Origin: Desulfobacca acetoxidans DSM 11109
GTDB taxonomy: Bacteria > Desulfobacterota > Desulfobaccia > Desulfobaccales > Desulfobaccaceae
Assembly: GCF_000195295.1 (NCBI RefSeq)
Contig: NC_015388.1
Location: forward strand, 1,798,001 to 1,862,000
Reading direction: 5' to 3'
DNA length: 64,000 nt
Position 1 is the stretch's first letter, and each line of letters opens with the position of its first letter. Below are positions 1 through 64,000 of this stretch, in pieces. The notes beneath the pieces were generated by a model, which saw only the letters and a list, made by a program, of their open reading frames with translations, had not been told where the DNA came from and did no database searches. The position numbers and the translations under genes were made by a program.

Positions 1-2
1 AC

Positions 3-314
3 ATTCAGGCGGGATTGGCGGAGGACACCCTCATCTCAAACGGCTGTATTATCAGTGGCGCTACAGTGAAGCGCAGCATCCTGTCTCCTAATGTCAGGGT
101 CGATTACTATGCCGAGGTGTGCGACAGCATCCTTTTTGATGACGTCCATATCGGGGCACGGGCCAGGGTGCGGCGGGCGATCATCGAAGAAGGGGTCACA
201 GTTCCGCCAGGTTTCAGTATCGGCTATGACCGGGAGGCGGATGTCCGCCGCTTTCCGGTCAGCGAAAGCGGGGTGGTCATCGTGCCCAACAATATCGATC
301 TGAGGGTCGAATAA
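3..314 (+). CDS. glgC: Glucose-1-phosphate adenylyltransferase, C-terminal part
   Basis: The frame is open from the window edge, so only about the last 103 residues are present. They form a left-handed beta-helix of hexapeptide type (DTLISNGCIISGA, then SILSPNVRVDYYAEVCDSIL and a later ARVRRAIIEEGV). This is the C-terminal domain of GlgC, which makes ADP-glucose from glucose-1-phosphate and ATP for glycogen synthesis; the end (GYDREADVRRF, then VTVxSGVVIV-like residues) fits the family. The catalytic N-terminal domain lies outside the window. The TAA stop shares its last base with the ATG of the next gene, which suggests translational coupling. Another sugar nucleotidyltransferase with the same helix is possible but fits less well. 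Confidence 0.85.
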   Translation: MQAGLAEDTLISNGCIISGATVKRSILSPNVRVDYYAEVCDSILFDDVHIGARARVRRAIIEEGVTVPPGFSIGYDREADVRRFPVSESGVVIVPNNIDLRVE

Positions 315-961
315 TGCGGTTGCGGGCCTTGGCCGCCAAAGGGTTGCTTACCGCTACCCGGCTCTATCTGGTCCGGCATGGCCAGGTAGCGGATGGCTGT
401 ACGGATGTCTATAATGGCCACAATGATGTCGATCTGAGTCTTGCCGGTGTCAGACAGTGTCAGGCCCTGGCAGAATATCTACAAGACGTTCAGCTTGCCG
501 GAATCTATAGCTCGGACCTGACCCGCACCCGGAGGGGAGCGGAAATGATCTGCCGGGGGCGGAACCTCGAAGTGGAGGTTTGTCCCGAGTTTCGGGAGCT
601 GAACTTCGGCATTTGGGAGGGGTTAAGTTTTCAGGAGATCATGGAACGCCATCCCAGCGAGTTACGGCAACGTTTTAACGATCTGGCCAACTTCCGTATT
701 GCAGGCGGCGAGAGCCTGACTGATATGCAGACTCGGGTGATACCCCGGCTGGAAGAGCTGCTTGCCCGTCATGCCGGGCAGGCCCTTCTCATCGTGGCCC
801 ATGCCGGCGTCAATCGGGTGATACTGAGTCAAGCCATGGGGTTGAGCCTACACCGGGTCTTTCATCTGGATCAGGCCTACGCCGGGCTGAATATTATTGA
901 TTACTATCCTGACCTGGCTGTGGTCCGGCTCCTGAACGGCATTTTCTATCCATCCTCCTGA
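314..961 (+). CDS. Histidine phosphatase family protein (phosphoglycerate mutase-like)
   Basis: A 215-residue protein. The RHG motif near residue 21 (YLVRHGQ) carries the phosphorylated histidine, and the second catalytic histidine is in VAHAGVNRVIL near residue 165. The glutamate of the acid/base region is in FRELNFGIWEG. This is the histidine phosphatase superfamily (GpmB/CobC/PhoE-like) of soluble phosphatases. Substrates vary widely and cannot be read from the sequence; alpha-ribazole phosphatase and sugar-phosphate phosphatase are both possible. The start overlaps the glgC stop by one base, so it is likely cotranscribed with glgC, which favours a carbon-storage or sugar-phosphate role by context only. 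Confidence 0.8.
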   Translation: MRLRALAAKGLLTATRLYLVRHGQVADGCTDVYNGHNDVDLSLAGVRQCQALAEYLQDVQLAGIYSSDLTRTRRGAEMICRGRNLEVEVCPEFRELNFGIWEGLSFQEIMERHPSELRQRFNDLANFRIAGGESLTDMQTRVIPRLEELLARHAGQALLIVAHAGVNRVILSQAMGLSLHRVFHLDQAYAGLNIIDYYPDLAVVRLLNGIFYPSS

Positions 962-1002
962 GAGCGATGTCTGACGTGCTGAGAAGTTTGTGGAATTATT
1001 GT

Positions 1003-1461
1003 TTAAGATGTTTTTTTCAGCCCGTCATGGCGCTCCGTTCCGCTTTCCAGTAGTTCTTTCCTCAGCAGAGGCACCATCTGTTGGCGGATGGCATCTCGTA
1101 CCCTTCTAAACTCGGTCATAATTTCCGCTTCCGGGCCGGTGGCTTGAGCCGGATCGGGAAAGCCCACGTGGATGAGACGGTCGGCGGCGAGAAATATAGG
1201 ACACTCTTTTTGGGCCTGATCGCAGAGGGTGACGGCCAGATCAAACCGGTCGTCCCGAAACTCATCCAAGGATTTTGAGCGCTGGTTGCTGATATTAATG
1301 CCGATTTCAGCCATCACCTGAATGGCCCGGGGATTTACCCGGCTGGCTCGCACCCCGGCCGAAAAGGCCTGGATTTCTCCGCTGAGATAGTAATTGATTA
1401 TTCCCTCTGCCATCTGGCTGCGGCAGGAATTTTCCGTGCACAGGAATAGGACTTTTTTCAT
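1003..1461 (-). CDS. arsC: Arsenate reductase, thioredoxin-coupled (LMW phosphatase fold)
   Basis: A 152-residue cytoplasmic protein that reduces arsenate to arsenite. It starts with the P-loop CTENSCRS (Cys8-X5-Arg14) and has the two further redox cysteines Cys80 and Cys87 (LCDQAQKEC). This reproduces the three-cysteine relay of the pI258-type ArsC (Cys10/82/89), in which the disulfide is handed on and reduced by thioredoxin. The motif FPDPAQATG near the C terminus holds the general acid Asp. It is the last gene of a leftward run that starts with arsR at 4505. The cysteine set argues against a tyrosine phosphatase. Confidence 0.92.
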   Translation of the reverse strand: MKKVLFLCTENSCRSQMAEGIINYYLSGEIQAFSAGVRASRVNPRAIQVMAEIGINISNQRSKSLDEFRDDRFDLAVTLCDQAQKECPIFLAADRLIHVGFPDPAQATGPEAEIMTEFRRVRDAIRQQMVPLLRKELLESGTERHDGLKKTS

Positions 1462-1547
1462 CGGTCCTCACTGTTAGCCTGAAGGTGTCGTGATTGCGAA
1501 ACGCAAGGCATTCATATCGGGTTATTGTGGGAGATGCCCCCCGGGTT

Positions 1548-1778
1548 TCAGGTAATTATCTTCTTGATTGCCGCTACGCTGGGGACCTTCCCGACGACCT
1601 TGAGCTCGCCGTCCACCACCAGGGCCGGAGTGATCATAACTCCATAAGAGGCAATGGTTTTAAAGTCTTTGACTTTGTTGACTTCGATATTTAATTCTAG
1701 TTCTCTTACAGCTTGCTGGACATTTTCCGCCAGTTGTTCACACTTGGGGCAACCCGGCCCCAAAACTTCGATTTTCAT
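1548..1778 (-). CDS. Small redox-active disulfide protein (thioredoxin-like, CPKC)
   Basis: A 76-residue protein with a thioredoxin fold core and the active site CPKC at residues 10-13 (VLGPGCPKCEQL), followed by the cis-proline region VMITPALVVDGEL. It belongs to the small redox-active disulfide protein 2 family, which is often encoded beside ArsP/YraQ permeases and ArsR regulators. Here it lies between a CcdA-like membrane protein and arsC. Inference: it may be the cytoplasmic dithiol donor for ArsC or act with the membrane redox partner. No signal peptide is visible. Confidence 0.85.
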   Translation of the reverse strand: MKIEVLGPGCPKCEQLAENVQQAVRELELNIEVNKVKDFKTIASYGVMITPALVVDGELKVVGKVPSVAAIKKIIT

Positions 1779-1822
1779 ATTTTTCCCCTTAATTATGGTT
1801 TTTGGGTTGTCTTTGGCCGAAT

Positions 1823-2518
1823 CTAGAGCCAGATTCTAATTCCTTGGTAGAACACATACATGCCGGCTAGAAAAAGGAGGCCGCCAGCAGTACGCTGTAT
1901 GGAAACGCCAAGATTCGAGCCTTTCGAGGCCAGGAAGCTTTCCAATACTCCTGTGAAGGTCCCGGCCAGGATAATGAGAGTCCCCTGTCCCAGGGCATAG
2001 GCGAACAGGAGGGAACTGCCATACACGACTTTTTGTTGGACCGCTGCCAGAGTCAGGATAACCGCCAATACTGGACTGGCACAGGGAGAGAGCACTGTGC
2101 CAAAAAGCAGACCTAAAATGAAGGCTCCCAGCAGGCCCGTGCGTTGCGGGATAAGTTTTTGAGAGGTCTCTAATTTCAGGTGTATTACCCCGGCCAGATG
2201 CAGGCCCATGATGATGAGTACCCCGGCCAGGATGAAATTCCAGACGGGCCCATGCATGCCGAACATGGTGCCCATCAGCGAGGCCATAGCCCCCAGGAGG
2301 GCCATGATAAAAGCCAATCCGAGGACAAAGGTCAGGGAATAGAAAAAAGCCCGTTTTTTATTTTCCCCTGCATACCCCCCCACAAATCCGATGACCAAGG
2401 GGATGCTGGCCAGGATGCAGGGACTGGCAGTTGCCAACATGCCCCCCAGGTAAGAGGCCCCATAGGCCAGGATTGGCCGGGTTTGCATAACCTGAGTCAA
2501 GTAACCGGATAGATCCAT
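1823..2518 (-). CDS. CcdA/DsbD-type transmembrane thiol-electron carrier
   Basis: A 231-residue protein with about six hydrophobic membrane segments. Conserved cysteines lie in TASPCILASIP (first helix) and LSPCASPVLAV (fourth helix), the pair that carries electrons across the membrane in CcdA and in the beta domain of DsbD. There is no periplasmic domain, so this is the short CcdA type. The upstream gene encodes an exported thioredoxin-like protein and the downstream gene a cytoplasmic CPKC protein, so it sits between likely acceptor and donor. A role in cytochrome c maturation cannot be excluded, but the ars context favours a dedicated redox chain. Confidence 0.85.
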   Translation of the reverse strand: MDLSGYLTQVMQTRPILAYGASYLGGMLATASPCILASIPLVIGFVGGYAGENKKRAFFYSLTFVLGLAFIMALLGAMASLMGTMFGMHGPVWNFILAGVLIIMGLHLAGVIHLKLETSQKLIPQRTGLLGAFILGLLFGTVLSPCASPVLAVILTLAAVQQKVVYGSSLLFAYALGQGTLIILAGTFTGVLESFLASKGSNLGVSIQRTAGGLLFLAGMYVFYQGIRIWL

Positions 2519-2528
2519 GAGTTACCGC

Positions 2529-2954
2529 CTAGTTTGAGATAAAGTTCAAATCGTTGAGTTTTTTTATAAGAGAGCTCTCGGGCAGGGGGCCGATATGGCG
2601 GTCTACTTCTTTGCCCGAGGCATCCAGGAAGACCTGGGTGGGCACCGCGACAATTTTATATTTTTCAAAAAGTTCTTTTTCCTTGTCTGCATATAACAGC
2701 CGAATTTCCAACTGACTGCCGTACCTGTTTCTAATGGCAGTCAGAATTCGTTCCATTTCTTTACAAGATGGGCACCTGCCCAGGCCGAAGTCGTAGAGAG
2801 CGGGTTTGCTAGGGACGGATGAAGTCTCTTGGCCGTGGACCGGCATGATTGGAATCATCAGGAACAGACTGAAAATTAATACTGATCTGAAACAATTTTT
2901 CATAATGGGTAGCATAGCTGGCATCCTTTCAGAAAAATTCACATGATTTTTCAT
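2529..2954 (-). CDS. Exported thioredoxin-like protein
   Basis: About 141 residues. After a charged start there is a hydrophobic signal segment (SVLIFSLFLMIPIMPVHG), then a thioredoxin domain with active site CPSC (FGLGRCPSCKEME), followed by VAVPTQVFLDASGKEV with the cis-proline. Several in-frame ATGs occur; the one near 2915 has an AAAGGA stretch 8 bases upstream and gives a more normal signal peptide than the ATG at 2954. It is predicted to work on the periplasmic side, reduced by the CcdA-like neighbour. The partner could be the permease or a periplasmic metalloid or thiol substrate; this is inference. Confidence 0.8.
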   Translation of the reverse strand: MKNHVNFSERMPAMLPIMKNCFRSVLIFSLFLMIPIMPVHGQETSSVPSKPALYDFGLGRCPSCKEMERILTAIRNRYGSQLEIRLLYADKEKELFEKYKIVAVPTQVFLDASGKEVDRHIGPLPESSLIKKLNDLNFISN

Positions 2955-2972
2955 AGCCGTTGGAATTAAAAA

Positions 2973-4052
2973 TTAGAATACGGCATTGAAGACAAAGCCG
3001 ACGATGATAATTCCCAAGGCTACTACGCCTACAAACACTCCAATAAGCTGGGGCTTTAACACCCGACGCAGGATGATAACTTCGGGCAGGGACAAACCGA
3101 TAACCGACATCATGAAGGCCAATACGGTTCCCAAAGCGGCGCCCTTACCTAATAATGCCTGTACTACCGGGATGATGCCGGCGGCATTGGAGTAGATGGG
3201 CACCCCGATGAGGACCGCCAGGGGTATCGACCACCAGGCGTCATTTCCCATGATAGATGCCATCATGCCTTCGGGAACATAACCGTGAATACCGGCACCT
3301 ACGGCGATGCCCACGACAAGATAGGGCCAGACCTTGCCGACAATATCCCGTACGGCGCGACCGGCGTAATCCAATCGACCGGACCAATTTAGTTCAGGCA
3401 TGGTCGCGGTCTTTTCTACCCTAATTTCATATACCCAATCCTCTACCTGGCGCTCCAGATGCAAACGGCCGATGACCCACCCGGAGACCATGGCGATGAT
3501 CAGACCCGTGGCGAGGTATATAAGGGCTATGCGCCATCCGAACATGCCAAAAAGCAGGGCCAGGGCGATTTCGTTGACCATCGGGGCAGAGATTAAAAAA
3601 GCAAAGGTTACCCCGAGAGGGATGCCGGCCTCCACAAACCCGATAAACAAGGGTACGGCGGAACAGGTGCAGAAAGGCGTGGCGACGCCCAACAAAGCGG
3701 CCAGAATGTTGCCGAGGATTTCCCGTTTCCCGGCCAGAATGGCACGGGTGCGTTCCGGGGTGAAGAAAGACCGGATGAGGCCGACGCCAAACACTACCAG
3801 GACCAGCAGCATAAAGACCTTGGGGGTGTCATAGAAAAAAAAGGCTACGGCTTCTCCCATATGGGTTTGCGGGGCGAGACCCAGGAGATTGTAGGTCAGC
3901 CACTGGGAGAAGGGCAGGAGTTGAGAGTAAAGGGGCCACCAGGGCGCCAAGGACAGGATCAGTAGAACAGACTTGACGGGCAATCGATGCCTTGCAACTG
4001 CTGCTGACTCGGGAGCCAGACAGGCGCACTTTTCGTTGACTGAGTGGTTCAT
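2973..4052 (-). CDS. ArsP/YraQ-family permease (DUF318)
   Basis: A 359-residue membrane protein with about ten predicted helices in two related halves. The hallmark is the cysteine-rich helix start GVATPFCTCSAVPLFIG, and the second half carries GVPIYSNAAGIIPV. The family includes ArsP, an efflux permease for trivalent organoarsenicals, and YraQ proteins of unknown substrate. The N terminus has two extra cysteines (EKCACLAPES) that could bind a soft metalloid. It sits directly after arsR in an operon with arsC. Whether it exports arsenite or a methylated form cannot be told from the sequence. The ATG at 4052 leaves a 60-bp gap to arsR that contains a second operator-like sequence. Confidence 0.88.
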   Translation of the reverse strand: MNHSVNEKCACLAPESAAVARHRLPVKSVLLILSLAPWWPLYSQLLPFSQWLTYNLLGLAPQTHMGEAVAFFFYDTPKVFMLLVLVVFGVGLIRSFFTPERTRAILAGKREILGNILAALLGVATPFCTCSAVPLFIGFVEAGIPLGVTFAFLISAPMVNEIALALLFGMFGWRIALIYLATGLIIAMVSGWVIGRLHLERQVEDWVYEIRVEKTATMPELNWSGRLDYAGRAVRDIVGKVWPYLVVGIAVGAGIHGYVPEGMMASIMGNDAWWSIPLAVLIGVPIYSNAAGIIPVVQALLGKGAALGTVLAFMMSVIGLSLPEVIILRRVLKPQLIGVFVGVVALGIIIVGFVFNAVF

Positions 4053-4073
4053 ACATTATACCCACTTAATTAT

Positions 4074-4087
4074 ATAACCGGATTTAC
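4074..4087. promoter_or_regulatory. Candidate second ArsR operator half-site
   Basis: ATAACCGG followed by ATTTAC repeats the left half of the perfect palindrome upstream of arsR (4515-4526). It lies in the 60-bp gap between the arsR stop and the permease start. It may mark a second, weaker regulator binding site or an internal promoter. Supported only by sequence similarity. Confidence 0.35.
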
Positions 4088-4112
4088 AAATATGATACTG
4101 AAAAAAATTTTT

Positions 4113-4505
4113 TCAGGTGGTCTCCACGGCAACGTCACAGATGCACGTCGGTTTTCCCTGAAGATTCATCTGACCTTTGGTGTGCAGCCAGGATTCCAGG
4201 CGTTCGAGCAGATTTCGGGCTTCGGTCCGAGTGGCCATTTCGGCGGCCAGCATTTGCAGCAGTTTAGCCGCGTAGCTCCCTTGCGGGACCGAAAGGCGAT
4301 AGTACATCCATAGGCCTTCCCGGCGATCGCTGACCCAACCCAGGTGGTAGAGGTAACGGAGATGGCGGGAAGCCTTGGACTGGGTAATGTTCAGGGTTTT
4401 CATAATATCACAGACGCACAATTCCTCACGGTTTATCAGAAGCCAGAGAATTTTCAGGCGGGTTTCATCGGCCAGCGATTTGAAGAGATCGACTGTATGT
4501 TTCAT
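4113..4505 (-). CDS. arsR: ArsR/SmtB-family repressor
   Basis: A 130-residue winged-helix repressor. The recognition helix region is TLNITQSKASRHLRYLYHLG and the wing is VSDRREGLWMYYRL. The metalloid site ELCVCDI has Cys30 and Cys32 in the classical alpha-3 position of ArsR, which senses As(III)/Sb(III). An unusual C-terminal pair, Cys121 and Cys123 (PTCICDV), could add a further binding site. It is the first gene of the leftward operon, and a 12-bp perfect palindrome lies 10 bp upstream of its start, fitting autoregulation. Confidence 0.92.
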   Translation of the reverse strand: MKHTVDLFKSLADETRLKILWLLINREELCVCDIMKTLNITQSKASRHLRYLYHLGWVSDRREGLWMYYRLSVPQGSYAAKLLQMLAAEMATRTEARNLLERLESWLHTKGQMNLQGKPTCICDVAVETT

Positions 4506-4514
4506 GAATATATA

Positions 4515-4526
4515 ATAACCGGTTAT
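4515..4526. promoter_or_regulatory. Palindromic operator candidate upstream of arsR
   Basis: ATAACCGGTTAT is a perfect 12-bp palindrome directly upstream of the arsR start codon, in an AT-rich promoter-like stretch. A shared half-site occurs before the permease gene. ArsR dimers bind such imperfect palindromes near the promoter, so this is the best operator candidate; no promoter boxes are clear. Confidence 0.55.
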
Positions 4527-4826
4527 ACGAATGTTGTCAATAGCTATCTTTTAAATATTTAATGGTCCGGAAGCTTCTGGGATAGGGGTTGGATTTTCGC
4601 TGGAAATTGTCAGTCTGTCTTAGGATGGCTCAAATGGTGCGCCAAGGCGTCGAGATGGTGGATGTCCCAAAGAATACGTTTCCGCAAAAAGTGATGATTT
4701 CTTCAACGGAATTTCACGGTGAAATGAAACTCGGTCGGCGGGGTGTAATGGCATGGTTAACCGTGTTCCGCCAAACCTTGTTACCTGCTCAAGGTTTTTT
4801 ACTGCAGTTAGGTATTATACTCCCAG
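4527..4826. other. Intergenic region with a plus-strand terminator-like hairpin
   Basis: No convincing gene lies here; a short rightward open frame (4589-4849) has no recognisable features. The only structure is AAACCTTG (4773-4780) pairing with CAAGGTTT (4790-4797) followed by Ts to 4800, which resembles an intrinsic terminator for a rightward transcript, although both annotated flanking genes run leftward. Confidence 0.4.
4773..4800 (+). terminator. Intrinsic terminator-like hairpin without an assigned gene
   Basis: An 8-bp perfect stem (AAACCTTG/CAAGGTTT) with a 9-base loop runs into six Ts on the plus strand. No rightward gene is recognised upstream, so it would end an unannotated transcript or be a relic. 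Confidence 0.4.
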
Positions 4827-5291
4827 TTAATCCAATCGGTCGGTTTTAAGGTGGTGTACCTGGGGGTAGAGTTGCCGTCCGCCCAGAGGAACGAGCTCCC
4901 CGTAAATAATGATCGGATCGAAACGCTTGGGGGCATAATCCAGGCGTTGGGCATAAGTCATGGCGGCTCGCGGGAAATAGCCCTGGAGATCGGAGGATTG
5001 GTAGAGGGAAAACCATTCCAGCGCTCCCCAGGAGAAAGGATAGCGCAGTTGATTGAGGTAGTAATAGACCGGTGCCGGGTCGTAGGTGAGAAACTCCCAG
5101 AAAAGGGCCTGGCAACAGATAAGCTGGCCGGCAGAGAGACGTGACTTCCCCGGTTCCAACAACTGCGCAAAGTCGACAGGAGTATAGGCATTGGGGTTGA
5201 AGTCTGCCGGGACGGTCCTCACCTGACCGCAGGCGGCTATGAGAAGGAGGGCGCCCAGAGAGCAGGCAAGCAGTCGGTCATAGAATGGCAT
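4827..5291 (-). CDS. Hypothetical lipoprotein
   Basis: A 154-residue protein with a short charged start, a hydrophobic segment and a lipobox LLIAACGQ, so Cys21 would be lipidated and the protein anchored in a membrane on the periplasmic side. The mature part is rich in Tyr, Phe and Pro (for example DPAPVYYYLNQLRYPF) and has a cysteine pair (LICCQ). No family is recognised. It stands alone between two noncoding stretches. Confidence 0.65.
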   Translation of the reverse strand: MPFYDRLLACSLGALLLIAACGQVRTVPADFNPNAYTPVDFAQLLEPGKSRLSAGQLICCQALFWEFLTYDPAPVYYYLNQLRYPFSWGALEWFSLYQSSDLQGYFPRAAMTYAQRLDYAPKRFDPIIIYGELVPLGGRQLYPQVHHLKTDRLD

Positions 5292-5715
5292 AGGAAACCT
5301 TGGTAATTCACTGTCCTTGGCATAAAGGCTGATGCCCTTGCAGGTAGCCGGCCTCGCAGCCGGGATGGATTGATTCTTTTTACAAGAAATCTTGATATAA
5401 GAAAAGGGGGAAAATCTTTTTTTCCGGCGCTCATGAAGCTATCATGCCTTTTCTCCGGCAAAAACATTGCATCGATATTGCTCGAAGCCTTGATAATCAA
5501 TGACCTTACTCTTCCATAAAAAACCCTTTTATGCTTGAGCATTTCCTAACTCATCAATAGAGCATCACATTCGCGCTGCCATACCGAAGCCCTGCACTAT
5601 TTCTCCCTGAAGGACAAAACAAAACTCCTCAATCGTGGTGTAACTGCACTTATTTGGGAAGCATTCGCATGCTTCGTTGTGATCACCGGAACATGAAAGT
5701 TTGCGTGAAAACAGT

Positions 5716-5830
5716 GCTCTTAAAGACGGCGGGCGCGGCCCGCCCTATGAGTAAATTGCCGATAAATTATCGAAAATGGGATAGGGCGGCCCATGGCCGC
5801 CGTTTATGTTTAACATGGTCGATGAGAAAA
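5716..5830. repeat. GC-rich hairpin repeat module, copy 1
   Basis: A 115-bp module with GGGCGCGGCCCGCCCTAT near the left and ATAGGGCGGCCCATGGCCGCC near the right, able to fold into a long hairpin. A second copy of the same length, with a few substitutions, is at 50108-50222, and both sit directly left of a MITE-like unit. Confidence 0.75.
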
Positions 5831-5839
5831 TATTTATAT

Positions 5840-5901
5840 GAAAACAGTGGGCGGTGGGCAGCAAAAGCAATATTGTGAGCAGCCGCCACGGTTCTGTTTT
5901 T
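5840..5901. repeat. MITE-like repeat, copy 1
   Basis: A 62-bp unit starting GAAAACAGTGGG and ending CTGTTTTT, an imperfect terminal inverted repeat. Its interior (TATTGTGAGCAGC, then CACGGTT) and its right flank (ATGCTTC) are shared with copies at 17617, 20863 and 50231. Confidence 0.75.
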
Positions 5902-6167
5902 ATGCTTCCTTGGGTTCCGTAGAACATGATGATTATATATGAACATATGTTAATATTAAATTTTAATCATCGCTTTGTCAAATCCAGTTTTTGCCAAGTC
6001 GACTGCCAACGCTGGCTATTGCCCCGAAAAAACCCTTATTGCAGCCCGCTCCGACCTGTTGACCTGATTCTTGACTAAACGCGGCCCCCGGCTTAGACTC
6101 ATGGTTGAGTCTTTGGCAGCATGGCCTTTTGGTCATTTTCAACGGATTGAAAGGTAGGAACGAATAG

Positions 6168-6446
6168 ATGGCTTACAAAGTAATCATCCGGCGGCATGAC
6201 GGTGTGCAGTCGTATCTGGTATTGGATGATCAACCTCGGGAACTGCTCCGGCACGCGGGTTTTTTAGAGGAGTTCTCCACCAGAATTTGGTACGGGTCGC
6301 TAGCGCCGGATGAGGCCTTGGAAGAATGGGCCGAGATGATCGGAGAAGACCCTTTCGGCGATAACTACCAGATTGTTGATTCGAGCAACTGGGAGTTCAT
6401 CATTGATAAACCGGAGTGGGACAAGCGTCGGCCTGGTAAAAGCTAA
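6168..6446 (+). CDS. Hypothetical protein, 92 residues
   Basis: A small acidic protein starting MAYKVIIRRHDGVQSYLV, with a purine-rich ribosome site (GGTAGGAA) about 8 bases upstream of the ATG. It is rich in Trp and acidic residues (EEWAEMIGEDPFGDNYQIV) and has no membrane segment. Codon use resembles its neighbours. No family is recognised. It converges on the peptidase gene that ends 20 bp downstream. Confidence 0.65.
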   Translation: MAYKVIIRRHDGVQSYLVLDDQPRELLRHAGFLEEFSTRIWYGSLAPDEALEEWAEMIGEDPFGDNYQIVDSSNWEFIIDKPEWDKRRPGKS

Positions 6447-6466
6447 AAGACGGCTTCAATAACCGA

Positions 6467-7705
6467 TTAATCGGCGTTTAAGAAGACATGGGCGAAGACC
6501 TGGCAATCGCCGATGAGATGGTTGACATTGACGCATTCGTTGGGCTGGTGGGCGGTGAAGGCATCGGTCATCCATACTGCCGCAGGCAGTCCCATTCGGC
6601 GGAAAAAGGCGGCCACGGTATTGCCGCCTATGCCCTGGGGCTTGGCCTGGCGTTGATAAACCGCCTGGACGGCTTGAGTCAGGACCTGTACCACGGGGGC
6701 ATCCGGGGGAGTGGCCGGGGGGCTCTGGACCTGCTGGACCACATCAATGGCGATAGCAACTCCAAAGCGCCGCTCGATGTCGTGGGCAATTTCTTTAACC
6801 TTGGCGATTATTCGGGTCAGGTGATAGACAGGCAGCACCCGGCAGTCCAGATAGAAGACATCCAATCCGGGGATGGTGTTGATATTTTGAACATTGGCCT
6901 CTTTTTTGGTGGCCTCGAAGGTGCTGTGGGGAGGATCAAAGAACGGCTCGACAGCATTAAATTCCTGTTCCAAGGCCTCCAAGGCGACGATAAAATGGGC
7001 ACTGGCCCTCAGGGTATTGATGCCTAGCTCGGGTTTGCTGGCGTGGCATTGGCGGCCTTTGACTTCCAGGCGCAGCCATAGGATACTTTTTTCGGCGATT
7101 TCAATGAGGGTGCCCTCCTGGTTCCCGGCGTCGGGGACGATGATCAGATCATCGGTTGAAAAGAGCTCCGGGTGTTTATCCAAGAGATAGGCCAGGCCTT
7201 TCTGGCTGCCGGTTTCCTCGTCGGATACGAGCGCCAGGCCGATGGTGCGCGCCGGCGTGATCCCGGCCTCAAGGAAAGCCCGAGCCGCAAAGAAAGACGT
7301 CACAATGCCGTGGTGGTCATCCTCGACGCCGCGCCCATAGAGCAACTCTCCCGCCACGTGAAGGGAAAAGGGATCGGTGTGCCAGAGGTTCAGGTCACCC
7401 ACCGGCACCACGTCCAGGTGGCTTAAGACCCAGACCTTTTTCGAACTTTGCCCCGGCAACAGGGCCACTAGATTAGGGCGCTGACCACCCGACACCCGGT
7501 CATCGGGGGCCGGGTAGTCGGTGACGGTGAGGCCCAACTTTTGCAGTTCGGCGGTTAGGAAGTGGGCTTTCTCGGTTTCGCCGGGGCCGTCGTTGTCCGG
7601 ACCCACGGCCACCCGCCGGACAAGTTCTCGTTGCAGTGATATCATGTCATCCCGGTAGCCGGCGATGAGTTGTTTTATACGGGGGAAATTTGTATCAGAT
7701 TTCAT
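6467..7705 (-). CDS. M20-family zinc peptidase / amidohydrolase
   Basis: A 412-residue soluble enzyme of the ArgE/DapE/carboxypeptidase G2 type. Metal ligands are in LSHLDVVPVG (His and Asp), the bridging Asp in YGRGVEDDHHG, and the catalytic Glu pair in SDEETGS. A dimerisation domain (about residues 200-310, starting GRQCHASKPELG) is inserted before the final metal-binding segment TAHQPNECV. It hydrolyses an amide bond of a small peptide or N-acylated amino acid; the exact substrate is unclear and neighbours do not help. The YGRGVEDDHHG motif is a variant of the more common GRGxxDMKG. Confidence 0.85.
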   Translation of the reverse strand: MKSDTNFPRIKQLIAGYRDDMISLQRELVRRVAVGPDNDGPGETEKAHFLTAELQKLGLTVTDYPAPDDRVSGGQRPNLVALLPGQSSKKVWVLSHLDVVPVGDLNLWHTDPFSLHVAGELLYGRGVEDDHHGIVTSFFAARAFLEAGITPARTIGLALVSDEETGSQKGLAYLLDKHPELFSTDDLIIVPDAGNQEGTLIEIAEKSILWLRLEVKGRQCHASKPELGINTLRASAHFIVALEALEQEFNAVEPFFDPPHSTFEATKKEANVQNINTIPGLDVFYLDCRVLPVYHLTRIIAKVKEIAHDIERRFGVAIAIDVVQQVQSPPATPPDAPVVQVLTQAVQAVYQRQAKPQGIGGNTVAAFFRRMGLPAAVWMTDAFTAHQPNECVNVNHLIGDCQVFAHVFLNAD

Positions 7706-7792
7706 GGTCGATTCTCGCTAAGGGAGCTCGATGAGGGGTGCTCCAGAATTTTATATAAACCTCTTACATGATAATCCATTGATACAAAAAAA

Positions 7793-10006
7793 TTAAGTTA
7801 TTTGTGGAGTGGGTTCGCCTTTCGGAAAAGGCTGTTTTAGAAGAGTTGGTGGCTGGGTTAGCATGGAAAGAAAATAAAGACCTGCTACAAAAAGCAACAG
7901 GGCCTTGATGCCTGTTATAAAGGTGACGGATTGGAGCATAGCACCTACCAAGGCCCCGATTAAATTTGCCCCCAGAGCAGTGTCCTTGCCAACTACAACA
8001 GCAAAGGAGCGAATAAAGACTATGCCGCTGAAGACTATGGGGAGAGTAGTCAAACCACCAACAACCACGACTTTGCTGAAGTAGGGTAGAAAGGCAAAAC
8101 GGGAGAGATCTAAGAAATATAAGGTTAGACAGGATAGTATGAGTGCTACATAGGTAACCTTTAACGGCAGTTTCGGAAAAATGGCAGCCAGAAAGTTAGC
8201 CACCAGAATCATGACCAAGACACCGGAGACGATAACTGCATTCACTTCCCAGGTATTGCCCAATGCCACAGCGGCCTTGCTGATATTTTGGACTTCCAGG
8301 AGCAGGAAAGCGGCCCCTAGAAAAAAGAAATGCCAGTGAGAAAGCCTCCATTCGCTGAAGAGCTGTTTCAGGCTGAAATACTTCCCGCACCGAATCAGGA
8401 GTAGAAACATCATTCCTGCCAAGAGATAGTATAATATTGGAATAGTAGGTGTCTGTAAATAAATATATGGCCAATCGTCAGTAGTTACTTTTGTAGTGTA
8501 GGTCAGCGGAACTGGTTTTGTATTTTGCCATTTTTCAATGAGAGCGGCAAATCTCTTATTATTATCAATCTGTTTTCTTACTGTTATTAAATCACCGGCA
8601 ATAAAAATGACTCCTCCCCAGCCGTAATTACTGTAGGGGATACAGAAACAAAGTGGATATTCTTGAAAAACCTCAGACAATATACTTGCCATACGATCGG
8701 CAATAAAAGGTTTTTGAGCTTCAAAACTCAGTACGATAATACCTCCAGGAGCCAGCAGCGATTTGGCTCTTTCGAGGCTCTCACGGGTATAGACATAATG
8801 GTCCAGACGGGCGTTGGTCATAGCGGTAGTCGTGTGAGAATCCAGCAACCCGAATGATATTACATCGTATTTTCCCTGGCAAGTAGCGAAAAAAGAGCGG
8901 GCGTCATCATTAACCACCTGCACGGTTGGAGAATCATATGGTTTTTCAGGGTGATATCGGCGTCCCAATGAAATAATGGCCGGATCGATCTCAACTGCAG
9001 TTATTTTTTTTATGTTATGGCGTATCCCAGCGGCGGCATCGTTGCCGGAACCGGCGCCTACCACCAAGAAGCTTTGAGGACGGGGGTGCAAAATCAATGG
9101 AATATCATACTGGCTCAGGCCCATCATTTCGGAAGAAAATTTGTTGGGGTGAGATTTTACATTTTTTTCGCTCAAATCAAGCAGGGCTTGGTAATTTGTA
9201 TTATTAACGGTCAGGTTAAACTTTCCTGCTTCTTTTTTTTGGCAGCTAGATTCTTTAAGAACGAGTTTTTGATATGGAGACCACAAAATTTCCAGTGAAT
9301 TTTCTTGGCTCGCCAACCAGGAAAAGATAATAATTCCCAATAAAAGGGCAAAATCGATTTTTCCTTTGTTTCCCCATTCTAAGAAGAAAAATAGAAAAAA
9401 AGCCATGACTATAAGCCAGATTACCGGTGGTTGGTGTAAAACACTTAAAAGGACGAATAGCCAGGTTCCTATGAGGCTGCCAGCAACGTTAACCGAGTAG
9501 GCCCAAATTGTTTGAGGATGAGCATCGATTAATCGTCCTAACAGCCGACCTAAGGGGATAAATATGTCAACAATCAAAACCATTAAAAGGAAGGTAAGGA
9601 GAAGTCCGGCGATCAAATAAAACAAAGCTTCCCAAAGATTGCTGACAATAACAGAATGCCAAATAACCAAGTCTCCTAAATTACTGAGCATTTGGCTTAT
9701 ATTGCCTAAAACTTCTTTGGTCTGGGGAATTGCTATCAATAATATCAGAAAAAAAAGTGGAATAAGTAGAAGCTTTCGCAATGCCACAGGTTTTTTACTT
9801 GTAAAACAACCTATCCCCAGACCCAAAAAACAGACAACCAAGATTGTATTTTGTAGATAGGCGAAGATTCGAATTTCCGTGGAAATCCAGCGGATAAGGA
9901 GCATTTCCAAGAAAAGACCCAACACGCTTACGAGAAAGATTGCCAAAGTTATATTTGCAGGCCCATAGTAATCGGCCCCGGTGGATTTCCCCTGATCAAC
10001 AGACAC
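7793..10006 (-). CDS. Polytopic membrane protein with central spermidine synthase-like domain
   Basis: A 737-residue protein in three parts. Residues 1 to about 235 contain about seven membrane helices. The middle, roughly 240-490, is a Rossmann methyltransferase-like domain of the spermidine synthase family (VVGAGSGNDAAAG near 316, AVEIDPAIISLGRRYHP, and the DDAR motif). Residues about 515-720 are a second membrane bundle. The family is widespread but not characterised; the true substrate may not be putrescine. Translation starts at GTG 10006, preceded by AAAGGG. It stands alone, and a 148-bp repeat lies directly upstream. Confidence 0.8.
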   Translation of the reverse strand: MSVDQGKSTGADYYGPANITLAIFLVSVLGLFLEMLLIRWISTEIRIFAYLQNTILVVCFLGLGIGCFTSKKPVALRKLLLIPLFFLILLIAIPQTKEVLGNISQMLSNLGDLVIWHSVIVSNLWEALFYLIAGLLLTFLLMVLIVDIFIPLGRLLGRLIDAHPQTIWAYSVNVAGSLIGTWLFVLLSVLHQPPVIWLIVMAFFLFFFLEWGNKGKIDFALLLGIIIFSWLASQENSLEILWSPYQKLVLKESSCQKKEAGKFNLTVNNTNYQALLDLSEKNVKSHPNKFSSEMMGLSQYDIPLILHPRPQSFLVVGAGSGNDAAAGIRHNIKKITAVEIDPAIISLGRRYHPEKPYDSPTVQVVNDDARSFFATCQGKYDVISFGLLDSHTTTAMTNARLDHYVYTRESLERAKSLLAPGGIIVLSFEAQKPFIADRMASILSEVFQEYPLCFCIPYSNYGWGGVIFIAGDLITVRKQIDNNKRFAALIEKWQNTKPVPLTYTTKVTTDDWPYIYLQTPTIPILYYLLAGMMFLLLIRCGKYFSLKQLFSEWRLSHWHFFFLGAAFLLLEVQNISKAAVALGNTWEVNAVIVSGVLVMILVANFLAAIFPKLPLKVTYVALILSCLTLYFLDLSRFAFLPYFSKVVVVGGLTTLPIVFSGIVFIRSFAVVVGKDTALGANLIGALVGAMLQSVTFITGIKALLLFVAGLYFLSMLTQPPTLLKQPFPKGEPTPQIT

Positions 10007-10360
10007 AACTTACCCTTTTTAGCCCGCTTTATTCATGATATTTTGAAAAAGATAGCTAACTCATTTTAATGCCATAGATTAACAGGCTTACCTGAAATAC
10101 AGACTGTTTTTTTGCACAGGCTGGAAAGCCTGTGCCACCGGGTATATGGGATTTTGGTGAATTATCCGGGTTAGATATCTAACCTTAAGGGGATAAGGCT
10201 ATCGAAGATTATAAGGTTCTAAGGGCAATTATCGGCAACATTTCGATAAAAGATAAGGAAAGGACTGTATCATTTGAATGTTTGAATTGCCTGACTGGTA
10301 AGGCTAAAATTACGTCTTGTAATATTTCAGAGTGAAAATCAGAACGAGGTTTTTCTAAAC
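10007..10360. other. Intergenic region holding the 148-bp repeat
   Basis: Between two divergent genes. Most of it is the 148-bp repeat at 10023-10170. The remaining part up to 10360 is AT-rich and presumably holds the promoter of the ABC transporter; no clear boxes are seen. Confidence 0.5.
10023..10170. repeat. 148-bp dispersed repeat, copy A
   Basis: Matches 50448-50595 over 148 bp with one difference (ATAGATT here, ATGGATT there). It includes a hairpin, GCACAGGCT with AGCCTGTGC. There is no open frame, and no target duplication or transposase is apparent. Confidence 0.9.
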
Positions 10361-11065
10361 GTGCAAAAGAATAAAGACGTACCTGTCCAACCTCAGTCCC
10401 TCATCATTTTACGGGGTGTCACCAAAATCTACCACCAGGGTTTGGAGGAGGTTAAGGCTTTACGGGACGTGGACCTCAAGATCGCCGACGGCGAATTTGT
10501 GGCGGTGACCGGCAAGAGCGGCTGCGGCAAAAGCACCCTGCTGCATGTCATCGGCGGCTTGGAGAACGTCTCGGCGGGCAGCATCCAGTTTCAGGGGCGG
10601 GACTTGAGCCGCTTCGACGACGTGCAGCTCACCCGCTACCGCCGGGACCAGGTGGGCATCGTGTTCCAGAGTTTTAACCTGATGCCCTTGCTGACCATCG
10701 TCGAAAATGTAGCCCTGCCCCAGATTCTGCGGGGCACGCCGTCCCACGAGGCCCTGAGGTTGGCCGGGGAATGGCTTAGGCGGGTAAACCTGACGCATCG
10801 GCGCAACCACAAACCCCACCAGGTATCAGGCGGAGAGATGCAGCGGGCGGCCATCGCCCGGGCCCTGATCAACCGGCCGGCCCTGCTGTTGGCGGATGAA
10901 CCGACCGGCAACCTTGATTCGACCCATGCGGCGCAGGTGTTGCAGCTCTTCGCCGAACTGCATCGGCAGGAACGGTTGACGGTGGTCATGGTGACGCACG
11001 CCCTGGAAGCGGCGCAGTTTGCCGACCGCACCCTGAAGATGCAGGATGGACGGTTACATCCATGA
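10361..11065 (+). CDS. ABC transporter ATPase, LolD/MacB type
   Basis: A 234-residue ATPase with Walker A GKSGCGKST, Q-loop FQSFNLMPLL, signature VSGGEMQRAAIARAL, Walker B ALLLADEPTGNLD and the switch histidine in VTHALEAA. The sequence after the Q-loop is typical of LolD/MacB/FtsE proteins, which couple to FtsX-type permeases that extract lipoproteins or move substrates without crossing the inner membrane. The start is GTG at 10361 with a weak ribosome site. Its end overlaps the permease start (ATGA), so the two are coupled. Confidence 0.9.
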   Translation: MQKNKDVPVQPQSLIILRGVTKIYHQGLEEVKALRDVDLKIADGEFVAVTGKSGCGKSTLLHVIGGLENVSAGSIQFQGRDLSRFDDVQLTRYRRDQVGIVFQSFNLMPLLTIVENVALPQILRGTPSHEALRLAGEWLRRVNLTHRRNHKPHQVSGGEMQRAAIARALINRPALLLADEPTGNLDSTHAAQVLQLFAELHRQERLTVVMVTHALEAAQFADRTLKMQDGRLHP

Positions 11066-13620
11066 ATACCTGGATGTTGCGCCTGCCCTTTCGGCATCTT
11101 AGGGAACACCCCGGCCGGAGTCTATTAGGGATTCTTAGCATCGCCTTGGGAACGGCGGTCTATCTTAGCATTGCCCTGGCCTCGAGCAGCGCCTTGAGGA
11201 GTTTTCAGGCCGGAGTGGCGGCCGTAGCCGGCAAGGCCCAACTGCGTCTGCAGAGTCCGGGGGCGGCCCTGGATGAGGTATTGTATGCCCAGGTGCGGCG
11301 GCGGCCGGAGGTGAAGCATGCCGCGCCGGTGGTAGAGACCATGGTGGAGATCAAGGGTCAGGAGTCCTCCTCCGTCGTGCTCTTGGGGATCGACCCCTTT
11401 TCCGAGGGTCCTCTGCGGGATTATCAGTTCCTCTCCGGTTCGGGACTGGATCAGGAGGCCTTCATTAATTTTCTGACCCGCCCGGGTTGGGTGATGCTCA
11501 GCGCCCCTCTGGCGGCGCGGTTGCACCTAGCCCCCGGTGATGGCTTTACCGCCGTGGTGGGGGCTCTGGTCCGGAACCTGCGCGTTGCCGGCATATTTCG
11601 CACCCCTGGCGACCTCTACCCTCTGGAAGGGGCGATAATGCTTATGGATTTGGGGCAGGCGCAGGAGTTGTTGGACCGGGTGGGGCGCCTGGACTATGTG
11701 GACCTTATCGTCGAAGGGGACATTGAAACTGTCGCCGCATTGCTGCGGGGGATTTTACCACCGGGAGTGGAGATTGCCACTCCAGGGTCCCAGGCGGAGT
11801 ATATGGCGGGGTTGGTGGCGGCCTATCGCCTCAACCTGTCGGTGTTGAGCGCTATCGCCCTCTTTGTCGGGATGTTTCTGATCTATCAGTCAGTAACCCT
11901 GTCGGTGGTGCGCCGCCGCCGGGAGATTGGCCTGCTGCGCACCCTGGGGATGACCAGGGGGCAGGTGATGCTGCTTTTCCTGACGGAAGGCATCCTGAGC
12001 GGCGTCCTGGGGGGGCTTGTCGGGCTGGTGCTGGGTGTCGCTCTGGCTCAAGCCGCCTTGGGTATGGTGGCTCAGAGTCTGACCTCACTCTATCAACCGG
12101 CCGCTGCCGGAGAGGTCTGGCTGGAGGGGCGGGTATTGCTGCAGGCCTGGGTCCTGGCGGTCGGGGCGACTTTTCTGGCCTCCTGGGTACCGGCTCGGGA
12201 GGCCTCCCGGACCAAAGTCCGGGCAGTCTGGTACAAAGAGGAATTGGAAGAAAAGCTGGCCGGATGGGCCAGGTCCAGTTTCCTCATGGGGATCGGAGTC
12301 CTGGGGATGGCCGGGATCGCCGCCTTGATCAAGGTAGGCCATGGTATTCCCTGGCCGGCTTTTTTATCGGCCTTTCTGATTCTGTTGGGATTTTCCCTGT
12401 TCACACCCCTGGTGGCCTGGTGGCTGGGATGGCGGTTGTCGCCGATTTTTCGGAGATACCTGGGCTTTGCCGGAGATATGGGTTGCAGGTATCTCTCAGG
12501 GTCGCTGAGTCGGAGTGCGGTGAGCATTGCCGCCCTGTCTACGGCCCTGGGATTGGTGATTGCGGTGGTGGCCATGATCGGTTCCTTCCGGCAGACCGTC
12601 GATGATTGGGTGATGCGATCAATCAGCGGCGACATCTTTTTCGGACCGGCGGTGTTCTCCACGGCCGGCTACGATCAATTCCTGCCGCCGGAGGTGCTGC
12701 GGGACCTGCAGCGGGATGACCGGATTGCCGATCTCTACCATTATCGTTGCGTCCGCCTGCCCTTTAAAGACCGTTATATCCTGGTTATCGGCGGCAGTTT
12801 TGACATCCTGGAACGCCACGGCGGTCTCTGGTTCCTGAGTGGGGATCCGCGTGGGACTGTGGCACGCGCCAGATCAGAAGGCCAGATCCTGGTAACAGAG
12901 CCGTTTGCCGAAACATTCGGGGTAGAGGAGGGGGAGTGGGTGGACCTCCCGACGCCTTCCGGGCCGCAGCGGCTACAGATCGCCGGAGTGTTCTACGACT
13001 ACCGCACCGACGGGGCCGCTGTTTGGATGGACCGGGGCCTGTTCCAGAAATTCTGGCACGACGACCGGTTGAACGCAGTGCGTATCTATCTTAAAGACCA
13101 AGGCCGGACGAAAGAGTTTCAAGCCGACCTGCGGCAGAAATATCAGGGGCGCTATCGGCTGTCGGCGCTGTCGCACCGGGACCTCAAAGACGGTATCCTG
13201 CGCATCTTCGACGAGACCTTTGCCTTGACCTACGCCCTCGAGGGAGTTGCGGTGCTGGTGGCGGTCTTCGGCATTATTACGACCTTTCTGGTGCTGGTCA
13301 TGGAACGGGAGCGGGAGTTAGCCCTGCTACAGGCCCTTGGGGCCTCCCGAGGGCAGATTATGGGCATGGTATTGGTGGAATCGGGATTGGCCAGCCTGCT
13401 GAGCTTTGTTTTAGGCGCCCTGGCCGGGTCGGTCCTGGCCCTGCTGCTCATCCTGGTGATCAATAAACAGGCTTTCGGCTGGACGATCCACCTGTCCTTC
13501 AATCCCGATATCTATTGGCAGAGCCTGTTGCTCGTACTTGTCCTCGGGTTGGCCGCCGGGGCCTATCCTGCCTGGCGGGCCATTAGACCGCACCTAGCGG
13601 TCATTTTAAAGGAAGAATGA
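11062..13620 (+). CDS. ABC transporter permease with two FtsX domains
   Basis: An 852-residue inner-membrane permease. An N-terminal helix (residues 17-45) is followed by a periplasmic domain (about 45-250) and FtsX core 1 (about 260-390, with VRRRREIGLLRTLGMTRGQV). A further helix pair follows, then a second periplasmic domain (about 500-715) and FtsX core 2 (720-850, with MERERELALLQALGASRGQI). This two-repeat form is typical of permeases that work as a single fused subunit with a LolD-type ATPase. Lipoprotein or lipid handling is likely. The TonB receptor gene follows 530 bp downstream on the same strand, with a terminator-like structure in between. Confidence 0.88.
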   Translation: MNTWMLRLPFRHLREHPGRSLLGILSIALGTAVYLSIALASSSALRSFQAGVAAVAGKAQLRLQSPGAALDEVLYAQVRRRPEVKHAAPVVETMVEIKGQESSSVVLLGIDPFSEGPLRDYQFLSGSGLDQEAFINFLTRPGWVMLSAPLAARLHLAPGDGFTAVVGALVRNLRVAGIFRTPGDLYPLEGAIMLMDLGQAQELLDRVGRLDYVDLIVEGDIETVAALLRGILPPGVEIATPGSQAEYMAGLVAAYRLNLSVLSAIALFVGMFLIYQSVTLSVVRRRREIGLLRTLGMTRGQVMLLFLTEGILSGVLGGLVGLVLGVALAQAALGMVAQSLTSLYQPAAAGEVWLEGRVLLQAWVLAVGATFLASWVPAREASRTKVRAVWYKEELEEKLAGWARSSFLMGIGVLGMAGIAALIKVGHGIPWPAFLSAFLILLGFSLFTPLVAWWLGWRLSPIFRRYLGFAGDMGCRYLSGSLSRSAVSIAALSTALGLVIAVVAMIGSFRQTVDDWVMRSISGDIFFGPAVFSTAGYDQFLPPEVLRDLQRDDRIADLYHYRCVRLPFKDRYILVIGGSFDILERHGGLWFLSGDPRGTVARARSEGQILVTEPFAETFGVEEGEWVDLPTPSGPQRLQIAGVFYDYRTDGAAVWMDRGLFQKFWHDDRLNAVRIYLKDQGRTKEFQADLRQKYQGRYRLSALSHRDLKDGILRIFDETFALTYALEGVAVLVAVFGIITTFLVLVMERERELALLQALGASRGQIMGMVLVESGLASLLSFVLGALAGSVLALLLILVINKQAFGWTIHLSFNPDIYWQSLLLVLVLGLAAGAYPAWRAIRPHLAVILKEE

Positions 13621-13681
13621 TGAGGTGTAACCGGCGGAAATGATGGACGTTGAACAGTTGCATCAATCGGGTGAATAGTTC

Positions 13682-13711
13682 TTGACAAAAGATAAAAACC
13701 CTGATTAAACT
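13682..13711 (+). promoter_or_regulatory. Sigma70-type promoter candidate
   Basis: TTGACA at 13682-13687 matches the -35 consensus exactly; TAAACT at 13706-13711, 18 bp on, is a weaker -10. Transcription would run through the terminator-like structure towards the TonB receptor. Confidence 0.45.
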
Positions 13712-13770
13712 TAATCAAAAAATGGGGAGAGTGAATTCTCCCACAAGACTCGAAAATACGCAATATTACC

Positions 13771-13825
13771 AAACCAAGCCACGAAGGCTCGGCCATAAAG
13801 AGGTTGAGATTCGTGGCATTTTTTT
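13771..13825 (+). promoter_or_regulatory. Conditional terminator / riboswitch-like candidate
   Basis: GCCACGAA (13778-13785) pairs perfectly with TTCGTGGC (13810-13817), followed by A and seven Ts, which is a good intrinsic terminator with a long loop. The 5' arm can instead form a shorter hairpin, AGCC with GGCT, so the two structures exclude each other. That is the layout of an attenuator or riboswitch expression platform. The upstream bases are not clearly any known class. Confidence 0.45.
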
Positions 13826-13862
13826 GGTTGATTAATGCCGGTTGGCAACCAAGGGGATAGTG

Positions 13863-13946
13863 CGGTAGCGCAGACCTCCGGGTCTGCGTCCTGAGGAGCC
13901 CAGAATGATCACAGACTTAAAGGCTTAGGCCTTATAATTGAAAGGA
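13863..13946. repeat. Dispersed hairpin repeat with CGCAGACC stem, copy A
   Basis: CGGTAGCGCAGACC, a TCCG loop and GGTCTGCG form an 8-bp stem. The following bases (GAATGATCACAGAC and on to GAAAGGA) are partly shared with 40207-40286, showing a dispersed element of about 80 bp. Confidence 0.6.
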
Positions 13947-13988
13947 GAATAAAGCCCAAGGAATAGTATTCAACTTAATTGAGAAAGA

Positions 13989-14024
13989 GGGCAGGCCGCT
14001 CCGGCCAAGGTTATCGGCCTGCCC
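13989..14024. other. Strong inverted repeat in the receptor leader
   Basis: GGGCAGGCCG (13989-13998) and CGGCCTGCCC (14015-14024) are perfect 10-bp inverted repeats with a 16-base loop and no T-run. It could be an mRNA stabilising structure or a protein binding site. Confidence 0.5.
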
Positions 14025-14149
14025 CCAAGGATGTCGTCGAACGTCACACCCTCATCACATTTGTACCATTTGCGGGGAATTAGGGCAATGGGGGCAGTGA
14101 CGCACGGAAGAACTTTTTTTGCCTTAAAAAAAAGGGGGGGGTGCGTTTC

Positions 14150-16255
14150 ATGGCTCTCAGAGGATTTATATTGGGGTTATGGCTAATATTTCTGGTTATC
14201 CCCGTAGCGGCGGCGGGGGCCGAAACAATGCCGGAAACCCAGGAGGCCGAAGAACAGTCGACCGAAGCGGTAAAATTGGAGGAGATCACCATCATGGCGC
14301 CGCAGCCGGGAGTGGAGATCACCACGGACAAGACTATTATCCGCATGGATCAGTTCAAGAAGCCGGGGTACGTCCGCACCCTGGAGGACGTGCTGCAGGA
14401 GATCGGCGGTATTGATGTGTTGCGGAGTAATGCCATGATGGCCAGCCCCGGCGATGAGGTGGCCATCCGGGGGTTGAGCGAAGGTCGGCTGGTGGTGGAG
14501 ATCGACGGTCGCCGGATCAATCATACCGGCCAGATGGGGAGGTACATCGTTGATTGGTCTACTCTGACCGTTGATGATATCGAACGGGTGGAGATTATCC
14601 GCGGGGCGCATTCGGTGCTCCATCCTTTCGCCATTGGCGGGGTTATCAATATTATTACCAAAAAAGGAAAAAAGACCGACCAGTTAAAGCCCGATGTCGG
14701 TATTTCGTCCGGTTACTCGTCCTTCAATACCTATTTCAATCAGGGGTCGGTGGATGGCGGGATAGCCAACCTCGTGGGCTACCATTTTTCCGGCAGCCGG
14801 CAATCCACTGACGGGTATTTGCGCAACAATTTTCAGTGGAACAACAATTATGCCGGAGGTCTGCAGTTCTTTCTGCCGTTTGAATCTACCCTCTGGCTAG
14901 GGGCTCGGTACAGCAAGGTCCAATACGGTTTTCCGGTGGTCAACGACCCGACCCGGACGGATTTTGATCCGAGTTATCCTCCCTTTCTATCTACTGCCGA
15001 TGCGTTGCGCCACCTGCCCACCGCTATCCAGCTTCCCGGCGAACCCATCCCACAGTGGAATAAAGATACCTACTATCTGGATCTCATCCTGACTGCGCCG
15101 CTGGGTCCTGGGACCGCCAAGGTACACGCTTACACCACCAACGGCCGCCGGGATATCCATTACTATCAGGTGCAGGCCGGGAAAAATGTCTTCACCAACG
15201 TCGATACCCGTGACGTAACCGAGGGAATTTTGGCGGAATACCGGGATATCAAGCTGTTCGAGCGAAATTATCTTAAAGACTATCTGACCGTCGGATTTGA
15301 TTACCAATTATTAGGACAGCCGCCGTCGAATCCGATGATCTATATAGTAAAATCAGCTTATTTGCAAGATGTGGTCAAGCTGTGGGATAAAGTGACCTTT
15401 ACCGGCGGGGTGCGCTACTATAACATTCAGATGGACACCTACTATTCCTGGTTTGAACAGGGTCAGCCGGCCCCGGTCTTTCCCACTTCAGGTAAGGAAC
15501 AACGAGAATCGGACTGGTTCCCGAGCTTCAAACTGGACGTGCAGGCCACCCCGGACACGGCGTTGTATGCCGCGGTCAGCCGGGCGTTGCGCCTGCCCTG
15601 CCCCTGAGACTACTACTGGTGGGCGCGGTGCGCCTCCTTGGATAATCCGGTGTTAAGACCGGAGACGGCGTGGGAATATGAAACCGGTATCATTCAGAAC
15701 TTTAAACCCCTTACCTTAAGGAGCACGTTTTATTACTACGATATCCAAAATTTTATGAACGACAGTGGTATTACCTCGCCGGGAACCGGCCTGGGCAGCA
15801 ACTGTTTGTACAACATCCCGAGCGTCAAGATGTACGGGGTAGAGTTGGAGGCGGCCTTGGACTTTAAAAACCGCTTCCGGGGCATGGTCTCTTACAGCTA
15901 TCAGGGGTTTGACGCCACTTATTCTCCTTTTCAACAGGACTGGTCGTACTATCTGCCACTCATTTGCCCTAAACACAAAATCAAGATGATGGGTCGGGCC
16001 AGGCTTTGGGAAGACGGCTGGCTTCAGGCCGATGTACGCTTCCTGAGTGCTCGTGAAGTCCAAAAGCATGCCACCGGCAAGCTTGGGGCCTATGCTACTT
16101 TGGACTTGGGTTTTGAGCAAAAGTTCCGCTTCTGGCAGCAGGAGTTGTCCCTCAATGTCTTTGGCAACAACCTGACGGGTACCCGCTATCAGGAAATCCA
16201 GGGCTACTATATGCCCCGGCAGACCTTCGGATTTACTATTGGAACCAAATTTTAA
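14150..16255 (+). CDS. TonB-dependent outer-membrane receptor with one in-frame TGA (selenocysteine or nonsense)
   Basis: A signal peptide (ALRGFILGLWLIFLVIPVAA) is followed by a short linker, a TonB box region (VKLEEITIMA), a plug domain (about 60-180, with EVAIRGLSEGRLVVEIDGRR and ERVEIIRGAHSVLHPFAIGG) and a beta-barrel ending in the aromatic GFTIGTKF. At 15605-15607 a TGA interrupts the frame at residue 486. The same frame then continues for 216 residues with normal barrel sequence (DNPVLRPETAWEYETG), giving a usual total of about 701. The TGA context is Cys-Pro-TGA-Asp-Tyr-Tyr-Trp-Trp. A GC hairpin with a GGT loop lies 19 bases downstream. If selenocysteine is not inserted, this is a broken gene. 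Start: ATG 14150; GTG 14141 is an alternative. The substrate may be a tetrapyrrole or metal chelate, judged by the next gene only. Confidence 0.75.
15605..15638 (+). promoter_or_regulatory. Candidate bacterial SECIS element following the TGA
   Basis: After the TGA (15605-15607), GGCGC (15622-15626) and GCGCC (15630-15634) pair perfectly around the loop GGT (15627-15629); G-U and G-C pairs extend the stem to 15618/15638 with one mismatch. The loop starts 19 bases after the TGA, close to the position of the GGUC loop in E. coli fdhF. Bacterial SECIS models require a short apical loop with G in the first two positions at about this distance. GC-rich DNA can form such hairpins by chance. Confidence 0.45.
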
Positions 16256-16281
16256 GCGAATTTCCTTGGAAAGGTGATATC

Positions 16282-17235
16282 ATGCAATTGCGGTTTCGTT
16301 TGAGTTTTACGGTATTGCTTGGATGTCTGATGTTGTTGGTCGGAGCAATCTCCGCTCATTCCGGTTCCATCAAGCCTGGGACTTTTTATGTCGTAGGCGT
16401 CGGTCCCGCCGGTCCGGAGCATACCACGCTGCGGGCCTTGGAAGTCATCAAGGGGGTGGACTACATCCTCTGCGAAGATAAGATGGTGGAGCGGTTTAAG
16501 CCTTACGTGAAAGATAAGCCTGTTCTGGCCGACCCCTGGAAGGGCATGTGGGATTATAAGGGCAAGCCTTGGGAAGAACTTCCCAAGATGAAGCTAGAAG
16601 AAAAACGGGCCTTTCAGGAAGAGCGGATCAGAATCCGGGAGGAGATTGTCCGCCAGATAAAGGAGAAATTAGCTCAAGGTAAAACCGTGGCCCTGCTGGA
16701 CAGCGGCGATCCCTGCCTCTTCGGGCCATCCCATTGGTTTAGTGAAGGTTTTGAGCCGCAACAGGTAGAGATCATTCCGGGAGTGGGGGCCTTTACGGCG
16801 GCCATGGCGGCCCTGAAAAAATCCAGCATTCCGGCCTACGACACGCGTTTTGTGATGCAGACCTCGCCGTATTTTTTCACCGGCAGCGGCAAGGAAATGC
16901 TCGGCGAACTGGCCAAGTATCCGATTAGCATGGTGTTTTATATGGGCATCAGGGAGCTTCCCAATCTCGTGCCGCTGCTGCGGCAATCCCATCCCGGAGA
17001 TCTGCCCATCGCCGTAGTCTATAATGCCGGCTATCCCGATAAAGAGAAGGTGGTCAAGGGCACCCTCGATACTATCCTGGAGCAGGTGGCCGGTGAAAAG
17101 GAAAAATGGATGGGACTGATCATCGTGGGACGCTGCCTGGAGGGCAAACCTTACCGCACCCGGGTGGAGAACCTGGTGGGCTATCAGGATGTCAAGAAGT
17201 CCAAACAGTCTGACAGCACGGTGCCAAAACCATAA
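16282..17235 (+). CDS. Tetrapyrrole methylase-fold protein with N-terminal signal peptide
   Basis: A 317-residue protein. Residues 1-27 look like a Sec signal peptide (RFRLSFTVLLGCLMLLVGAI, then SAHS). The rest matches the SAM-dependent tetrapyrrole (precorrin/siroheme) methylase fold: the glycine-rich start VVGVGPAGPEHTTLRALEVI, the motif LLDSGDPCLFGPSHW, and IIPGVGAFTAAMAALKK. Normal enzymes of this fold (CobA, CobM/CbiF, CobI) are cytoplasmic and have no signal peptide. An insert with many Lys and Glu (about residues 85-125) is also unusual. It lies 26 bp after the TonB receptor, so it is probably cotranscribed. Because SAM is not expected in the periplasm, it may bind rather than methylate a tetrapyrrole, or be a cytoplasmic-membrane-anchored form. 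Confidence 0.8.
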   Translation: MQLRFRLSFTVLLGCLMLLVGAISAHSGSIKPGTFYVVGVGPAGPEHTTLRALEVIKGVDYILCEDKMVERFKPYVKDKPVLADPWKGMWDYKGKPWEELPKMKLEEKRAFQEERIRIREEIVRQIKEKLAQGKTVALLDSGDPCLFGPSHWFSEGFEPQQVEIIPGVGAFTAAMAALKKSSIPAYDTRFVMQTSPYFFTGSGKEMLGELAKYPISMVFYMGIRELPNLVPLLRQSHPGDLPIAVVYNAGYPDKEKVVKGTLDTILEQVAGEKEKWMGLIIVGRCLEGKPYRTRVENLVGYQDVKKSKQSDSTVPKP

Positions 17236-17402
17236 TCTTTGCGGTGAAGAGCAAGTAAAGGGGAACGCTGGGGGGGACGGGGTTTAGCCTCTCCGGCGTT
17301 TGCATTCTGCTTGCCAGGGCTTTGTTTTATCGATAGTATAGGCTAAAATCGGTTCAACGGTGTTCCGTCCGGATAGAGGTTTTTCTCTCCGGCGTTACCT
17401 GA

Positions 17403-17546
17403 GCGGAAGCCGCTGCCGGTCGCATCGCAGCCAGATATGGAGATGTTCCGGTGTATTTTATCGGCCGTAAAGAGTTTATGGCCAATACACGCGCCTTGGG
17501 AAGAAAGAGGGATTTGGCAGACTTAGAAGCTCCCGGTAAGGAATGA
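17403..17546 (+). pseudogene. Remnant resembling the C terminus of a nucleotidyltransferase-like protein
   Basis: A 47-codon frame bounded by a stop at 17400 and ending in TGA at 17544-17546, with no start codon. Its text (GDVPVYFIGRKEFMANTRAL, then GRKRDLADLEAPG) resembles the end of AbiEii/DUF6036-type nucleotidyltransferases, where a line like VPVISREDLIxNKRAxGRxKDLADLEAL is typical. If right, it is a fossil of a toxin or nucleotidyltransferase gene. Judged from memory of the family only. Confidence 0.35.
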
Positions 17547-17616
17547 GTTGCTCCTGACTCTCCGGGGCTCTGTCCTGGGAGCCGGCAACGATCATGCTGC
17601 TGTATCATGTCTATGT

Positions 17617-17678
17617 GAAAACAGTGGGCAGTGAGCAGAAAATGCATTATTGTGAGCAGCTTCTACGGTTCTGTTTTC
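17617..17678. repeat. MITE-like repeat, copy 2
   Basis: A 62-bp unit with perfect terminal inverted repeats GAAAACAG/CTGTTTTC. The interior ATTATTGTGAGCAGC and the right flank TTCGTTGTGATCACCGGAAC are shared with the other copies. Confidence 0.75.
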
Positions 17679-17735
17679 ATATTTCGTTGTGATCACCGGA
17701 ACCTGACAATTTATGTGAAAGGATGCCTCGAGCTC

Positions 17736-18206
17736 ATGCTGATGATCGACATCCCTGGTTTTAAAGTTCTTGAGTTGGCGCATCTGGTCTTGGATTATAA
17801 CGGTACCGTGGCGGTAGACGGCAGGCTGGTACCAGGTGTGGCTGAGCGTTTGGAGACGCTGGCGCAAGATCTTCAGATCCACGTTATTACTGCTGATACC
17901 TTTGGGATTGTGCGGCAGCAGATGGCGCACCTGCCCTGCCAGGTATCGATTTTGGGGAAAGAGTCCCAGGCCGAGGCCAAACTCCGCTATGTGCAACAGC
18001 TTGGGGCGGGCCAGACGGTCGCCATGGGGAACGGCCGCAATGACCGCCTCATGCTGCAGGCGGCCGGTTTGGGAGTAGCAATCATGTTGGCAGAGGGCGC
18101 CTCCGGGGAGGCAATTCGGGCCGCTGATGTCATGGTCCGGTCTATTACCGACGCCCTGGACCTGTTGCTCAATCCCTTGCGTTTGACTGCCACTTTGAGA
18201 TCCTAG
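17736..18206 (+). CDS. HAD-superfamily hydrolase, soluble P-type ATPase-like
   Basis: About 156 residues from ATG 17736 (ATG 17742 is an alternative); an upstream open frame runs into the repeat and is not used. Motif I is LDYNGTVAVDG, with the nucleophile Asp followed by Asn at the +2 position where most HAD phosphatases have Asp. Motif II is VITAD, and motif IV with its Asp is AMGNGRNDRLML. The DxN-GT form is typical of P-type ATPases and of the small soluble P-type ATPase-like proteins. It is a cytoplasmic phosphohydrolase of unknown substrate. It is on the strand of the preceding receptor/methylase genes but 500 bp away, so cotranscription is unlikely. Confidence 0.8.
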   Translation: MLMIDIPGFKVLELAHLVLDYNGTVAVDGRLVPGVAERLETLAQDLQIHVITADTFGIVRQQMAHLPCQVSILGKESQAEAKLRYVQQLGAGQTVAMGNGRNDRLMLQAAGLGVAIMLAEGASGEAIRAADVMVRSITDALDLLLNPLRLTATLRS

Positions 18207-18230
18207 CGATTAAGATGAGGGGGATCTAAA

Positions 18231-20759
18231 TTAATCAATGATCTTGCCGGTTATGTGTTCCCGTACGAAATCATTGATATACCAGTCGACGATGCCGTCG
18301 GAAAAGAGCACCATATCCAGTTGTTTGGTATAACTGGTTAATTTTCCCATGATGACCAGGCGCTGGAGCATTTGCGCCCGGGGGTATTTGGCCAGTCTGG
18401 CTTCGATGATGTCGCCTTTACGTTTGTACTGCAGGTGGAGGTGATCGATGATGGTTTCGATGAGGCGGGCCCGGCGCTCCCGGCGTTCGGGGGTCGAACC
18501 GCCCCCATGGAAATGAAAGGTCAGATAGTTGTCGTTGATCTGATCGCTGACGTAGGCCTCTACGCTGGAGAAATGGTAGCCCAGGTGGATGCTGAAGTTC
18601 ATATAATTGTCCGAGACCAAGGCATAACTCTGATCCCGATAGGGTGTCTCGCCCTCAGCCAATTCCTCTTCGGTTTTGACGAAAATCGAACTGAGGCTGG
18701 TAGTGCTGGTGGGTTTGCCCTGGGGCCAACGCATAGCCCTTACCCCTTCCCAGAAGGCCTTGAAGGGGATCGAAGTGATATCTTTTGGCCTAACTCGCCG
18801 CCCTCCCGCTGACTTCAGGCCGCCGCCCATATCAAGCATTCTGATCTTAAAGGGCAGATCGGACTCCAGGTCACAGGCTTCTCCTTCATTTTTATCAAAG
18901 CCCTCACGCAGGTTAAACATATCCCGCATGGAATATTCATGGGCAAAGCGGACGATGTCATGAATGGTCTGGCAATAGGCCGGGGCAAAAGTCGGGTCCT
19001 GGGGATTGACCAGATTCAGGGGGGCAACCTTTTTGGCTATCGCCTTTAAGGTTTGAAAGACGGGGGTTTCGGTCAACTCGTCGTCATCTGCCGGCATCGG
19101 CGTGAGCAGTTCCTCAACCCTGCCTGCATAGACATTTTTATAGTTGGCATCAACGGTCACCACCTGTCCGGGTGAGAGCACCTGCGTAGCGTTGCCGGTA
19201 TTAAGGATGGCAGGGACTCTAAATTCCCGGGCTAACAGGGCCATATGGCCGGTAGGGCTGCCGCCGTCGGTGATGATGGCTGCGGTCTGATGCATCACCG
19301 TGACGAACTTTGGTGAAGAGTGGCGGGCTACCAACACGCCGCCGTTAGGAAAATTTTTCAGGTCTTGGTCTTGACGGACGATGACAACCGGTCCGGCGCC
19401 TACCCCCCGGCTTGCCACTACTCCGCCGTCCAGCAGGACGTGATAATCGGTTAATGTCCTGGGTCTAACACTTACCTGCTTTTTGGCAGCCACCCGCAGC
19501 CGACGGGACTGCAGGAGCCATAACCGGTCTTGGCTATCCAGGGCCCATTCCACGTCTTGGGGTTTTTGGAAGTGTTGTTCCAGTACTGCCGCCCATTTCG
19601 CCATGGTCTGAAGATGGTTGTGGGATAGACAGGCGGTCTCAACGATATCGGGCGGCGTTGGGACCTCCGCCACACCGCCCTCGGATTGGCAGACCAACAT
19701 TACCGGTTTGGCAGGAATGGACTGCTCCAGGATAGCTCCGGGCGGGTCGTAGGCTATCAGATAATAGTCGGGATTTACCCGACCAGCCACAGCGTATTTT
19801 CCCAGTCCCCAGACGGCGTTAATCAAGATCCCGTCCGGTTCCCCCGGATCGGGTCGGCGGGTGAAGAGAACCCCGCTGGCCTTGGAGCAGATGATGGGCA
19901 TTACCACCACGCCCATGGACATTTCCTCTTCTTTAAATCCCTTGTTTTTATAATAAAACAATGCTCGGGCAGTGAAGAGGCTGGCTATAATCGCTTTATA
20001 GCGGGCGATCAAATCTTCGGGTTTGACGTTCAGGTAGGTAGCATATTGCCCGGCGAAAGTAAACGCCAGGTCTTCCCCGACGGCGCTGGACCGCACCGCC
20101 AGCCGAGGGTGCCCGCCTTCCTGCCGGGCCAGTCGATCATAGGCGACTTGGATGGCTTCAGCCAAGGGCGGCGGCATCTCAGCCTGACGGATCATTTTTT
20201 TCAGCTCTTCGCTCACCCGGCCCAGGGTGTCCAGATCAGCCATACTCCATTGGCTAAGCATTTCGGTGATCCGTTCGGCAAGGTGATTATGATCCAGGAA
20301 TGCTTTATAAGCAGACGTTGTGATGGCAAAGCCGTTAGGAACCGGAAGTTTCAGGCGATTTTTGACCTGGGCTAGGTTGGCGTTTTTGCCACCGCCGATT
20401 TCTACCGCTTCCTGCGGCAATTCCTCGAAAAACATGACAAAAGGGGCGGGTGGAATTTCACGCCGCCGGTTCAGGATGTCTTCCACCTCGGCAACGATGC
20501 GCTGCCGGGCCTCTTCCAGTTCCAGGTAGCGGTTGTTGCCCAAACCATTGAGGGCCGCCACCATCTCCCCCGTCTGTTCTGCCAGGCGGCTGCAGAGCGA
20601 GCGGATATACTGCAGATCGAAGAGGAAGTCACCGGAAAGCTTCTCTCCCAGATCGCTCATGAGATAGAGCACCTGGTTATTGGCCGCCAATAGACGCTGG
20701 AAATGGGAGTATCTGGCAGCCAGCGTCAACTCAGTCTGGGATTGAGAAGGATTCCCCAT
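18231..20759 (-). CDS. PEP synthase/PPDK-like protein with unusual C-terminal domain
   Basis: 842 residues from ATG 20759, which has GGAG 8 bases upstream; an in-frame ATG at 20825 lacks such a site. Residues about 110-450 are the ATP-grasp nucleotide-binding domain of pyruvate,phosphate dikinase/PEP synthase (IGGGKNANLAQV, LAVRSSAVGEDLAFTFAGQYATYLN, DVEWALD). Next comes the swivelling phosphohistidine domain, with GGSPTGHMALLAREF holding the His. The final 270 residues do not look like the PEP/pyruvate-binding TIM barrel of the classical enzymes. So ATP-dependent phosphorylation of the swivel His is likely, but the acceptor is unknown. It may be a phosphotransfer or regulatory relative. Confidence 0.8.
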   Translation of the reverse strand: MGNPSQSQTELTLAARYSHFQRLLAANNQVLYLMSDLGEKLSGDFLFDLQYIRSLCSRLAEQTGEMVAALNGLGNNRYLELEEARQRIVAEVEDILNRRREIPPAPFVMFFEELPQEAVEIGGGKNANLAQVKNRLKLPVPNGFAITTSAYKAFLDHNHLAERITEMLSQWSMADLDTLGRVSEELKKMIRQAEMPPPLAEAIQVAYDRLARQEGGHPRLAVRSSAVGEDLAFTFAGQYATYLNVKPEDLIARYKAIIASLFTARALFYYKNKGFKEEEMSMGVVVMPIICSKASGVLFTRRPDPGEPDGILINAVWGLGKYAVAGRVNPDYYLIAYDPPGAILEQSIPAKPVMLVCQSEGGVAEVPTPPDIVETACLSHNHLQTMAKWAAVLEQHFQKPQDVEWALDSQDRLWLLQSRRLRVAAKKQVSVRPRTLTDYHVLLDGGVVASRGVGAGPVVIVRQDQDLKNFPNGGVLVARHSSPKFVTVMHQTAAIITDGGSPTGHMALLAREFRVPAILNTGNATQVLSPGQVVTVDANYKNVYAGRVEELLTPMPADDDELTETPVFQTLKAIAKKVAPLNLVNPQDPTFAPAYCQTIHDIVRFAHEYSMRDMFNLREGFDKNEGEACDLESDLPFKIRMLDMGGGLKSAGGRRVRPKDITSIPFKAFWEGVRAMRWPQGKPTSTTSLSSIFVKTEEELAEGETPYRDQSYALVSDNYMNFSIHLGYHFSSVEAYVSDQINDNYLTFHFHGGGSTPERRERRARLIETIIDHLHLQYKRKGDIIEARLAKYPRAQMLQRLVIMGKLTSYTKQLDMVLFSDGIVDWYINDFVREHITGKIID

Positions 20760-21410
20760 GATTTGTCTCCACGCCGAGGTTATCTTAGTCTTAACATTAA
20801 AAAGTTTGGGGAGTATCAATTGCAAGGGTTCCGTAGATGACAGGATTTTTCTTTAATTATAAGAAAACAGTGGGCAGTGAGCGGTGAGCAGAAAAAGTAT
20901 TATTATGAGCAGCTGCCACGGTTCTGTTTTCATGCTTCGTTGTGATCAGCAGAATATAACAATTTATATCATATTAAAAACCACTGCCCAAGCTGCTATC
21001 ATCCGGTTGGCATTCCAAACTTCTCCAGACATACTCATCCGGCTCGGAACGATTAACTTGCTCCGACCTGCTTAATTCAGTAGAATGAAAATCTCTGGCG
21101 AAATTGCTGTTTTTTCTCATCCTGAATGCCGTGGGAGATATTAACACAATAATAACATTAGATTATTCGCTACGCTCAGAATGCCAAAAAAGGAGAAAGT
21201 TGATTTTGCCCGCGCTGTTTTTACTTTATATCTCATCCCATTTTAATCTTGAAACCAAAAACTTGACACTTAGTAGCACCTCAGTTGCTTGGGGCAGGCG
21301 GGCAGCAGGTTGAAACGCCAAGAAATGTTGACCAAACTAAAGCAGTGGCAGGTGTGGCAAGCGATGCTAAACAGCATCAATCTTCCCCTTAACGTGAGGA
21401 GAGAAACCTT
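20760..21410. other. Intergenic region with a MITE-like repeat
   Basis: Between divergent genes. It contains the MITE-like copy at 20863-20931. The rest (20940-21400) has short open frames without recognisable features; the ribosome site AGGAGAG before 21411 belongs to prmA. Confidence 0.5.
20863..20931. repeat. MITE-like repeat, copy 3
   Basis: A 69-bp unit with perfect GAAAACAG/CTGTTTTC ends. The slightly longer interior (GCAGTGAGCGGTGAGCAG) looks like a small internal duplication relative to the 62-bp copies. The right flank ATGCTTCGTTGTGATCA is shared with the others. Confidence 0.75.
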
Positions 21411-22238
21411 TTGGCTGAATGTCCCTATCAGAAGCTCTTTATCTACGAGATAGAGGGCGAACTTATCCTGCCACCGGACCTGGCGGACAGGAAATTTTTA
21501 GGCTGCTGGCGGGAAGGAGACTGTTCCTACCTCTTTTTCACCCTCAAGAGGGAAAGGGAAGTCAAGGCACTATTGGGAGAGGAGCAGATCCAGCGTTATC
21601 TTTCGGAGACAATTATTGATTATAAGGATTGGGAGGCCGGACAGCCTCTTACTCCCATACGCCTGGCCGGTTTTTATCTCTGCCCCTTTTGGGAGGAGCC
21701 GCATCCGCAGCCAGAAGAACAGCTTATCCGATTAGACCCCGGTGTGGCTTTCGGTTCCGGTTTTCATCCCACTACCCAGATGTGCCTCCGATTAATCAGC
21801 CGCCTCTACCACACCACCACGTTGCCCACGGTCCTGGACCTGGGGACCGGCACTGGCATCCTCTCCCTTGCCTGTCTGGCCATGGGGGCAAAACGTATCC
21901 TAGCGGTGGACAACCATACTTTAGCCATCGCTACGGCACAGAAAAACGCGGTATATAACCGGGCTGAAAACCATATCACGTTTGTCTGCGGCGATGTCTT
22001 GGATTACCTGGCCACGCCCGCGGACCTGGTCCTGGCAAACATTTTTTTTAGCGTCCTGAGCAGTATGTTGGATCAGGAAGTTTTTTTTAATAAACCCTGG
22101 TATATCTTCTCCGGTCTGATAGGGACTGAAGTTAACAAGTTTATTACCCGGATGCAACGTCTGCCTCTTGAGGTGGTACAGGTGCTGGATGATAATCTGT
22201 GGTTTGCCATCCTGGCTCGTAATACCGCGAGCACTTGA
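21411..22238 (+). CDS. prmA: Ribosomal protein L11 methyltransferase
   Basis: A 275-residue SAM-dependent methyltransferase that modifies L11. The C-terminal Rossmann domain has motif I LDLGTGTGILSLACLAMG, the acidic residue in LAVDNHTLA, and the LANIF motif that replaces NPPY in PrmA. The substrate-recognition part has DPGVAFGSGFHPTTQMCL, highly typical of PrmA. The start is TTG at 21411 with AGGAGAG seven bases upstream. The next gene (ogt) follows 34 bp downstream on the same strand. Confidence 0.88.
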   Translation: MAECPYQKLFIYEIEGELILPPDLADRKFLGCWREGDCSYLFFTLKREREVKALLGEEQIQRYLSETIIDYKDWEAGQPLTPIRLAGFYLCPFWEEPHPQPEEQLIRLDPGVAFGSGFHPTTQMCLRLISRLYHTTTLPTVLDLGTGTGILSLACLAMGAKRILAVDNHTLAIATAQKNAVYNRAENHITFVCGDVLDYLATPADLVLANIFFSVLSSMLDQEVFFNKPWYIFSGLIGTEVNKFITRMQRLPLEVVQVLDDNLWFAILARNTAST

Positions 22239-22272
22239 TGAATAGAACGTCGATCTTGGCATCTGTCCGATT

Positions 22273-22875
22273 TTGGTTGATATCGGGATGAGGCGAGTTC
22301 GCTCACATTTTGACCGCGGGGAAGTCTCCGACATCTGGGGGGAAATGCTCCAGACCCCACTGTGCCCGCTATGGCTGTATTTTTCCCGTTCAGGTTTGCG
22401 GGCGGTGTATTTCAATCATCCCGGCCAGCAGCTTGGGCCGCAGTGGCCGGTGCGAGTCCGGCCAACGGAAGCGAAATTGATGGCAGATCTGCATCGCTGG
22501 CGATGGGAGACGGTTACGGCGCTGGGGGCCTATTTTGATGGTCGAATACCAGACTTCGGCCGACTCACCCTGGACATGAGAGGAACGGCTTTTCAAGTTC
22601 GCGTCTGGCAGGCTTTGCGGCAGACGCCTTTCGGAGGTCTTACCTCCTACCAGAAATTGGCCCAATGCATAGGTATGCCTGGCGGTGCCCGCGCCGTTGG
22701 GGGAGCCTTGAGGGTCAATCCCCTGCCCATCATCATCCCCTGTCATCGGGTGCTGACCGCCAACGGCGGCTTGGGCGGTTTCAGCGCCGGTCTCAATTAT
22801 AAACGCTATCTTCTGTCGCACGAACGGCTGGTCCTGGACGGCAACCCTCTGCCGCCATACGTTTCTGATTGCTAG
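22273..22875 (+). CDS. ogt: Methylated-DNA-protein cysteine methyltransferase
   Basis: About 200 residues. The active site is IIIPCHRVL, in which the Cys takes the methyl group from O6-methylguanine; the helix-turn-helix is QTPFGGLTSYQKLAQCIGMP, with the arginine finger region GGARAVGGALRVNPL. The N-terminal domain is the divergent RNase H-like fold of Ogt. The start may be TTG 22273 or ATG 22288. It probably shares a transcript with prmA. Confidence 0.88.
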   Translation: MVDIGMRRVRSHFDRGEVSDIWGEMLQTPLCPLWLYFSRSGLRAVYFNHPGQQLGPQWPVRVRPTEAKLMADLHRWRWETVTALGAYFDGRIPDFGRLTLDMRGTAFQVRVWQALRQTPFGGLTSYQKLAQCIGMPGGARAVGGALRVNPLPIIIPCHRVLTANGGLGGFSAGLNYKRYLLSHERLVLDGNPLPPYVSDC

Positions 22876-23278
22876 ACCTTCATCTCTGGAACGTGTCCGG
22901 CAGGCAGCGATTCTCTGATCAGTTCGAAGTTTTCTGAGCGGTAATTACCATGATCTACCGGTCATTCGCGAACCACGAAAGAGTGTGTCGGAGAATTTCA
23001 GAAGGCGGGATGCGCTTCGCTTTTCCGTCCTAGGGCACCACAGTATCGACAGGCCCGTCGGTAGGGGCGAGTCTTGTATCTGTCAAGAACAACTCGATAT
23101 TCGGAGCTCTATGTTCTTGGTAACTACCAAAAAATGGAAACCGGAAGCCAGAAACGTTGTTTTTCAACCAACCCGACAGACAATCAGGTCAAACGTGTCT
23201 GGCCCGGAAGGGGGCGCTTGCGGTTTTTGACTGAAGGGATAGAATGATTCTATCTCGAAATGGTAACAGGGGGCATAC
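22876..23278. other. Intergenic region with a dispersed repeat
   Basis: Contains the repeat at about 22987-23096, related to 25704-25811. The remainder has no gene that can be supported; ispG starts at the end of the stretch with only a weak ribosome site. Confidence 0.45.
22987..23096. repeat. Dispersed repeat with GGAGAATTT motif, copy A
   Basis: GTCGGAGAATTTCAGAAGGC, then GGGATGCGCTTCGCTTT and later GTAGGGGCGAGTCTTGTAT, align with 25704-25811 over about 110 bp at roughly three-quarters identity. Confidence 0.6.
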
Positions 23279-24385
23279 GTGAAATTCAAATCTAACCTGC
23301 TTAAACCCCGGCGGCCGACCAGGGCTATTTTCGTCGGTAATATCCAGATCGGCGGCGGGGTACCGGTATCGGTGCAGTCTATGACCAATACCGATACCTG
23401 TGATGTCGAAGCTACCTCAAATCAGATCCAACGCCTGGTTAATGCCGGCTGCGAGATCGTGCGCCTGGCAATTCCCAATGATGCGGCTTTAGAGGGTTTT
23501 AAAAAAATCCGGGAGGTTTGTATTGCTCCCTTGATCGCCGATATTCATTTCAATTATAAGCTGGCTCTCGGCGCCCTCGAGGCCGGAGCTGATGCCGTGC
23601 GGATTAATCCCGGTAACCTTGGCGGAGCTGAGAAGACCAGGCCGGTGGTGGAGGCCTGCCGGATGTTGGGCAAGTCCTTGCGTTTAGGGGTGAATGCCGG
23701 CTCTCTCGAGGCAGATCTGATGGAGCGCTACGGCGGTCCTACTCCTGAGGCAATGGTAGCCAGCGCCCGGCGCTGGGTGCGGCAGTTTGAGGACTGGAAC
23801 TTCGATAACTTCAAGATCTCACTGAAGGCCTCGGATGTCCTGGTGACCGTGGCGGCCTACCGACAGCTTTCCAAAGAGGTGGACTATCCCCTGCACATCG
23901 GCGTCACCGAGGCCGGGGGACTCATCGCCGGTACGGTAAAATCCGCCCTCGGGCTCGGTTGGCTGTTGTCCGAGGGTATTGGCGATACGATGCGCGTCTC
24001 ACTAACTCGGGATCCGGTCGAAGAAGTGCGGGTGGCCTATGAAATCCTCCGGGCTTTGCATATCCGGGAGCGGGGCGTGGAGATCATCTCCTGTCCCACC
24101 TGCGGCCGTTGCCAGATTGATCTCTTCAGCCTGGCCGAAGAGGCGGAAAGACGACTGGCCCCGCTGACCAAGCCTATCAAGGTGGCTATCATGGGCTGCG
24201 TTGTCAACGGTCCCGGCGAGGCCCGGGAAGCGGACGTAGGCATTGCCGGTGGCAAGGGCGTAGGCGCCCTTATCAAGAAAGGGGAGATGGTCCGGACGGT
24301 GCCGGAAGGCGAGTTGCTGCGCACCCTACTTCTTGAGGTAGCCGAACTCACGGGGGAGGCAGTGGATATGGAGGGGCTGGTTTAG
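23279..24385 (+). CDS. ispG: 4-hydroxy-3-methylbut-2-en-1-yl diphosphate synthase
   Basis: A 368-residue iron-sulfur enzyme of the MEP isoprenoid pathway, converting MEcPP to HMBPP. The TIM-barrel part starts with RPTRAIFVGNIQIGGGVPVS and contains PLIADIHFNYKLAL. The C-terminal domain binds the 4Fe-4S cluster through SCPTCGRCQIDLF and GCVVNGPGEAREAD, with a conserved Glu after the second motif. Length and motifs match bacterial IspG. The start is GTG at 23279; no ATG alternative fits the conserved N terminus better. It is a single gene with a noncoding stretch on either side. Confidence 0.95.
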   Translation: MKFKSNLLKPRRPTRAIFVGNIQIGGGVPVSVQSMTNTDTCDVEATSNQIQRLVNAGCEIVRLAIPNDAALEGFKKIREVCIAPLIADIHFNYKLALGALEAGADAVRINPGNLGGAEKTRPVVEACRMLGKSLRLGVNAGSLEADLMERYGGPTPEAMVASARRWVRQFEDWNFDNFKISLKASDVLVTVAAYRQLSKEVDYPLHIGVTEAGGLIAGTVKSALGLGWLLSEGIGDTMRVSLTRDPVEEVRVAYEILRALHIRERGVEIISCPTCGRCQIDLFSLAEEAERRLAPLTKPIKVAIMGCVVNGPGEAREADVGIAGGKGVGALIKKGEMVRTVPEGELLRTLLLEVAELTGEAVDMEGLV

Positions 24386-24564
24386 TCAAGGTTTTTTTAA
24401 AGAAAATGTGCCTGACAGCCGAATGATACTAATAAGAAAATAAGATTTCCGGTTGTTATTCAAAAATTACGTTTTGCACGGGCTAGAAGGTCTGGGCTGC
24501 CGATTCATGCCGGACAGTCATCAGGCGCTATTTGGCGTTTCCGGAATAGAGAAAGGGGCAGATA

Positions 24565-24987
24565 ATGTACCGGTTCAGTTTACTTTTCCTTATCTGCGGG
24601 TGTCTATGGGGGTGTACTTCCAATCTGGCGGTGAACAATTCGACTAATATCAGTACAGACGCCAATGGCTTCGCCGTGGGGCAGTATAGTGACAGTCGTT
24701 CCGGACAGATTAGCGCTCCTTCCAGCTTCTGGCTGGGTGGTGGAGGGGGCGGGGGAGGTGGCAGTGGCCTCGGACTCGGAACTATTATTGCCGGAGGTTC
24801 CTCCGGGCAGGTTGAAACCCAGGGGAATCCCCTTCCTTTTGCCCGGGCGGTGGCGATGATTAATTATAGTCGCCGCCTGGACACGGTATCCTGTGATGAC
24901 CTCTATGGCGGGGTTCGGGAATACAGGTTCTCCGATGCGCCGCTAAAAAAGAAGGGATATCAACCTTTTGGCCACCAGGTTGAGTAA
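24565..24987 (+). CDS. Hypothetical lipoprotein with polyglycine segment
   Basis: 140 residues. The signal peptide ends in a lipobox (CLWGC), so Cys17 would be lipidated. The mature part has an Asn/Ser-rich start, then an almost pure glycine run (nine Gly after FWL) and another Gly/Ser-rich stretch, then a charged C terminus. No family is recognised. GAGAAAGGGGCAGATA before the ATG provides a ribosome site. A second lipoprotein follows after 6 bp, so the two are probably made together. Confidence 0.6.
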   Translation: MYRFSLLFLICGCLWGCTSNLAVNNSTNISTDANGFAVGQYSDSRSGQISAPSSFWLGGGGGGGGGSGLGLGTIIAGGSSGQVETQGNPLPFARAVAMINYSRRLDTVSCDDLYGGVREYRFSDAPLKKKGYQPFGHQVE

Positions 24988-24993
24988 TGTAAG

Positions 24994-25635
24994 ATGATAA
25001 GGACAATGTGGGGAATCATATTACCGCTGTTGGTGGCGCAGCTACTCATGGGGGGGTGTGCTACTTCTCAGCCGATGAATCATACCCGGCAGGAAATAAT
25101 TTATGAGCAGGGCAAGGTGCAAAAGTTTTCATACCTGGGAGATGTTTATGGACCCAACCGTGGGCCGGCGGAATCTTCTGAATTTCTCGGTGCGATAGAT
25201 ATCTTGCGGCAGTGTGATGCCGGAGCACTGCCAGAGGTGGCCGATCTGCCGATCTTTCAGGACAGAAGGATTAAGAAAAAGAAGTATATCGGGTTGATAG
25301 AGAATTTTACCAATTATGATATTTCCCTTCTATCGGCCAATAGCGGTGCCGCCCTAATAGTACCGGCGCATGGCTGGTTGGAATACGTTTCCTGGCAGCC
25401 AAATATCAAGCTTATCGGCTATGTTGACGGCAAACAGGTCTATTATCAATGCCTTCAAGCACATCCCAAAAAATATCAATATCTGGGTGAATCTTATGAC
25501 TTTGTAGCCGAAATCCGTCCGGAGAAAGCACCGCCCTTGCCGAAAAAGCCGAGAACTTTAAAACGGAAGAAAAAGAAGAAGGTTTGTCAGGGAGGTGATC
25601 TTTCGGATTTGAATTTTGATGTGCCAAAACTTTAA
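24994..25635 (+). CDS. Hypothetical lipoprotein with basic C-terminal tail
   Basis: 213 residues with signal peptide and lipobox LLMGGCATS (Cys at about 24). The centre (YIGLIENFTNYDISLLSANS, then LIVPAHGWLEYVSW) suggests a beta-rich domain. The C-terminal region has a Pro-rich stretch followed by a Lys/Arg cluster (LKRKKKKKVCQGGD). No family is recognised. It forms a two-gene unit with the preceding lipoprotein. Confidence 0.65.
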   Translation: MIRTMWGIILPLLVAQLLMGGCATSQPMNHTRQEIIYEQGKVQKFSYLGDVYGPNRGPAESSEFLGAIDILRQCDAGALPEVADLPIFQDRRIKKKKYIGLIENFTNYDISLLSANSGAALIVPAHGWLEYVSWQPNIKLIGYVDGKQVYYQCLQAHPKKYQYLGESYDFVAEIRPEKAPPLPKKPRTLKRKKKKKVCQGGDLSDLNFDVPKL

Positions 25636-25703
25636 AGGCGATTTGAGACGTTGAGCTTCTCTTTGCCATTACCTATCGGTTACCTACAAACCATGAGAAT
25701 GGG

Positions 25704-25811
25704 TGCCGGAGAATTTTAGAAGACGGGATGAGCTTCGCTTTGCCGCCCTACGACACTACAGCACCCACAGGCTTATCGTAGGGGAGAATCTTGTATTCGC
25801 CCAAGCAACTG
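25704..25811. repeat. Dispersed repeat with GGAGAATTT motif, copy B
   Basis: Related to 22987-23096 (see GCCGGAGAATTTTAGAAG and GGGATGAGCTTCGCTTT). Its right end is the first unit of a 72-bp tandem duplication. Confidence 0.6.
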
Positions 25812-25906
25812 CCGTTGTTAATCATTTTTATAAGACCCACAGGCTTATCGTAGGGGAGAATCTTGTATTCGCCCAAGCAACTGCCGTTGTTAAGCATTTT
25901 TATAAG
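25763..25906. repeat. Tandem duplication, two 72-bp units
   Basis: Units 25763-25834 and 25835-25906, each starting ACCCACAGGCTTATCG and ending TTTTTATAAG, differ by one base (TTAATCAT versus TTAAGCAT). The near identity points to a recent duplication. Only two units and no spacers, so not a CRISPR array. Confidence 0.9.
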
Positions 25907-26046
25907 GACCTTTTAGTATTCTCATATCTCCTCCCAGCCCCCCCGCCCCTGATCATCCTCTTCGGCAAGGCTTTGGCCTTGACAATAAACGGTGAAATAT
26001 ATTAAATAACTAAGATTAGGTATCGCTTTTAAGGGGCGTCCATCAT

Positions 26047-27480
26047 ATGTTTAAAAAAATCCTGGTGGCCAATCGCGGGGAGATCGCCATCCGTATTATT
26101 CGTGCCTGCAAGGAATTGGGTATTGCGACGGTCAGCATCTTCACTGAACAGGATGCCAATGCGTTGCACATTACCAAGGCGGATCAGGCGATCCTGGTGA
26201 CCCCCGGCCCTATTGCCGGCTATCTGGATTATGCTCAGATCATCAAAGTGGCCAAATGGGCCGGTGCCGATGCCATTCATCCCGGCTATGGTTTTATCGC
26301 CGAGAATTGGCGTTTCGCGCATGCCTGCGAGGAAGCCGGGATTGGCTTCATCGGGCCGACTTCCACAGCTATTCGTTCCATGGGCAATAAAATCAGGGCT
26401 CGGGAGATGATGGCGACGGCAGGAGTACCGCTCGTTCCCGGTTCCCCGGTGCTTCAAACCGATGGCGAAGCAAAGGATTGGGCGGCCCGGATAGGCTATC
26501 CCTTAATGATCAAGGCCAAGGCCGGTGGGGGGGGGCGGGGTATGCGTCTGGTGCAGGACGACGAGGAGCTGCTCAGGGGCCTGCCCGTAGCTCGCGCTGA
26601 GGCCCAGAAAGCCTTTGCAGATGAGGCAATTTATCTGGAAAAGTTTATTGCCCAGCCGAAGCATATCGAAATCCAGATAATGGCTGACAGATACGGCAAT
26701 ACCATCCACTTGGGAGAGCGGGATTGTTCTATCCAACGGCGCCACCAGAAACTCATTGAAATTGCTCCTTCTCTCGTCCTGACACCGGAAAAACGGGCTG
26801 AAATGGGGGAGGTGGCCAAACAGGCGGCCCGCCAGATCAACTATCACACCGTTGGTACCGTAGAATTTTTAGTCGATCGAGACCTTAATCATTATTTTCT
26901 GGAAATGAACACCCGCATCCAGGTAGAGCATACGATAACGGAGATTATTACAGGTATCGACATCGTCAAGGAACAGATCAGATTGGCGGCCGGAGAACCC
27001 CTGCGTCTCACTCAGGACGAAGTCAGATTATGGGGCTATGCCATTGAGTGTCGGATTAATGCGGAAGACCCTCGGAATAATTTTTTCCCTTCGCCCGGCA
27101 AGATTACCAAATATCAGTCGCCCGGCGGGATCGGCATCCGCATCGACGGTTGTATTTTTGGCGGCTATGAGGTACCGCCCTATTTCGATCCCATGCTGTC
27201 AAAACTCTGCGCTTGGGGCAACACCTGGGAGGAAGCAGTAGACCGCATGTGCCGGGCCCTCGACGAATATATTATCCGCGGTATTAAGACCACGATTCCA
27301 CTCTATAAAAAGCTCCTGGAAGACGAGGAATTCCGCTGCGGCCGCTATACCACCGAATATATGGAGAATAAAATTCAGCAGTTGAGTTACGAAGACCTCA
27401 AAGAACCCTTTGACCTCTATTATATTGCCGCCGCCGCCCTCTTTTTTGAGATGCACTATTTCTATACGGAGATGAAGTGA
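26047..27480 (+). CDS. pycA: Pyruvate carboxylase subunit A (biotin carboxylase)
   Basis: A 477-residue biotin carboxylase. It starts with the preATP-grasp motif KKILVANRGEIAIRIIRA, has the glycine-rich ATP loop KAKAGGGGRGMRLV, the metal-binding FLEMNTRIQVEH and catalytic RDCSIQRRHQK. It carboxylates biotin on a carrier protein, using ATP and bicarbonate. The C terminus ends soon after the BC domain and carries no biotinyl domain. The next gene is the carboxyltransferase and overlaps it by one base. The pair fits two-subunit pyruvate carboxylase; acetyl-CoA carboxylase AccC is less likely because of the partner. Confidence 0.88.
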   Translation: MFKKILVANRGEIAIRIIRACKELGIATVSIFTEQDANALHITKADQAILVTPGPIAGYLDYAQIIKVAKWAGADAIHPGYGFIAENWRFAHACEEAGIGFIGPTSTAIRSMGNKIRAREMMATAGVPLVPGSPVLQTDGEAKDWAARIGYPLMIKAKAGGGGRGMRLVQDDEELLRGLPVARAEAQKAFADEAIYLEKFIAQPKHIEIQIMADRYGNTIHLGERDCSIQRRHQKLIEIAPSLVLTPEKRAEMGEVAKQAARQINYHTVGTVEFLVDRDLNHYFLEMNTRIQVEHTITEIITGIDIVKEQIRLAAGEPLRLTQDEVRLWGYAIECRINAEDPRNNFFPSPGKITKYQSPGGIGIRIDGCIFGGYEVPPYFDPMLSKLCAWGNTWEEAVDRMCRALDEYIIRGIKTTIPLYKKLLEDEEFRCGRYTTEYMENKIQQLSYEDLKEPFDLYYIAAAALFFEMHYFYTEMK

Positions 27481-29168
27481 TGTCTCAGGCAGTGCAGGTA
27501 ACCGATGCCACGCTCCGGGATGGAGTAGAGAGTTTTGTTTTGAAGGAGCTGCGCCAGGAGGACTTGGCGCGCCTGGGCAAACTACTGGACCGGGCCGGGT
27601 TCTATTCCATCGATTGTTGGGGGGGGTCTACGTTTTATGCGGCGTTGACGGAGTTACAGGAAGATCCCTGGGAGCGGTTGAAACGGCTGCGCCGGGCCAT
27701 TCGCAATACCCCTCTCCAGATGGTCGTGCGCGGTCAGATGTTGGTGGGGTTCAAGCCCTATCATAAAGAGGTAGTGCGAAAATTTTTGGCCAAAGCGGCG
27801 GCCTTGGGCATTGATATCTTCCGCATCTATGATCAGCTCAACGACCTGGAAAATATGCGGCTGGCCGTTTCCATCGCCAAGGAACTGCGTAAACAGGTAG
27901 AGGCGACGGTACTGTTTTCCCTAAATCCGGCTACCACTCAGGCGGATTACCTGCGTCAGGCCGAGGCTTTGCTCAATCTCGGGGCGGATGCCATTTGTAT
28001 CAATGATTCGTTGGGGGTTATGACCCCTGATAAGGTGGCATCACTGGTTACCACCTATCGGAAGAGCTTCCATCAGCCGTTGCGCCTCCATTTGCATGAC
28101 AATTACCAAAAGGCCTTAGAGGCCTATCTGGTGGGTATCCGGGCGGGAGTGGAACGGGTAGACACCGTGCTAACATCATTGGCCTGGCCAGAGGGACCGC
28201 CGGCAGTAGAATCACTGATGTTTTCTCTGGGCGGCACGATGTATGATCCCCATATCGATATCGATATCTTGTACGAGATCTCGGAATATATTCAAGCTCT
28301 TAAAGAAACCCGGCACTATCGGGAGCCCGCCCCCAGGAAGGTAGAGAGCCGCGCTGAGGAGGGTTTCCTTCCCGATCTGCTCAAGGACTTCCTGCGGGAG
28401 GAGCTGCGTCGCCAAAACGCCCGTGACCGACAGCATATGGCCTTCAAGGAGGCCCATCGGGTATGGGGGGATTTGGGTTTTTTGCCACTGAAAGGCCGCA
28501 TTTTGGAGATCATCGTCGAACAGACGGTGGCCAATGTCCTTGCCGGAAAACGTTATGAAAAGCTGACCGAAGGTATGGAGGATCTCGTCAAAGGACGATA
28601 TGGGCCGCTATATTCTTTGGCTAACGAAGAATTGCGGCAACGAGCCCTCGATGCGCGTCAGGCAGATCGGGGACAGAGCTGGGAAGGCCGTCTGACTAAA
28701 CCGCTGGGAATCAGTCAGGAAGAAGATGTTTTGACTTATTCCTTGTTTCCCAACGAGGCCGAACGCTTTTTTCAGAGTCGGCGTCAGCGGCTTGCAGCTC
28801 CTCCCATTGCCAAACCGCCAACCCTGGAGGCAGTTAGACCGCTCAGTCAAATTTCCCAGAATGTCCCCAGAGGCCTCAGTCTCACCCTCAAAGGAGAGGA
28901 GGTAGGCGCCCGACTTGAAGGCATCGGACCGCTGCGGGGTAATAAACAGACCATGTTTGTCAATATTGCCGATATGACCGAAGAGATCGAAGTTACTCTG
29001 GTCTCCAGCACCGGTGCCATGCCGGAATACCTTATCACCATGCACGGTGAAACCCACCGCCTCAAGTTCAGGAAGGTATTTCCCAAAGAAGAGGAATATA
29101 CCCCGATATTCTTCGAGGTTGACGACACCCTGGAGGAATTCCTCATCAAACACCTGCACATTGATTAA
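27480..29168 (+). CDS. pycB: Pyruvate carboxylase subunit B / oxaloacetate decarboxylase alpha-like, no biotinyl domain
   Basis: 562 residues from ATG 27480. The carboxyltransferase TIM barrel (about 1-290) starts VQVTDATLRDGVESF and has the metal-binding and substrate motifs LHLHDNYQKALEAY and the reactive-lysine region DAICINDSLGVMTP. The conserved PyC domain follows. The protein ends with EVDDTLEEFLIKHLHID and lacks the biotin-attachment motif (AMKM), which normally closes this subunit. A separate biotin carrier must exist outside the window if the enzyme is active. It would make oxaloacetate from pyruvate in anaplerosis, important for sulfate reducers growing on acetate or other C2-C3 substrates. 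Confidence 0.85.
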   Translation: MSQAVQVTDATLRDGVESFVLKELRQEDLARLGKLLDRAGFYSIDCWGGSTFYAALTELQEDPWERLKRLRRAIRNTPLQMVVRGQMLVGFKPYHKEVVRKFLAKAAALGIDIFRIYDQLNDLENMRLAVSIAKELRKQVEATVLFSLNPATTQADYLRQAEALLNLGADAICINDSLGVMTPDKVASLVTTYRKSFHQPLRLHLHDNYQKALEAYLVGIRAGVERVDTVLTSLAWPEGPPAVESLMFSLGGTMYDPHIDIDILYEISEYIQALKETRHYREPAPRKVESRAEEGFLPDLLKDFLREELRRQNARDRQHMAFKEAHRVWGDLGFLPLKGRILEIIVEQTVANVLAGKRYEKLTEGMEDLVKGRYGPLYSLANEELRQRALDARQADRGQSWEGRLTKPLGISQEEDVLTYSLFPNEAERFFQSRRQRLAAPPIAKPPTLEAVRPLSQISQNVPRGLSLTLKGEEVGARLEGIGPLRGNKQTMFVNIADMTEEIEVTLVSSTGAMPEYLITMHGETHRLKFRKVFPKEEEYTPIFFEVDDTLEEFLIKHLHID

Positions 29169-29223
29169 GGTCGGGAGAGGACTGTCGTTATACGTAGGTT
29201 CTCCCTTGGCCCAGGAGGAGACT

Positions 29224-30069
29224 ATGATGAAAGTCCGTCCTCGCACCTTGCCCATCGGTTGGTATCCTGAATCCGGCCGGGAATGTCAGAATAGATTGAC
29301 CGCTTTTATCGCCGGAGTCAAGCCCTTAGCTGCTGGCGCCAAAATCTATGGCGGTGTCATGCCTCATGCCGGTTGGTATTTTTCCGGCAGATTGGCGGCT
29401 CAGGTCTTTTATCTAGCGGCCCAGAGCGGACAGCCCCAGGTGGTCTGCATTTTTGGCGGACATCTGGGGAGCGGTTCCCCACCTTTGCTGGTCATGGAGG
29501 ACGCCTGGGAGACCCCACTGGGGGAAATCACCCTGGCCAAAGAGATGTACCAACCTCTGCAGGAAAAGATCACCTGTGCCCGCGAATATCCGGGGGACAA
29601 CACCATTGAGATTCAGCTTCCCATGGTGAAGCACTTTTTCCCGCAGGCCAAGCTGCTGGCCCTGCGCGCCCCGCATTCCCAGCAGGCGGTGCTCTTAGGT
29701 CAGGCGGTGGTTGCGGTGGCCAATGATCTAAACCTCAGTCTGCTGGCCTTCGGTTCCTCTGATCTCACCCACTATGGTCCGAACTACGGTTGGGCTCCCA
29801 AGGGCTATGGTGAGGCGGCGGTTAAATGGGTCAAGGAGGTCAATGACAAAAAGTATATTGACCGGACTTTGAAAATGGATACGGCCGGGGTTCTAGACGC
29901 CGCCGCCCGCGACCAAAGTTCCTGCAGCGCCGGAGCGACCGCCGCTGCTATTAGCGCCTCCACAGCCATGGGTGCCGCCAAAGGCGTTCTAATAGACTAT
30001 TATACCAGTTACGACATTATGCCCAATGATAGCTTTGTCGGCTATGCCGGGATTATTTTTACGGGATAG
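29224..30069 (+). CDS. MEMO1-family protein (AmmeMemoRadiSam system protein B)
   Basis: 281 residues from ATG 29224, which has GGAGGAG just upstream; a longer upstream frame overlaps pycB and is not used. The fold is that of MEMO, related to class III nonhaem iron dioxygenases: GGVMPHAGWYFSGRLAAQVF at the N terminus, GGHLG, EYPGDNTIEIQLP, SSDLTHYGPNYG and a cysteine in DQSSCSAGATAA. In many bacteria this protein is encoded near a radical SAM enzyme and an AMMECR1 protein, but neither is here. The molecular function is not established. Confidence 0.8.
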   Translation: MMKVRPRTLPIGWYPESGRECQNRLTAFIAGVKPLAAGAKIYGGVMPHAGWYFSGRLAAQVFYLAAQSGQPQVVCIFGGHLGSGSPPLLVMEDAWETPLGEITLAKEMYQPLQEKITCAREYPGDNTIEIQLPMVKHFFPQAKLLALRAPHSQQAVLLGQAVVAVANDLNLSLLAFGSSDLTHYGPNYGWAPKGYGEAAVKWVKEVNDKKYIDRTLKMDTAGVLDAAARDQSSCSAGATAAAISASTAMGAAKGVLIDYYTSYDIMPNDSFVGYAGIIFTG

Positions 30070-30124
30070 AGGACGTCAAGCCGGTTTACTCGAATCACCT
30101 GGAACCTGACATAGGCTCCAACAG

Positions 30125-30608
30125 TTGATGCGTACTGATCCTCTCACCGGCTTGGCTAACCGGTGGTTTTTTAATGAAACTCTGATCACTCATATTTCTT
30201 TAGCCCAGAGACATGGCGTTCCCCTGTCACTGGTCATATCGGACCTGGATCATTTTAAGAGCATCAATGACAGTTACGGGCATACGGTGGGGGATACAGT
30301 GCTCCAGGGTTTCGCAGAGATTCTTAAAAGAAACGCAAGGATGGAGGACCTAGCAGCCCGCTACGGGGGGGGAGGAGTTAATTGTCCTCTTGCCCCATAC
30401 GGATAAAGAGGGCGCCCGATTCTATGCCGAAAGGGTACGTCATGATCTGCAATCCCGCGTCTTCACTGGAATATCAGGACCCGTTACTGCCAGCTTTGGT
30501 GTGAGCCAATTGACTTTCGAAGATGATGCGAATACTTTCGTCCGTCGGGTTGATCAGGCCGTTTACCGGGCGAAGGACAATGGACGCAATCAGGTAGCAG
30601 TGGCATGA
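30125..30608 (+). pseudogene. Diguanylate cyclase GGDEF-domain remnant, truncated and frameshifted
   Basis: Begins MRTDPLTGLANRWFFNETLI, the conserved start of a GGDEF domain, but has no sensor or N-terminal part; an in-frame stop lies at 30107. The RYGG signature is reached at an eight-G run (30365-30372). With seven Gs the text reads RYGGEELIVLLPHTDKEGARF and continues smoothly in the other frame to 30608 (ASFGVSQL, then AVYRAKDNGRNQVAVA). The active GGEEL loop is thus broken by a +1 shift. It would have made cyclic-di-GMP. It could be a sequencing error or a slippage-prone tract, but loss of the 5' part also suggests decay. Confidence 0.75.
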
Positions 30609-30662
30609 TGGCAGTAAAGCGCGCCAGCGTCTGAAAGGCTTTAAAAAAGGTGCTATAGTGCT

Positions 30663-31273
30663 TTATGCGGTTGGTCTGCCTGCACCTTCGGTTCCGACTC
30701 GCCGGAATGTTAGTGTCAGGTCTATTTCTAAACCGGGCAGAATATGCACCGGCAGCAAGCCCTTGGCTTCATAAATGCTCGGAATCCCATAGGTGCCGCC
30801 AGGCGTCAGAAGTCTGACTGTGATCAGCCGGTCACCCGGATGCACGAGCCAATATTCCCTGACACCGTGTTTCTCATACAGCGCCACTTTGTAGATCTGA
30901 TCTTTGGCGGCGGTGGAGGGGGAGAGGATTTCGATGATAAAATCCGGTGCTCCCCGGCAGCCGCGCGCGTCTAATTTTTCCGGCACGCAAACCACAGTGA
31001 TGTCCGGTTGTACTACGGTGATAATTTCATCATCGGCTTCCTCAGCCTCTGGCAGGCGGACGTCAAAAGGCGCAACAAACACCTGGCAATCCTGATCAAC
31101 AAGAAAGTTACTGATCTGTCTAAATATTTCCCCTGAAATCCTCTGGTGGTCGGTTGACGGAGCAGGAGTCATATTGTAGGGTATTCCTTCAATCAACTCC
31201 CAGCGTTCGCCTTCCGGCCAGCACAGGTAGTCGCCATAGGTGTATTTTCTTTTTTTATGGCTTCTTGATTCAT
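30663..31273 (-). pseudogene. Uma2-family (DUF820) nuclease-like protein with probable 5' frameshift
   Basis: The main frame (from TTG 31196) encodes 177 residues of the Uma2 family, a PD-(D/E)XK nuclease-like fold: PAPSTDHQRISGEIF, VQPDITVVCVPEKLD, DFIIEILSPSTAAKDQIYKV and GVREYWLVHP. In the same frame upstream are the usual N-terminal residues KYTYGDYLCWPEGERWEL, but no start codon before a stop at 31317. An ATG at 31273 is one base out of frame; one more A in the seven-A run (31250-31256, minus strand) would restore an N terminus with IKKRKYTYG. So the gene is either frameshifted, read by slippage, or started internally. Function of Uma2 proteins is unknown. Confidence 0.7.
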
Positions 31274-31453
31274 ACCGGTTTTTCCAACAACGTCTTCTAT
31301 TATTAAAATCACAATATTATGATATAATTAATTATTTGCCCTGTCAAGTTAAAGCCTTCGGCTTATGTAGTATTTTGGGACCATAGTTTATGGTTCAATA
31401 CACCTGGCCGAATTGGTCCAAGAACTCAAAAAACAGCAACCGGAAACCCTCTT

Positions 31454-32971
31454 ATGAAGTTCCGTCCGCTTATGATTTTGGGAGCCGGCTCCGATGTCGG
31501 CAAAAGCATCTTGACTGCGGCGTTATGTCGTATCTTCCGGCAGGAAAGCATCGGGGTGGCGCCTTTCAAAGCGCAGAATATGGCCCTAAACAGCTTTATC
31601 ACCCCCGAAGGAGGGGAGATGGGCCGGGCCCAAGTGGTGCAGGCCCAAGCTGCCGGATTGACGCCGCATGTGGATATGAATCCCATTCTGTTGAAACCCA
31701 GTAGCGACGTAGGTGCCCAAGTCATCGTGCAGGGTAAGGTTTATGGCAACCTGGGGGCCAGAGACTACTACCAACACAAGCCTAGGTTGGTGCGTAAGGT
31801 CATGGAATCGTATCGGCGTCTGGCGGCCTCCTATGATCTAATCATTTTAGAAGGGGCGGGCAGCGCCGTGGAGCTGAACCTGAAAAAGAACGATCTGGTC
31901 AATTTCAGCATGGCCAAGCGGATCGGGGCGGCGGTGCTGTTAGTGGCGGACATCGACCGGGGAGGCGTCTTCGCCGCCACAATCGGGACGCACCATCTCC
32001 TAACCCGAGTCGAACGGCGGCTTTTAGAAGGGTTTATCATAAACAAATTTCGTGGCGATATCTCGCTCTTCGACTCCGGGGTTAAGATTATCGAACGGCG
32101 TACCGGTAAGAAGGTTTTCGGCGTTGTGCCGTATATGAGGGACCTGCTGCTTCCTCAAGAGGACAGCGTTGCTCTGGAGCGCAAAATGCGGCAGCAAACT
32201 GGCGTCTCATCCACTGATTTGCAGATCAACATCCTGCGCCTGCCGCACATCTCCAACTACACCGATTTCGATCCATTGGAGCAGGAACCGGGTGTCAACC
32301 TGAATTATTTTGATCATCATCATTATCCGGCAGACGCTGATCTGCTCATTCTGCCAGGAACCAAAAACACCATTGCCGACCTGCTCTATCTACACCAGAC
32401 CGGGCTGGCAGAAAAAATCCGGAACTATGCCAAACGCGGCGGGAGGGTTATCGGCATCTGCGGTGGTTTCCAGATGATGGGGGAAGTGGTGCGAGACCCT
32501 TTGGGAATGGAGGGAACTGCTCCGGAGGCGGAGGGTTTGGGATTGTTGCCCCTAATTACCACCATGGCGGGGGAGAAGACTACCACTCAGGTGGAGGCGA
32601 GATTTCTGGGACTTGGCGAAGAGAGACCTCTGGTGACGGGGTACGAGATCCATCTGGGGATTACCGATCTGATAGGGGAGGGGAGGGGGGTATTTGAAAT
32701 CACCCGTCGATTGGGCCAACCCGTTAAACTCAGAGATGGTTATGCTAGCCAGGATTTCCGTAGCTGGGGCAGCTATATCCACGGATTGTTTGATAGCGAT
32801 GTATTCCGGCGGACCTGGTTGGCTGAACTGCGCCGGGGAAAGGGTCTGGAAGTTGCTGAGGCGGGAGTTTATACCTTTGAGGCCTTTCAGGAGGAGCAGT
32901 TTGACAGGTTGGCGGAGGTAGTGCGGGGTTGTCTGGATGTGGAGCGGCTGTTAAGGGTTATCCGCTTATAA
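31454..32971 (+). CDS. cobQ: Cobyric acid synthase
   Basis: A 505-residue glutamine-dependent amidotransferase of cobalamin synthesis that amidates four side chains of adenosylcobyrinate a,c-diamide. The N-terminal ATPase domain starts PLMILGAGSDVGKSILTAAL and has PFKAQNMALNSF, typical of CobQ. The C-terminal class I glutaminase-like domain has the nucleophile Cys in VIGICGGFQMMG and the His near the end in WGSYIHGLFD. Length is usual. It converges on the dsr operon, whose last gene is the related a,c-diamide synthase. Confidence 0.93.
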   Translation: MKFRPLMILGAGSDVGKSILTAALCRIFRQESIGVAPFKAQNMALNSFITPEGGEMGRAQVVQAQAAGLTPHVDMNPILLKPSSDVGAQVIVQGKVYGNLGARDYYQHKPRLVRKVMESYRRLAASYDLIILEGAGSAVELNLKKNDLVNFSMAKRIGAAVLLVADIDRGGVFAATIGTHHLLTRVERRLLEGFIINKFRGDISLFDSGVKIIERRTGKKVFGVVPYMRDLLLPQEDSVALERKMRQQTGVSSTDLQINILRLPHISNYTDFDPLEQEPGVNLNYFDHHHYPADADLLILPGTKNTIADLLYLHQTGLAEKIRNYAKRGGRVIGICGGFQMMGEVVRDPLGMEGTAPEAEGLGLLPLITTMAGEKTTTQVEARFLGLGEERPLVTGYEIHLGITDLIGEGRGVFEITRRLGQPVKLRDGYASQDFRSWGSYIHGLFDSDVFRRTWLAELRRGKGLEVAEAGVYTFEAFQEEQFDRLAEVVRGCLDVERLLRVIRL

Positions 32972-33048
32972 GCGGGGTGAAGGTGGCAGGAATCTGCTGG
33001 TATAAAAGGAGTATAAATGAAAACAGCTTGATTTGACTAGGTTAACTG

Positions 33049-34518
33049 CTAAGGAAGAAATTTCCGGGCGCGGACCGCCGCGGATAAGGCAAGCGGCTGT
33101 TCTGGCTGGGCCGCAGACTCAGAAGATGTAAGGCGGGAGTGATATTTCCGGGCCTGGCCGACGAGAGCGGGGGCCCATAAAGGGGTGGAGAGGGCATGTA
33201 TGTGGGTATAGGCAGCCAGGACATTGTTATAGCTGACGCCATCCCTCTGCCCAGTAACGCCATGACCCCGTTCGAGGCGGAAGACGAGGTTTAACTTCTG
33301 CTCGTCGGTTTCGACGAGGCGGGAATAGTGGAACTCGTGTCCCAGCAGCTTAGTTCCAACCGGATAATACGGGTTGGGGTGATCCACCTCGATGACAGTG
33401 TAGCCGTGGCCCTGGGGTTTCTTTTCGAGCAGCACGGAGAGGGGCAGCGCGCCCACCATGGGATAGCTCTGTTCCCGGACGATAATCTGTTCGCCTAAAT
33501 ACATCAGCCCGCCGCATTCGGCATACACCGGCAATCCATCCTCAATGGCATTTCTTAGCGCCTGGCGGAATGTCAGGTTTTGAGTTAACCCGAGGGCGTT
33601 GGTCTCGGGGAAACCGCCGCCGATGTAAAGACCATCAAGCGGGGGAAGCATTGCATCCTCCAAAGCGTTGATCTCAACGAGGCGGGCGCCGCAATCGACC
33701 AGTGCTTCTAAATTTTCCGGATAATAGAACTGGAAGGCGGCGTCCCGGATGATGCCGATGGATACAGGTTCAGGCGGGGACTGGACTGTATATGGGGCAT
33801 GGAGCGGGACCGCGGGCAGGTTGGGAGCGTTTTGAGCTATCTGCCAGAGGCGCTCCAGATCAAGGTATTTCCGGGCCAAGTTTTGCGCCGTTAGCACCGC
33901 CTGGCAGGCGGCATCGTGCTCCTGGGGCGGCACCAGTCCCATATGGCGTTCCGGGAAGACGGCACATTTCAAACGGGGCAGAGCGCCCAGTACCGGTATG
34001 CCGCAGTACTGCTCGATAGAAGCGCGCAAAACCCCTTCATGGCGCGGCCGAGCAATCTGGTTGAGGATTACCCCTCGAACGGCCACGTCAGGGTCGAATT
34101 TCTGACAGCCCAAAACGATAGCCGCAGCGGTGCGGGTGGTCATGGTGCAATCAACCACCAACACCACTGGAGCTTCGAATAGTTTGGCCAACTCCGCCGT
34201 ACTGAAAGCGCCCGCAGCATCCAGACCGTCGTACAGACCTCGGTTTCCTTCGATGAGAGCCCCATCGGCTCCGGCAGTATGAGTTCCCAAGGAGTACATC
34301 ATACTGTCCCGATCCATGAGGAACGGATCGAGGTTATAGCACGGCCGCCCGGCTGCCAAGGCGTGCCAAGCCGGATCGATATAATCCGGCCCTTTTTTAA
34401 AGGGGACGATATTCCGCCCTTGTTGCCGCCAAGCGGCTAGCAGCCCTAAGGTCAGCGTGGTCTTCCCAGAGCCGCCCCTGAGGGCTGCCAGCATCAGTCG
34501 GGGACAGGGCCGGTACAT
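33049..34518 (-). CDS. cbiA: Cobyrinate a,c-diamide synthase homologue of the dsr locus (DsrN)
   Basis: About 489 residues from ATG 34518, whose A overlaps the TAA of dsrD; a longer frame upstream runs into dsrD. The ATPase domain has LMLAALRGGSGKTTLTLGL and PFKKGPDYIDPAWH; the glutaminase domain has the Cys in YAECGGLMYLG and the His in AYTHIHAL. In dsr operons this CbiA-type protein (DsrN) is thought to amidate sirohaem to the sirohaem amide used by dissimilatory sulfite reductase. It could also serve cobalamin synthesis together with the nearby cobQ. Confidence 0.88.
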   Translation of the reverse strand: MYRPCPRLMLAALRGGSGKTTLTLGLLAAWRQQGRNIVPFKKGPDYIDPAWHALAAGRPCYNLDPFLMDRDSMMYSLGTHTAGADGALIEGNRGLYDGLDAAGAFSTAELAKLFEAPVVLVVDCTMTTRTAAAIVLGCQKFDPDVAVRGVILNQIARPRHEGVLRASIEQYCGIPVLGALPRLKCAVFPERHMGLVPPQEHDAACQAVLTAQNLARKYLDLERLWQIAQNAPNLPAVPLHAPYTVQSPPEPVSIGIIRDAAFQFYYPENLEALVDCGARLVEINALEDAMLPPLDGLYIGGGFPETNALGLTQNLTFRQALRNAIEDGLPVYAECGGLMYLGEQIIVREQSYPMVGALPLSVLLEKKPQGHGYTVIEVDHPNPYYPVGTKLLGHEFHYSRLVETDEQKLNLVFRLERGHGVTGQRDGVSYNNVLAAYTHIHALSTPLWAPALVGQARKYHSRLTSSESAAQPEQPLALSAAVRARKFLP

Positions 34519-34763
34519 TAGATGTTCTTGGCAGCGCCTTCTTCGTGGGGGATTTCGATATAGCTGCCCCCAAAATAGGTATAGACGCACCGACCGCTGT
34601 CAATGAGATCCTTGATGGCGAACTTGATGTCGTTCTTGGGCTGATCAGGATGCTCTTTGAGGACGGCCTTTTGCACGTCCATGGCCTTCAGGTTTTTCTT
34701 GCCCTGGGCCTTGGCCACCATGTCGTAAATGTAATTGCACAGATCTTCTTTGGATAGTGCCAT
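34518..34763 (-). CDS. dsrD: DsrD protein
   Basis: 81 residues, starting MALSKEDLCNYIYDMVAKAQ and containing the winged-helix core LKAMDVQKAVLKEH and FAIKDLIDSGRCVYTYFGGS. DsrD is a small protein found in sulfate reducers just after dsrAB and reported to stimulate the reductase; it marks the reductive rather than the oxidative type of dsr pathway. It lies 13 bp after dsrB with an AGGTGA ribosome site and shares a base with the start of cbiA. Confidence 0.93.
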   Translation of the reverse strand: MALSKEDLCNYIYDMVAKAQGKKNLKAMDVQKAVLKEHPDQPKNDIKFAIKDLIDSGRCVYTYFGGSYIEIPHEEGAAKNI

Positions 34764-34776
34764 TTATCTCACCTGC

Positions 34777-35856
34777 TTAGAACTTAAAGTGCATTGACGT
34801 GCGATAGGTGTCATAAGCCCACCGGTAGTCGTCAATGTGCTGGAAGGTAAAGGGGATGTCGCATACTTCAAAGAATTTTTCCCAACCGATGCGCTGAATC
34901 CACTCGCCCACGCGCTCCCACTTGTTGGCGCCTTCGGCATACTTGATGACAATCTTGCGGATGGCTTGAACGGTTTCCGGCCACCGCGGTGGATTGTTAG
35001 GAATGTATGGTACCGCCAGACGGGAGAACATAGGCGGATTCACAGCATTGGACACTTTGCCGCCCACGAGCAGGGCTACGCCACCTTTTTCTGCGTCAAA
35101 CAGCGGCATGGCCGGGCACATGGTATAGCAGTTACCGCAGTACATGCAGCGCTCTTCGTTGACCACGACGCTTTTGATAGATTTATCCGGATGAGGCCGG
35201 ATGGCGCCGGTGGGGCAGCTAGCGATGGTTGTGGGGATTTCACAGAGATGCCGCAGTTTATCGTGGGCAATGTGAGGCGGTGTGCGGTGCACGCCCAGGA
35301 TGGCGATGTCGGAGCAGTGCACGGCGCCGCACATATTGAGGCAGCAGGCCAAAGAGATGCGCAACTGGGCCGGCAGTTGATGGCTGCCGAAATACTCAAA
35401 CAGGTCGTCCATGACGGCCTTGACAACGCCCGAGGCGTCAATAGCCGGGGTGTGGCAGTGGATCCAGCCCTGGGTATGGACGATATTGGTGATGGAATGA
35501 CCCGTGCCGCCTTTCGGAATACCACGCTGAGCCAACTCTGCTTTTAAGGGTTCCAATTTGGATTTATCGGATACCAGAAACTCAAAGTTGTGACGGCTGG
35601 TGAAGCGCATGAAGCCTTCGCAATATTTATCGGAAATTTCTGCCAGATCTCTCGCTTGCAAGGTGGTCAGGATCCGTGGTGAGGCAACGCGAATGGAAAA
35701 AATCTCATCACCACTTTCCGCCACATGTCTCAGGATACCCGGCTCCAGAATCTCGTGATATTTCCACTTGCCATAATTGTCTTTAACGACCGGCGGCAAG
35801 AATTTACTATAGTGCGGTGGCCCAATATCAGTAATGCGTTCTGCTTCTTCAGACAT
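34777..35856 (-). CDS. dsrB: Dissimilatory sulfite reductase beta subunit
   Basis: 359 residues. Reduces sulfite with DsrA in the cytoplasm, feeding the DsrC trisulfide pathway. The sirohaem-4Fe4S ligand region includes [17 protein letters not shown] (about residues 168-184), preceded by [17 protein letters not shown]. The inserted ferredoxin domain has CPTGAI and [17 protein letters not shown] (about 235-255). The C terminus ends MHFKF. A strong AAGGAGG ribosome site precedes the ATG. It lies 64 bp after dsrA in the operon. Confidence 0.96.
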
Positions 35857-35920
35857 GTTATGATATCCTCCTTAACAAATTGTGCATGATGCGATTGGTA
35901 TAATTCGCTTCAGCGTAGCG

Positions 35921-37165
35921 TTATTTCGTAGTGTAATATTTTTTGCCGGCCGCTTCGGCCTCGAAATCCGCATCCTTCCAGAAGAAGAAGGGGTTGGCCC
36001 GAGGGATCTTAATGCTCTGGGGTACCGGCGGCAGACCCAAGGCCTCCAGGAAATTCCGCATGCCTAAACGCAGGATGAGTTCGCCCACGCGCTCCCGGTT
36101 CTTGCCGTTCTCTGCCCACCATTCCATGATATTGCCGGCGATCTCTTTCAGATTGTCATACGGCGGCTCCATCTCCATGAAGGGGACGATGACCCAGCTC
36201 ATCTGGGCGCCTTCGAGGATGGGGGCATGTGAGCCGATTAAGAGGGTGGCGCCGGTTTCGGTGCCGGGCCGCAAAGCTTGGGGCATCAGGTTGATACAGT
36301 GCATGCAGTGATTGCAGTTCCGGTTGTCGATTTTTAGGGTGCTGCCGTCAAAACTCATACAGCCGGTGGGGCAGAGTTCTACGACATCGGCCTGAATATC
36401 CAGTTTGGCGTATGGCGAGCCGCCGCCCCGAGGTTTGAGTTCGCCGCCGGCATAGGCCTTTACGGCTGACTGGTCGATGCGGATATCGTCTTTCCAAACG
36501 CCGATGACGGAACAGTCGGCCCGGGCTACCGATGCGACGCAGTCATTGGGGCAGCCGGAGAATTTGAACTTGAATTTGTAGGGGAAGGAGGGCCGATGCA
36601 GCTCGAATTGATATTCCTGGGTAATATCGTAGCAGGCTTCAAGAGTGTCGTAGCAGGACCATTCACAACGGGCCGGGCCGACACAGCAGGAGGGGCTACG
36701 CATAGCGGAGCCGGAGCCGCCGATATCAAAACCCTTCCGGGCCAAGGCCTGGAAGCAGGGCTCCAATTCTTCGGTACGGGTTCCCAGGAAGACAATGTCG
36801 CCAGTGGCGCCATGCATATTCAATACACCACTGCCATACTGATCCCAAATATCGCACAGTTCCCGAATCGCGGCGGAGGTATAGAACCATCCTGACGGTT
36901 GGTTGATACGCATGGTGTGGAAATGTTCCAGGCCCGGAAATTCATTCGGCAGGTCGGAATACCGGCCGATGATCCCAGAGCCATACCCGAGGACGCCGAC
37001 GATACCGCCGTGCTTCCAGTGGGTGATTTTTTCCTTATAAGACCTTTCCAGTTGCCCCAACAGGTCGTTAACCTGAGGCTTCGTGGGAAGCAACCGTTTG
37101 AGGTCTGTCACGAAGCTCGGATATGGACCCGATTCAAGTTGATCCAACAATGGGGTTTTGTGCAT
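35921..37165 (-). CDS. dsrA: Dissimilatory sulfite reductase alpha subunit
   Basis: 414 residues. Catalytic subunit of the six-electron sulfite reduction in sulfate respiration. Sirohaem-cluster cysteines are in [18 protein letters not shown] (about 158-175) and [17 protein letters not shown] (about 203-220). The ferredoxin domain carries LCPTGCMSF and [13 protein letters not shown] (about 265-295). The N-terminal [20 protein letters not shown] and [14 protein letters not shown] are typical of DsrA. GGGAGGAAG precedes the ATG, and a promoter with exact -35 and -10 boxes lies upstream. Confidence 0.97.
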
Positions 37166-37215
37166 GAAAACTTCCTCCCTTTGTATTGATTGAGAAAATC
37201 AAATTTATCCTTTTT

Positions 37216-37261
37216 TTCACAAACAAGACCATTATATCATTGTTGTGAATTCATTTGTCAA
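37216..37261 (-). promoter_or_regulatory. Promoter and operator candidate of the dsr operon
   Basis: On the minus strand TTGACA (37256-37261) and TATAAT (37231-37236) are both exact consensus boxes, with a long 19-bp spacer. The half-sites TTCACAAACAA (37216-37226) and TGTTGTGAA (37241-37249) form an inverted repeat on either side of the -10 box. TTGTGA/TCACAA half-sites are typical of CRP/FNR-family regulators, though the usual inward spacing is shorter. Confidence 0.6.
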
Positions 37262-37347
37262 CAAAAAAAAGACTTCAATATCAATGGTATTTGCACTGCG
37301 GAGGTCCAGGCCGATCCAAGGGGGCAGAGGAAAGAACAAATGTTTAT

Positions 37348-38670
37348 TCAAGGTATTGTAATAACGCTTACCTCTCCTAATTTTTCTAATTCTATAAGGC
37401 ACTTGTCCGCCGGTCCGACCACTAGTGTCACCAGGTCATTCGGTTGCAGATGGCGCCGGGCCACCTGTGACGTTTCTGCCAGAGCCACCCCGGTAATGTG
37501 CTGACGGTAGGTCTTGAGGTAGTCCCAACCGAGGTCATAGAGATCAATATGGATCAGTTGGTGGGCCAGACCGCTGGCCGTCTCCAGGCTCAAGGGGAAG
37601 CTGCCGACGTAGTAACTCTGGGCATCGGCCAATTCAGCGGCGTTGACTCCATCTGTTCTAACTTCCTGCATGACCTGCTTAATCTCCTGCACTACCAAGG
37701 CGGTGTGCTCCGCCGGGGTAAAGGTTGAAATAATAAAAGGTCCTGGGGCCCGGCGGAAATAAAATTGGCTGCGGACGCCGTAGGTGAGGCCTTTTTCCGC
37801 CCGGAGGCGCATCATCAGCCGGGAAGAAAAGCCGCCGCCGCCGAAGATATAATTCACCAGGCGTAGCGGAAAATAATCCGGATGGCTCCGGGATAGACCT
37901 AAATGTCCGCAGCGGATTTCACTCTGAGTCAGAGAGGGGCGGTCCAGCAGATAAATCCCGGGAGGGCGCGGGGTTGTCAGTCCCTGCTGATAGGGGGGTG
38001 ATGGGGGGGTAGCTACGGTCCACGACCCAAAGAGTCTGGTCGCCGCGGCCACGGCCTTAGACTCCGGGACCATGCCTACCACCACCAGGGTGCTGGCTTC
38101 CGGGTGAAAATTATGCTGATAGAACATTTGCAGATCATTCAGCGTCAGAGCAGCCAGGGAATCAGGACTGCCATCCGGGGGATGTCCATAGGGGCTGTCG
38201 CCGAAAAAAAGCGGTAGATAGGTCCGGGTAGCCGTTTCCCGGGGGTCGTCCTGGGCTTGTATGAGCTCGGCGCGGCGGCGTTCCTGCAAGAAGGCAAATT
38301 CTTCCGGCGGAAATCCGGGAGTCTGGACGATCTCCGCCAGCAGCGTCAAGAGTTCCTCGTAATCCTCCGCCAATCCTTCCACCGAAACAATCGTGTGATC
38401 CCAGGACCCATAGGATTTCAGCAAGGCCCCCCGGCCTTCCACGGTCAGGGCCAGCTCTAGTTGATCTCTATCCTTGGAGCCTAAGGTCAGGCATTCGGCC
38501 AGGCAATCGGCGGCACCGCCTTTGCCCAAGGGATCGGCCTCAGCCCCCCGTTTGGCCATAAAGGTCAGGGTTAACCACGGCGCCCGGGTGTACTCCATAC
38601 CCACCACTCTCATCTGATTCGGGAGTTGGTGAACATATATGTCCGGTAAAAAATTATTTTCTGTTGGCAT
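37348..38670 (-). CDS. M16-family peptidase-like protein, catalytic motif lost
   Basis: 440 residues of the insulinase/mitochondrial processing peptidase family. At the place of the zinc motif HxxEH it has GGAADCLAECL, so both histidines are gone. The C-terminal half keeps the GGGGFSSRLMMRLRAEKGLTYG region with the Arg/Tyr pair that binds substrate in the non-catalytic subunit. It is encoded next to a complete M16 enzyme in the same direction, so the two likely form a heterodimer of catalytic and substrate-binding subunits. No signal peptide is seen. Confidence 0.85.
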   Translation of the reverse strand: MPTENNFLPDIYVHQLPNQMRVVGMEYTRAPWLTLTFMAKRGAEADPLGKGGAADCLAECLTLGSKDRDQLELALTVEGRGALLKSYGSWDHTIVSVEGLAEDYEELLTLLAEIVQTPGFPPEEFAFLQERRRAELIQAQDDPRETATRTYLPLFFGDSPYGHPPDGSPDSLAALTLNDLQMFYQHNFHPEASTLVVVGMVPESKAVAAATRLFGSWTVATPPSPPYQQGLTTPRPPGIYLLDRPSLTQSEIRCGHLGLSRSHPDYFPLRLVNYIFGGGGFSSRLMMRLRAEKGLTYGVRSQFYFRRAPGPFIISTFTPAEHTALVVQEIKQVMQEVRTDGVNAAELADAQSYYVGSFPLSLETASGLAHQLIHIDLYDLGWDYLKTYRQHITGVALAETSQVARRHLQPNDLVTLVVGPADKCLIELEKLGEVSVITIP

Positions 38671-38791
38671 GTTGTGTCCTTACTGCAATGGTTTTGATCC
38701 TGAGCCCGGCCTGTTCGCCCGGAGGGCAGGGTAGGTAGGCGCAGGTATAGGTTTTTTCCAGTCCCCAGTCCCTGACCCGTGATCCCTGCAT

Positions 38792-40114
38792 TTAACTAAC
38801 CGGTCCTAAGATAGCGTTTTCTTCCGGAGATACCGGTTTGACCACTACCACGGTGCGGTTGTCTTCGCTAAGGTAGGTCCGGGCTGCCTGCTGCACCTGT
38901 TCCAGGGTCACGCTTTCATAGGCAGGGAGCAGGCCGTTGGCGCCATTGACATTACCGGTTTTCAGATAGAGCAGTGCGGTCAGCAGGCCGCGATAAAAGT
39001 TATTGGCCAGCACGCGGACGGTCTGGGAACGCATCAGCTTTTTGACTCTTGTCAGTTCATCGGTTGTCAGGCCGTCGGCTTTAATCCGGCTAATCTCTTC
39101 CCAGACGGCTTCTTCCAGGGCGGCCAGGGGTTGGCCGGGTGGGACGATGCCGGTGATTACCAGCAGTCCCGGGTCCTGAGGGGTGAAGGGCGGTGGGGAC
39201 AGATCCACATCTACTTCGATAGCCAGTCCCGGCCGCACCATTTTTTGATAGAAGCGGGAGGCCTTTCCCAGACCCAGGGCCGCCGCCAGCAGCATGAGGG
39301 GATAGATATCCGGGTCTCGTAGCGCCGGCGTATGAAAGCTAGCCAAAAAGGCCTCGACCTGAGAAACTTTTTTGAACACCGCGCGGCGCTCCCCCCGTTG
39401 AGGAGGTTCTTTGGTGTAGACCGCGGGTACCGGTCCGGAGCTCGGAATGTCGCCGAAATAGCGGGCCACCAGTTCCCTGGCTGTTTCCGGTTCAACGTCT
39501 CCCGCCACTGACACCATGATGTTGGCTGGGTTGTAATAGGTGCGGTGAAATTCCAGGCAATCGGCCAGGGTCATAGCCACCAGATCATCGTCCCAGCCGA
39601 TGACCGGCCACTTATAGGAATGCTGCGTATAGGCCAGGGCGAACAACAACTCCAGGGGAAGGCCGAAAGGGCTGTCGACGGAGCGCAGTTTGCGTTCGCT
39701 GCGCACCACTTCCCGTTCGGAGGCGAAGCTTTCCGGTGTGAGATCCAGATTACGCAGTCGTTCCGCCTCGAGGCGGACAACCAGCTCTAAATGCTCTGAT
39801 GGGATATTCTCAAAAAAAGAGGTGGTGTCATGGGTGGTAAAGGCGTTGACATCTCCTCCCTTGGCCTGGATAATACGGGCGAACTCTTCCGGCCCCAATT
39901 CTTTGGAGCCCCGAAACATCATATGTTCGAACAGATGGCTGATGCCGGTGATGCCCTGCCGTTCGTGGCGCGAGCCAACGGCGTAATGCACCTGAAAAGA
40001 AACAATCGGCATACTGTTGTCAGGCAATACCAACAGCTTCAGGCCGTTATCAAATTGATATTCCTTGATTCCAATGGCCGGATTCCAGTTTTCGGGGTCG
40101 AGAGTTTGTTTCAT
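38792..40114 (-). CDS. M16-family zinc peptidase, catalytic subunit
   Basis: 440 residues. The inverted zinc motif HxxEH is in GISHLFEHMMFRGS near residue 60-70, and the third ligand Glu lies about 76 residues on in the LELVVRLEAERLRNL stretch. The N terminus (FDNGLKLLVLPDNSMPIVSF, then YAVGSRHE) is typical of processing peptidases. It is upstream of its inactive paralogue (122-bp gap) and is transcribed first. Likely substrate: signal peptides, leader peptides or unfolded peptides. Confidence 0.9.
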   Translation of the reverse strand: MKQTLDPENWNPAIGIKEYQFDNGLKLLVLPDNSMPIVSFQVHYAVGSRHERQGITGISHLFEHMMFRGSKELGPEEFARIIQAKGGDVNAFTTHDTTSFFENIPSEHLELVVRLEAERLRNLDLTPESFASEREVVRSERKLRSVDSPFGLPLELLFALAYTQHSYKWPVIGWDDDLVAMTLADCLEFHRTYYNPANIMVSVAGDVEPETARELVARYFGDIPSSGPVPAVYTKEPPQRGERRAVFKKVSQVEAFLASFHTPALRDPDIYPLMLLAAALGLGKASRFYQKMVRPGLAIEVDVDLSPPPFTPQDPGLLVITGIVPPGQPLAALEEAVWEEISRIKADGLTTDELTRVKKLMRSQTVRVLANNFYRGLLTALLYLKTGNVNGANGLLPAYESVTLEQVQQAARTYLSEDNRTVVVVKPVSPEENAILGPVS

Positions 40115-40206
40115 AATTTGTCCCTATGATTAATCAAAAAATAACTCTTGCAGAGGCTATTAGATCCTATCATTCTGCCTTGCTGCGGCTGTACTATTAT
40201 AAGGTT

Positions 40207-40286
40207 CGGTAGCGCAGACCTCCAGCTCTGCGTCATAAGGGAACCATAATGAACACAGACCCGTAAGCTTGTGCCTTTCAATAGGA
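40207..40286. repeat. Dispersed hairpin repeat with CGCAGACC stem, copy B
   Basis: CGGTAGCGCAGACCTCCAG and CTCTGCG, then AATGAACACAGAC, match 13863-13946 in order and spacing, with substitutions. The stem here is shortened to CGCAGA/TCTGCG. Confidence 0.6.
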
Positions 40287-40389
40287 CTTGGAATGAACTT
40301 CATGGAAAATAACTCTTACCTATGCTGGAAAACCTGTATCACTCCCAAAGAGGCTCGAATATCCCCTTCGATCAGATTAAATCTGGTGC

Positions 40390-41358
40390 TTACGGTGTTA
40401 GGGTCCGGCGCCTCGTTTCCCGGTTGGCTGGCGGATATCCGGCCCAGCGGCTCAGGAGATTTTCATCCACGGTTAACTTCACCGGCGAGTCATGGACGAT
40501 GGGGATGGAGGCCGGTTTCGCTCCCGCCAGCAGTCGGTTGGCTAAGTCGGCGGCCTTTCGGCCCACCGCCTCGTAATCCAAGGTAACACTGAGCACGGCG
40601 CCTTTGCCCTTAATTCTCGGATTGCCATTTACCACCACGAAACACCGGGCGGCCCCTTTCTGGAGCAGGAGGGGGCTGTAGCGCCTGGCATTCTGATCCG
40701 GCGGGATAAAAACCACCTGTACCTTTTGTTTCTCGAGGGCCTCGAGGGCCGCTGCTGCTTCCCTTTGATCGGTCAAAGATTGCACCGTCAGGGTCAGACC
40801 GGCTTTTTGGGCCAGGTCGGCAAAATTCTGCTGCAGTTCCACCGAACTGCCCTCGTAGGGATCATAGATCAGCCCCCAATGGCGTCTGGCGGGGAAGAGC
40901 TTCAGTCCCTGTCGGATGGCCTCTTCCAAAGGGGGTGGGCTGGCGATGCCGGTGATATTTTCCTGATGATCTTCCGGATGATGTTTATCATATGCCGCAC
41001 CGGTGTGATACGGGTCGGCCACCATGGCAAAGACCACTGGCGTCCGTTTTATTTCGGGAGCGGTCAGCATCAGCGCCGGGGTACCCAAGACCACCAGGAG
41101 CTGCAGCCTTTCAGAAGCTAGCTGCCGCACTAGCTGTACTCCTGTGGGGTAGTCTGCGCCAATATCGACTACTGACAGAGACCTGGCCAGGCCCTTCTCC
41201 AGACCGGCAATGACGTTTCTGGCCTGAGGGGTGGAGGTCCAGGAAAAGACTTTGATCGTGCCTGCCGATCTATCCGGGGAGCAGCCGGGGGTAAGAATAA
41301 AAGCTGCTACCAGGAAGTTAAGGAACAGATACTTGGCGCTTAAGGTTGTTGAGGCCAT
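40390..41358 (-). CDS. ABC-type substrate-binding lipoprotein (TrpX-like family)
   Basis: 322 residues with signal peptide and lipobox ILTPGCS, so a lipid-anchored periplasmic protein. The body is the two-lobed fold of the PF04392-type ABC substrate-binding family: LLVVLGTPALMLTAPEI, PVVFAMVADPYHTGA, ITGIASPPPLEEAI, HWGLIYDPYEGSS and QVVFIPPDQNARRYSP. Members bind amino acids or unknown small ligands. No permease or ATPase is encoded beside it, so it is an orphan here or may act as a sensor-linked protein. lepB lies upstream on the same strand. Confidence 0.8.
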   Translation of the reverse strand: MASTTLSAKYLFLNFLVAAFILTPGCSPDRSAGTIKVFSWTSTPQARNVIAGLEKGLARSLSVVDIGADYPTGVQLVRQLASERLQLLVVLGTPALMLTAPEIKRTPVVFAMVADPYHTGAAYDKHHPEDHQENITGIASPPPLEEAIRQGLKLFPARRHWGLIYDPYEGSSVELQQNFADLAQKAGLTLTVQSLTDQREAAAALEALEKQKVQVVFIPPDQNARRYSPLLLQKGAARCFVVVNGNPRIKGKGAVLSVTLDYEAVGRKAADLANRLLAGAKPASIPIVHDSPVKLTVDENLLSRWAGYPPANRETRRRTLTP

Positions 41359-41388
41359 CGTAGTTGAGTTAAGATATAATCTCTATCG

Positions 41389-42063
41389 CTAATAAATGAG
41401 CTTACCGATCCGGTCCAGGCGTGGCCGGAAGGTTTTGCTGTCCCAGGACCAGTAGATGATCAGGGCTTTGCCCCGCACATTAGCTACCGGCACCGTCCCC
41501 CAGAAACGGCTGTCGTAGCTGTGATCCCGGTTGTCGCCCATGACGAATAATTGTCCCTGAGGAATCTTTACAGGTCCGAAGTTGTCCCGGTTCGCACCCT
41601 TTAGGCCGTTTGCCGAAATCCAGGCGTCATTCTGATCAATGATATGAAAATCCTTATGGATCGCCTGCGGGGTTTCCACTAACTGGTCATTGATGTAGAC
41701 TTTCTTGTTGACGATCTTAATGACATCCCCGCCGACGCCGACGACCCTTTTGATAAAATCTTTGGAGGGATCGTTGGGAAAGATAAAGACCACGACATCC
41801 CCGCGTTTCGGCTCTCCGGTAGGAATAATGACCTGGTTGTTAAAGGGGTTACGGATACCGTAACTGAACTTGTTGACCAGGAGGTAGTCGCCGATCTTGA
41901 GGGTGTCCAACATCGATCCGGAGGGTATGGAAAAGGCCTGCACCACGAAGGCCCGGATGAACAGGGCCAGTAACAGGGCGATAAGAATGGCCTCCAGGTA
42001 TTCCCGCCATAAGGGTTTCTTGCGAGTTTTTGGCTCAGCCTGATTATCCTTTGCTCTGGCCAT
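41389..42063 (-). CDS. lepB: Signal peptidase I
   Basis: 224 residues. An N-terminal membrane helix (LEAILIALLLALFIRAFVV) is followed by the catalytic Ser50 in FSIPSGSMLDTL and the general-base Lys105 in KDFIKRVVGVGGD; box E is FVMGDNRDHSYDSRFWG. It cleaves Sec signal peptides at the outer face of the inner membrane. It lies 2 bp after lepA, the conserved lepA-lepB pair. Confidence 0.95.
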   Translation of the reverse strand: MARAKDNQAEPKTRKKPLWREYLEAILIALLLALFIRAFVVQAFSIPSGSMLDTLKIGDYLLVNKFSYGIRNPFNNQVIIPTGEPKRGDVVVFIFPNDPSKDFIKRVVGVGGDVIKIVNKKVYINDQLVETPQAIHKDFHIIDQNDAWISANGLKGANRDNFGPVKIPQGQLFVMGDNRDHSYDSRFWGTVPVANVRGKALIIYWSWDSKTFRPRLDRIGKLIY

Positions 42064-42065
42064 GT

Positions 42066-43865
42066 CTACTCTCGCATTCCAAAGACCGCCAGGAAGGCTT
42101 CCTGGGGAATCTGAATCTTGCCGATCTGCTTCATGCGCTTTTTACCTTCTTTCTGTCGCTCCAAAAGCTTGCGTTTGCGGGTGATATCACCGCCGTAGCA
42201 TTTGGCCGTGACGTTCTTTCGGAGCGGTGCCACCCGCTCTCGGGCAATAACCCGCGAGCCGATGGCTGCTTGAATCACCACTTCAAACATCTGTCGGGGG
42301 ATGATCTTTTGCAGCCGTTCGGTCAGCTCCCGGCCCCAGCGGTAGGCCTTATCTTTGTGGACAATAACGGACAGGGCATCGATAGGTTCGCCGTTGACCA
42401 TTAAATCCATCTGAAGCAGCGCCGACGCTCGGTAGCCCAGCATCTCGTAGTCCATGGAGGCGTAGCCCCGGCTCAGGGATTTGAGCTGGTCGTAAAAATC
42501 CATCAGGATCTCATTGAGCGGCATCTCATAGATAATCAGGGCCTTCTGGTTGGGGAAGAAACGGATCTCCACCTGTCGGCCGCGACGGTCTTCGCACAGA
42601 CTTAAAATATTACCCAAATATTCTGCGGGGGTATGGATCTCCACCCGGACCAGAGGCTCTTCCAGATGCTCGATCTTGCCCCAAGGCGGTAGTTTTAAGG
42701 GATTATCTACCCAGATTTCCTCGCCCCTGGTGGTCACTACCTTATAGACTACCGTGGGAGCGGTGGCGAGCAATGACAGTTCGTACTCCCGCTCCAGCCG
42801 CTCTTTGATAATCTCGAGATGTAGCAGTCCTAGAAACCCCAATCGGAAGCCGAACCCGAGGGCGGCGGAGGTCTCCGGTTCATAGGTGAAGGAGGAGTCA
42901 TTCAGCCGGAGCTTTTCCAGGGCTTCCTTGAGTCGGCCGTAATCTCCCGGGTCAACCGGGTAAAAACCGCTGAAGACCATGGGCTTGATCTTTTTGAAGC
43001 CGGGGAAGGGGGTTGGGGTGGGGTTGAGGGCATCGGTGATGGTGTCGCCAATCATGGCATCAGCCAGATTCTTGATCGTGGCGGTCAAAAAGCCGACTTC
43101 ACCGGCGCTCAAGGATTCCACCGGAGTGGCATAGGGGTTGAACACCCCTAACTGATAGACCTCGTAGGTCTTACCGGTCGCCATGAGCAGGATGCGCTGA
43201 CCCCGATGGACCGACCCGGCCAACACCCGGATCATCACCACCGTCCCGACATACGGATCGAACCAGGAGTCGAAGATCAGCATTTTTAAGGGGTCGGTGG
43301 AACGGCCCCGGGGCGGAGGCACCCGGTTAACGATGGCCTCTAGAATTTCCTCGATGCCTTGGCCGGTTTTGGCGCTGGCCCGGATGGCCGTGGAGGGATC
43401 GAGACCGAGAATTTCTCTGATCTCCTCTGCGGTCTTATCTGGGTCAGCATTGGCCAGATCACATTTGTTGAGCACCGGGATGATTTCCAGATTGTTTTCC
43501 AGGGCCAGGTAAGCATTGGCCAAGGTCTGGGCCTCCACCCCCTGGGAGGCGTCTACCAGAAGCAGAACCCCTTCGCTGGCGGCTAGGCTGCGGGAGACTT
43601 CGTAGCTGAAATCTACGTGCCCAGGGGTGTCGATGAGGTTGAGAAGATATTCCCGACCATCTGCGGCTCGATACCACAGCCTCACCGCGGCGGCCTTAAT
43701 GGTGATGCCCCGCTCCCTCTCCAGGTCCATAGAATCAAGGAACTGATCACGTTTCTCACGGGAGGTGATGGCGCCGGTGAACTCCAGCAGGCGATCCGCC
43801 AGGGTTGACTTGCCGTGGTCGATATGGGCGATAATGGAGAAATTTCGGATATATCGGGGGTCCAT
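42066..43865 (-). CDS. lepA: Elongation factor 4 (LepA)
   Basis: 599 residues, the usual LepA length. GTPase domain with G1 [10 protein letters not shown]3 DTPGHVDF, G4 NKCDL and G5 ASAKTG. LepA-specific features include the C-terminal domain ([20 protein letters not shown], then [10 protein letters not shown]) and the region [14 protein letters not shown]. It acts on the ribosome during translation. Cotranscribed with lepB. Confidence 0.97.
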
Positions 43866-43911
43866 GAATAATAATTAAAGGGTTGGAGCCGAGACCAGCA
43901 GCCCCCCCCGG

Positions 43912-44535
43912 CTAGTCGATCAGGTGGCGGATTAGTTCAGGGCCTTGGGCGAATGAATCCAGGTAATAATCGGCTTCCAGTCGGGGATTGCGGAAGGCGA
44001 CCAATTTGACCCCGCAATTGCGGGCGAACTCCTGGTCGACCAGAGAATCTCCGAAGTAGATGGCTTCCTCGGGTTCAATGCCGAAGTAGTGAAAGATTCT
44101 CAAAAATGATTCCGGATGAGGTTTGGGATGCGCCACGTCCTGGGCTGAAATAATGATATCAAAATAGTCCCTCAATCGATGGTGCTCAAAAACGGCCTTT
44201 GTGGTGGTCGTGCGGTTGGTGGCTACTGCGGTGCCGAACTGGGGACGTAAGAATTGCAAGAATTCTATGAGATGCGGTTCTTGGAGCATCAGGGGAATAA
44301 ACTGTCCATAGTCCAGACTGCGGCAGTAGCGGATGACCTCCTCCAGATCGGGATGATCGGGAAAGATATAGGCCAGTGATTCATAGACCGTGTGTGCGTG
44401 AACATAGTCCACCGCTGACTCACCCATCGGCGGTCGCTGGAAATACTTCAGGATATGATTATAGAAAGTAATATTCGAGGCGCGGGAGTCAAAGAGCACC
44501 CCATCACAGTCAAAGGCGACAACTTTTAATTTCAT
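43912..44535 (-). CDS. HAD-family phosphatase (phosphoglycolate phosphatase-like)
   Basis: 207 residues. Motif I DCDGVLFDSRASN holds both catalytic Asp residues, motif II is VATNRT, the Lys is in DVAHPKPHPES and motif IV is IYFGDSLVDQEFA. The cap domain is alpha-helical (about residues 18-85), as in Gph/beta-phosphoglucomutase subfamily proteins. The substrate is likely a small sugar phosphate or phosphoglycolate. It lies 47 bp upstream of lepA's start on the same strand and may share its transcript. Confidence 0.82.
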   Translation of the reverse strand: MKLKVVAFDCDGVLFDSRASNITFYNHILKYFQRPPMGESAVDYVHAHTVYESLAYIFPDHPDLEEVIRYCRSLDYGQFIPLMLQEPHLIEFLQFLRPQFGTAVATNRTTTTKAVFEHHRLRDYFDIIISAQDVAHPKPHPESFLRIFHYFGIEPEEAIYFGDSLVDQEFARNCGVKLVAFRNPRLEADYYLDSFAQGPELIRHLID

Positions 44536-44731
44536 AGAAGCATTGATTATTTTAAAAATTTATTATCAGGAGTATACAAGAACTGCATTTTAATTTAAAA
44601 TAATAATTTAACCTTTAAATGAATAATTGTCAATTATCATGAGGAAAAGATTATGCAGGGGAGAATAGTGCTAACATCGGGTTCCCTCATTTTCACGAGG
44701 GCGCTGTCGGCCAAGTGGCAATAAAGGTCTT

Positions 44732-46657
44732 ATGAAACGTCATATCTACCTGAAAATGAAGACGGTGGAAGAGGCGCGCCAGCTTTTTCGATCCCGTTTT
44801 GACCCGGATACATTCCTGCCGCCCGAGGAAATATTGACGTCTGCGGCCCTCGGTCGGGTAACTGCGGTGCCGGTTTTCGCCCGATTGTCCTCACCCCACT
44901 ATCACAGCGCCGCCATGGACGGCTATGCGGTAGCGGCCGAAGTTACGTTTGGGGCCAGCCAGGATAGACCGAAGCTCCTGGAACTCGGACGGCAGGCATT
45001 TCCGGTGAATACCGGCAATCCTCTGCCGAGCGGGACAAATGCGGTCATCATGGTGGAAAACGTCCATCCGCGAGATGAGGCGACCATTCAAATTGAGGCT
45101 GGGGCTTATCCCTGGCAGCACGTCCGCAAGGTGGGGGAGGATCTGGTGGCCCACGAGATGGTGTTGCCGGAAAAGACCGAAGTGACGCCTTACGCTCTGG
45201 CGGCGCTCTTGGCCGCCGGAGTGACTCGTCTCCTCGTCCGGCGGCGGCCGCGGGTGGTTATTATTCCTACCGGGGATGAATTGATCTCGGTTGCCGAGAT
45301 TGAAGCCGGCGAGGTTCCTCCTGGCCGCGTTATCGAATTTAACTCGCTAATGTTGGCCGCCCTAACCGAGCAGTTGGGCGCCCTGCCCGAGGTTCGCCCC
45401 ATTGTCCCCGACCGCCGCCAGGAGATCAGGGCCGCCCTGGCGGAAGCAGTGCAGCAGGGGGATATGGTCATCATCAATGCCGGCTCTTCGGCCGGGACCG
45501 AGGATTACACCGCCCAGGTCATTGCCGAATTAGGAGAGGTGCTGGTGCACGGCGTGACCATGATGCCCGGTAAACCGACCATCCTGGGCGTGGTGCAGGG
45601 CAAACCGGTCATGGGCAATCCTGGCTACCCGGTCTCGGCGGCGCTCTCTTTTGATCAGTTCGCCGCCCCGCTTCTGAGCGACATCCTGGGGCGTCATCTG
45701 CCGCCCCGGCCTACGGTGGCGGCTCAGCCAGCCCAAAAAATCCCCTCCAAGGCCGGCCTGGAGGAGTTTATCCGGGTGACCCTGGGTAAGGTAGGCGAGC
45801 GGATCATGGCCACACCCTTGCCCCGGGGTGCCGGGACGATCACCTCACTGGTCCGGGCCGACGGCCTCATCCGCATCCCCGCCGCCAGCGAAGGGGTGGA
45901 GGCGGAAAAATCGGTTCTCACCGAACTGCTGCTCTCTCCCGAACTACTGGAGCAGACCCTGGTGGTCATCGGCAGCCACGACAACACCTTGGATGTGCTG
46001 GCCACCCTCCTCCGGCGGCATCACCCTGATCTCCGCCTGTCTTCGGCCCATGTGGGGAGCACCGGCGGGCTGCTGGCCCTGCAAAACCATCGGGCCCACC
46101 TGGGCGGCTGCCACCTCTTTGATCCTGAGACCGGCTCTTATAATGTGCCCTATATCAAGCGACTGCTGCCGGAGTTGCCCCTGAAGCTCATTAATTTGGT
46201 GCACCGGGCCCAGGGGCTCATGGTGCTTCCCGACAATCCTAAACGTATCCAGGGCTTTCAGGATTTAATCCGCCCTGGCGTCCAGTTCTCCAACCGGCAG
46301 CGCGGCTCCGGCACCCGCATCCTGTTGGATTACCAATTGGCCCAACTAGGAATTAAACCTCAGGCGATCCAGGGCTACCAGCAGGAGGAGTACACCCATA
46401 TGGCCGTGGCGGTGAACGTTCTCTCTGGCGCTGCTGATGCCGGCCTGGGCATTATGGCAGCGGCCAGGGCCTTGGGACTGAAGTTTATTCCGGTGGTCAC
46501 CGAACGCTATGACCTGGTCGTGCCGGAGACAACCTTTGCCGACGGGCGTTTTCAGAAGTTATGGGCAATTATCTGCTCGGAGGAGTTCAAGACCACGGTG
46601 GCGGCCATGGGCGGTTATGATACCAGGGACACGGGCGCCGTCATGTATGAGCAGTGA
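44732..46657 (+). CDS. moeA: Molybdopterin molybdotransferase MoeA fused to a PBP-like domain
   Basis: 641 residues. Residues 1 to about 410 are MoeA, which inserts molybdate or tungstate into adenylylated molybdopterin: SSPHYHSAAMDGYAV, PTGDELISV, NAGSSAGTEDYTAQ, and GNPGYPVSAALSFDQF. The C-terminal 220 residues are a periplasmic-binding-protein-like domain (PF12727 type), with VVIGSHDNTLDVLATLLRR, SSAHVGSTGGLLAL and QRGSGTRILLDYQLA. It resembles substrate-binding domains of molybdate regulators. This fusion is known from archaea and Desulfobacterota; it may sense or channel oxyanion. It is a single gene, with a short hairpin (44684-44701) upstream. Confidence 0.9.
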   Translation: MKRHIYLKMKTVEEARQLFRSRFDPDTFLPPEEILTSAALGRVTAVPVFARLSSPHYHSAAMDGYAVAAEVTFGASQDRPKLLELGRQAFPVNTGNPLPSGTNAVIMVENVHPRDEATIQIEAGAYPWQHVRKVGEDLVAHEMVLPEKTEVTPYALAALLAAGVTRLLVRRRPRVVIIPTGDELISVAEIEAGEVPPGRVIEFNSLMLAALTEQLGALPEVRPIVPDRRQEIRAALAEAVQQGDMVIINAGSSAGTEDYTAQVIAELGEVLVHGVTMMPGKPTILGVVQGKPVMGNPGYPVSAALSFDQFAAPLLSDILGRHLPPRPTVAAQPAQKIPSKAGLEEFIRVTLGKVGERIMATPLPRGAGTITSLVRADGLIRIPAASEGVEAEKSVLTELLLSPELLEQTLVVIGSHDNTLDVLATLLRRHHPDLRLSSAHVGSTGGLLALQNHRAHLGGCHLFDPETGSYNVPYIKRLLPELPLKLINLVHRAQGLMVLPDNPKRIQGFQDLIRPGVQFSNRQRGSGTRILLDYQLAQLGIKPQAIQGYQQEEYTHMAVAVNVLSGAADAGLGIMAAARALGLKFIPVVTERYDLVVPETTFADGRFQKLWAIICSEEFKTTVAAMGGYDTRDTGAVMYEQ

Positions 46658-46693
46658 GCTGCAGCGCCGGATCAAAGGGTGGTCCCGGCAGAT

Positions 46694-46720
46694 AAAAAGG
46701 CCCCGGTTTTGAGCCGGGGC
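46694..46720 (-). terminator. Intrinsic terminator of the PEP-CTERM gene
   Basis: Read on the minus strand, GCCCCGG and CCGGGGC pair around a 7-base loop and are followed by C and five Ts. It lies 30 bp after the PEP-CTERM gene stop. On the plus strand no T-run follows, so it serves the leftward gene. Confidence 0.8.
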
Positions 46721-46750
46721 GCCGGGGTAGAGCGTATAACCGCAAGTAAA

Positions 46751-47485
46751 CTAGTTGCGGGAAAATCTCCGCAGGCCCAGGAGACCTAAAAGGCCGGTGC
46801 CCAGCAGCATTAAGGCACCCGGCACTGGCGCCGGCTGAAATTGCTCCACAGAGCCGATGGTCATATCGTCAAAACCGAAATAGTCGGTATCAGAAGCGGT
46901 ATTGCCAAAGGTTGCTGTGATAAAGGGGTTGTCGGTGTCAATCACCCCATAGAAGAGGACGGAACCTCCTTTACCATTGACAGTATTAGGGATGGTATAG
47001 TTGGTGGTGACGCCGTTTTCCGTTTTTAGGGTAACTTGGCCGCTGAAGTCGCCGATATCGATGCCATAGAATCCCAAGGCCGCGACCGGGCTGTTAAACT
47101 CAATGTAAAAGGTGCCGCTGCCTTCCCAATAATTCGAACCGGAAGTGGCATAGCGGCCGTCCCCATTCGTAGTTCCCGGGGTAACACTGTTTACATAGCC
47201 AGTGCCGCTCAGAGTGGCGGTGCCGGCGCCGGGAAACGTGATGGCAAGGGGAGCGCCGGTACCATCAGCATAGCTCTCAAAATTCTCGGTGCCGACCCCT
47301 ATGAGATTAGAAAGAAAGGAACTCCTGGCCGCCGCGGCGTTGGGCCAGGAGGAAAGGGGGGTGCCTTCGCCCAAACCGAGGTCCTCCCCAAAAAAGGTTT
47401 GCTGGAAGGCCAGGGCCAGGCCACTGCTCAGCACCAAGGTGAGAGCCGCCACCAGCAGGGTTAACATCAGCTTCTTCTTCCTCAT
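46751..47485 (-). CDS. PEP-CTERM sorting-domain exported protein
   Basis: 244 residues from ATG 47485, which has AGGAGG 7 bases upstream. A signal peptide (LMLTLLVAALTLVLSSGLALA) is followed by a beta-rich, Gly/Thr/Asn-rich passenger (FYIEFNSPVAALGFYGIDIG). The C terminus is a PEP-CTERM signal: PVPGALMLLGTGLLGLLGLR followed by RFSRN, with a membrane helix and a basic tail. Exosortase (XrtA/EpsH) is expected to cleave it and release it to the surface or matrix. The motif here is PVPGA rather than the common VPEPA. The XrtA-linked deacetylase at 61.6 kb supports such a system. Confidence 0.85.
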   Translation of the reverse strand: MRKKKLMLTLLVAALTLVLSSGLALAFQQTFFGEDLGLGEGTPLSSWPNAAAARSSFLSNLIGVGTENFESYADGTGAPLAITFPGAGTATLSGTGYVNSVTPGTTNGDGRYATSGSNYWEGSGTFYIEFNSPVAALGFYGIDIGDFSGQVTLKTENGVTTNYTIPNTVNGKGGSVLFYGVIDTDNPFITATFGNTASDTDYFGFDDMTIGSVEQFQPAPVPGALMLLGTGLLGLLGLRRFSRN

Positions 47486-47904
47486 AGACAAACCTCCTGA
47501 AGTAATATATTTGTGCGATACGTTCTTGAATGATAATTGCAATAAATATACCTGGGACTGGGATTTTTTATAGCATAATAATATCATATAGTTATATAGT
47601 ATTTACTGAGTATAATATTCTGTTCTGTTTCGATATATAAACAGTTATTAAAAAGATATTCGACCATATCGATTAACTAATTGTAATTATAAGGATTTAT
47701 ATGTTTAGAGAATTGAACGGTATAATGCCATTATCTGGTCGGGCGATTGTATTATGACCGAGAATCAGAACCTAACCTGGCAGGTAAACAATCCCAAGCT
47801 TCCTTGCCTGTTGTCTTCATGGTTACATGACCGCCGAAAATACAGAATATTTTGCGGTGACCAGTTGCTGACCGATAGTGTTTCTCTCTGCTGTGGAGGT
47901 GCTG
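47486..47904. other. AT-rich divergent promoter region
   Basis: Between the leftward PEP-CTERM gene and the rightward acetyltransferase. 47560-47720 is strongly AT-rich, likely containing promoters in both directions, but no paired -35/-10 boxes stand out. No gene is supported here. Confidence 0.4.
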
Positions 47905-48672
47905 ATGTCTTTTCTCGACATGACCCGCTACCGTCCCTATCGCCCCATGGGGCGCAGTTGTCTGACCCGGGCTATCAGAGACAAACAAGTCCTCTGGGTC
48001 AGGCCCGAACCCCGGATTTCGACCGACGGCCGTTTTAGCGCCCGCATCCTGTACTTAGCCGATACTGAGGCAGTGGCGGAACTTTGGCGGCAGGCGTATC
48101 CGGAAATCTACGGTTCAGAGCATGAATGGATCCTTTTTCCCGAAGAGTACGTCTCCCGCGTTATCTTTGCGGAAACTTGGGAACAGGAGGCCCGGGGCAA
48201 AAAGTGCTGCATGCTGGTGGTGGAAGAGGTGGCTAGCGGAAGATTGGCGGCAGGAAGTCTGATGACCAAGTCCGATAAAAATCTTCAGATAGAGTATACT
48301 TTTGCTGGCACGCACCCGGATTACCGCCGGTTGGGCCTCATGGGTCTGTTAGGGGAGATCATGTGGTGCATGGCCCGCAGCTCGGGGGCGGAATACCTTA
48401 CCACCTTCTTGGAAACCTGGCACACCATCACCCAGGCGGAGACCATGAAGTTTGGGCGAGGTTGGAAGCTCGCCGGCATCTTCCCGGGCAACTTCACCCG
48501 TTGGGCCGGAGACAACCAGGAGTACCGAGCCTGCGAAATTTATCTCTATCAGTTTATTAATCAGGGGGAGAGATACGCCAGCAAACCCGAGGAATGGCAG
48601 CTGCACCCCGAGATCAGGCGTTTGTGGCAATATCTGGAAGACCTCAATGCCAGATTGGAAAATAATCAATAA
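47905..48672 (+). CDS. GNAT-like N-acetyltransferase domain protein
   Basis: 255 residues from ATG 47905 with GGAGGT just upstream. The central part (VVEEVASGRLAAGSLMTKSD, then YTFAGTHPDYRRLGLMGLLG) resembles motif A of GNAT acetyltransferases, where R-x-x-G-x-x-G/A binds acetyl-CoA (YRRLGLMG). The remaining text (FLETWHTITQAETMKFGRGW) fits the second half of a GNAT fold. The C terminus (EEWQLHPEIRRLWQYL) is helical. The substrate is unknown. Confidence 0.7.
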   Translation: MSFLDMTRYRPYRPMGRSCLTRAIRDKQVLWVRPEPRISTDGRFSARILYLADTEAVAELWRQAYPEIYGSEHEWILFPEEYVSRVIFAETWEQEARGKKCCMLVVEEVASGRLAAGSLMTKSDKNLQIEYTFAGTHPDYRRLGLMGLLGEIMWCMARSSGAEYLTTFLETWHTITQAETMKFGRGWKLAGIFPGNFTRWAGDNQEYRACEIYLYQFINQGERYASKPEEWQLHPEIRRLWQYLEDLNARLENNQ

Positions 48673-48798
48673 ATCTGCTGATTCTTAAAAATTGGGATTC
48701 GAGATTCCAGACTCTATCCGGAGGCATTCTCAGGCGATTGATAATCTTGGTCTTTTCTCCTTATGTTGGGATTTTGGACTTTTAATTATCCATTTCTG

Positions 48799-49644
48799 CT
48801 ACCGGGCGCAGATCAAGAAGGCCTGGGGTAGGTGGAGGAGCATTTTTTCTGCCGTAGTGCCTAAAACAACATCCTTTAATTTGGAATGGCCATGGGCTCC
48901 CAAGCCGATGAGGGAGAAGCGGCGCTCTCCTGCAACTGACTGGATAACCTCTCTAGGCTTTCCCTCACGGGGTTCGAAAGAGACATTCAAGTTATAGGGG
49001 CACACATACGAACGCGCTTCCTCCAGAAAGGCGGTGGTAGTTTCCGGAGGTCCTACCGATAGCACGGTCAGCGGCGCCTGATTCAGGGTTGCCAGGCGGG
49101 TAAGCTGCCGCAGGGTGCGGTTAGCCGCCGGGCTGGCGTCATAGGCCAGCAGGAAAGGTCCGGCCAGCATCTGCTCCGGATCGCTGCCGGGCAGCAACAC
49201 CGGTGCCCAGGAGCGCTTCAAGACGCTGCGGGTGATTTCGCTCAGCCAATCGGTTCGATTGCCGGAGGCCAGGCGGTTGCGCCCCATGACGACCAGGTCG
49301 GCGGTGTGAGAGGCCTGGACTAGCTCTTCTACAACATCACCTCGCACAACTTCTAATCCACTGGCTAAGGGACCGGCCACAGTGGCGAATAATTCGGCCA
49401 ACCGTCGGGCTGCAGCTTCCTGTTCCGCCTCCATGCTGGCAAGCAATTCCGGATCGATAACTACTGGCGAACCGGCACCCAGATCATGACCGGGCGGCAT
49501 CAGGGCAATTTCCGCTATTTCAAGTTTTTTGACAAACAATCCCCGGATGCGGCCGCCGGTCTGCTGTACCAGCGAGGTCGCGGCGCTCAATCCACGTTGG
49601 GATTCTTCGCCGCCATCAAGAAAAACCAGGATATTTTTAAACAT
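48799..49644 (-). CDS. Universal stress protein with two UspA domains
   Basis: 281 residues. Two UspA-like halves: residues 1-145 (NILVFLDGGEESQRGL, then LVVMGRNRLAS) and 150-281 (PFLLAYDASPAANRTLRQL, then LIGLGAHGHSKLKDVVLGTT). The second half has the nucleotide-binding G-x-G-A-H-G-x-S pattern followed by a late Gly; the first half is more degenerate. It is cytoplasmic, with the ribosome site GAGAGGG upstream of the ATG. Probable role in stress survival. Confidence 0.85.
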   Translation of the reverse strand: MFKNILVFLDGGEESQRGLSAATSLVQQTGGRIRGLFVKKLEIAEIALMPPGHDLGAGSPVVIDPELLASMEAEQEAAARRLAELFATVAGPLASGLEVVRGDVVEELVQASHTADLVVMGRNRLASGNRTDWLSEITRSVLKRSWAPVLLPGSDPEQMLAGPFLLAYDASPAANRTLRQLTRLATLNQAPLTVLSVGPPETTTAFLEEARSYVCPYNLNVSFEPREGKPREVIQSVAGERRFSLIGLGAHGHSKLKDVVLGTTAEKMLLHLPQAFLICAR

Positions 49645-49740
49645 CGGGCCCTCTCGTTTCGGGTGGAAATTACCTGATCAGCGTTGCCATTTCGATTATT
49701 ATTATAGCATGACTCAGTCTGATAAGGGCCATGAAATCGC

Positions 49741-49771
49741 TTGACAGGCAAAAAAAAATACCATACATAAT
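49741..49771 (+). promoter_or_regulatory. Promoter of tRNA-Glu
   Basis: TTGACA at 49741-49746 is an exact -35 box. CATAAT (49766-49771, 19-bp spacer) or TACATA (49764-49769, 17-bp spacer) is the -10 candidate. The tRNA starts at 49781, a suitable distance. Confidence 0.6.
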
Positions 49772-49780
49772 AACCGATTG

Positions 49781-49855
49781 GTCCCATCGTCTAGTGGCCT
49801 AGGATACTGCCCTCTCACGGCAGAGACACGGGTTCGAGTCCCGTTGGGACTACCA
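49781..49855 (+). tRNA. tRNA-Glu (anticodon CTC)
   Basis: 75 bases including an encoded CCA. The acceptor arms GTCCCA/TGGGAC pair; the D arm is in CTAGTGGCCTAGG, the anticodon stem is CTGCC/GGCAG with loop CTCTCAC (anticodon CTC), and the T arm ACGGG-TTCGAGT-CCCGT is perfect. The sequence closely follows bacterial tRNA-Glu. It reads GAG codons. Confidence 0.95.
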
Positions 49856-49926
49856 CTTGATGCCATTACGGTGCTTGCTGCCATGGCCTTGGCCTTGCTG
49901 GCGGCAGCACCGGGTAGATAACTTCG

Positions 49927-49965
49927 AAGCCTTATGAGTTGCTGCTCATGAGGCTTTGTCTATTT
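49927..49965 (+). terminator. Terminator-like hairpin after tRNA-Glu
   Basis: AAGCCTTATGAG (49927-49938) pairs with CTCATGAGGCTT (49945-49956) over 12 bp with one G-U, followed by TGTCTATTTT, a loose T-run. It may terminate the tRNA transcript 70 bp after its end. Confidence 0.55.
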
Positions 49966-50020
49966 TGAAAGAGGCAATAACCTGAGGTGTGAATAAAACG
50001 CAACAATCTGTTACTTATAT

Positions 50021-50060
50021 AAAAACAGAATGTATTTGTAGCCTCTACGCCTCTGTTTTC
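50021..50060. repeat. Degenerate MITE-like repeat
   Basis: AAAAACAG at the left and CTGTTTTC at the right, only 40 bp apart, with TGTAGCCTCTACGCC inside and the usual right flank ATGCTTCGTTGTG. A shortened or decayed member of the family. Confidence 0.5.
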
Positions 50061-50107
50061 ATGCTTCGTTGTGTTCGGGAGAACATGTGAACTTATACGA
50101 AAACATT

Positions 50108-50222
50108 GCTCTTAAAGACGGCGGGCGCGGCCCGCCCTATGAGTAAATTGCCGATAAATTATCGATTATGGTATAGGGCGGCCCGTGGCCGCCGCTTATT
50201 TTGAACATGGTCGATGAGAAAA
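50108..50222. repeat. GC-rich hairpin repeat module, copy 2
   Basis: Same 115-bp length as 5716-5830, with a few substitutions in the middle and at the right. GGGCGCGGCCCGCC and ATAGGGCGGCCCGTGGCC form the arms of the hairpin. Confidence 0.75.
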
Positions 50223-50230
50223 ATGTGTAT

Positions 50231-50291
50231 GAAAACAGTGAGCGGTGAGCAAAAAAGCATTATTGTGAGCAGCTGCCACGGTTCAGTTTTC
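50231..50291. repeat. MITE-like repeat, copy 4
   Basis: Starts GAAAACAGTGAGCGG and ends CAGTTTTC. The interior ATTATTGTGAGCAGC and CTGCCACGGTT and the right flank ATGCTTCGTTGTG agree with the other copies. Confidence 0.75.
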
Positions 50292-50447
50292 ATGCTTCGT
50301 TGTGTTCTTTAGGACATGAGTAACAGTTCAGCGTGTTGAGGAAAAGATGAAAAACATCCTCACCCTCACCCTCCCTGTGAACGGGGAGGGAACTTTCCCC
50401 CCCCGTTTACGGGGGGATAAGGGGGGTAAACGTAGTAACATACCTAA

Positions 50448-50595
50448 CCCGCTTTATTCATGATATTTTGAAAAAGATAGCTAACTCATTTTAATGCCAT
50501 GGATTAACAGGCTTACCTGAAATACAGACTGTTTTTTTGCACAGGCTGGAAAGCCTGTGCCACCGGGTATATGGGATTTTGGTGAATTATCCGGG
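50448..50595. repeat. 148-bp dispersed repeat, copy B
   Basis: Matches 10023-10170 over its full length with one mismatch, in the same orientation. The surrounding sequences differ, so it is a discrete element. Confidence 0.9.
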
Positions 50596-50793
50596 CTAAA
50601 GCCTCAGAAGACTGAACTGTTACGAACATGATAATTTATTGGAACCGATAATCGTATGTTCACCCACAATTATAGGGCGAATAGTAGATTTGCCGCTCCG
50701 GCCAAATATTCGTCTTAGGATACAGTGGTTTGAGATTACGCCGATTATAACTCAGCACGGGTCCAGGCGCTTGCAACGTCGGCCCGGCGGGGT

Positions 50794-51957
50794 TCAGATA
50801 GTCTTTAGAATATCAACAATCTTTTCCGCGGCCTGGCCGTTTCCATAGGGATTGGCGGCCTGGGCCATTTTTTGGTAGCACGTGGGATCGGTTAGAAGCT
50901 CATTGGCTGCTGCGGTGATCTGCTGCCGTTGGGCCCCCACCAGCCTCACTGTTCCGGCCCAGAGGCCTTCCGGGCGTTCGGTGACGTCCCGCATTACGAG
51001 GACCGGTTTTCCCAGGGCGGGGGCCTCTTCCTGAATGCCGCCGGAGTCGGTGAGGACAAAATGGCAGCGGCTGAGGAGGTAAACAAAAGGGGCGTAGTCC
51101 AGAGGGGGTAGAAGGGAGATACAGCTACGGTGGGTATTAGCTGAAGATGTAGAGGGGGTATCCAGACAGGCACCGAGAATCTGGCGCACCGGTCGCTGGA
51201 CGTTGGGGTTGAGGTGGACAGGGTAGACAATATGCAGGTTGTCGTTCTGCTCGGCCAGGTCTCGCAGGGCGAGACAGATATGCTGGAAGCCGTCGCCGAA
51301 GTTCTCCCGCCGATGGCCGGTGACCAGCAGCAGGGACCGGCCGTCAAAGGTTACCTGATGCTTCCGGGCAAAATACTCAATCCAGTGGCTGGCCTCCTGC
51401 TGCACGCGGCGGGCAACGAGGAACAGGGCGTCGATGACCGTATTGCCGGTTATCCAGATGCGTTCCGGCGGGATGGCTTCGGCCAGGAGATTGTCCCGGG
51501 CCCAAGGGGTGGGGGCAAAGTGATAGTCGGCAATAACTCCGGTGAGATGCCGGTTTAATTCCTCAGGATATGGCCGGTGTTTATCACGGGTGCGAAGGCC
51601 TGCCTCCACGTGGCCCACCGGGGTCTGACTGTAAAAAGCCGCCAGGGCAGCGGCGAAGGTAGTCGTAGTATCCCCATGCACCAGGACAAGGTCGGGTTTT
51701 TCCTGTTTCAGGATCGGCTTCAGTCCGAGCAGCACCCGGCTGGTGATATCGAAGAGATCCTGATTCGGGGCCATGATATTCAGATCATAGTCCGGCCTGA
51801 GCTCAAAAATCTCCAACACCTGGTCCAGCATCTGCCGGTGCTGGGCGGTGACGGCTACTTTGACTCTGAAAATCCCCGCTTCTTTCAGGCGCAGCACCAC
51901 TGGGGCCATCTTAATGGCCTCTGGCCGGGTGCCGAAGATAAGGAGGACGGTTTTCAT
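50794..51957 (-). CDS. wecB: UDP-N-acetylglucosamine 2-epimerase (non-hydrolysing)
   Basis: 387 residues. Interconverts UDP-GlcNAc and UDP-ManNAc for surface polysaccharide. Typical text: LLIFGTRPEAIKMAPVVLRL, VHGDTTTTFAAALAAFY, PVGHVEAGLRTRDKHRPYPEELNR, TGHRRENFGDGFQHI, and LTDSGGIQEEAPALGKPVLV with the catalytic acidic residues. Two Rossmann halves of the GT-B-like fold. First of the exopolysaccharide genes in this window; it runs in the same direction as the others. Confidence 0.95.
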   Translation of the reverse strand: MKTVLLIFGTRPEAIKMAPVVLRLKEAGIFRVKVAVTAQHRQMLDQVLEIFELRPDYDLNIMAPNQDLFDITSRVLLGLKPILKQEKPDLVLVHGDTTTTFAAALAAFYSQTPVGHVEAGLRTRDKHRPYPEELNRHLTGVIADYHFAPTPWARDNLLAEAIPPERIWITGNTVIDALFLVARRVQQEASHWIEYFARKHQVTFDGRSLLLVTGHRRENFGDGFQHICLALRDLAEQNDNLHIVYPVHLNPNVQRPVRQILGACLDTPSTSSANTHRSCISLLPPLDYAPFVYLLSRCHFVLTDSGGIQEEAPALGKPVLVMRDVTERPEGLWAGTVRLVGAQRQQITAAANELLTDPTCYQKMAQAANPYGNGQAAEKIVDILKTI

Positions 51958-52071
51958 AGGTGCGGCCGGGCGATATCGGACTTAATCAGGATGATAGTTA
52001 AGAGATTGACATTTTTAGTTAATCTGTTAATATGAAAAGCATCCCGAGTTATTATCCTTCGAGGTTCCGAG

Positions 52072-52443
52072 ATGCGCACCCTGGCTTTTGATACCCTGGA
52101 ATTCGCCAAAAAATTGAAAACCGCAAATTTCACCCAGGATCAGGCGGAGGCCCTGGCCGAGGCCGTAGCCGGGATTGTGGAGGAGCGCCTGGCCACCAAA
52201 CAGGACCTGAAAGAACTGGAAATCCGGCTGGAAACGCGGATCAAGGAGCTGGAGACCGGTCTCCGGCAATACATGAAAGAATTGGAAACCGGCCTGCGCC
52301 ACGATATGAAAGCGTTAGATACCGGTTTGCACCGAGATATGCAGGAGATGGAGATGCGCTTGCGCCATGACCTGACCCTGCGGTTGGGCGGGATGCTGAC
52401 GGGCGGTGTGGCGCTCGTGGCGGTTTTAGTGAAATTGCTGTGA
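52072..52443 (+). CDS. Membrane-anchored coiled-coil protein (DUF1640-like), copy 1
   Basis: 123 residues. An N-terminal globular stretch (MRTLAFDTLEFAKKLKTANF, then AEALAEAVAGIVEER) is followed by a coiled coil made of 11-residue steps (KELETGLRQYM, KELETGLRHDM, KALDTGLHRDM, QEMEMRLRHDL). It ends in one C-terminal membrane helix (LGGMLTGGVALVAVLVKLL). This resembles the DUF1640/CCDC90 family of small membrane-anchored coiled coils of unknown role. A tandem copy follows. It runs opposite to the surrounding polysaccharide genes. Confidence 0.8.
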   Translation: MRTLAFDTLEFAKKLKTANFTQDQAEALAEAVAGIVEERLATKQDLKELEIRLETRIKELETGLRQYMKELETGLRHDMKALDTGLHRDMQEMEMRLRHDLTLRLGGMLTGGVALVAVLVKLL

Positions 52444-52496
52444 AGTTAGACCGATGACTTTCAATCTTCATGTGCCCTTGCCCTTGAGGTTCCGAG

Positions 52497-52802
52497 ATGC
52501 GCACCCTGGCTTTTGATACCCTGGAATTCGCCAAAAAATTGAAAACCGCAAATTTCACCGAGGATCAGGCAGAGGCCCTGGCCGAGGCCGTAGCCGGGAT
52601 TGTGGAGGAGCGCCTGGCCACCAAACAGGACCTGAAAGAATTGGAAATCCGACTAGAAACGCGGATCAAGGAGCTGGAAACCGGCCTTCGAAGGGATATG
52701 CAGGAGATGGAGATGCGCCTGCGCCATGACCTGACCCTGCGGTTGGGCGGGATGCTGACGGGCGGTGTGGCGCTCGTAGCAGTTTTAGTGAAATTACTGT
52801 AG
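52497..52802 (+). CDS. Membrane-anchored coiled-coil protein (DUF1640-like), copy 2
   Basis: 101 residues, nearly identical to the preceding gene at both ends, including the leader GAGGTTCCGAG before the ATG (period 425 bp). It lacks exactly 22 residues, two of the 11-residue coiled-coil steps. A recent tandem duplication followed by repeat loss or gain is the simplest explanation. Confidence 0.8.
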   Translation: MRTLAFDTLEFAKKLKTANFTEDQAEALAEAVAGIVEERLATKQDLKELEIRLETRIKELETGLRRDMQEMEMRLRHDLTLRLGGMLTGGVALVAVLVKLL

Positions 52803-52887
52803 TGATAATACTGCCAGATTGAGCAATACTATTCCAATACCTATCCTTCTTTTCCCCCTTAAAGCCGGTAAAGCCTAACAGTTTATC

Positions 52888-53931
52888 TTACCCCTGCGCC
52901 CCTGCTTCCCGCACTGCCGATGACATGCCGGGGCCGAAGCGGGCGTCGGGGCTGATAAGGTTCCAGTTGTCCTTGAACCAGGCGATGGTGTTTTTGAGGC
53001 CCTCTTCAAAGGGGGTGTGGGGCTGGTAGCCGATGAGGTTTTGGGCCCGATCCACCGAGGCCAGGAGGCGCGGCTTGGTGTCCCATTTGCGGCGTTCAGT
53101 AAACTTCACCCCGGCCTCGTTGCCCACCTGGTCGTTGATCATCTGAGCCAGATCGCCGATCCGGGTCTCAACCCCGGAGGCCAGATTAAATTCCTGGCCG
53201 ATGGCCGATTCAAAGTAGCCGGCCCGGAGCAGGCCGTCCACGATATCCCCGACGTAGGTGAAATCCCGGGTCTCCTCGCCGGTGCCGGTGATCGGCAGGG
53301 TCTGGCCCTGCATGGCCCAATAGATGAAATTCGGGATGACGTTGCGGTACTGGCCGGGAATTTCGCCAGGGCCGTAGGAATTGAAGAAACGGGCCTTGAC
53401 CACAGGCAGGTCGTAGTGGTGGTGAAAGAAATTGCCGTAGAGTTCCCCCAGCATCTTGGTGATCTGATAGGGCGAACTGAGGTGCAGGGACATGAATTCC
53501 TCGGTCAGCGGCAGGGGGGCGCTGCTGCCGTAGATGGAGCAGCCGGAGGAGGCGTAGACGCAGCGCTGCACCCCGGCCATCTGGCAGTATTGCAGGATTT
53601 TCAGGGTGCCCAGGCCGTTGACCAGCAGGTCGGTCTCGGGGTGGTCCAGGGAGTTCTGGTTGGCGAACAGGGCCGCCAGATGATAGACGATATCGGGGCG
53701 TTCGAAAAATACCCGTTTAAGCTCCACTTCGTCCAGGATACTGCCTTCCACGAAGAGGACATTGGGCAGGGCCGGGACATTCCAGCGGGAGGCGGAGGAC
53801 AGGTCGTCCAGGACAATGACCAGCCTGGCCCCCAGTTCCCCGAGGGCCCGGGTCAGGTTGCTGCCGATGGCCCCGGCGCCGCCAGTGACGAGAATGGTTT
53901 TCTGGCGGTAAAAGGCTTTGTAGTCGGCCAT
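52888..53931 (-). CDS. NAD-dependent sugar epimerase/dehydratase
   Basis: About 347 residues from ATG 53931, which has GGAG 6 bases upstream. Extended short-chain dehydrogenase: ILVTGGAGAIGSNLTRAL binds NAD, the catalytic triad is in YASSGCSIYGSS (Ser) and SPYQITKMLGELYG (Tyr-x3-Lys), and FFNSYGPGEIPGQYRNVIPN and ETRDFTYVGDIVDGLL bind sugar nucleotide. Likely acts on a UDP- or GDP-sugar for exopolysaccharide synthesis; the exact reaction (UDP-glucuronate epimerase or decarboxylase, dTDP-glucose dehydratase) is not certain. Confidence 0.88.
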   Translation of the reverse strand: MADYKAFYRQKTILVTGGAGAIGSNLTRALGELGARLVIVLDDLSSASRWNVPALPNVLFVEGSILDEVELKRVFFERPDIVYHLAALFANQNSLDHPETDLLVNGLGTLKILQYCQMAGVQRCVYASSGCSIYGSSAPLPLTEEFMSLHLSSPYQITKMLGELYGNFFHHHYDLPVVKARFFNSYGPGEIPGQYRNVIPNFIYWAMQGQTLPITGTGEETRDFTYVGDIVDGLLRAGYFESAIGQEFNLASGVETRIGDLAQMINDQVGNEAGVKFTERRKWDTKPRLLASVDRAQNLIGYQPHTPFEEGLKNTIAWFKDNWNLISPDARFGPGMSSAVREAGAQG

Positions 53932-53983
53932 GTATGGCTCCAAATAAGGTTAGAGGTTAGGGGTTAGGGGTAGGGTGGGCATT

Positions 53984-54057
53984 GTCCACCCTACAAATAC
54001 TCATATACTGCTCCAGTTAGCGTAGTCCACCCTACAAATACTCATATATTGCTCCAG
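53984..54057. repeat. Short tandem repeat, two 33-bp units
   Basis: GTCCACCCTACAAATACTCA and the following bases to CTCCAG occur at 53984-54016 and 54025-54057 (period 41). The preceding GTAGGGTGGGC is the inverted partner of CCACCCTAC, a motif also seen at 61504-61568. Confidence 0.8.
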
Positions 54058-54091
54058 ATATGGTTAGTAATCAGTGGTTAGGTAAAATAGA

Positions 54092-55029
54092 TCACCGCCC
54101 CCGGCCGAAGAGGACGATGCGTATTGTCTTGAGCAGGATGGCCAGGTCCAGAAAGAACCCCATATTCTTGATATAGTAGAGATCGTACTTGAGTTTCTCC
54201 CAGGTTTCCTCCATGGAGGCGGTATACGAGTACATCACCTGGGCCCAGCCGGTGATACCCGGTTTGACAAGCAGGCGATAGCTGTAGTAAGGCACCTTTT
54301 CCTGAACTTCGTTGATCTTGACGGGTACCACGGCAGCGGCAAGCTGTGCCTGGCGGCAGATTAACACCGGCTGGATAAACTCCTGGATAAAGACCTCCCG
54401 CTCCGGTCTGGGTCCGATCACACTCATATCGCCTCTGATGACATTGAGCAGGTTGGGCAGTTCATCCAGGCGGGTTTTACGCAAAAACCGGCCGATCCGC
54501 GTGATGCGGTGGTCTTCCGCTTCGGCCCATTGGGGACCATTGACTTCGGCATTCTCGATCATAGAGCGAAACTTGATGAGCCAAAAAGGCTTGCCGTCCT
54601 GCCCTAAACGCTCCTGCAGATAGAAGACCGCCCCCGGGCTGTCCAGTTTAATAAGCAGGGCAATAAGGATAAAGCAGGGCCAGGAGAGGGCGAGGGCGAA
54701 AAAGGCCAGGAACAGGTCGAAGATTCTTTTCAGGCGTCGATAGTAAAACTGGTTGGACCGCAGGCTGTTCAGAAAAAGCCAGACATCGGAAATATGTTCG
54801 ATGGGGATTTTGTTAGCCAGGAATTCATAGAAACTCGGCATATCCAACACCTGGCAGTCCTTCCAGCAGATCCTGGTCAGAACCTGGATCAATTGCTGCG
54901 ATTTTTCATGGGTAATGGCGACCACCAGCAGATTGATCCCGAAGGTAGCCTTAATGCGCGGGATTGAAGCAGAATCCCCCAACACCGGCACCCCGTCGAT
55001 CTCGGCGCCGATTTTTTGGGGATCATCGT
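54092..55029 (-). pseudogene. Polyprenyl glycosylphosphotransferase, 3' part of IS-split gene
   Basis: Catalytic C-terminal part of a bacterial sugar transferase (PF02397; WbaP/WcaJ type): LKRIFDLFLAFFALALSWPC is the membrane segment, then GKPFWLIKFRSM, RITRIGRFLRKTRLDELPNL, NVIRGDMSVIGPRPE and KPGITGWAQV. It would load the first sugar phosphate on undecaprenyl phosphate. The gene is cut by the IS element at 55035-56584; the rest is at 56585-57104. Removing the IS and one CGATA copy restores a continuous frame of 485 residues. The fragment alone has a possible internal start but lacks the N-terminal domain. Confidence 0.9.
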
Positions 55030-55034
55030 CGATA
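55030..55034. repeat. Target-site duplication CGATA, left copy
   Basis: CGATA directly outside the left IS end; the same five bases are at 56585-56589 outside the right end. Confidence 0.9.
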
Positions 55035-56584
55035 ACTAGAGTTTAGAATCTGCGCATTTTCTTGTTGCCAAATTTTCAACGTACTTCAGCGTCACCGTAT
55101 GTGGTAACGGTATCAACCAGACGAAATGTCATTAAGAAATGCGAACTTTATGCTGCTTTTTTGCAGGTAGCCATAAAATCCTCGTTGGGCAGCACGAATT
55201 TTTGCGATTTTCGATCCCAGCAGGCCCTGATGTTGACAAGTCGAAAATATTGTTGGACTGCTTTGACGATCCAGCCTGCGGTTACGGCTTGCTGCCGACG
55301 CCAAGGGATAGGGAAAAGTTGCGCTCCTTTCTGGTCGCCAAGCCAGAGAGCCAGTAACCTTGGCAAGCTGTAACTCAGGGAAATGAGCGTTGTCCAACGG
55401 GCCAATGTCTGGCGAGACTGCTGCCAGGCATTGATCAGACCAAAGCTGTGCTTGATCTCGTTGAACATCGGTTCTATCCACCAACGACGGCTGTACAATT
55501 TGATCACATTCGCTGCCGTCAAGGTGGGATCGGTAGCCAGCAACAGGGCCCAATTGGTCCATTTTCCGGAATCCTGCAGAAAGCGGCACCAGACTACTCG
55601 GCAAATATGTCCTTTTAAGAATCGGACTTTGGCCTGGGCAGTATAGAATTCGAAGCGTCGGGTTTTGCCATACGCCTTGATAGACGCGTGTTGTAAGGGC
55701 AGCAAGGGTTTGGCCTTGGCGAAGGTCAATTTCTCTCCATACTTGCGAGGTGCTCCCCGTCGAGGGGAGGATGGCTGGGTGGGCAAGAGATAACATACGG
55801 TGTCTCGGCGAACCTGACCAATGACCGTCACTGCCTGATGGATCAGACGGAGCACCAGAGTTTTTTTCATATACCAGGCGTCGAGTAGAAGTCGTATGGC
55901 GATGGCTCTTGGCACCCATTGACGAGCTAAAGCCATCAAAACTTGGGCGGCTTTCAGCTTTGATGTGTTTCCCGTAGTTCGTATGAGCCGCCATAACCAT
56001 GGGAAGGCTGCGGTTCTGCCGGCATATGTTAACACTATGGCTAAAGCCACCCGTAATTGCCCGAAGATGAACGGCGGCCGGTTGGGTCTGTGGGCATGAT
56101 CGTGATATATCGCTGCCGAAGGAGCTTTTTTCGAGGTTCTGGGCGTCAACATATCGTCTATGACCAGGGTAATGGTGAGACGAGGAAAGTAACGCAACAC
56201 GAGGACAAGCCATTGGCGGCAAAGGCTTAACCAAGAAAAACCATTGCTCTGTAGGGCCTTGAAGTAATTGCTCCAACTCGTTTTGGCGCACACAGTGAGG
56301 ATAGCATCGGTGATATGACCAGATCCTGATAAGATGTTGCCAAAGAGCAGTTCGAGTAACGTGGGACGGAGCTTGATAGGCACCGCCTGCCATAGGATAG
56401 TGAGCCACTGAGCAAGAACTTGATAGGGGATAAGAAGTTTTGTAGCCATTGAACAACCTCCCGAGAAAAGAATTTTCTTTTCTCGATTGGTCGCCAAAGG
56501 CGACCACGCGTTTGCGCGGGTCTGTCAAGCTTTTTTTCGTGGCTGATACATTTTTTTAATCAATCGTAGATTCTAAACTCTAGT
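55035..56584 (-). mobile_element. IS4-type insertion sequence, 1550 bp
   Basis: Ends are 17-bp perfect inverted repeats, ACTAGAGTTTAGAATCT (55035-55051 and the reverse complement at 56568-56584). Flanked by a 5-bp duplication CGATA. It holds one transposase gene. It lies inside the sugar transferase gene, and exact removal with one target copy restores reading frame and sense, so it is a recent, intact insertion. Confidence 0.93.
55148..56449 (-). CDS. IS4-type DDE transposase
   Basis: 433 residues from ATG 56449, which has GGAGG 7 bases upstream. The DDE residues appear in LTLVIDDMLTPR-like text (LTITLVIDDM), AIRLLLDAWYMKK, and the YSRRWWIEPMFNEIKHSFG region, which carries the Y-x2-R-x-x-x-E-x6-K signature of the IS4 group. 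It cuts and joins the IS ends. No frameshift is visible, so it may be active. Another long frame on the same strand in a different phase (about 55113-56528) is only a shadow. Confidence 0.88.
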   Translation of the reverse strand: MATKLLIPYQVLAQWLTILWQAVPIKLRPTLLELLFGNILSGSGHITDAILTVCAKTSWSNYFKALQSNGFSWLSLCRQWLVLVLRYFPRLTITLVIDDMLTPRTSKKAPSAAIYHDHAHRPNRPPFIFGQLRVALAIVLTYAGRTAAFPWLWRLIRTTGNTSKLKAAQVLMALARQWVPRAIAIRLLLDAWYMKKTLVLRLIHQAVTVIGQVRRDTVCYLLPTQPSSPRRGAPRKYGEKLTFAKAKPLLPLQHASIKAYGKTRRFEFYTAQAKVRFLKGHICRVVWCRFLQDSGKWTNWALLLATDPTLTAANVIKLYSRRWWIEPMFNEIKHSFGLINAWQQSRQTLARWTTLISLSYSLPRLLALWLGDQKGAQLFPIPWRRQQAVTAGWIVKAVQQYFRLVNIRACWDRKSQKFVLPNEDFMATCKKAA

Positions 56585-56589
56585 CGATA
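56585..56589. repeat. Target-site duplication CGATA, right copy
   Basis: Right-hand CGATA of the 5-bp duplication flanking the IS. Confidence 0.9.
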
Positions 56590-57104
56590 AAACCGATGAC
56601 CTCCAGACCGCTGTGCCGCCGCCGGTGGATGGCCTCCAAAAGTCGTCGGCCGGCTTTCCCGGCCCCGATAATCAATAACTGTCTCCTCAGGCGCCGCGGC
56701 AAGGCCAGGGCAGAGAAGAGGCAGCGCCAGGTTATCACCAGTAAGGTAAAAATACCGGCCTGGATAGTAATCTGGATGCGGCCGATGAAGACACCCAGGG
56801 GGAAGAAATACAGTACGATAATCGCCAGGGTACCGATAATCGACCCGCAGAGCAGCCGGGATAGATACTGCCAGCGCCTAAAATCCTGCTGATAATCATA
56901 GAGATCGGCGATATAAAACATGCCGAAATAGGTAAACCCCACGAGTATAAGTTCCGCTGCATTATTAGCAAGATAAGACCAGAAGTCGCTCAGCTTGGGA
57001 TTTATGAGCATAGCCGCCCCGACCGCCAGCACAAATGCTAGCGCATCACCGGCCAGGAGGACCAGTTTCCAGAGGGAAATCTTGCGGCCAAAGAAGCTTA
57101 ACAT
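56585..57104 (-). pseudogene. Polyprenyl glycosylphosphotransferase, 5' part of IS-split gene
   Basis: N-terminal part of the split sugar transferase: four to five membrane helices (WKLVLLAGDALAFVLAVGAA, then AELILVGFTYFGMFYIADLY) and the start of the CoA-binding-like Rossmann domain (QLLIIGAGKAGRRLLEAI, RRRHSGLEVIGFID). The ORF ends within the IS. In the restored protein the text continues FIDDDPQKIGAEIDGVPVLG, a normal continuation of this domain. As it stands no active transferase can be made from one polypeptide. Confidence 0.9.
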
Positions 57105-57240
57105 GGGTAAGGACAGGTAATGGGTAATAGGTAATGGGTGATGAGTTATGCCGGCGTTTAGCTGTCAGCAAAAACCAGGTGTAATAGATTCACCCCTCAC
57201 CTTGGCCCTCTCCCCGCAAGCGGGGCGAGGGGATTTGAGG

Positions 57241-59412
57241 TTAGCTGATGGGGACCGGCTGCCGGGTTCTCAGCGATTCGAGGGCCTTGAGGGTGGCCTG
57301 GGTAGAGTTGGCATAGCTCGAAAAAAGTCTGGCTGCGGCGGCGGGTTCCCAGTGGTCCAGGAAAAAGGCCCGCAGTTCGTTGGCGTAGCCCATGTCCATG
57401 GACAGCTTTCTGACGGTCTGGCGGCGGCCGCCCTGGATGATGTGGATCTGGCGAAAGTCTTCGATGACGCCCACCGAATCCTCGCAGTAGACCTCGAATC
57501 GTTCCCGGGAAAAGGTTTTGCTGCCCTTGGCGGTGTAGAGGATGGTGCCGAGCGAGCCGTCCTGGAAGTTCAGGGTCAGGGTCAGGTTGTCCTCCGGAAT
57601 ATACCTGCCCATCACTCCGGAAATAGCCGCGGCGCACACCCGGACCGCCGGGGAGTCGGCCATATACCCGAGGAAATCGATAAAATGGCAGACCTCGCCC
57701 AACAGTCGGCCGCCGCCGACCTGCGGGTCATGGACCCACTGATCCAACGGGATGTAGCCGGCGTTAACCCGAAAGGTCATCACCAGCGGGGTGGTGCGGT
57801 TGGCCAGGGCTGCCTTGAGATTCATGGCCATGGGGCTGTAGCGGCGGTTAAACCCCACCATCAGGAGGCGGGCGCCGTCATAAGCGGAGATAATCCGGTG
57901 TAAGTCTTCTTCCGTCAGGCAGAGGGGTTTTTCCACGAAGACGTTCTTGCCGGCGGCCAGGGCCTCCAACACCAACTCGGCATGGGAATTGTGCCGGGTG
58001 GTGATCAGCACGCTGCCGATAGCCGAATCTTGCAGGATCTCCCGATAATTCGTACTCGCCTGGGCAAAGCCGTACTTTTTGGCAATCTGGTGGGCGCTCA
58101 CCCCGGTAGTGGTGGCAGCCCGGGCCAGCTCCAGGCCGGGCAGCTTTTTCAGGGCCGGGAGCAGAATATTTCTGGTGAACATCCCCCCGCCGATGAGGCC
58201 TAGCGATCGGCGGGAAGGAAGTGCAAACGAGGTCGAGAGAAACGGAGTACCAACCGGGGCGGGTTTCCCGACCGCCCCCGGCTGATCGGGCTCAGGATAG
58301 GTTAGCAGCACCCCGATATACGGCTCCTGGTTTTTCAGGATGAGGTCGTAGGCCTGCAGGGCGTTATTAATGTCAAAGCGGTGGGTGATGAGACGCTCCA
58401 ACTTCATCTTTCCCTGGGCGATCAGGTCTAGAAAGGCCGACAGGTTGCGGCGTTCGGTCCAACGGACATAGCCGACGGGGTAGTCAAAACCCTTGGCTTC
58501 GTAGAGGGGCGCCAGGCTGCCGGGTCCGGACGCTCGGGAGACGGAAAAGCGCAGTTCCTTTTCCCAGAAGGTCTTACGGGTGAGGCTCAGGTCGGCAACG
58601 CCCACCAGCACCAAACGGGCCCGCTCCCGGGCCACGGCCTCGGCCAGCAGGATGGGGCGGTTGTCCTGGCCGGCGGAGACAATGAGCACGGCGTCGGCGC
58701 CCAGGCCGCCGGTGCAGTTGGCCACCGCTTCTTCCACGTTCTCCTGGCCAGGGACCAGGGCCAGGTCGGCGCCCAGCTCCCGGGCCAGATCGCATCTGCG
58801 CCGGTCCAGGTCCACCCCGATCACCCGACAGCCCTGAGACGCCAGCAATTGCACAGTAAGCAGACCCAAGAGGCCCAGGCCGATGACGAGCGCCTTCTCT
58901 CCCAGGGTGAGGCCCGCCTCCCGGACGCCGTGCAGGGCGATGCAGCCCAGCATCCCGAAGGCCGCAGCCTCAAAATCGACTCCGGCAGGAATGGGAACAC
59001 AGAGGTTTTCCGGCACCCAGAGCAGTTCGGCGTGGGAGGCGAAACCGGCACCCATCACCGCCACCCGGTCCCCCGGTTGATAACCGTTAACCCCGGCCCC
59101 CACCTCCCGGACCATCCCGGCGGCGCTGTATCCCAGCGGTACCGGCTCGTCCAGGCGGTTCATGGCCTCTTTAAAGACGCTGACGAAGCCTTCTTTCTGG
59201 GCCTTGGCCCAGGCCTGGCGCACCAGGTCCGGCCGCGCCCGGGCCTTGCCTACCAGGCTCTTGCGGCCCATCTCGATCATCAATTTTTCGGTCCCGGCAC
59301 TGATCAGAGAAGCCACGTTATGCACTAACAGGCCGCCAGCCTTGACGGCCGGGGGGGGTACGTCTTCTAAGGTTATCTTGCCGTTTTTATAAGATTGGAT
59401 TACCTGTTTCAT
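57241..59412 (-). CDS. Bi-domain oxidoreductase: zinc-type dehydrogenase fused to Gfo/Idh/MocA
   Basis: 723 residues. The N-terminal part (1-350) is a medium-chain alcohol dehydrogenase-like enzyme: ITLEDVPPPAVKAGGLLV, EPVPLGYSAAGMVREVGAGV, and the NAD-binding KALVIGLGLLGLLTVQLL. The C-terminal part (about 380-720) is a Gfo/Idh/MocA oxidoreductase: SLGLIGGGMFTRNILLPALK, VLITTRHNSHAELVLEALAA and KNVFVEKPLCLTEE with the catalytic Lys. Such fusions are found in exopolysaccharide and surface-sugar loci and presumably act on sugar nucleotides. It lies upstream of the split sugar transferase on the same strand. Confidence 0.9.
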   Translation of the reverse strand: MKQVIQSYKNGKITLEDVPPPAVKAGGLLVHNVASLISAGTEKLMIEMGRKSLVGKARARPDLVRQAWAKAQKEGFVSVFKEAMNRLDEPVPLGYSAAGMVREVGAGVNGYQPGDRVAVMGAGFASHAELLWVPENLCVPIPAGVDFEAAAFGMLGCIALHGVREAGLTLGEKALVIGLGLLGLLTVQLLASQGCRVIGVDLDRRRCDLARELGADLALVPGQENVEEAVANCTGGLGADAVLIVSAGQDNRPILLAEAVARERARLVLVGVADLSLTRKTFWEKELRFSVSRASGPGSLAPLYEAKGFDYPVGYVRWTERRNLSAFLDLIAQGKMKLERLITHRFDINNALQAYDLILKNQEPYIGVLLTYPEPDQPGAVGKPAPVGTPFLSTSFALPSRRSLGLIGGGMFTRNILLPALKKLPGLELARAATTTGVSAHQIAKKYGFAQASTNYREILQDSAIGSVLITTRHNSHAELVLEALAAGKNVFVEKPLCLTEEDLHRIISAYDGARLLMVGFNRRYSPMAMNLKAALANRTTPLVMTFRVNAGYIPLDQWVHDPQVGGGRLLGEVCHFIDFLGYMADSPAVRVCAAAISGVMGRYIPEDNLTLTLNFQDGSLGTILYTAKGSKTFSRERFEVYCEDSVGVIEDFRQIHIIQGGRRQTVRKLSMDMGYANELRAFFLDHWEPAAAARLFSSYANSTQATLKALESLRTRQPVPIS

Positions 59413-59507
59413 ATGAACCCATGGGCTGAGAATTTCTTTATTGCTAAGTTAATAAAAATACTTTATTATATTGCCAGCAGACCATTAAATCTGAGACCGG
59501 TGCAACC

Positions 59508-60011
59508 ATGCTTTCGTATCAACGGGTGAAAAATATCGAAGACGCCCTGGGACCGCAGCAGGCGGAGCCCATCATCGCGGCTTTACAGGAACTGGACCGC
59601 AAGATTGATGACCAACGGAATGCGCTCAAGGCCGATCTGCTGATGGAACTGGCCACCAAGGCGGATGTTGCCGACCTGCGCGCCGAAGTCAAAGCGGATA
59701 TTGCCAACCTGCGCGCCGAAGTCAAAGAGGATTTTGCCAACCTGCGCGCCGAAGTCAAAGAGGATATAGCCAATCTACGCACCGAAATCGCCAACCTGCG
59801 AACTGAAGTCAAAGGTGAAATCTCCAACCTGCGCACTGAAGTCAAAGATGATCTCGGCAACCTGAGAACCGAGATAAAGACCGATATTACCAGGCTGGAC
59901 GGCGAACTGAAAAGCATCCGCCTGTGGATGAAGCTGTTGGTGGCCATTGGCATCCTGGGCATATCCTTTTTCAGCCCTGCCGCCGTAAAGCTGCTGGAGA
60001 TGTTGAAATAA
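59508..60011 (+). CDS. Coiled-coil membrane-anchored protein, array member 1
   Basis: 167 residues. Conserved head (MLSYQRVKNIEDALGPQQAE, then LLMELATKAD), a long coiled coil of 11-residue steps with one 7-residue step (VADLRAEVKAD, IANLRAEVKED, FANLRAEVKED, IANLRTE, IANLRTEVKGE, ISNLRTEVKDD, LGNLRTEIKTD), a linker ITRLDGELKSIRLWMK, and one C-terminal membrane helix (LLVAIGILGISFFSPAAVKL). First of four tandem relatives. It is on the strand opposite the polysaccharide genes. Function is unknown; the build resembles DUF1640-like and Bdr-like proteins. Confidence 0.8.
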   Translation: MLSYQRVKNIEDALGPQQAEPIIAALQELDRKIDDQRNALKADLLMELATKADVADLRAEVKADIANLRAEVKEDFANLRAEVKEDIANLRTEIANLRTEVKGEISNLRTEVKDDLGNLRTEIKTDITRLDGELKSIRLWMKLLVAIGILGISFFSPAAVKLLEMLK

Positions 60012-60052
60012 GCCATCATCGTATCGACCTGAAACAGTGAAAGAATAATGCC

Positions 60053-60394
60053 ATGCTTACCTATCAACAGGCCAAAGATATCGAAGACGCCCTGGGGCCG
60101 CAGCAGGCCCCCAATTTGGCGGCGCCACAGGACGTAGATCGCCTTAAAAAAGAAAAGCAACTTGCCGCCGAACGATCCGCGGGAATAGACATCAGGCCGA
60201 AACTGGCTCAACTAGAGAGCAATTTGGCTTTGGATATCTCCCGCCTGGAAATGACGCTGCAAGTAGAAGTTGCCAGGATCAACGGCGATCTCAAGACACT
60301 CTGTTTGTGGATCAAAGTACTGATAGCCTTAACCATCTTCGGGATAGTCTCCTTCAGTCCCGTCGTCATGAAGCTGCTGGAGATGTTGAAATAA
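60053..60394 (+). CDS. Coiled-coil membrane-anchored protein, array member 2 (divergent)
   Basis: 113 residues. Same head (MLTYQQAKDIEDALGPQQAP) and tail (CLWIKVLIALTIFGIVSFSP, then KLLEMLK), but the middle is different: KKEKQLAAERSAGIDIRPKL followed by AQLESNLALDISRLEMTLQ. It lacks the DLRAEVK steps. The upstream 41-bp spacer is shared with members 3 and 4, and its divergence suggests it is older or under other selection. Confidence 0.75.
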   Translation: MLTYQQAKDIEDALGPQQAPNLAAPQDVDRLKKEKQLAAERSAGIDIRPKLAQLESNLALDISRLEMTLQVEVARINGDLKTLCLWIKVLIALTIFGIVSFSPVVMKLLEMLK

Positions 60395-60435
60395 GCCATC
60401 ATCGTATCGACCTGAAACAGTGAAAGAATAATGCC

Positions 60436-60861
60436 ATGCTTACCTATCAACAGGCCAAAGACATCGAAGACGCCCTGGGACCGCAGCAGGCCGGACCGAT
60501 ATTAGTAGTCCTTCAGGATCTGGATCAGAAAATAGAGAAACAACGGACGTCGGTAAAGGCCGACCTGCTGATGGAACTGGCCACCAAGGCGGATGTTGCC
60601 AACCTGCGCGCCGAAGTCAAAGAGGATATTGCCAATCTACGCACCGAAATCGCCAACCTGCGCACCGAAACCGCCAACCTGCGAACTGAAGTCAAAGATG
60701 ATCTCGGCAACTTGAGAACCGAGATAAAGACCGATATTACCAGGCTGGATGGCGAACTGAAAAGCATCCGTCTGTGGATGAAGCTGTTGGTGGCCATTGG
60801 CATCCTGGGCATATCCTTTTTCAGCCCTGCCGCCATGAAGCTGCTGGAGATGTTGAAATAA
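60436..60861 (+). CDS. Coiled-coil membrane-anchored protein, array member 3
   Basis: 141 residues. Head MLTYQQAKDIEDALGPQQAG is followed by PILVVLQDLDQKIEKQRTSV. The coiled coil is short: VANLRAEVKED, IANLRTE, IANLRTE, TANLRTEVKDD, LGNLRTEIKTD. Linker and C-terminal helix match member 1 (PAAMKLLEMLK). Spacing to neighbours is 41 bp. Confidence 0.8.
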   Translation: MLTYQQAKDIEDALGPQQAGPILVVLQDLDQKIEKQRTSVKADLLMELATKADVANLRAEVKEDIANLRTEIANLRTETANLRTEVKDDLGNLRTEIKTDITRLDGELKSIRLWMKLLVAIGILGISFFSPAAMKLLEMLK

Positions 60862-60902
60862 GCCATCATCGTATCGACCTGAAACAGTGAAAGAATAATG
60901 CC

Positions 60903-61460
60903 ATGCTTACCTATCAACAGGCCAAAGATATCGAAGACGCCCTGGGGCCGCAGCAGGCCGGGCCGATATTAGTAGTCCTTCAGGATCTGGATCAGAAAAT
61001 AGAGAAACAACGGACGTCGGTAAAGGCCGACCTGCTGATGGAACTGGCCACCAAGGCGGATGTTGCCGACCTGCGTGCCGAAGTCAAAGCGGATGTTGCC
61101 GACCTGCGCGCCGAAGTCAAAGAGGATATAGCCAATCTACGCACCGAAATCGCCAACCTGCGAACTGAAGTCAAAGGTGAAATCTCCAACCTGCGCACTG
61201 AAGTCAAAGAGGATATAGCCAATCTACGCACCGAAATCGCCAACCTGCGAACTGAAGTCAAAGGTGAAATCTCCAACCTGCGCACTGAAGTCAAAGATGA
61301 TCTCGGCAACCTGAGAACCGAGATAAAGACCGATATTACCAGGCTGGACGGCGAACTGAAAAGCATCCGCCTGTGGATGAAGCTGTTGGTGGCCATCGGC
61401 ATTTTGGGCATATCCTTTTTCAGCCCTGCCGCCGTGAAGCTGCTGGAGATGTTGAAGTAG
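60903..61460 (+). CDS. Coiled-coil membrane-anchored protein, array member 4 (longest)
   Basis: 185 residues. Head as member 3. The coiled coil is the longest: VADLRAEVKAD, VADLRAEVKED, IANLRTE, IANLRTEVKGE, ISNLRTEVKED, IANLRTE, IANLRTEVKGE, ISNLRTEVKDD, LGNLRTEIKTD. A 29-residue block (11+7+11) is duplicated within the protein. Same membrane tail. Length varies between members in whole steps. Confidence 0.8.
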   Translation: MLTYQQAKDIEDALGPQQAGPILVVLQDLDQKIEKQRTSVKADLLMELATKADVADLRAEVKADVADLRAEVKEDIANLRTEIANLRTEVKGEISNLRTEVKEDIANLRTEIANLRTEVKGEISNLRTEVKDDLGNLRTEIKTDITRLDGELKSIRLWMKLLVAIGILGISFFSPAAVKLLEMLK

Positions 61461-61503
61461 GCGCGGGCGCGGGTAATGGGTTATGGGGTATTGGTCATTC
61501 GGT

Positions 61504-61568
61504 GTAGGGTGGGCACTGCCCACCGTAATGATGGTATTGAATTCTTTGGTGGGCCATGCCCACCCTAC
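61504..61568. repeat. Inverted repeat GTAGGGTGGGC
   Basis: GTAGGGTGGGC (61504-61514) and GCCCACCCTAC (61558-61568) flank 43 bp that include CTGCCCACC and GGTGGGCCATG. The motif also occurs at about 53970-54035. It is a small dispersed palindromic element. Confidence 0.7.
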
Positions 61569-61597
61569 ATATATCATTTCCCGGTGGCACAGGCTTT

Positions 61598-62431
61598 CTA
61601 GCCTGTGCCGAAGTTATCTGCAATATAAGCCGCCATCGTCCCGAACTGAAAATCCGCCAATAATCTCTCCAACCGCCCCGCCGTTTTGTGCAAATTGACG
61701 TATTGCCTGAATCCGGTGCGTCTATCCAAGCCTTTTAGCCTTGGGCACTCCGGGTCCAACTCCCAAGGATGCAGGTAGATAACCGCAGGATATCCTTGGC
61801 GGTTGACTGCCTTAATCATGGCCTTGGTCAGCGGGTAGGGATAGAGCCGGAAATAGCCGCCCCCGCCGAAAGGGATATTTTTTCCCCCAACCGTCACCGT
61901 GGAGGGAGGTATCTCCAGAAGCCCGTTGTCATGACGAAAAGGGAAGCGGGGAACATCGGCCATCCCGTAGAGGTCATGATGGCGGATGGGGAAAATGCTG
62001 GAATCATATCTGAAGCCTGCTTCTTTGATAATGTCCAAGGCCCACAACGTCTTTTTTACCACTGAAAAACTCGTGGCCCGGTAGCCAAGAACCTCTTGGC
62101 CGGTGATATCCTCCAAAAGCTGTTTGGCGCGTCGGGTATAGTCCCGGAAGGTTGTGGGGTCCAAATGGTAGATCAGTTGATGCCGCCAGCCATGACTGGC
62201 AATCTCGTGGCCTGCGGCAGCGATTTCCATGACAAGTTGGGGGTAGCGCGCAGCCACCCAACCGAGGATGAAGAAGGTGGCTTTTATTTCCCGTTGATGC
62301 AATAGATCCAGTAACTGGATTAAGTTTCTTTCTATCCTTGACTCCTGAGCATCCCATTGTTCTCTAGATATATAAGATTCCAATGCAGAAGTATGAAACC
62401 AGTCCTCGACGTCGATAGTAAGTAAATTCAT
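61598..62431 (-). CDS. XrtA-system polysaccharide deacetylase
   Basis: 277 residues. NodB-type deacetylase: MNLLTIDVEDWFHTSAL provides the catalytic Asp and first metal Asp, and HEIASHGWRHQLIYHLDP the two metal histidines; the C-terminal part contains the DUF3473-like text YFRLYPYPLTKAMIKAVN and VIYLHPWELDPECPRL. This version (starting with xLTIDVEDWF) is the type associated with the exosortase XrtA/PEP-CTERM system, where it trims N-acetyl groups from the exopolysaccharide. It is the first sign here of the exosortase system besides the PEP-CTERM protein. It follows the glycosyltransferase on the same strand. Confidence 0.9.
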   Translation of the reverse strand: MNLLTIDVEDWFHTSALESYISREQWDAQESRIERNLIQLLDLLHQREIKATFFILGWVAARYPQLVMEIAAAGHEIASHGWRHQLIYHLDPTTFRDYTRRAKQLLEDITGQEVLGYRATSFSVVKKTLWALDIIKEAGFRYDSSIFPIRHHDLYGMADVPRFPFRHDNGLLEIPPSTVTVGGKNIPFGGGGYFRLYPYPLTKAMIKAVNRQGYPAVIYLHPWELDPECPRLKGLDRRTGFRQYVNLHKTAGRLERLLADFQFGTMAAYIADNFGTG

Positions 62432-62469
62432 TAAGTTAAGGGGATATCGAGAAAGACTTTAGAATTCTG

Positions 62470-63708
62470 CTAAAAAGTTCGATGTTGATTTATGGCTTCC
62501 TGGAAAAGGGCTTCGTATTTAGCTACGCAAGCCTGGCGGGAAAAATGCTCGACTGCATATTTGCGCCCGTTCCGGCCATAGAATTCGCCAAGTTCCCTAT
62601 CATGGTAAAGTCTTAGAATAGCTTCCGCCAGTGCTTTTGGGTTCTCAGGCTCCACACAGATACCGCACCGGGCTTCATTTATAAGCTTAGGTGCATCCCC
62701 CTGGAGGGGCATGCTGGCCAGCACCGGCCGCCCTGCGGCCATGATGCTGAGAATTTTGGAGGGAATTACTGGGGTTTTAATGTTCTTTTTTAAAGGAACC
62801 AGGCAAATGGCGGAGGAAGCCAGAATCTGAGGAAATATATTCCGGGGTTGCATTGGGAGAAACTTGATATTCTTGAGATGTAAATCTTCAGCATTTTTAG
62901 CCGCTAGATCTCTGTCTACTCCCCCCCCGACCATTAATAAGAGAATATCAGGATAATCTTGTAGATGAGCACATGCTTCTACAATCGAGACGATTCCTTG
63001 AGAAATTCCCATGGTACCCGCAAAAGAGACAATGAATTTACCGCCCAAGGCATGTCGGTGGCTAAAATCGTTGTCTTTTTCCTCAGGCTGTATCATATCA
63101 GTATCAACCCAATTAGAGACGACTTGCACCTTAGCGGCCGGCACTTCTTTTTTGATTTCCAGGAATTCCCTGTTTCCTTCAGAATGGACTGTGATAAAGG
63201 TCGACTGCTTATAAATAAAAGCTTCAATCTTTTCAAAAAGCCAGATCAAGGCATTATTCCTAAGTTGCCCCAGATCAATAAGGCATTGTGGATATAGGTC
63301 TTGAGCATTGAATACAAAAGGAACATGCCAAATTTTTGCAATAGTATAGGCTGTGAGACCCATGAGCAGCGGTGGGGAATAATTTATTACCACATCATGC
63401 TTATCCTCAAGGATGCCACCCAGACAGAAGACTGGTGGGACCATAACATGGCCGAGTTGGTATTTTAATACCCCATCCGGTAAGGGAGGGTTGGCAAGGC
63501 GCAACACCCGGATGCCGTTCATAGTCTCACGATAAATCAAATTACCATTGTATTTGGGATCGACTGTTTCCAGATTGTACCAGGGTATGGAGGTAATCGC
63601 CGTTACCTGGTGGCCACGTTGTACCAAGGTCTCACAGAGTTCAAAAAACAAATGCGAAGCGGTACCAATCTCCGGGGGAAAGTATTTGGTTAGGGCCAGT
63701 ATTTTCAT
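62470..63708 (-). CDS. Glycosyltransferase family 4 (WbuB-like)
   Basis: 412 residues, GT-B fold. N-terminal acceptor lobe: ILALTKYFPPEIGTASHLFF and GHQVTAITSIPWYN. C-terminal donor lobe: VSFAGTMGISQGIVSIVEAC, LLMVGGGVDRDLA and KNIKTPVIPSKILSIMAAGR with the conserved Glu replaced by the P-S-K region of this subfamily. The first step is probably transfer of a sugar from a nucleotide sugar to a lipid-linked acceptor. One base separates it from the upstream ATP-grasp gene, so they are coupled. Confidence 0.88.
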   Translation of the reverse strand: MKILALTKYFPPEIGTASHLFFELCETLVQRGHQVTAITSIPWYNLETVDPKYNGNLIYRETMNGIRVLRLANPPLPDGVLKYQLGHVMVPPVFCLGGILEDKHDVVINYSPPLLMGLTAYTIAKIWHVPFVFNAQDLYPQCLIDLGQLRNNALIWLFEKIEAFIYKQSTFITVHSEGNREFLEIKKEVPAAKVQVVSNWVDTDMIQPEEKDNDFSHRHALGGKFIVSFAGTMGISQGIVSIVEACAHLQDYPDILLLMVGGGVDRDLAAKNAEDLHLKNIKFLPMQPRNIFPQILASSAICLVPLKKNIKTPVIPSKILSIMAAGRPVLASMPLQGDAPKLINEARCGICVEPENPKALAEAILRLYHDRELGEFYGRNGRKYAVEHFSRQACVAKYEALFQEAINQHRTF

Positions 63709-63709
63709 G

Positions 63710-64000
63710 TCAGCGGTCAGAGCAGAGGTATTTCTTCCAAAAAGTCTTATCAGTTAAAGAAGTCAAGACCGAACAGAACATCCCCCAGAGCGGCCCCGGG
63801 TCATCCCAGGAAAGCAGGTCATAGTAAAGGTTTTCGCCTCGGAATTGAAAAAAGCTGGGATTAAGCTGCCAGCGTTTAGGGTTGGCCAAGAAGTGCAGAA
63901 AATCTCCCGGCAGCAGCCAGCGGCACCGCACACCCAGACGATAGCCGTTAACCGGTTCGATGTCGCCATCTAGGACCAGCCGGTAAAGGAGATAAGGGAA
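63710..64000 (-). CDS. ATP-grasp enzyme, C-terminal part
   Basis: The frame is open at the right edge; the last 96 residues are seen. They read FPYLLYRLVLDGDIEPVNGY followed by RLGVRCRWLLPGDFLHFLAN, which is the end of ATP-grasp (carbamoyl-phosphate synthase-like) proteins of exopolysaccharide loci. The catalytic part lies outside the window. It would ligate an acid to an amine on a sugar or lipid; the substrate is unknown. The stop TGA lies one base before the glycosyltransferase ATG. Confidence 0.75.
   Translation of the reverse strand, partial: FPYLLYRLVLDGDIEPVNGYRLGVRCRWLLPGDFLHFLANPKRWQLNPSFFQFRGENLYYDLLSWDDPGPLWGMFCSVLTSLTDKTFWKKYLCSDR

Follow-up and report, generated by a model that had tools for sequence, protein, structure and literature searches.

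A putative selenocysteine-containing TonB-dependent receptor of Desulfobacca acetoxidans with a possible role in soft-metal uptake

Does the single in-frame TGA in a TonB-dependent receptor gene of Desulfobacca acetoxidans DSM 11109 mark a damaged gene, a stop that the cell uses, or a codon for selenocysteine (Sec), and in the last case what would Sec do in an outer-membrane receptor? The gene lies in the window analyzed here, a stretch of 64,000 nucleotides from a complete genome of 3,282,536 bases. Direct reading gives a frame that begins at ATG 14150, stays open for 485 codons, meets the TGA at 15605–15607 and runs on for 215 codons to TAA 16253–16255. An earlier note on this DNA had described one gene with one TGA, the motif RLPCP-TGA-DYYWWARC and a region of interest at 15605–15638, all of which hold on direct reading, as do the 485 residues that it counted before the TGA; its 216 residues after the TGA are corrected to 215. 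The start at ATG 14150 was chosen by alignment and by the spacing of the ribosome-binding site in relatives (an upstream GTG, at 14141, shares the frame), and the read-through protein matches the Pfam plug (PF07715) and barrel (PF00593) families. The parts of the gene are as follows.

14150–16255, forward strand: TonB-dependent receptor, whole read-through gene with a single in-frame TGA at 15605–15607
14150–15604, forward strand: receptor part 5' of the Sec codon, with signal peptide, plug and barrel strands 1–13 (Pfam Plug and TonB_dep_Rec_b-barrel; NF049947)
15605–15607, forward strand: TGA predicted to be read as Sec, residue 486 counted from ATG 14150 and 489 from GTG 14141 (invariant alignment column)
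15608–16255, forward strand: receptor part 3' of the Sec codon, from loop L7 to strand 22 and the terminal Phe, then TAA (dN/dS, alignment, structure model)
15618–15637, forward strand: SECIS-type hairpin GG-(bulged U)-GGGCGC / GGT loop / GCGCCTCC (folding, control frequency, synonymous constraint)

Relatives were sought across the class (29 genomes) and the phylum (395 genomes) and range from 28 to 84% identity; a related-locus search of genome contigs yielded four relatives only, the named close ones being Desulfobacca MAGs. Every relative that covers the site (16 of 16, from several families of the phylum) has one in-frame stop, which is always TGA and always in the same column, so that the search for homologues with TGA suggested in the earlier note was borne out. 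Twelve of these relatives are of the PCPU type (LPCP-U-DYYWWARCA) and four of the CU type ([VI]PGC-U-D); with the window gene included, all 13 PCPU-type genes examined and all 4 of the CU type carry this TGA. Among the relatives searched, we found no PCPU-type receptor with Cys in place of Sec. Distant paralogues without Sec have Thr-x-Pro-Glu in place of the Cys-Pro-Sec-Asp of the Sec type, just as in the line RxPTxPEYYWW that the earlier note gave for related receptors.

Selection on the gene was followed on both sides of the TGA. Against the nearest relatives, dN/dS is about 0.05–0.10 in the part 3' of the TGA and 0.07–0.17 in the part 5' of it, figures that are rough because dS is near saturation; they indicate that purifying selection is acting on both sides. 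Across the 13 codon-aligned PCPU genes (window gene included), synonymous-codon identity is highest, among 638 ten-codon windows, in the one beginning with the TGA, at 0.832 compared with 0.476 overall; the hairpin codons GAC, GCG, CGG and TGC are identical in all 13. The SECIS-like hairpin proposed in the earlier note thus coincides, together with the TGA, with the strongest synonymous constraint in the gene. One substitution could create a single TGA in a single sequence, and the same note had considered a nonsense mutation or a sequence error quite possible. This is refuted by the recurrence of the TGA at the same site across several families, in genomes sequenced independently of one another, and the purifying selection 3' of the TGA and the constraint at the hairpin also speak against it; the probability that the TGA reflects a nonsense mutation, a sequencing error or a pseudogene is negligible, and we rejected this explanation. 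The sole decayed copy looks unlike the window gene: in G015 (L028, L070; G015:C92) a Sec receptor is reduced to short N-terminal fragments in two frames, with a leader hairpin (described below) still in place.

The hairpin itself consists of 6 bp, a bulged U and then 2 bp, and its apical loop lies 19 nt downstream of the TGA, which agrees with the GGCGC/GCGCC stem, GGT loop and 19-base distance first noticed. To the loop distance we applied the spacing rule for bacterial SECIS elements as used in bSECISearch. Folding stability is only moderate (z about −0.4 to −1.1), and a comparable hairpin (18–20 nt, G early in the loop, dG <= −9) follows 1.3% of 700 TGA triplets sampled from the window. Because the thermodynamics of the hairpin alone are unremarkable, the argument for Sec rests on conservation: a hairpin with its loop 18–20 nt past the TGA is present in all of the receptors and also in the Sec-containing binding proteins described below, with stem sequences that differ between the types. 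An Rfam scan of the hairpin matched no family.

The genome carries selA, selB, selC (tRNA-Sec) and selD, all above curated cut-offs, so the Sec machinery that had been named as a check is complete. Given the conserved TGA, this machinery and the constraint on the hairpin, UGA codon 486 is almost certainly decoded as Sec by means of SelA, SelB, SelC and SelD together with the downstream hairpin, as comparative genomics indicates and as the earlier note had suspected. The selD gene of this genome (L079, G000:C1:557612-558529) has an in-frame TGA of its own and belongs to the known kind of selenophosphate synthetase that contains Sec. In G251, the Sec receptor gene (L064:6304-8391) has as neighbors a gene for tRNA-Sec and an ORF that resembles selB, the latter recognized by eye only.

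Comparison with NCBIfam (release 20) places the receptor in a catalogued family: it matches NF049947, “TonB-dependent receptor, PCPU motif-type”, over its whole length at 1139.9 bits, far above the cut-off of 800. The name of this model spells the same Pro-Cys-Pro-Sec motif, no sequence difference separates the two, and the model carries no function. NCBIfam holds four models of Sec TonB receptors, NF049947 (PCPU), NF049946 (CU), NF049944 (PUIUD) and NF049945 (FCYXU), and the window protein falls under the cut-offs of the last three. In addition, the deep-Sep study of March 2025 (PMC12013277) included among its predictions a Sec TonB receptor from Desulfosarcina sp. BuS5, which a 2026 review (PMC13188914) assigns to the FCYXU type. 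The statement in the earlier note that no selenocysteine TonB receptor had been described is therefore out of date; what is new in the present analysis is the placement of Sec in loop L7, the conserved operon, the covarying RNA hairpin upstream, and the co-occurrence of CU-type receptors with a Sec binding protein. A literature search on the PCPU and PUIUD motif names returned unrelated matches only. Assignment to the haem, B12 or copper receptor models was rejected, as the window protein is under the cut-off of each: 124.4 bits vs. 316.85 for the haem/haemoglobin receptor model TIGR01785, 69.7 vs. 599.7 for the BtuB model TIGR01779, and 25.5 vs. 472.45 for the copper receptor model TIGR01778.

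An AlphaFold model built with 16 sequences (mean pLDDT 78, pTM 0.82) predicts a 22-strand barrel with a plug. By our own count of strands and loops on the secondary structure of the model, Sec (model residue 485) is part of a short helix within the loop that joins strands 13 (469–479) and 14 (505–517); we predict, with moderate confidence (pLDDT about 67), that Sec486 sits in extracellular loop L7. The model also bears on the possibility that the UGA serves as a regulated stop, or encodes another amino acid, and that the product is mainly the 485-residue protein. Sec incorporation is usually inefficient, and some truncated product is to be expected on that account; a truncated receptor, however, would lose predicted strands 14–22 and the terminal Phe of the barrel, and both the hairpin of SECIS type and the full set of Sec genes are in keeping with Sec. 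We consider this alternative very improbable; the gene most probably encodes the full-length 22-strand outer-membrane receptor, with UGA 486 read as Sec.

Cys484 and Cys494 of L7, Cys552 of L8, Sec486, and His154 and His158 of the plug (numbered from ATG 14150) are invariant in the PCPU type. Among the solved structures listed as matches, the nearest are BtuB (Z 34.4), OprC (33.0) and ChuA (32.7); the ranking does not identify the ligand because all matches are ordinary TonB receptors. Two comparisons are nevertheless instructive. OprC, likewise a 22-strand TonB receptor, holds its soft metal on the outer side in a CxxxM-HxM site (PMC8610252, PMC11836926); it shares 15% identity with the window protein, has no Sec and imports copper. 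Haem receptors have a conserved loop-7 His between FRAP-type and NPNL-type boxes that is required for haem use, and in ShuA/ChuA, HemR and HasR (Z 31–33) the functional His lies in the same L7 region. In the window protein the stretch between the FRAP-like and NPxL-like boxes reads LRLP-CPU-DYYWWARC-ASLDNPVL and is free of His: the haem receptors offer His ligands where the window protein offers Cys and Sec, and the latter is far below the haem-receptor model.

We propose that the cluster of Cys and Sec residues in L7 and L8, at the barrel mouth, would capture a metal ion or metal complex as a soft-metal ligand, and that the captured complex would be imported by TonB-driven transport; the cluster would then be the counterpart of the Cys/Met/His copper site of OprC and of the loop-7 His of haem receptors. 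The reading as a whole, a Sec-containing PCPU receptor whose Cys/Sec cluster serves soft-metal uptake, has in our estimate a probability of roughly 85%. Its most specific part, that the cluster acts as a soft-metal ligand for import with nickel, cobalt or a metallo-tetrapyrrole as the likeliest cargo, is by analogy about an even bet. A redox-active Sec would be a different solution, in which a Cys484-Pro-Sec486 selenenylsulfide reduces the ligand, exchanges with it or gates the loop. Cys-x-Sec is a common redox pair and two further Cys residues (494 and 552) are invariant; on the other hand, the pair is placed by the model in an outer-membrane loop, with neither a thioredoxin fold nor an obvious electron donor, and a number of other Sec-containing transport proteins are considered likely metal binders (PMC13188914). 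We regard a redox role as unlikely, at perhaps half the weight of metal ligation.

The neighbors of the receptor gene provide indications of the cargo. The next gene is as follows.

16282–17235, forward strand: tetrapyrrole-methylase-family protein (PF00590, 136.5 bits) with an apparent signal peptide

This protein reaches no NCBIfam cut-off. A homologue adjoins the Sec receptor in 12/13 PCPU neighborhoods; in the remaining one, G206, a simple ORF caller took another frame. In eight genomes a DUF4198-type protein is encoded beside the PCPU receptor, with His as the first residue after the likely cleavage site (signal peptides of the neighbor proteins were judged by eye). DUF4198 proteins bind Ni2+ through an N-terminal His, and their gene neighbors include TonB receptors and NikR (PMC12537917). 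DUF4198 is absent from the operon of the window receptor and present elsewhere in the same genome. Alongside the receptor, the proposed uptake system would include the secreted protein of the tetrapyrrole-methylase family and, in the majority of relatives, DUF4198; nickel or cobalt is favored because of DUF4198 in the operons of relatives. A search for NikR boxes upstream of the receptor gave best sites with 3–5 mismatches, which are not convincing, and a literature search on tetrapyrrole methylase with TonB and nickel found nothing. The MacB/FtsX-type ABC genes upstream (10361–13620) were excluded from the system, as they are not conserved beside the receptor in relatives.

Methylase-family proteins with apparent signal peptides (16282–17235; L055, L056, L098) occur sometimes twice in one neighborhood, and a family that needs SAM is odd outside the cytoplasm. 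The secreted protein may act as a binding protein.

A metallo-tetrapyrrole is favored because of the loop position of Sec and the methylase neighbor. In the most definite form of the soft-metal proposal, the receptor would take up a haem- or corrin-type metallo-tetrapyrrole with Sec as the axial metal ligand in place of the loop-7 His. Sec lies in L7 between the FRAP-like and NPxL-like boxes, the gene next to the receptor is of the tetrapyrrole-methylase family, in G346 and G206 the neighborhood continues with a BtuC/FecCD-type permease, and the haem-receptor profile does match, though far under its cut-off. Such boxes, however, are found across TonB receptors generally, the haem and B12 receptor models all score under their cut-offs, and Rfam detected no cobalamin riboswitch or other known riboswitch upstream of the receptor. 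Taken on its own, this specific version is improbable, with odds of some one in four; the broader soft-metal reading accommodates other cargoes as well.

A second operon of the same genome (G000:C1:1957658-1963690; L012, L098) encodes a receptor without Sec (T-L-P-E at the Sec site), a secreted TP_methylase, DUF4198 and an amino-acid-permease-like protein, and G016 has the same type of non-Sec operon, preceded by the leader RNA. Since operons of this type also function with receptors that lack Sec, the operon does not depend on Sec for its function, and the Sec receptor appears to be the selenium version of a receptor from an existing uptake system.

The leader is a further conserved feature of the locus.

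13986–14026, forward strand: candidate structured RNA leader with a 12-bp covarying stem, an inner CC/GG pair and a GCCAA-containing loop (recurrence and covariation)

This hairpin lies about 125–165 nt upstream of the start codon and recurs 5' of PCPU receptors in G000, G026, G027, G005, G346, G206, G251 and G291; it was not found in G024, G194 and G253. A model of seven copies (R1) scores 55 bits at the window site and gave independent matches in three further genomes: in G015 ahead of the decayed receptor, and in G016 and G028 ahead of receptors that lack Sec. In an alignment of nine sequences, 87.8% of cells pair and 5/14 pairs are changed on both sides, counts that are inflated because the alignment was fitted to the structure; the covariation score was reached by 0/500 shuffles, and slid registers are far worse. 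The alignments cover the hairpin only, MAFFT alignments of long upstream regions being too loose to show structure. Rfam scans of the leader and the neighborhoods matched no leader family and elsewhere found only tRNAs, a tRNA-Sec and a fluoride riboswitch; we put forward 13986–14026 as a candidate cis-regulatory RNA outside Rfam. The fluoride riboswitch aptamer match, in G005 (L058:7063-7138), apparently has no relation to the receptor.

The CU-type receptors of G229, G233, G271 and G156 form a sister system. Their Sec aligns in the same column as that of the window receptor, but Cys is adjacent to Sec (GCU), there is no counterpart of Cys494 or Cys552, and the gene neighbors are others: an ABC transporter accompanies the receptor, with a double-cubane-type reductase encoded close by in three of the four genomes, and the gene for the binding protein of the transporter carries a single in-frame TGA (U-D-P) followed by a hairpin. 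These NMT1/SsuA-type ABC substrate-binding proteins (U-D-P ... TMLE) lie at the following sites.

L068:10528-11490, reverse strand: binding protein with in-frame TGA
L067:4257-5366, forward strand: binding protein with in-frame TGA
L069:10625-11587, reverse strand: binding protein with in-frame TGA
L108:3947-4924, reverse strand: binding protein with in-frame TGA

A Sec binding protein of this kind (E <= 1e-35) occurs in 4/395 genomes, exactly those with CU-type receptors, and none was found in the window genome. It reaches no NCBIfam cut-off; the nearest selenoprotein model is SaoX, at 55–60 bits vs. a cut-off of 300. SaoX is part of the SAO (Sec-assisted organometallic) system (PMC13188914), which likewise employs selenoproteins in transport. 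The binding protein of the CU operons is a remote relative of SaoX with the same U-x-P motif; it is far under the SaoX cut-off, and the two systems are likened through SaoX alone among the Sao proteins. The co-occurrence of CU receptor and Sec binding protein supports a general role of Sec in the transport of metals or organometals. We tentatively suggest, with less assurance than for the metal ligand itself, that Sec TonB receptors could be the outer-membrane arms of a wider Sec-assisted metal uptake in this phylum, the CU type acting with a Sec-containing ABC binding protein and the PCPU type using its loop-7 Cys/Sec cluster for a soft metal or metallo-tetrapyrrole under a ligand-sensing RNA leader.

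If the window receptor is what strong comparative evidence suggests, the bacterium would place selenium in a receptor for nutrient or metal uptake; selenium chemistry would then reach the cell surface, by way of an extracellular loop of an outer-membrane transporter, which would hint at a nutrient or metal that sulfur ligands do not bind well enough. Gene callers split such genes in two, so that Sec receptors can easily be overlooked. A search for the substrate can start from the conserved operon, from the leader RNA and from the pairing of Sec receptor and Sec binding protein.
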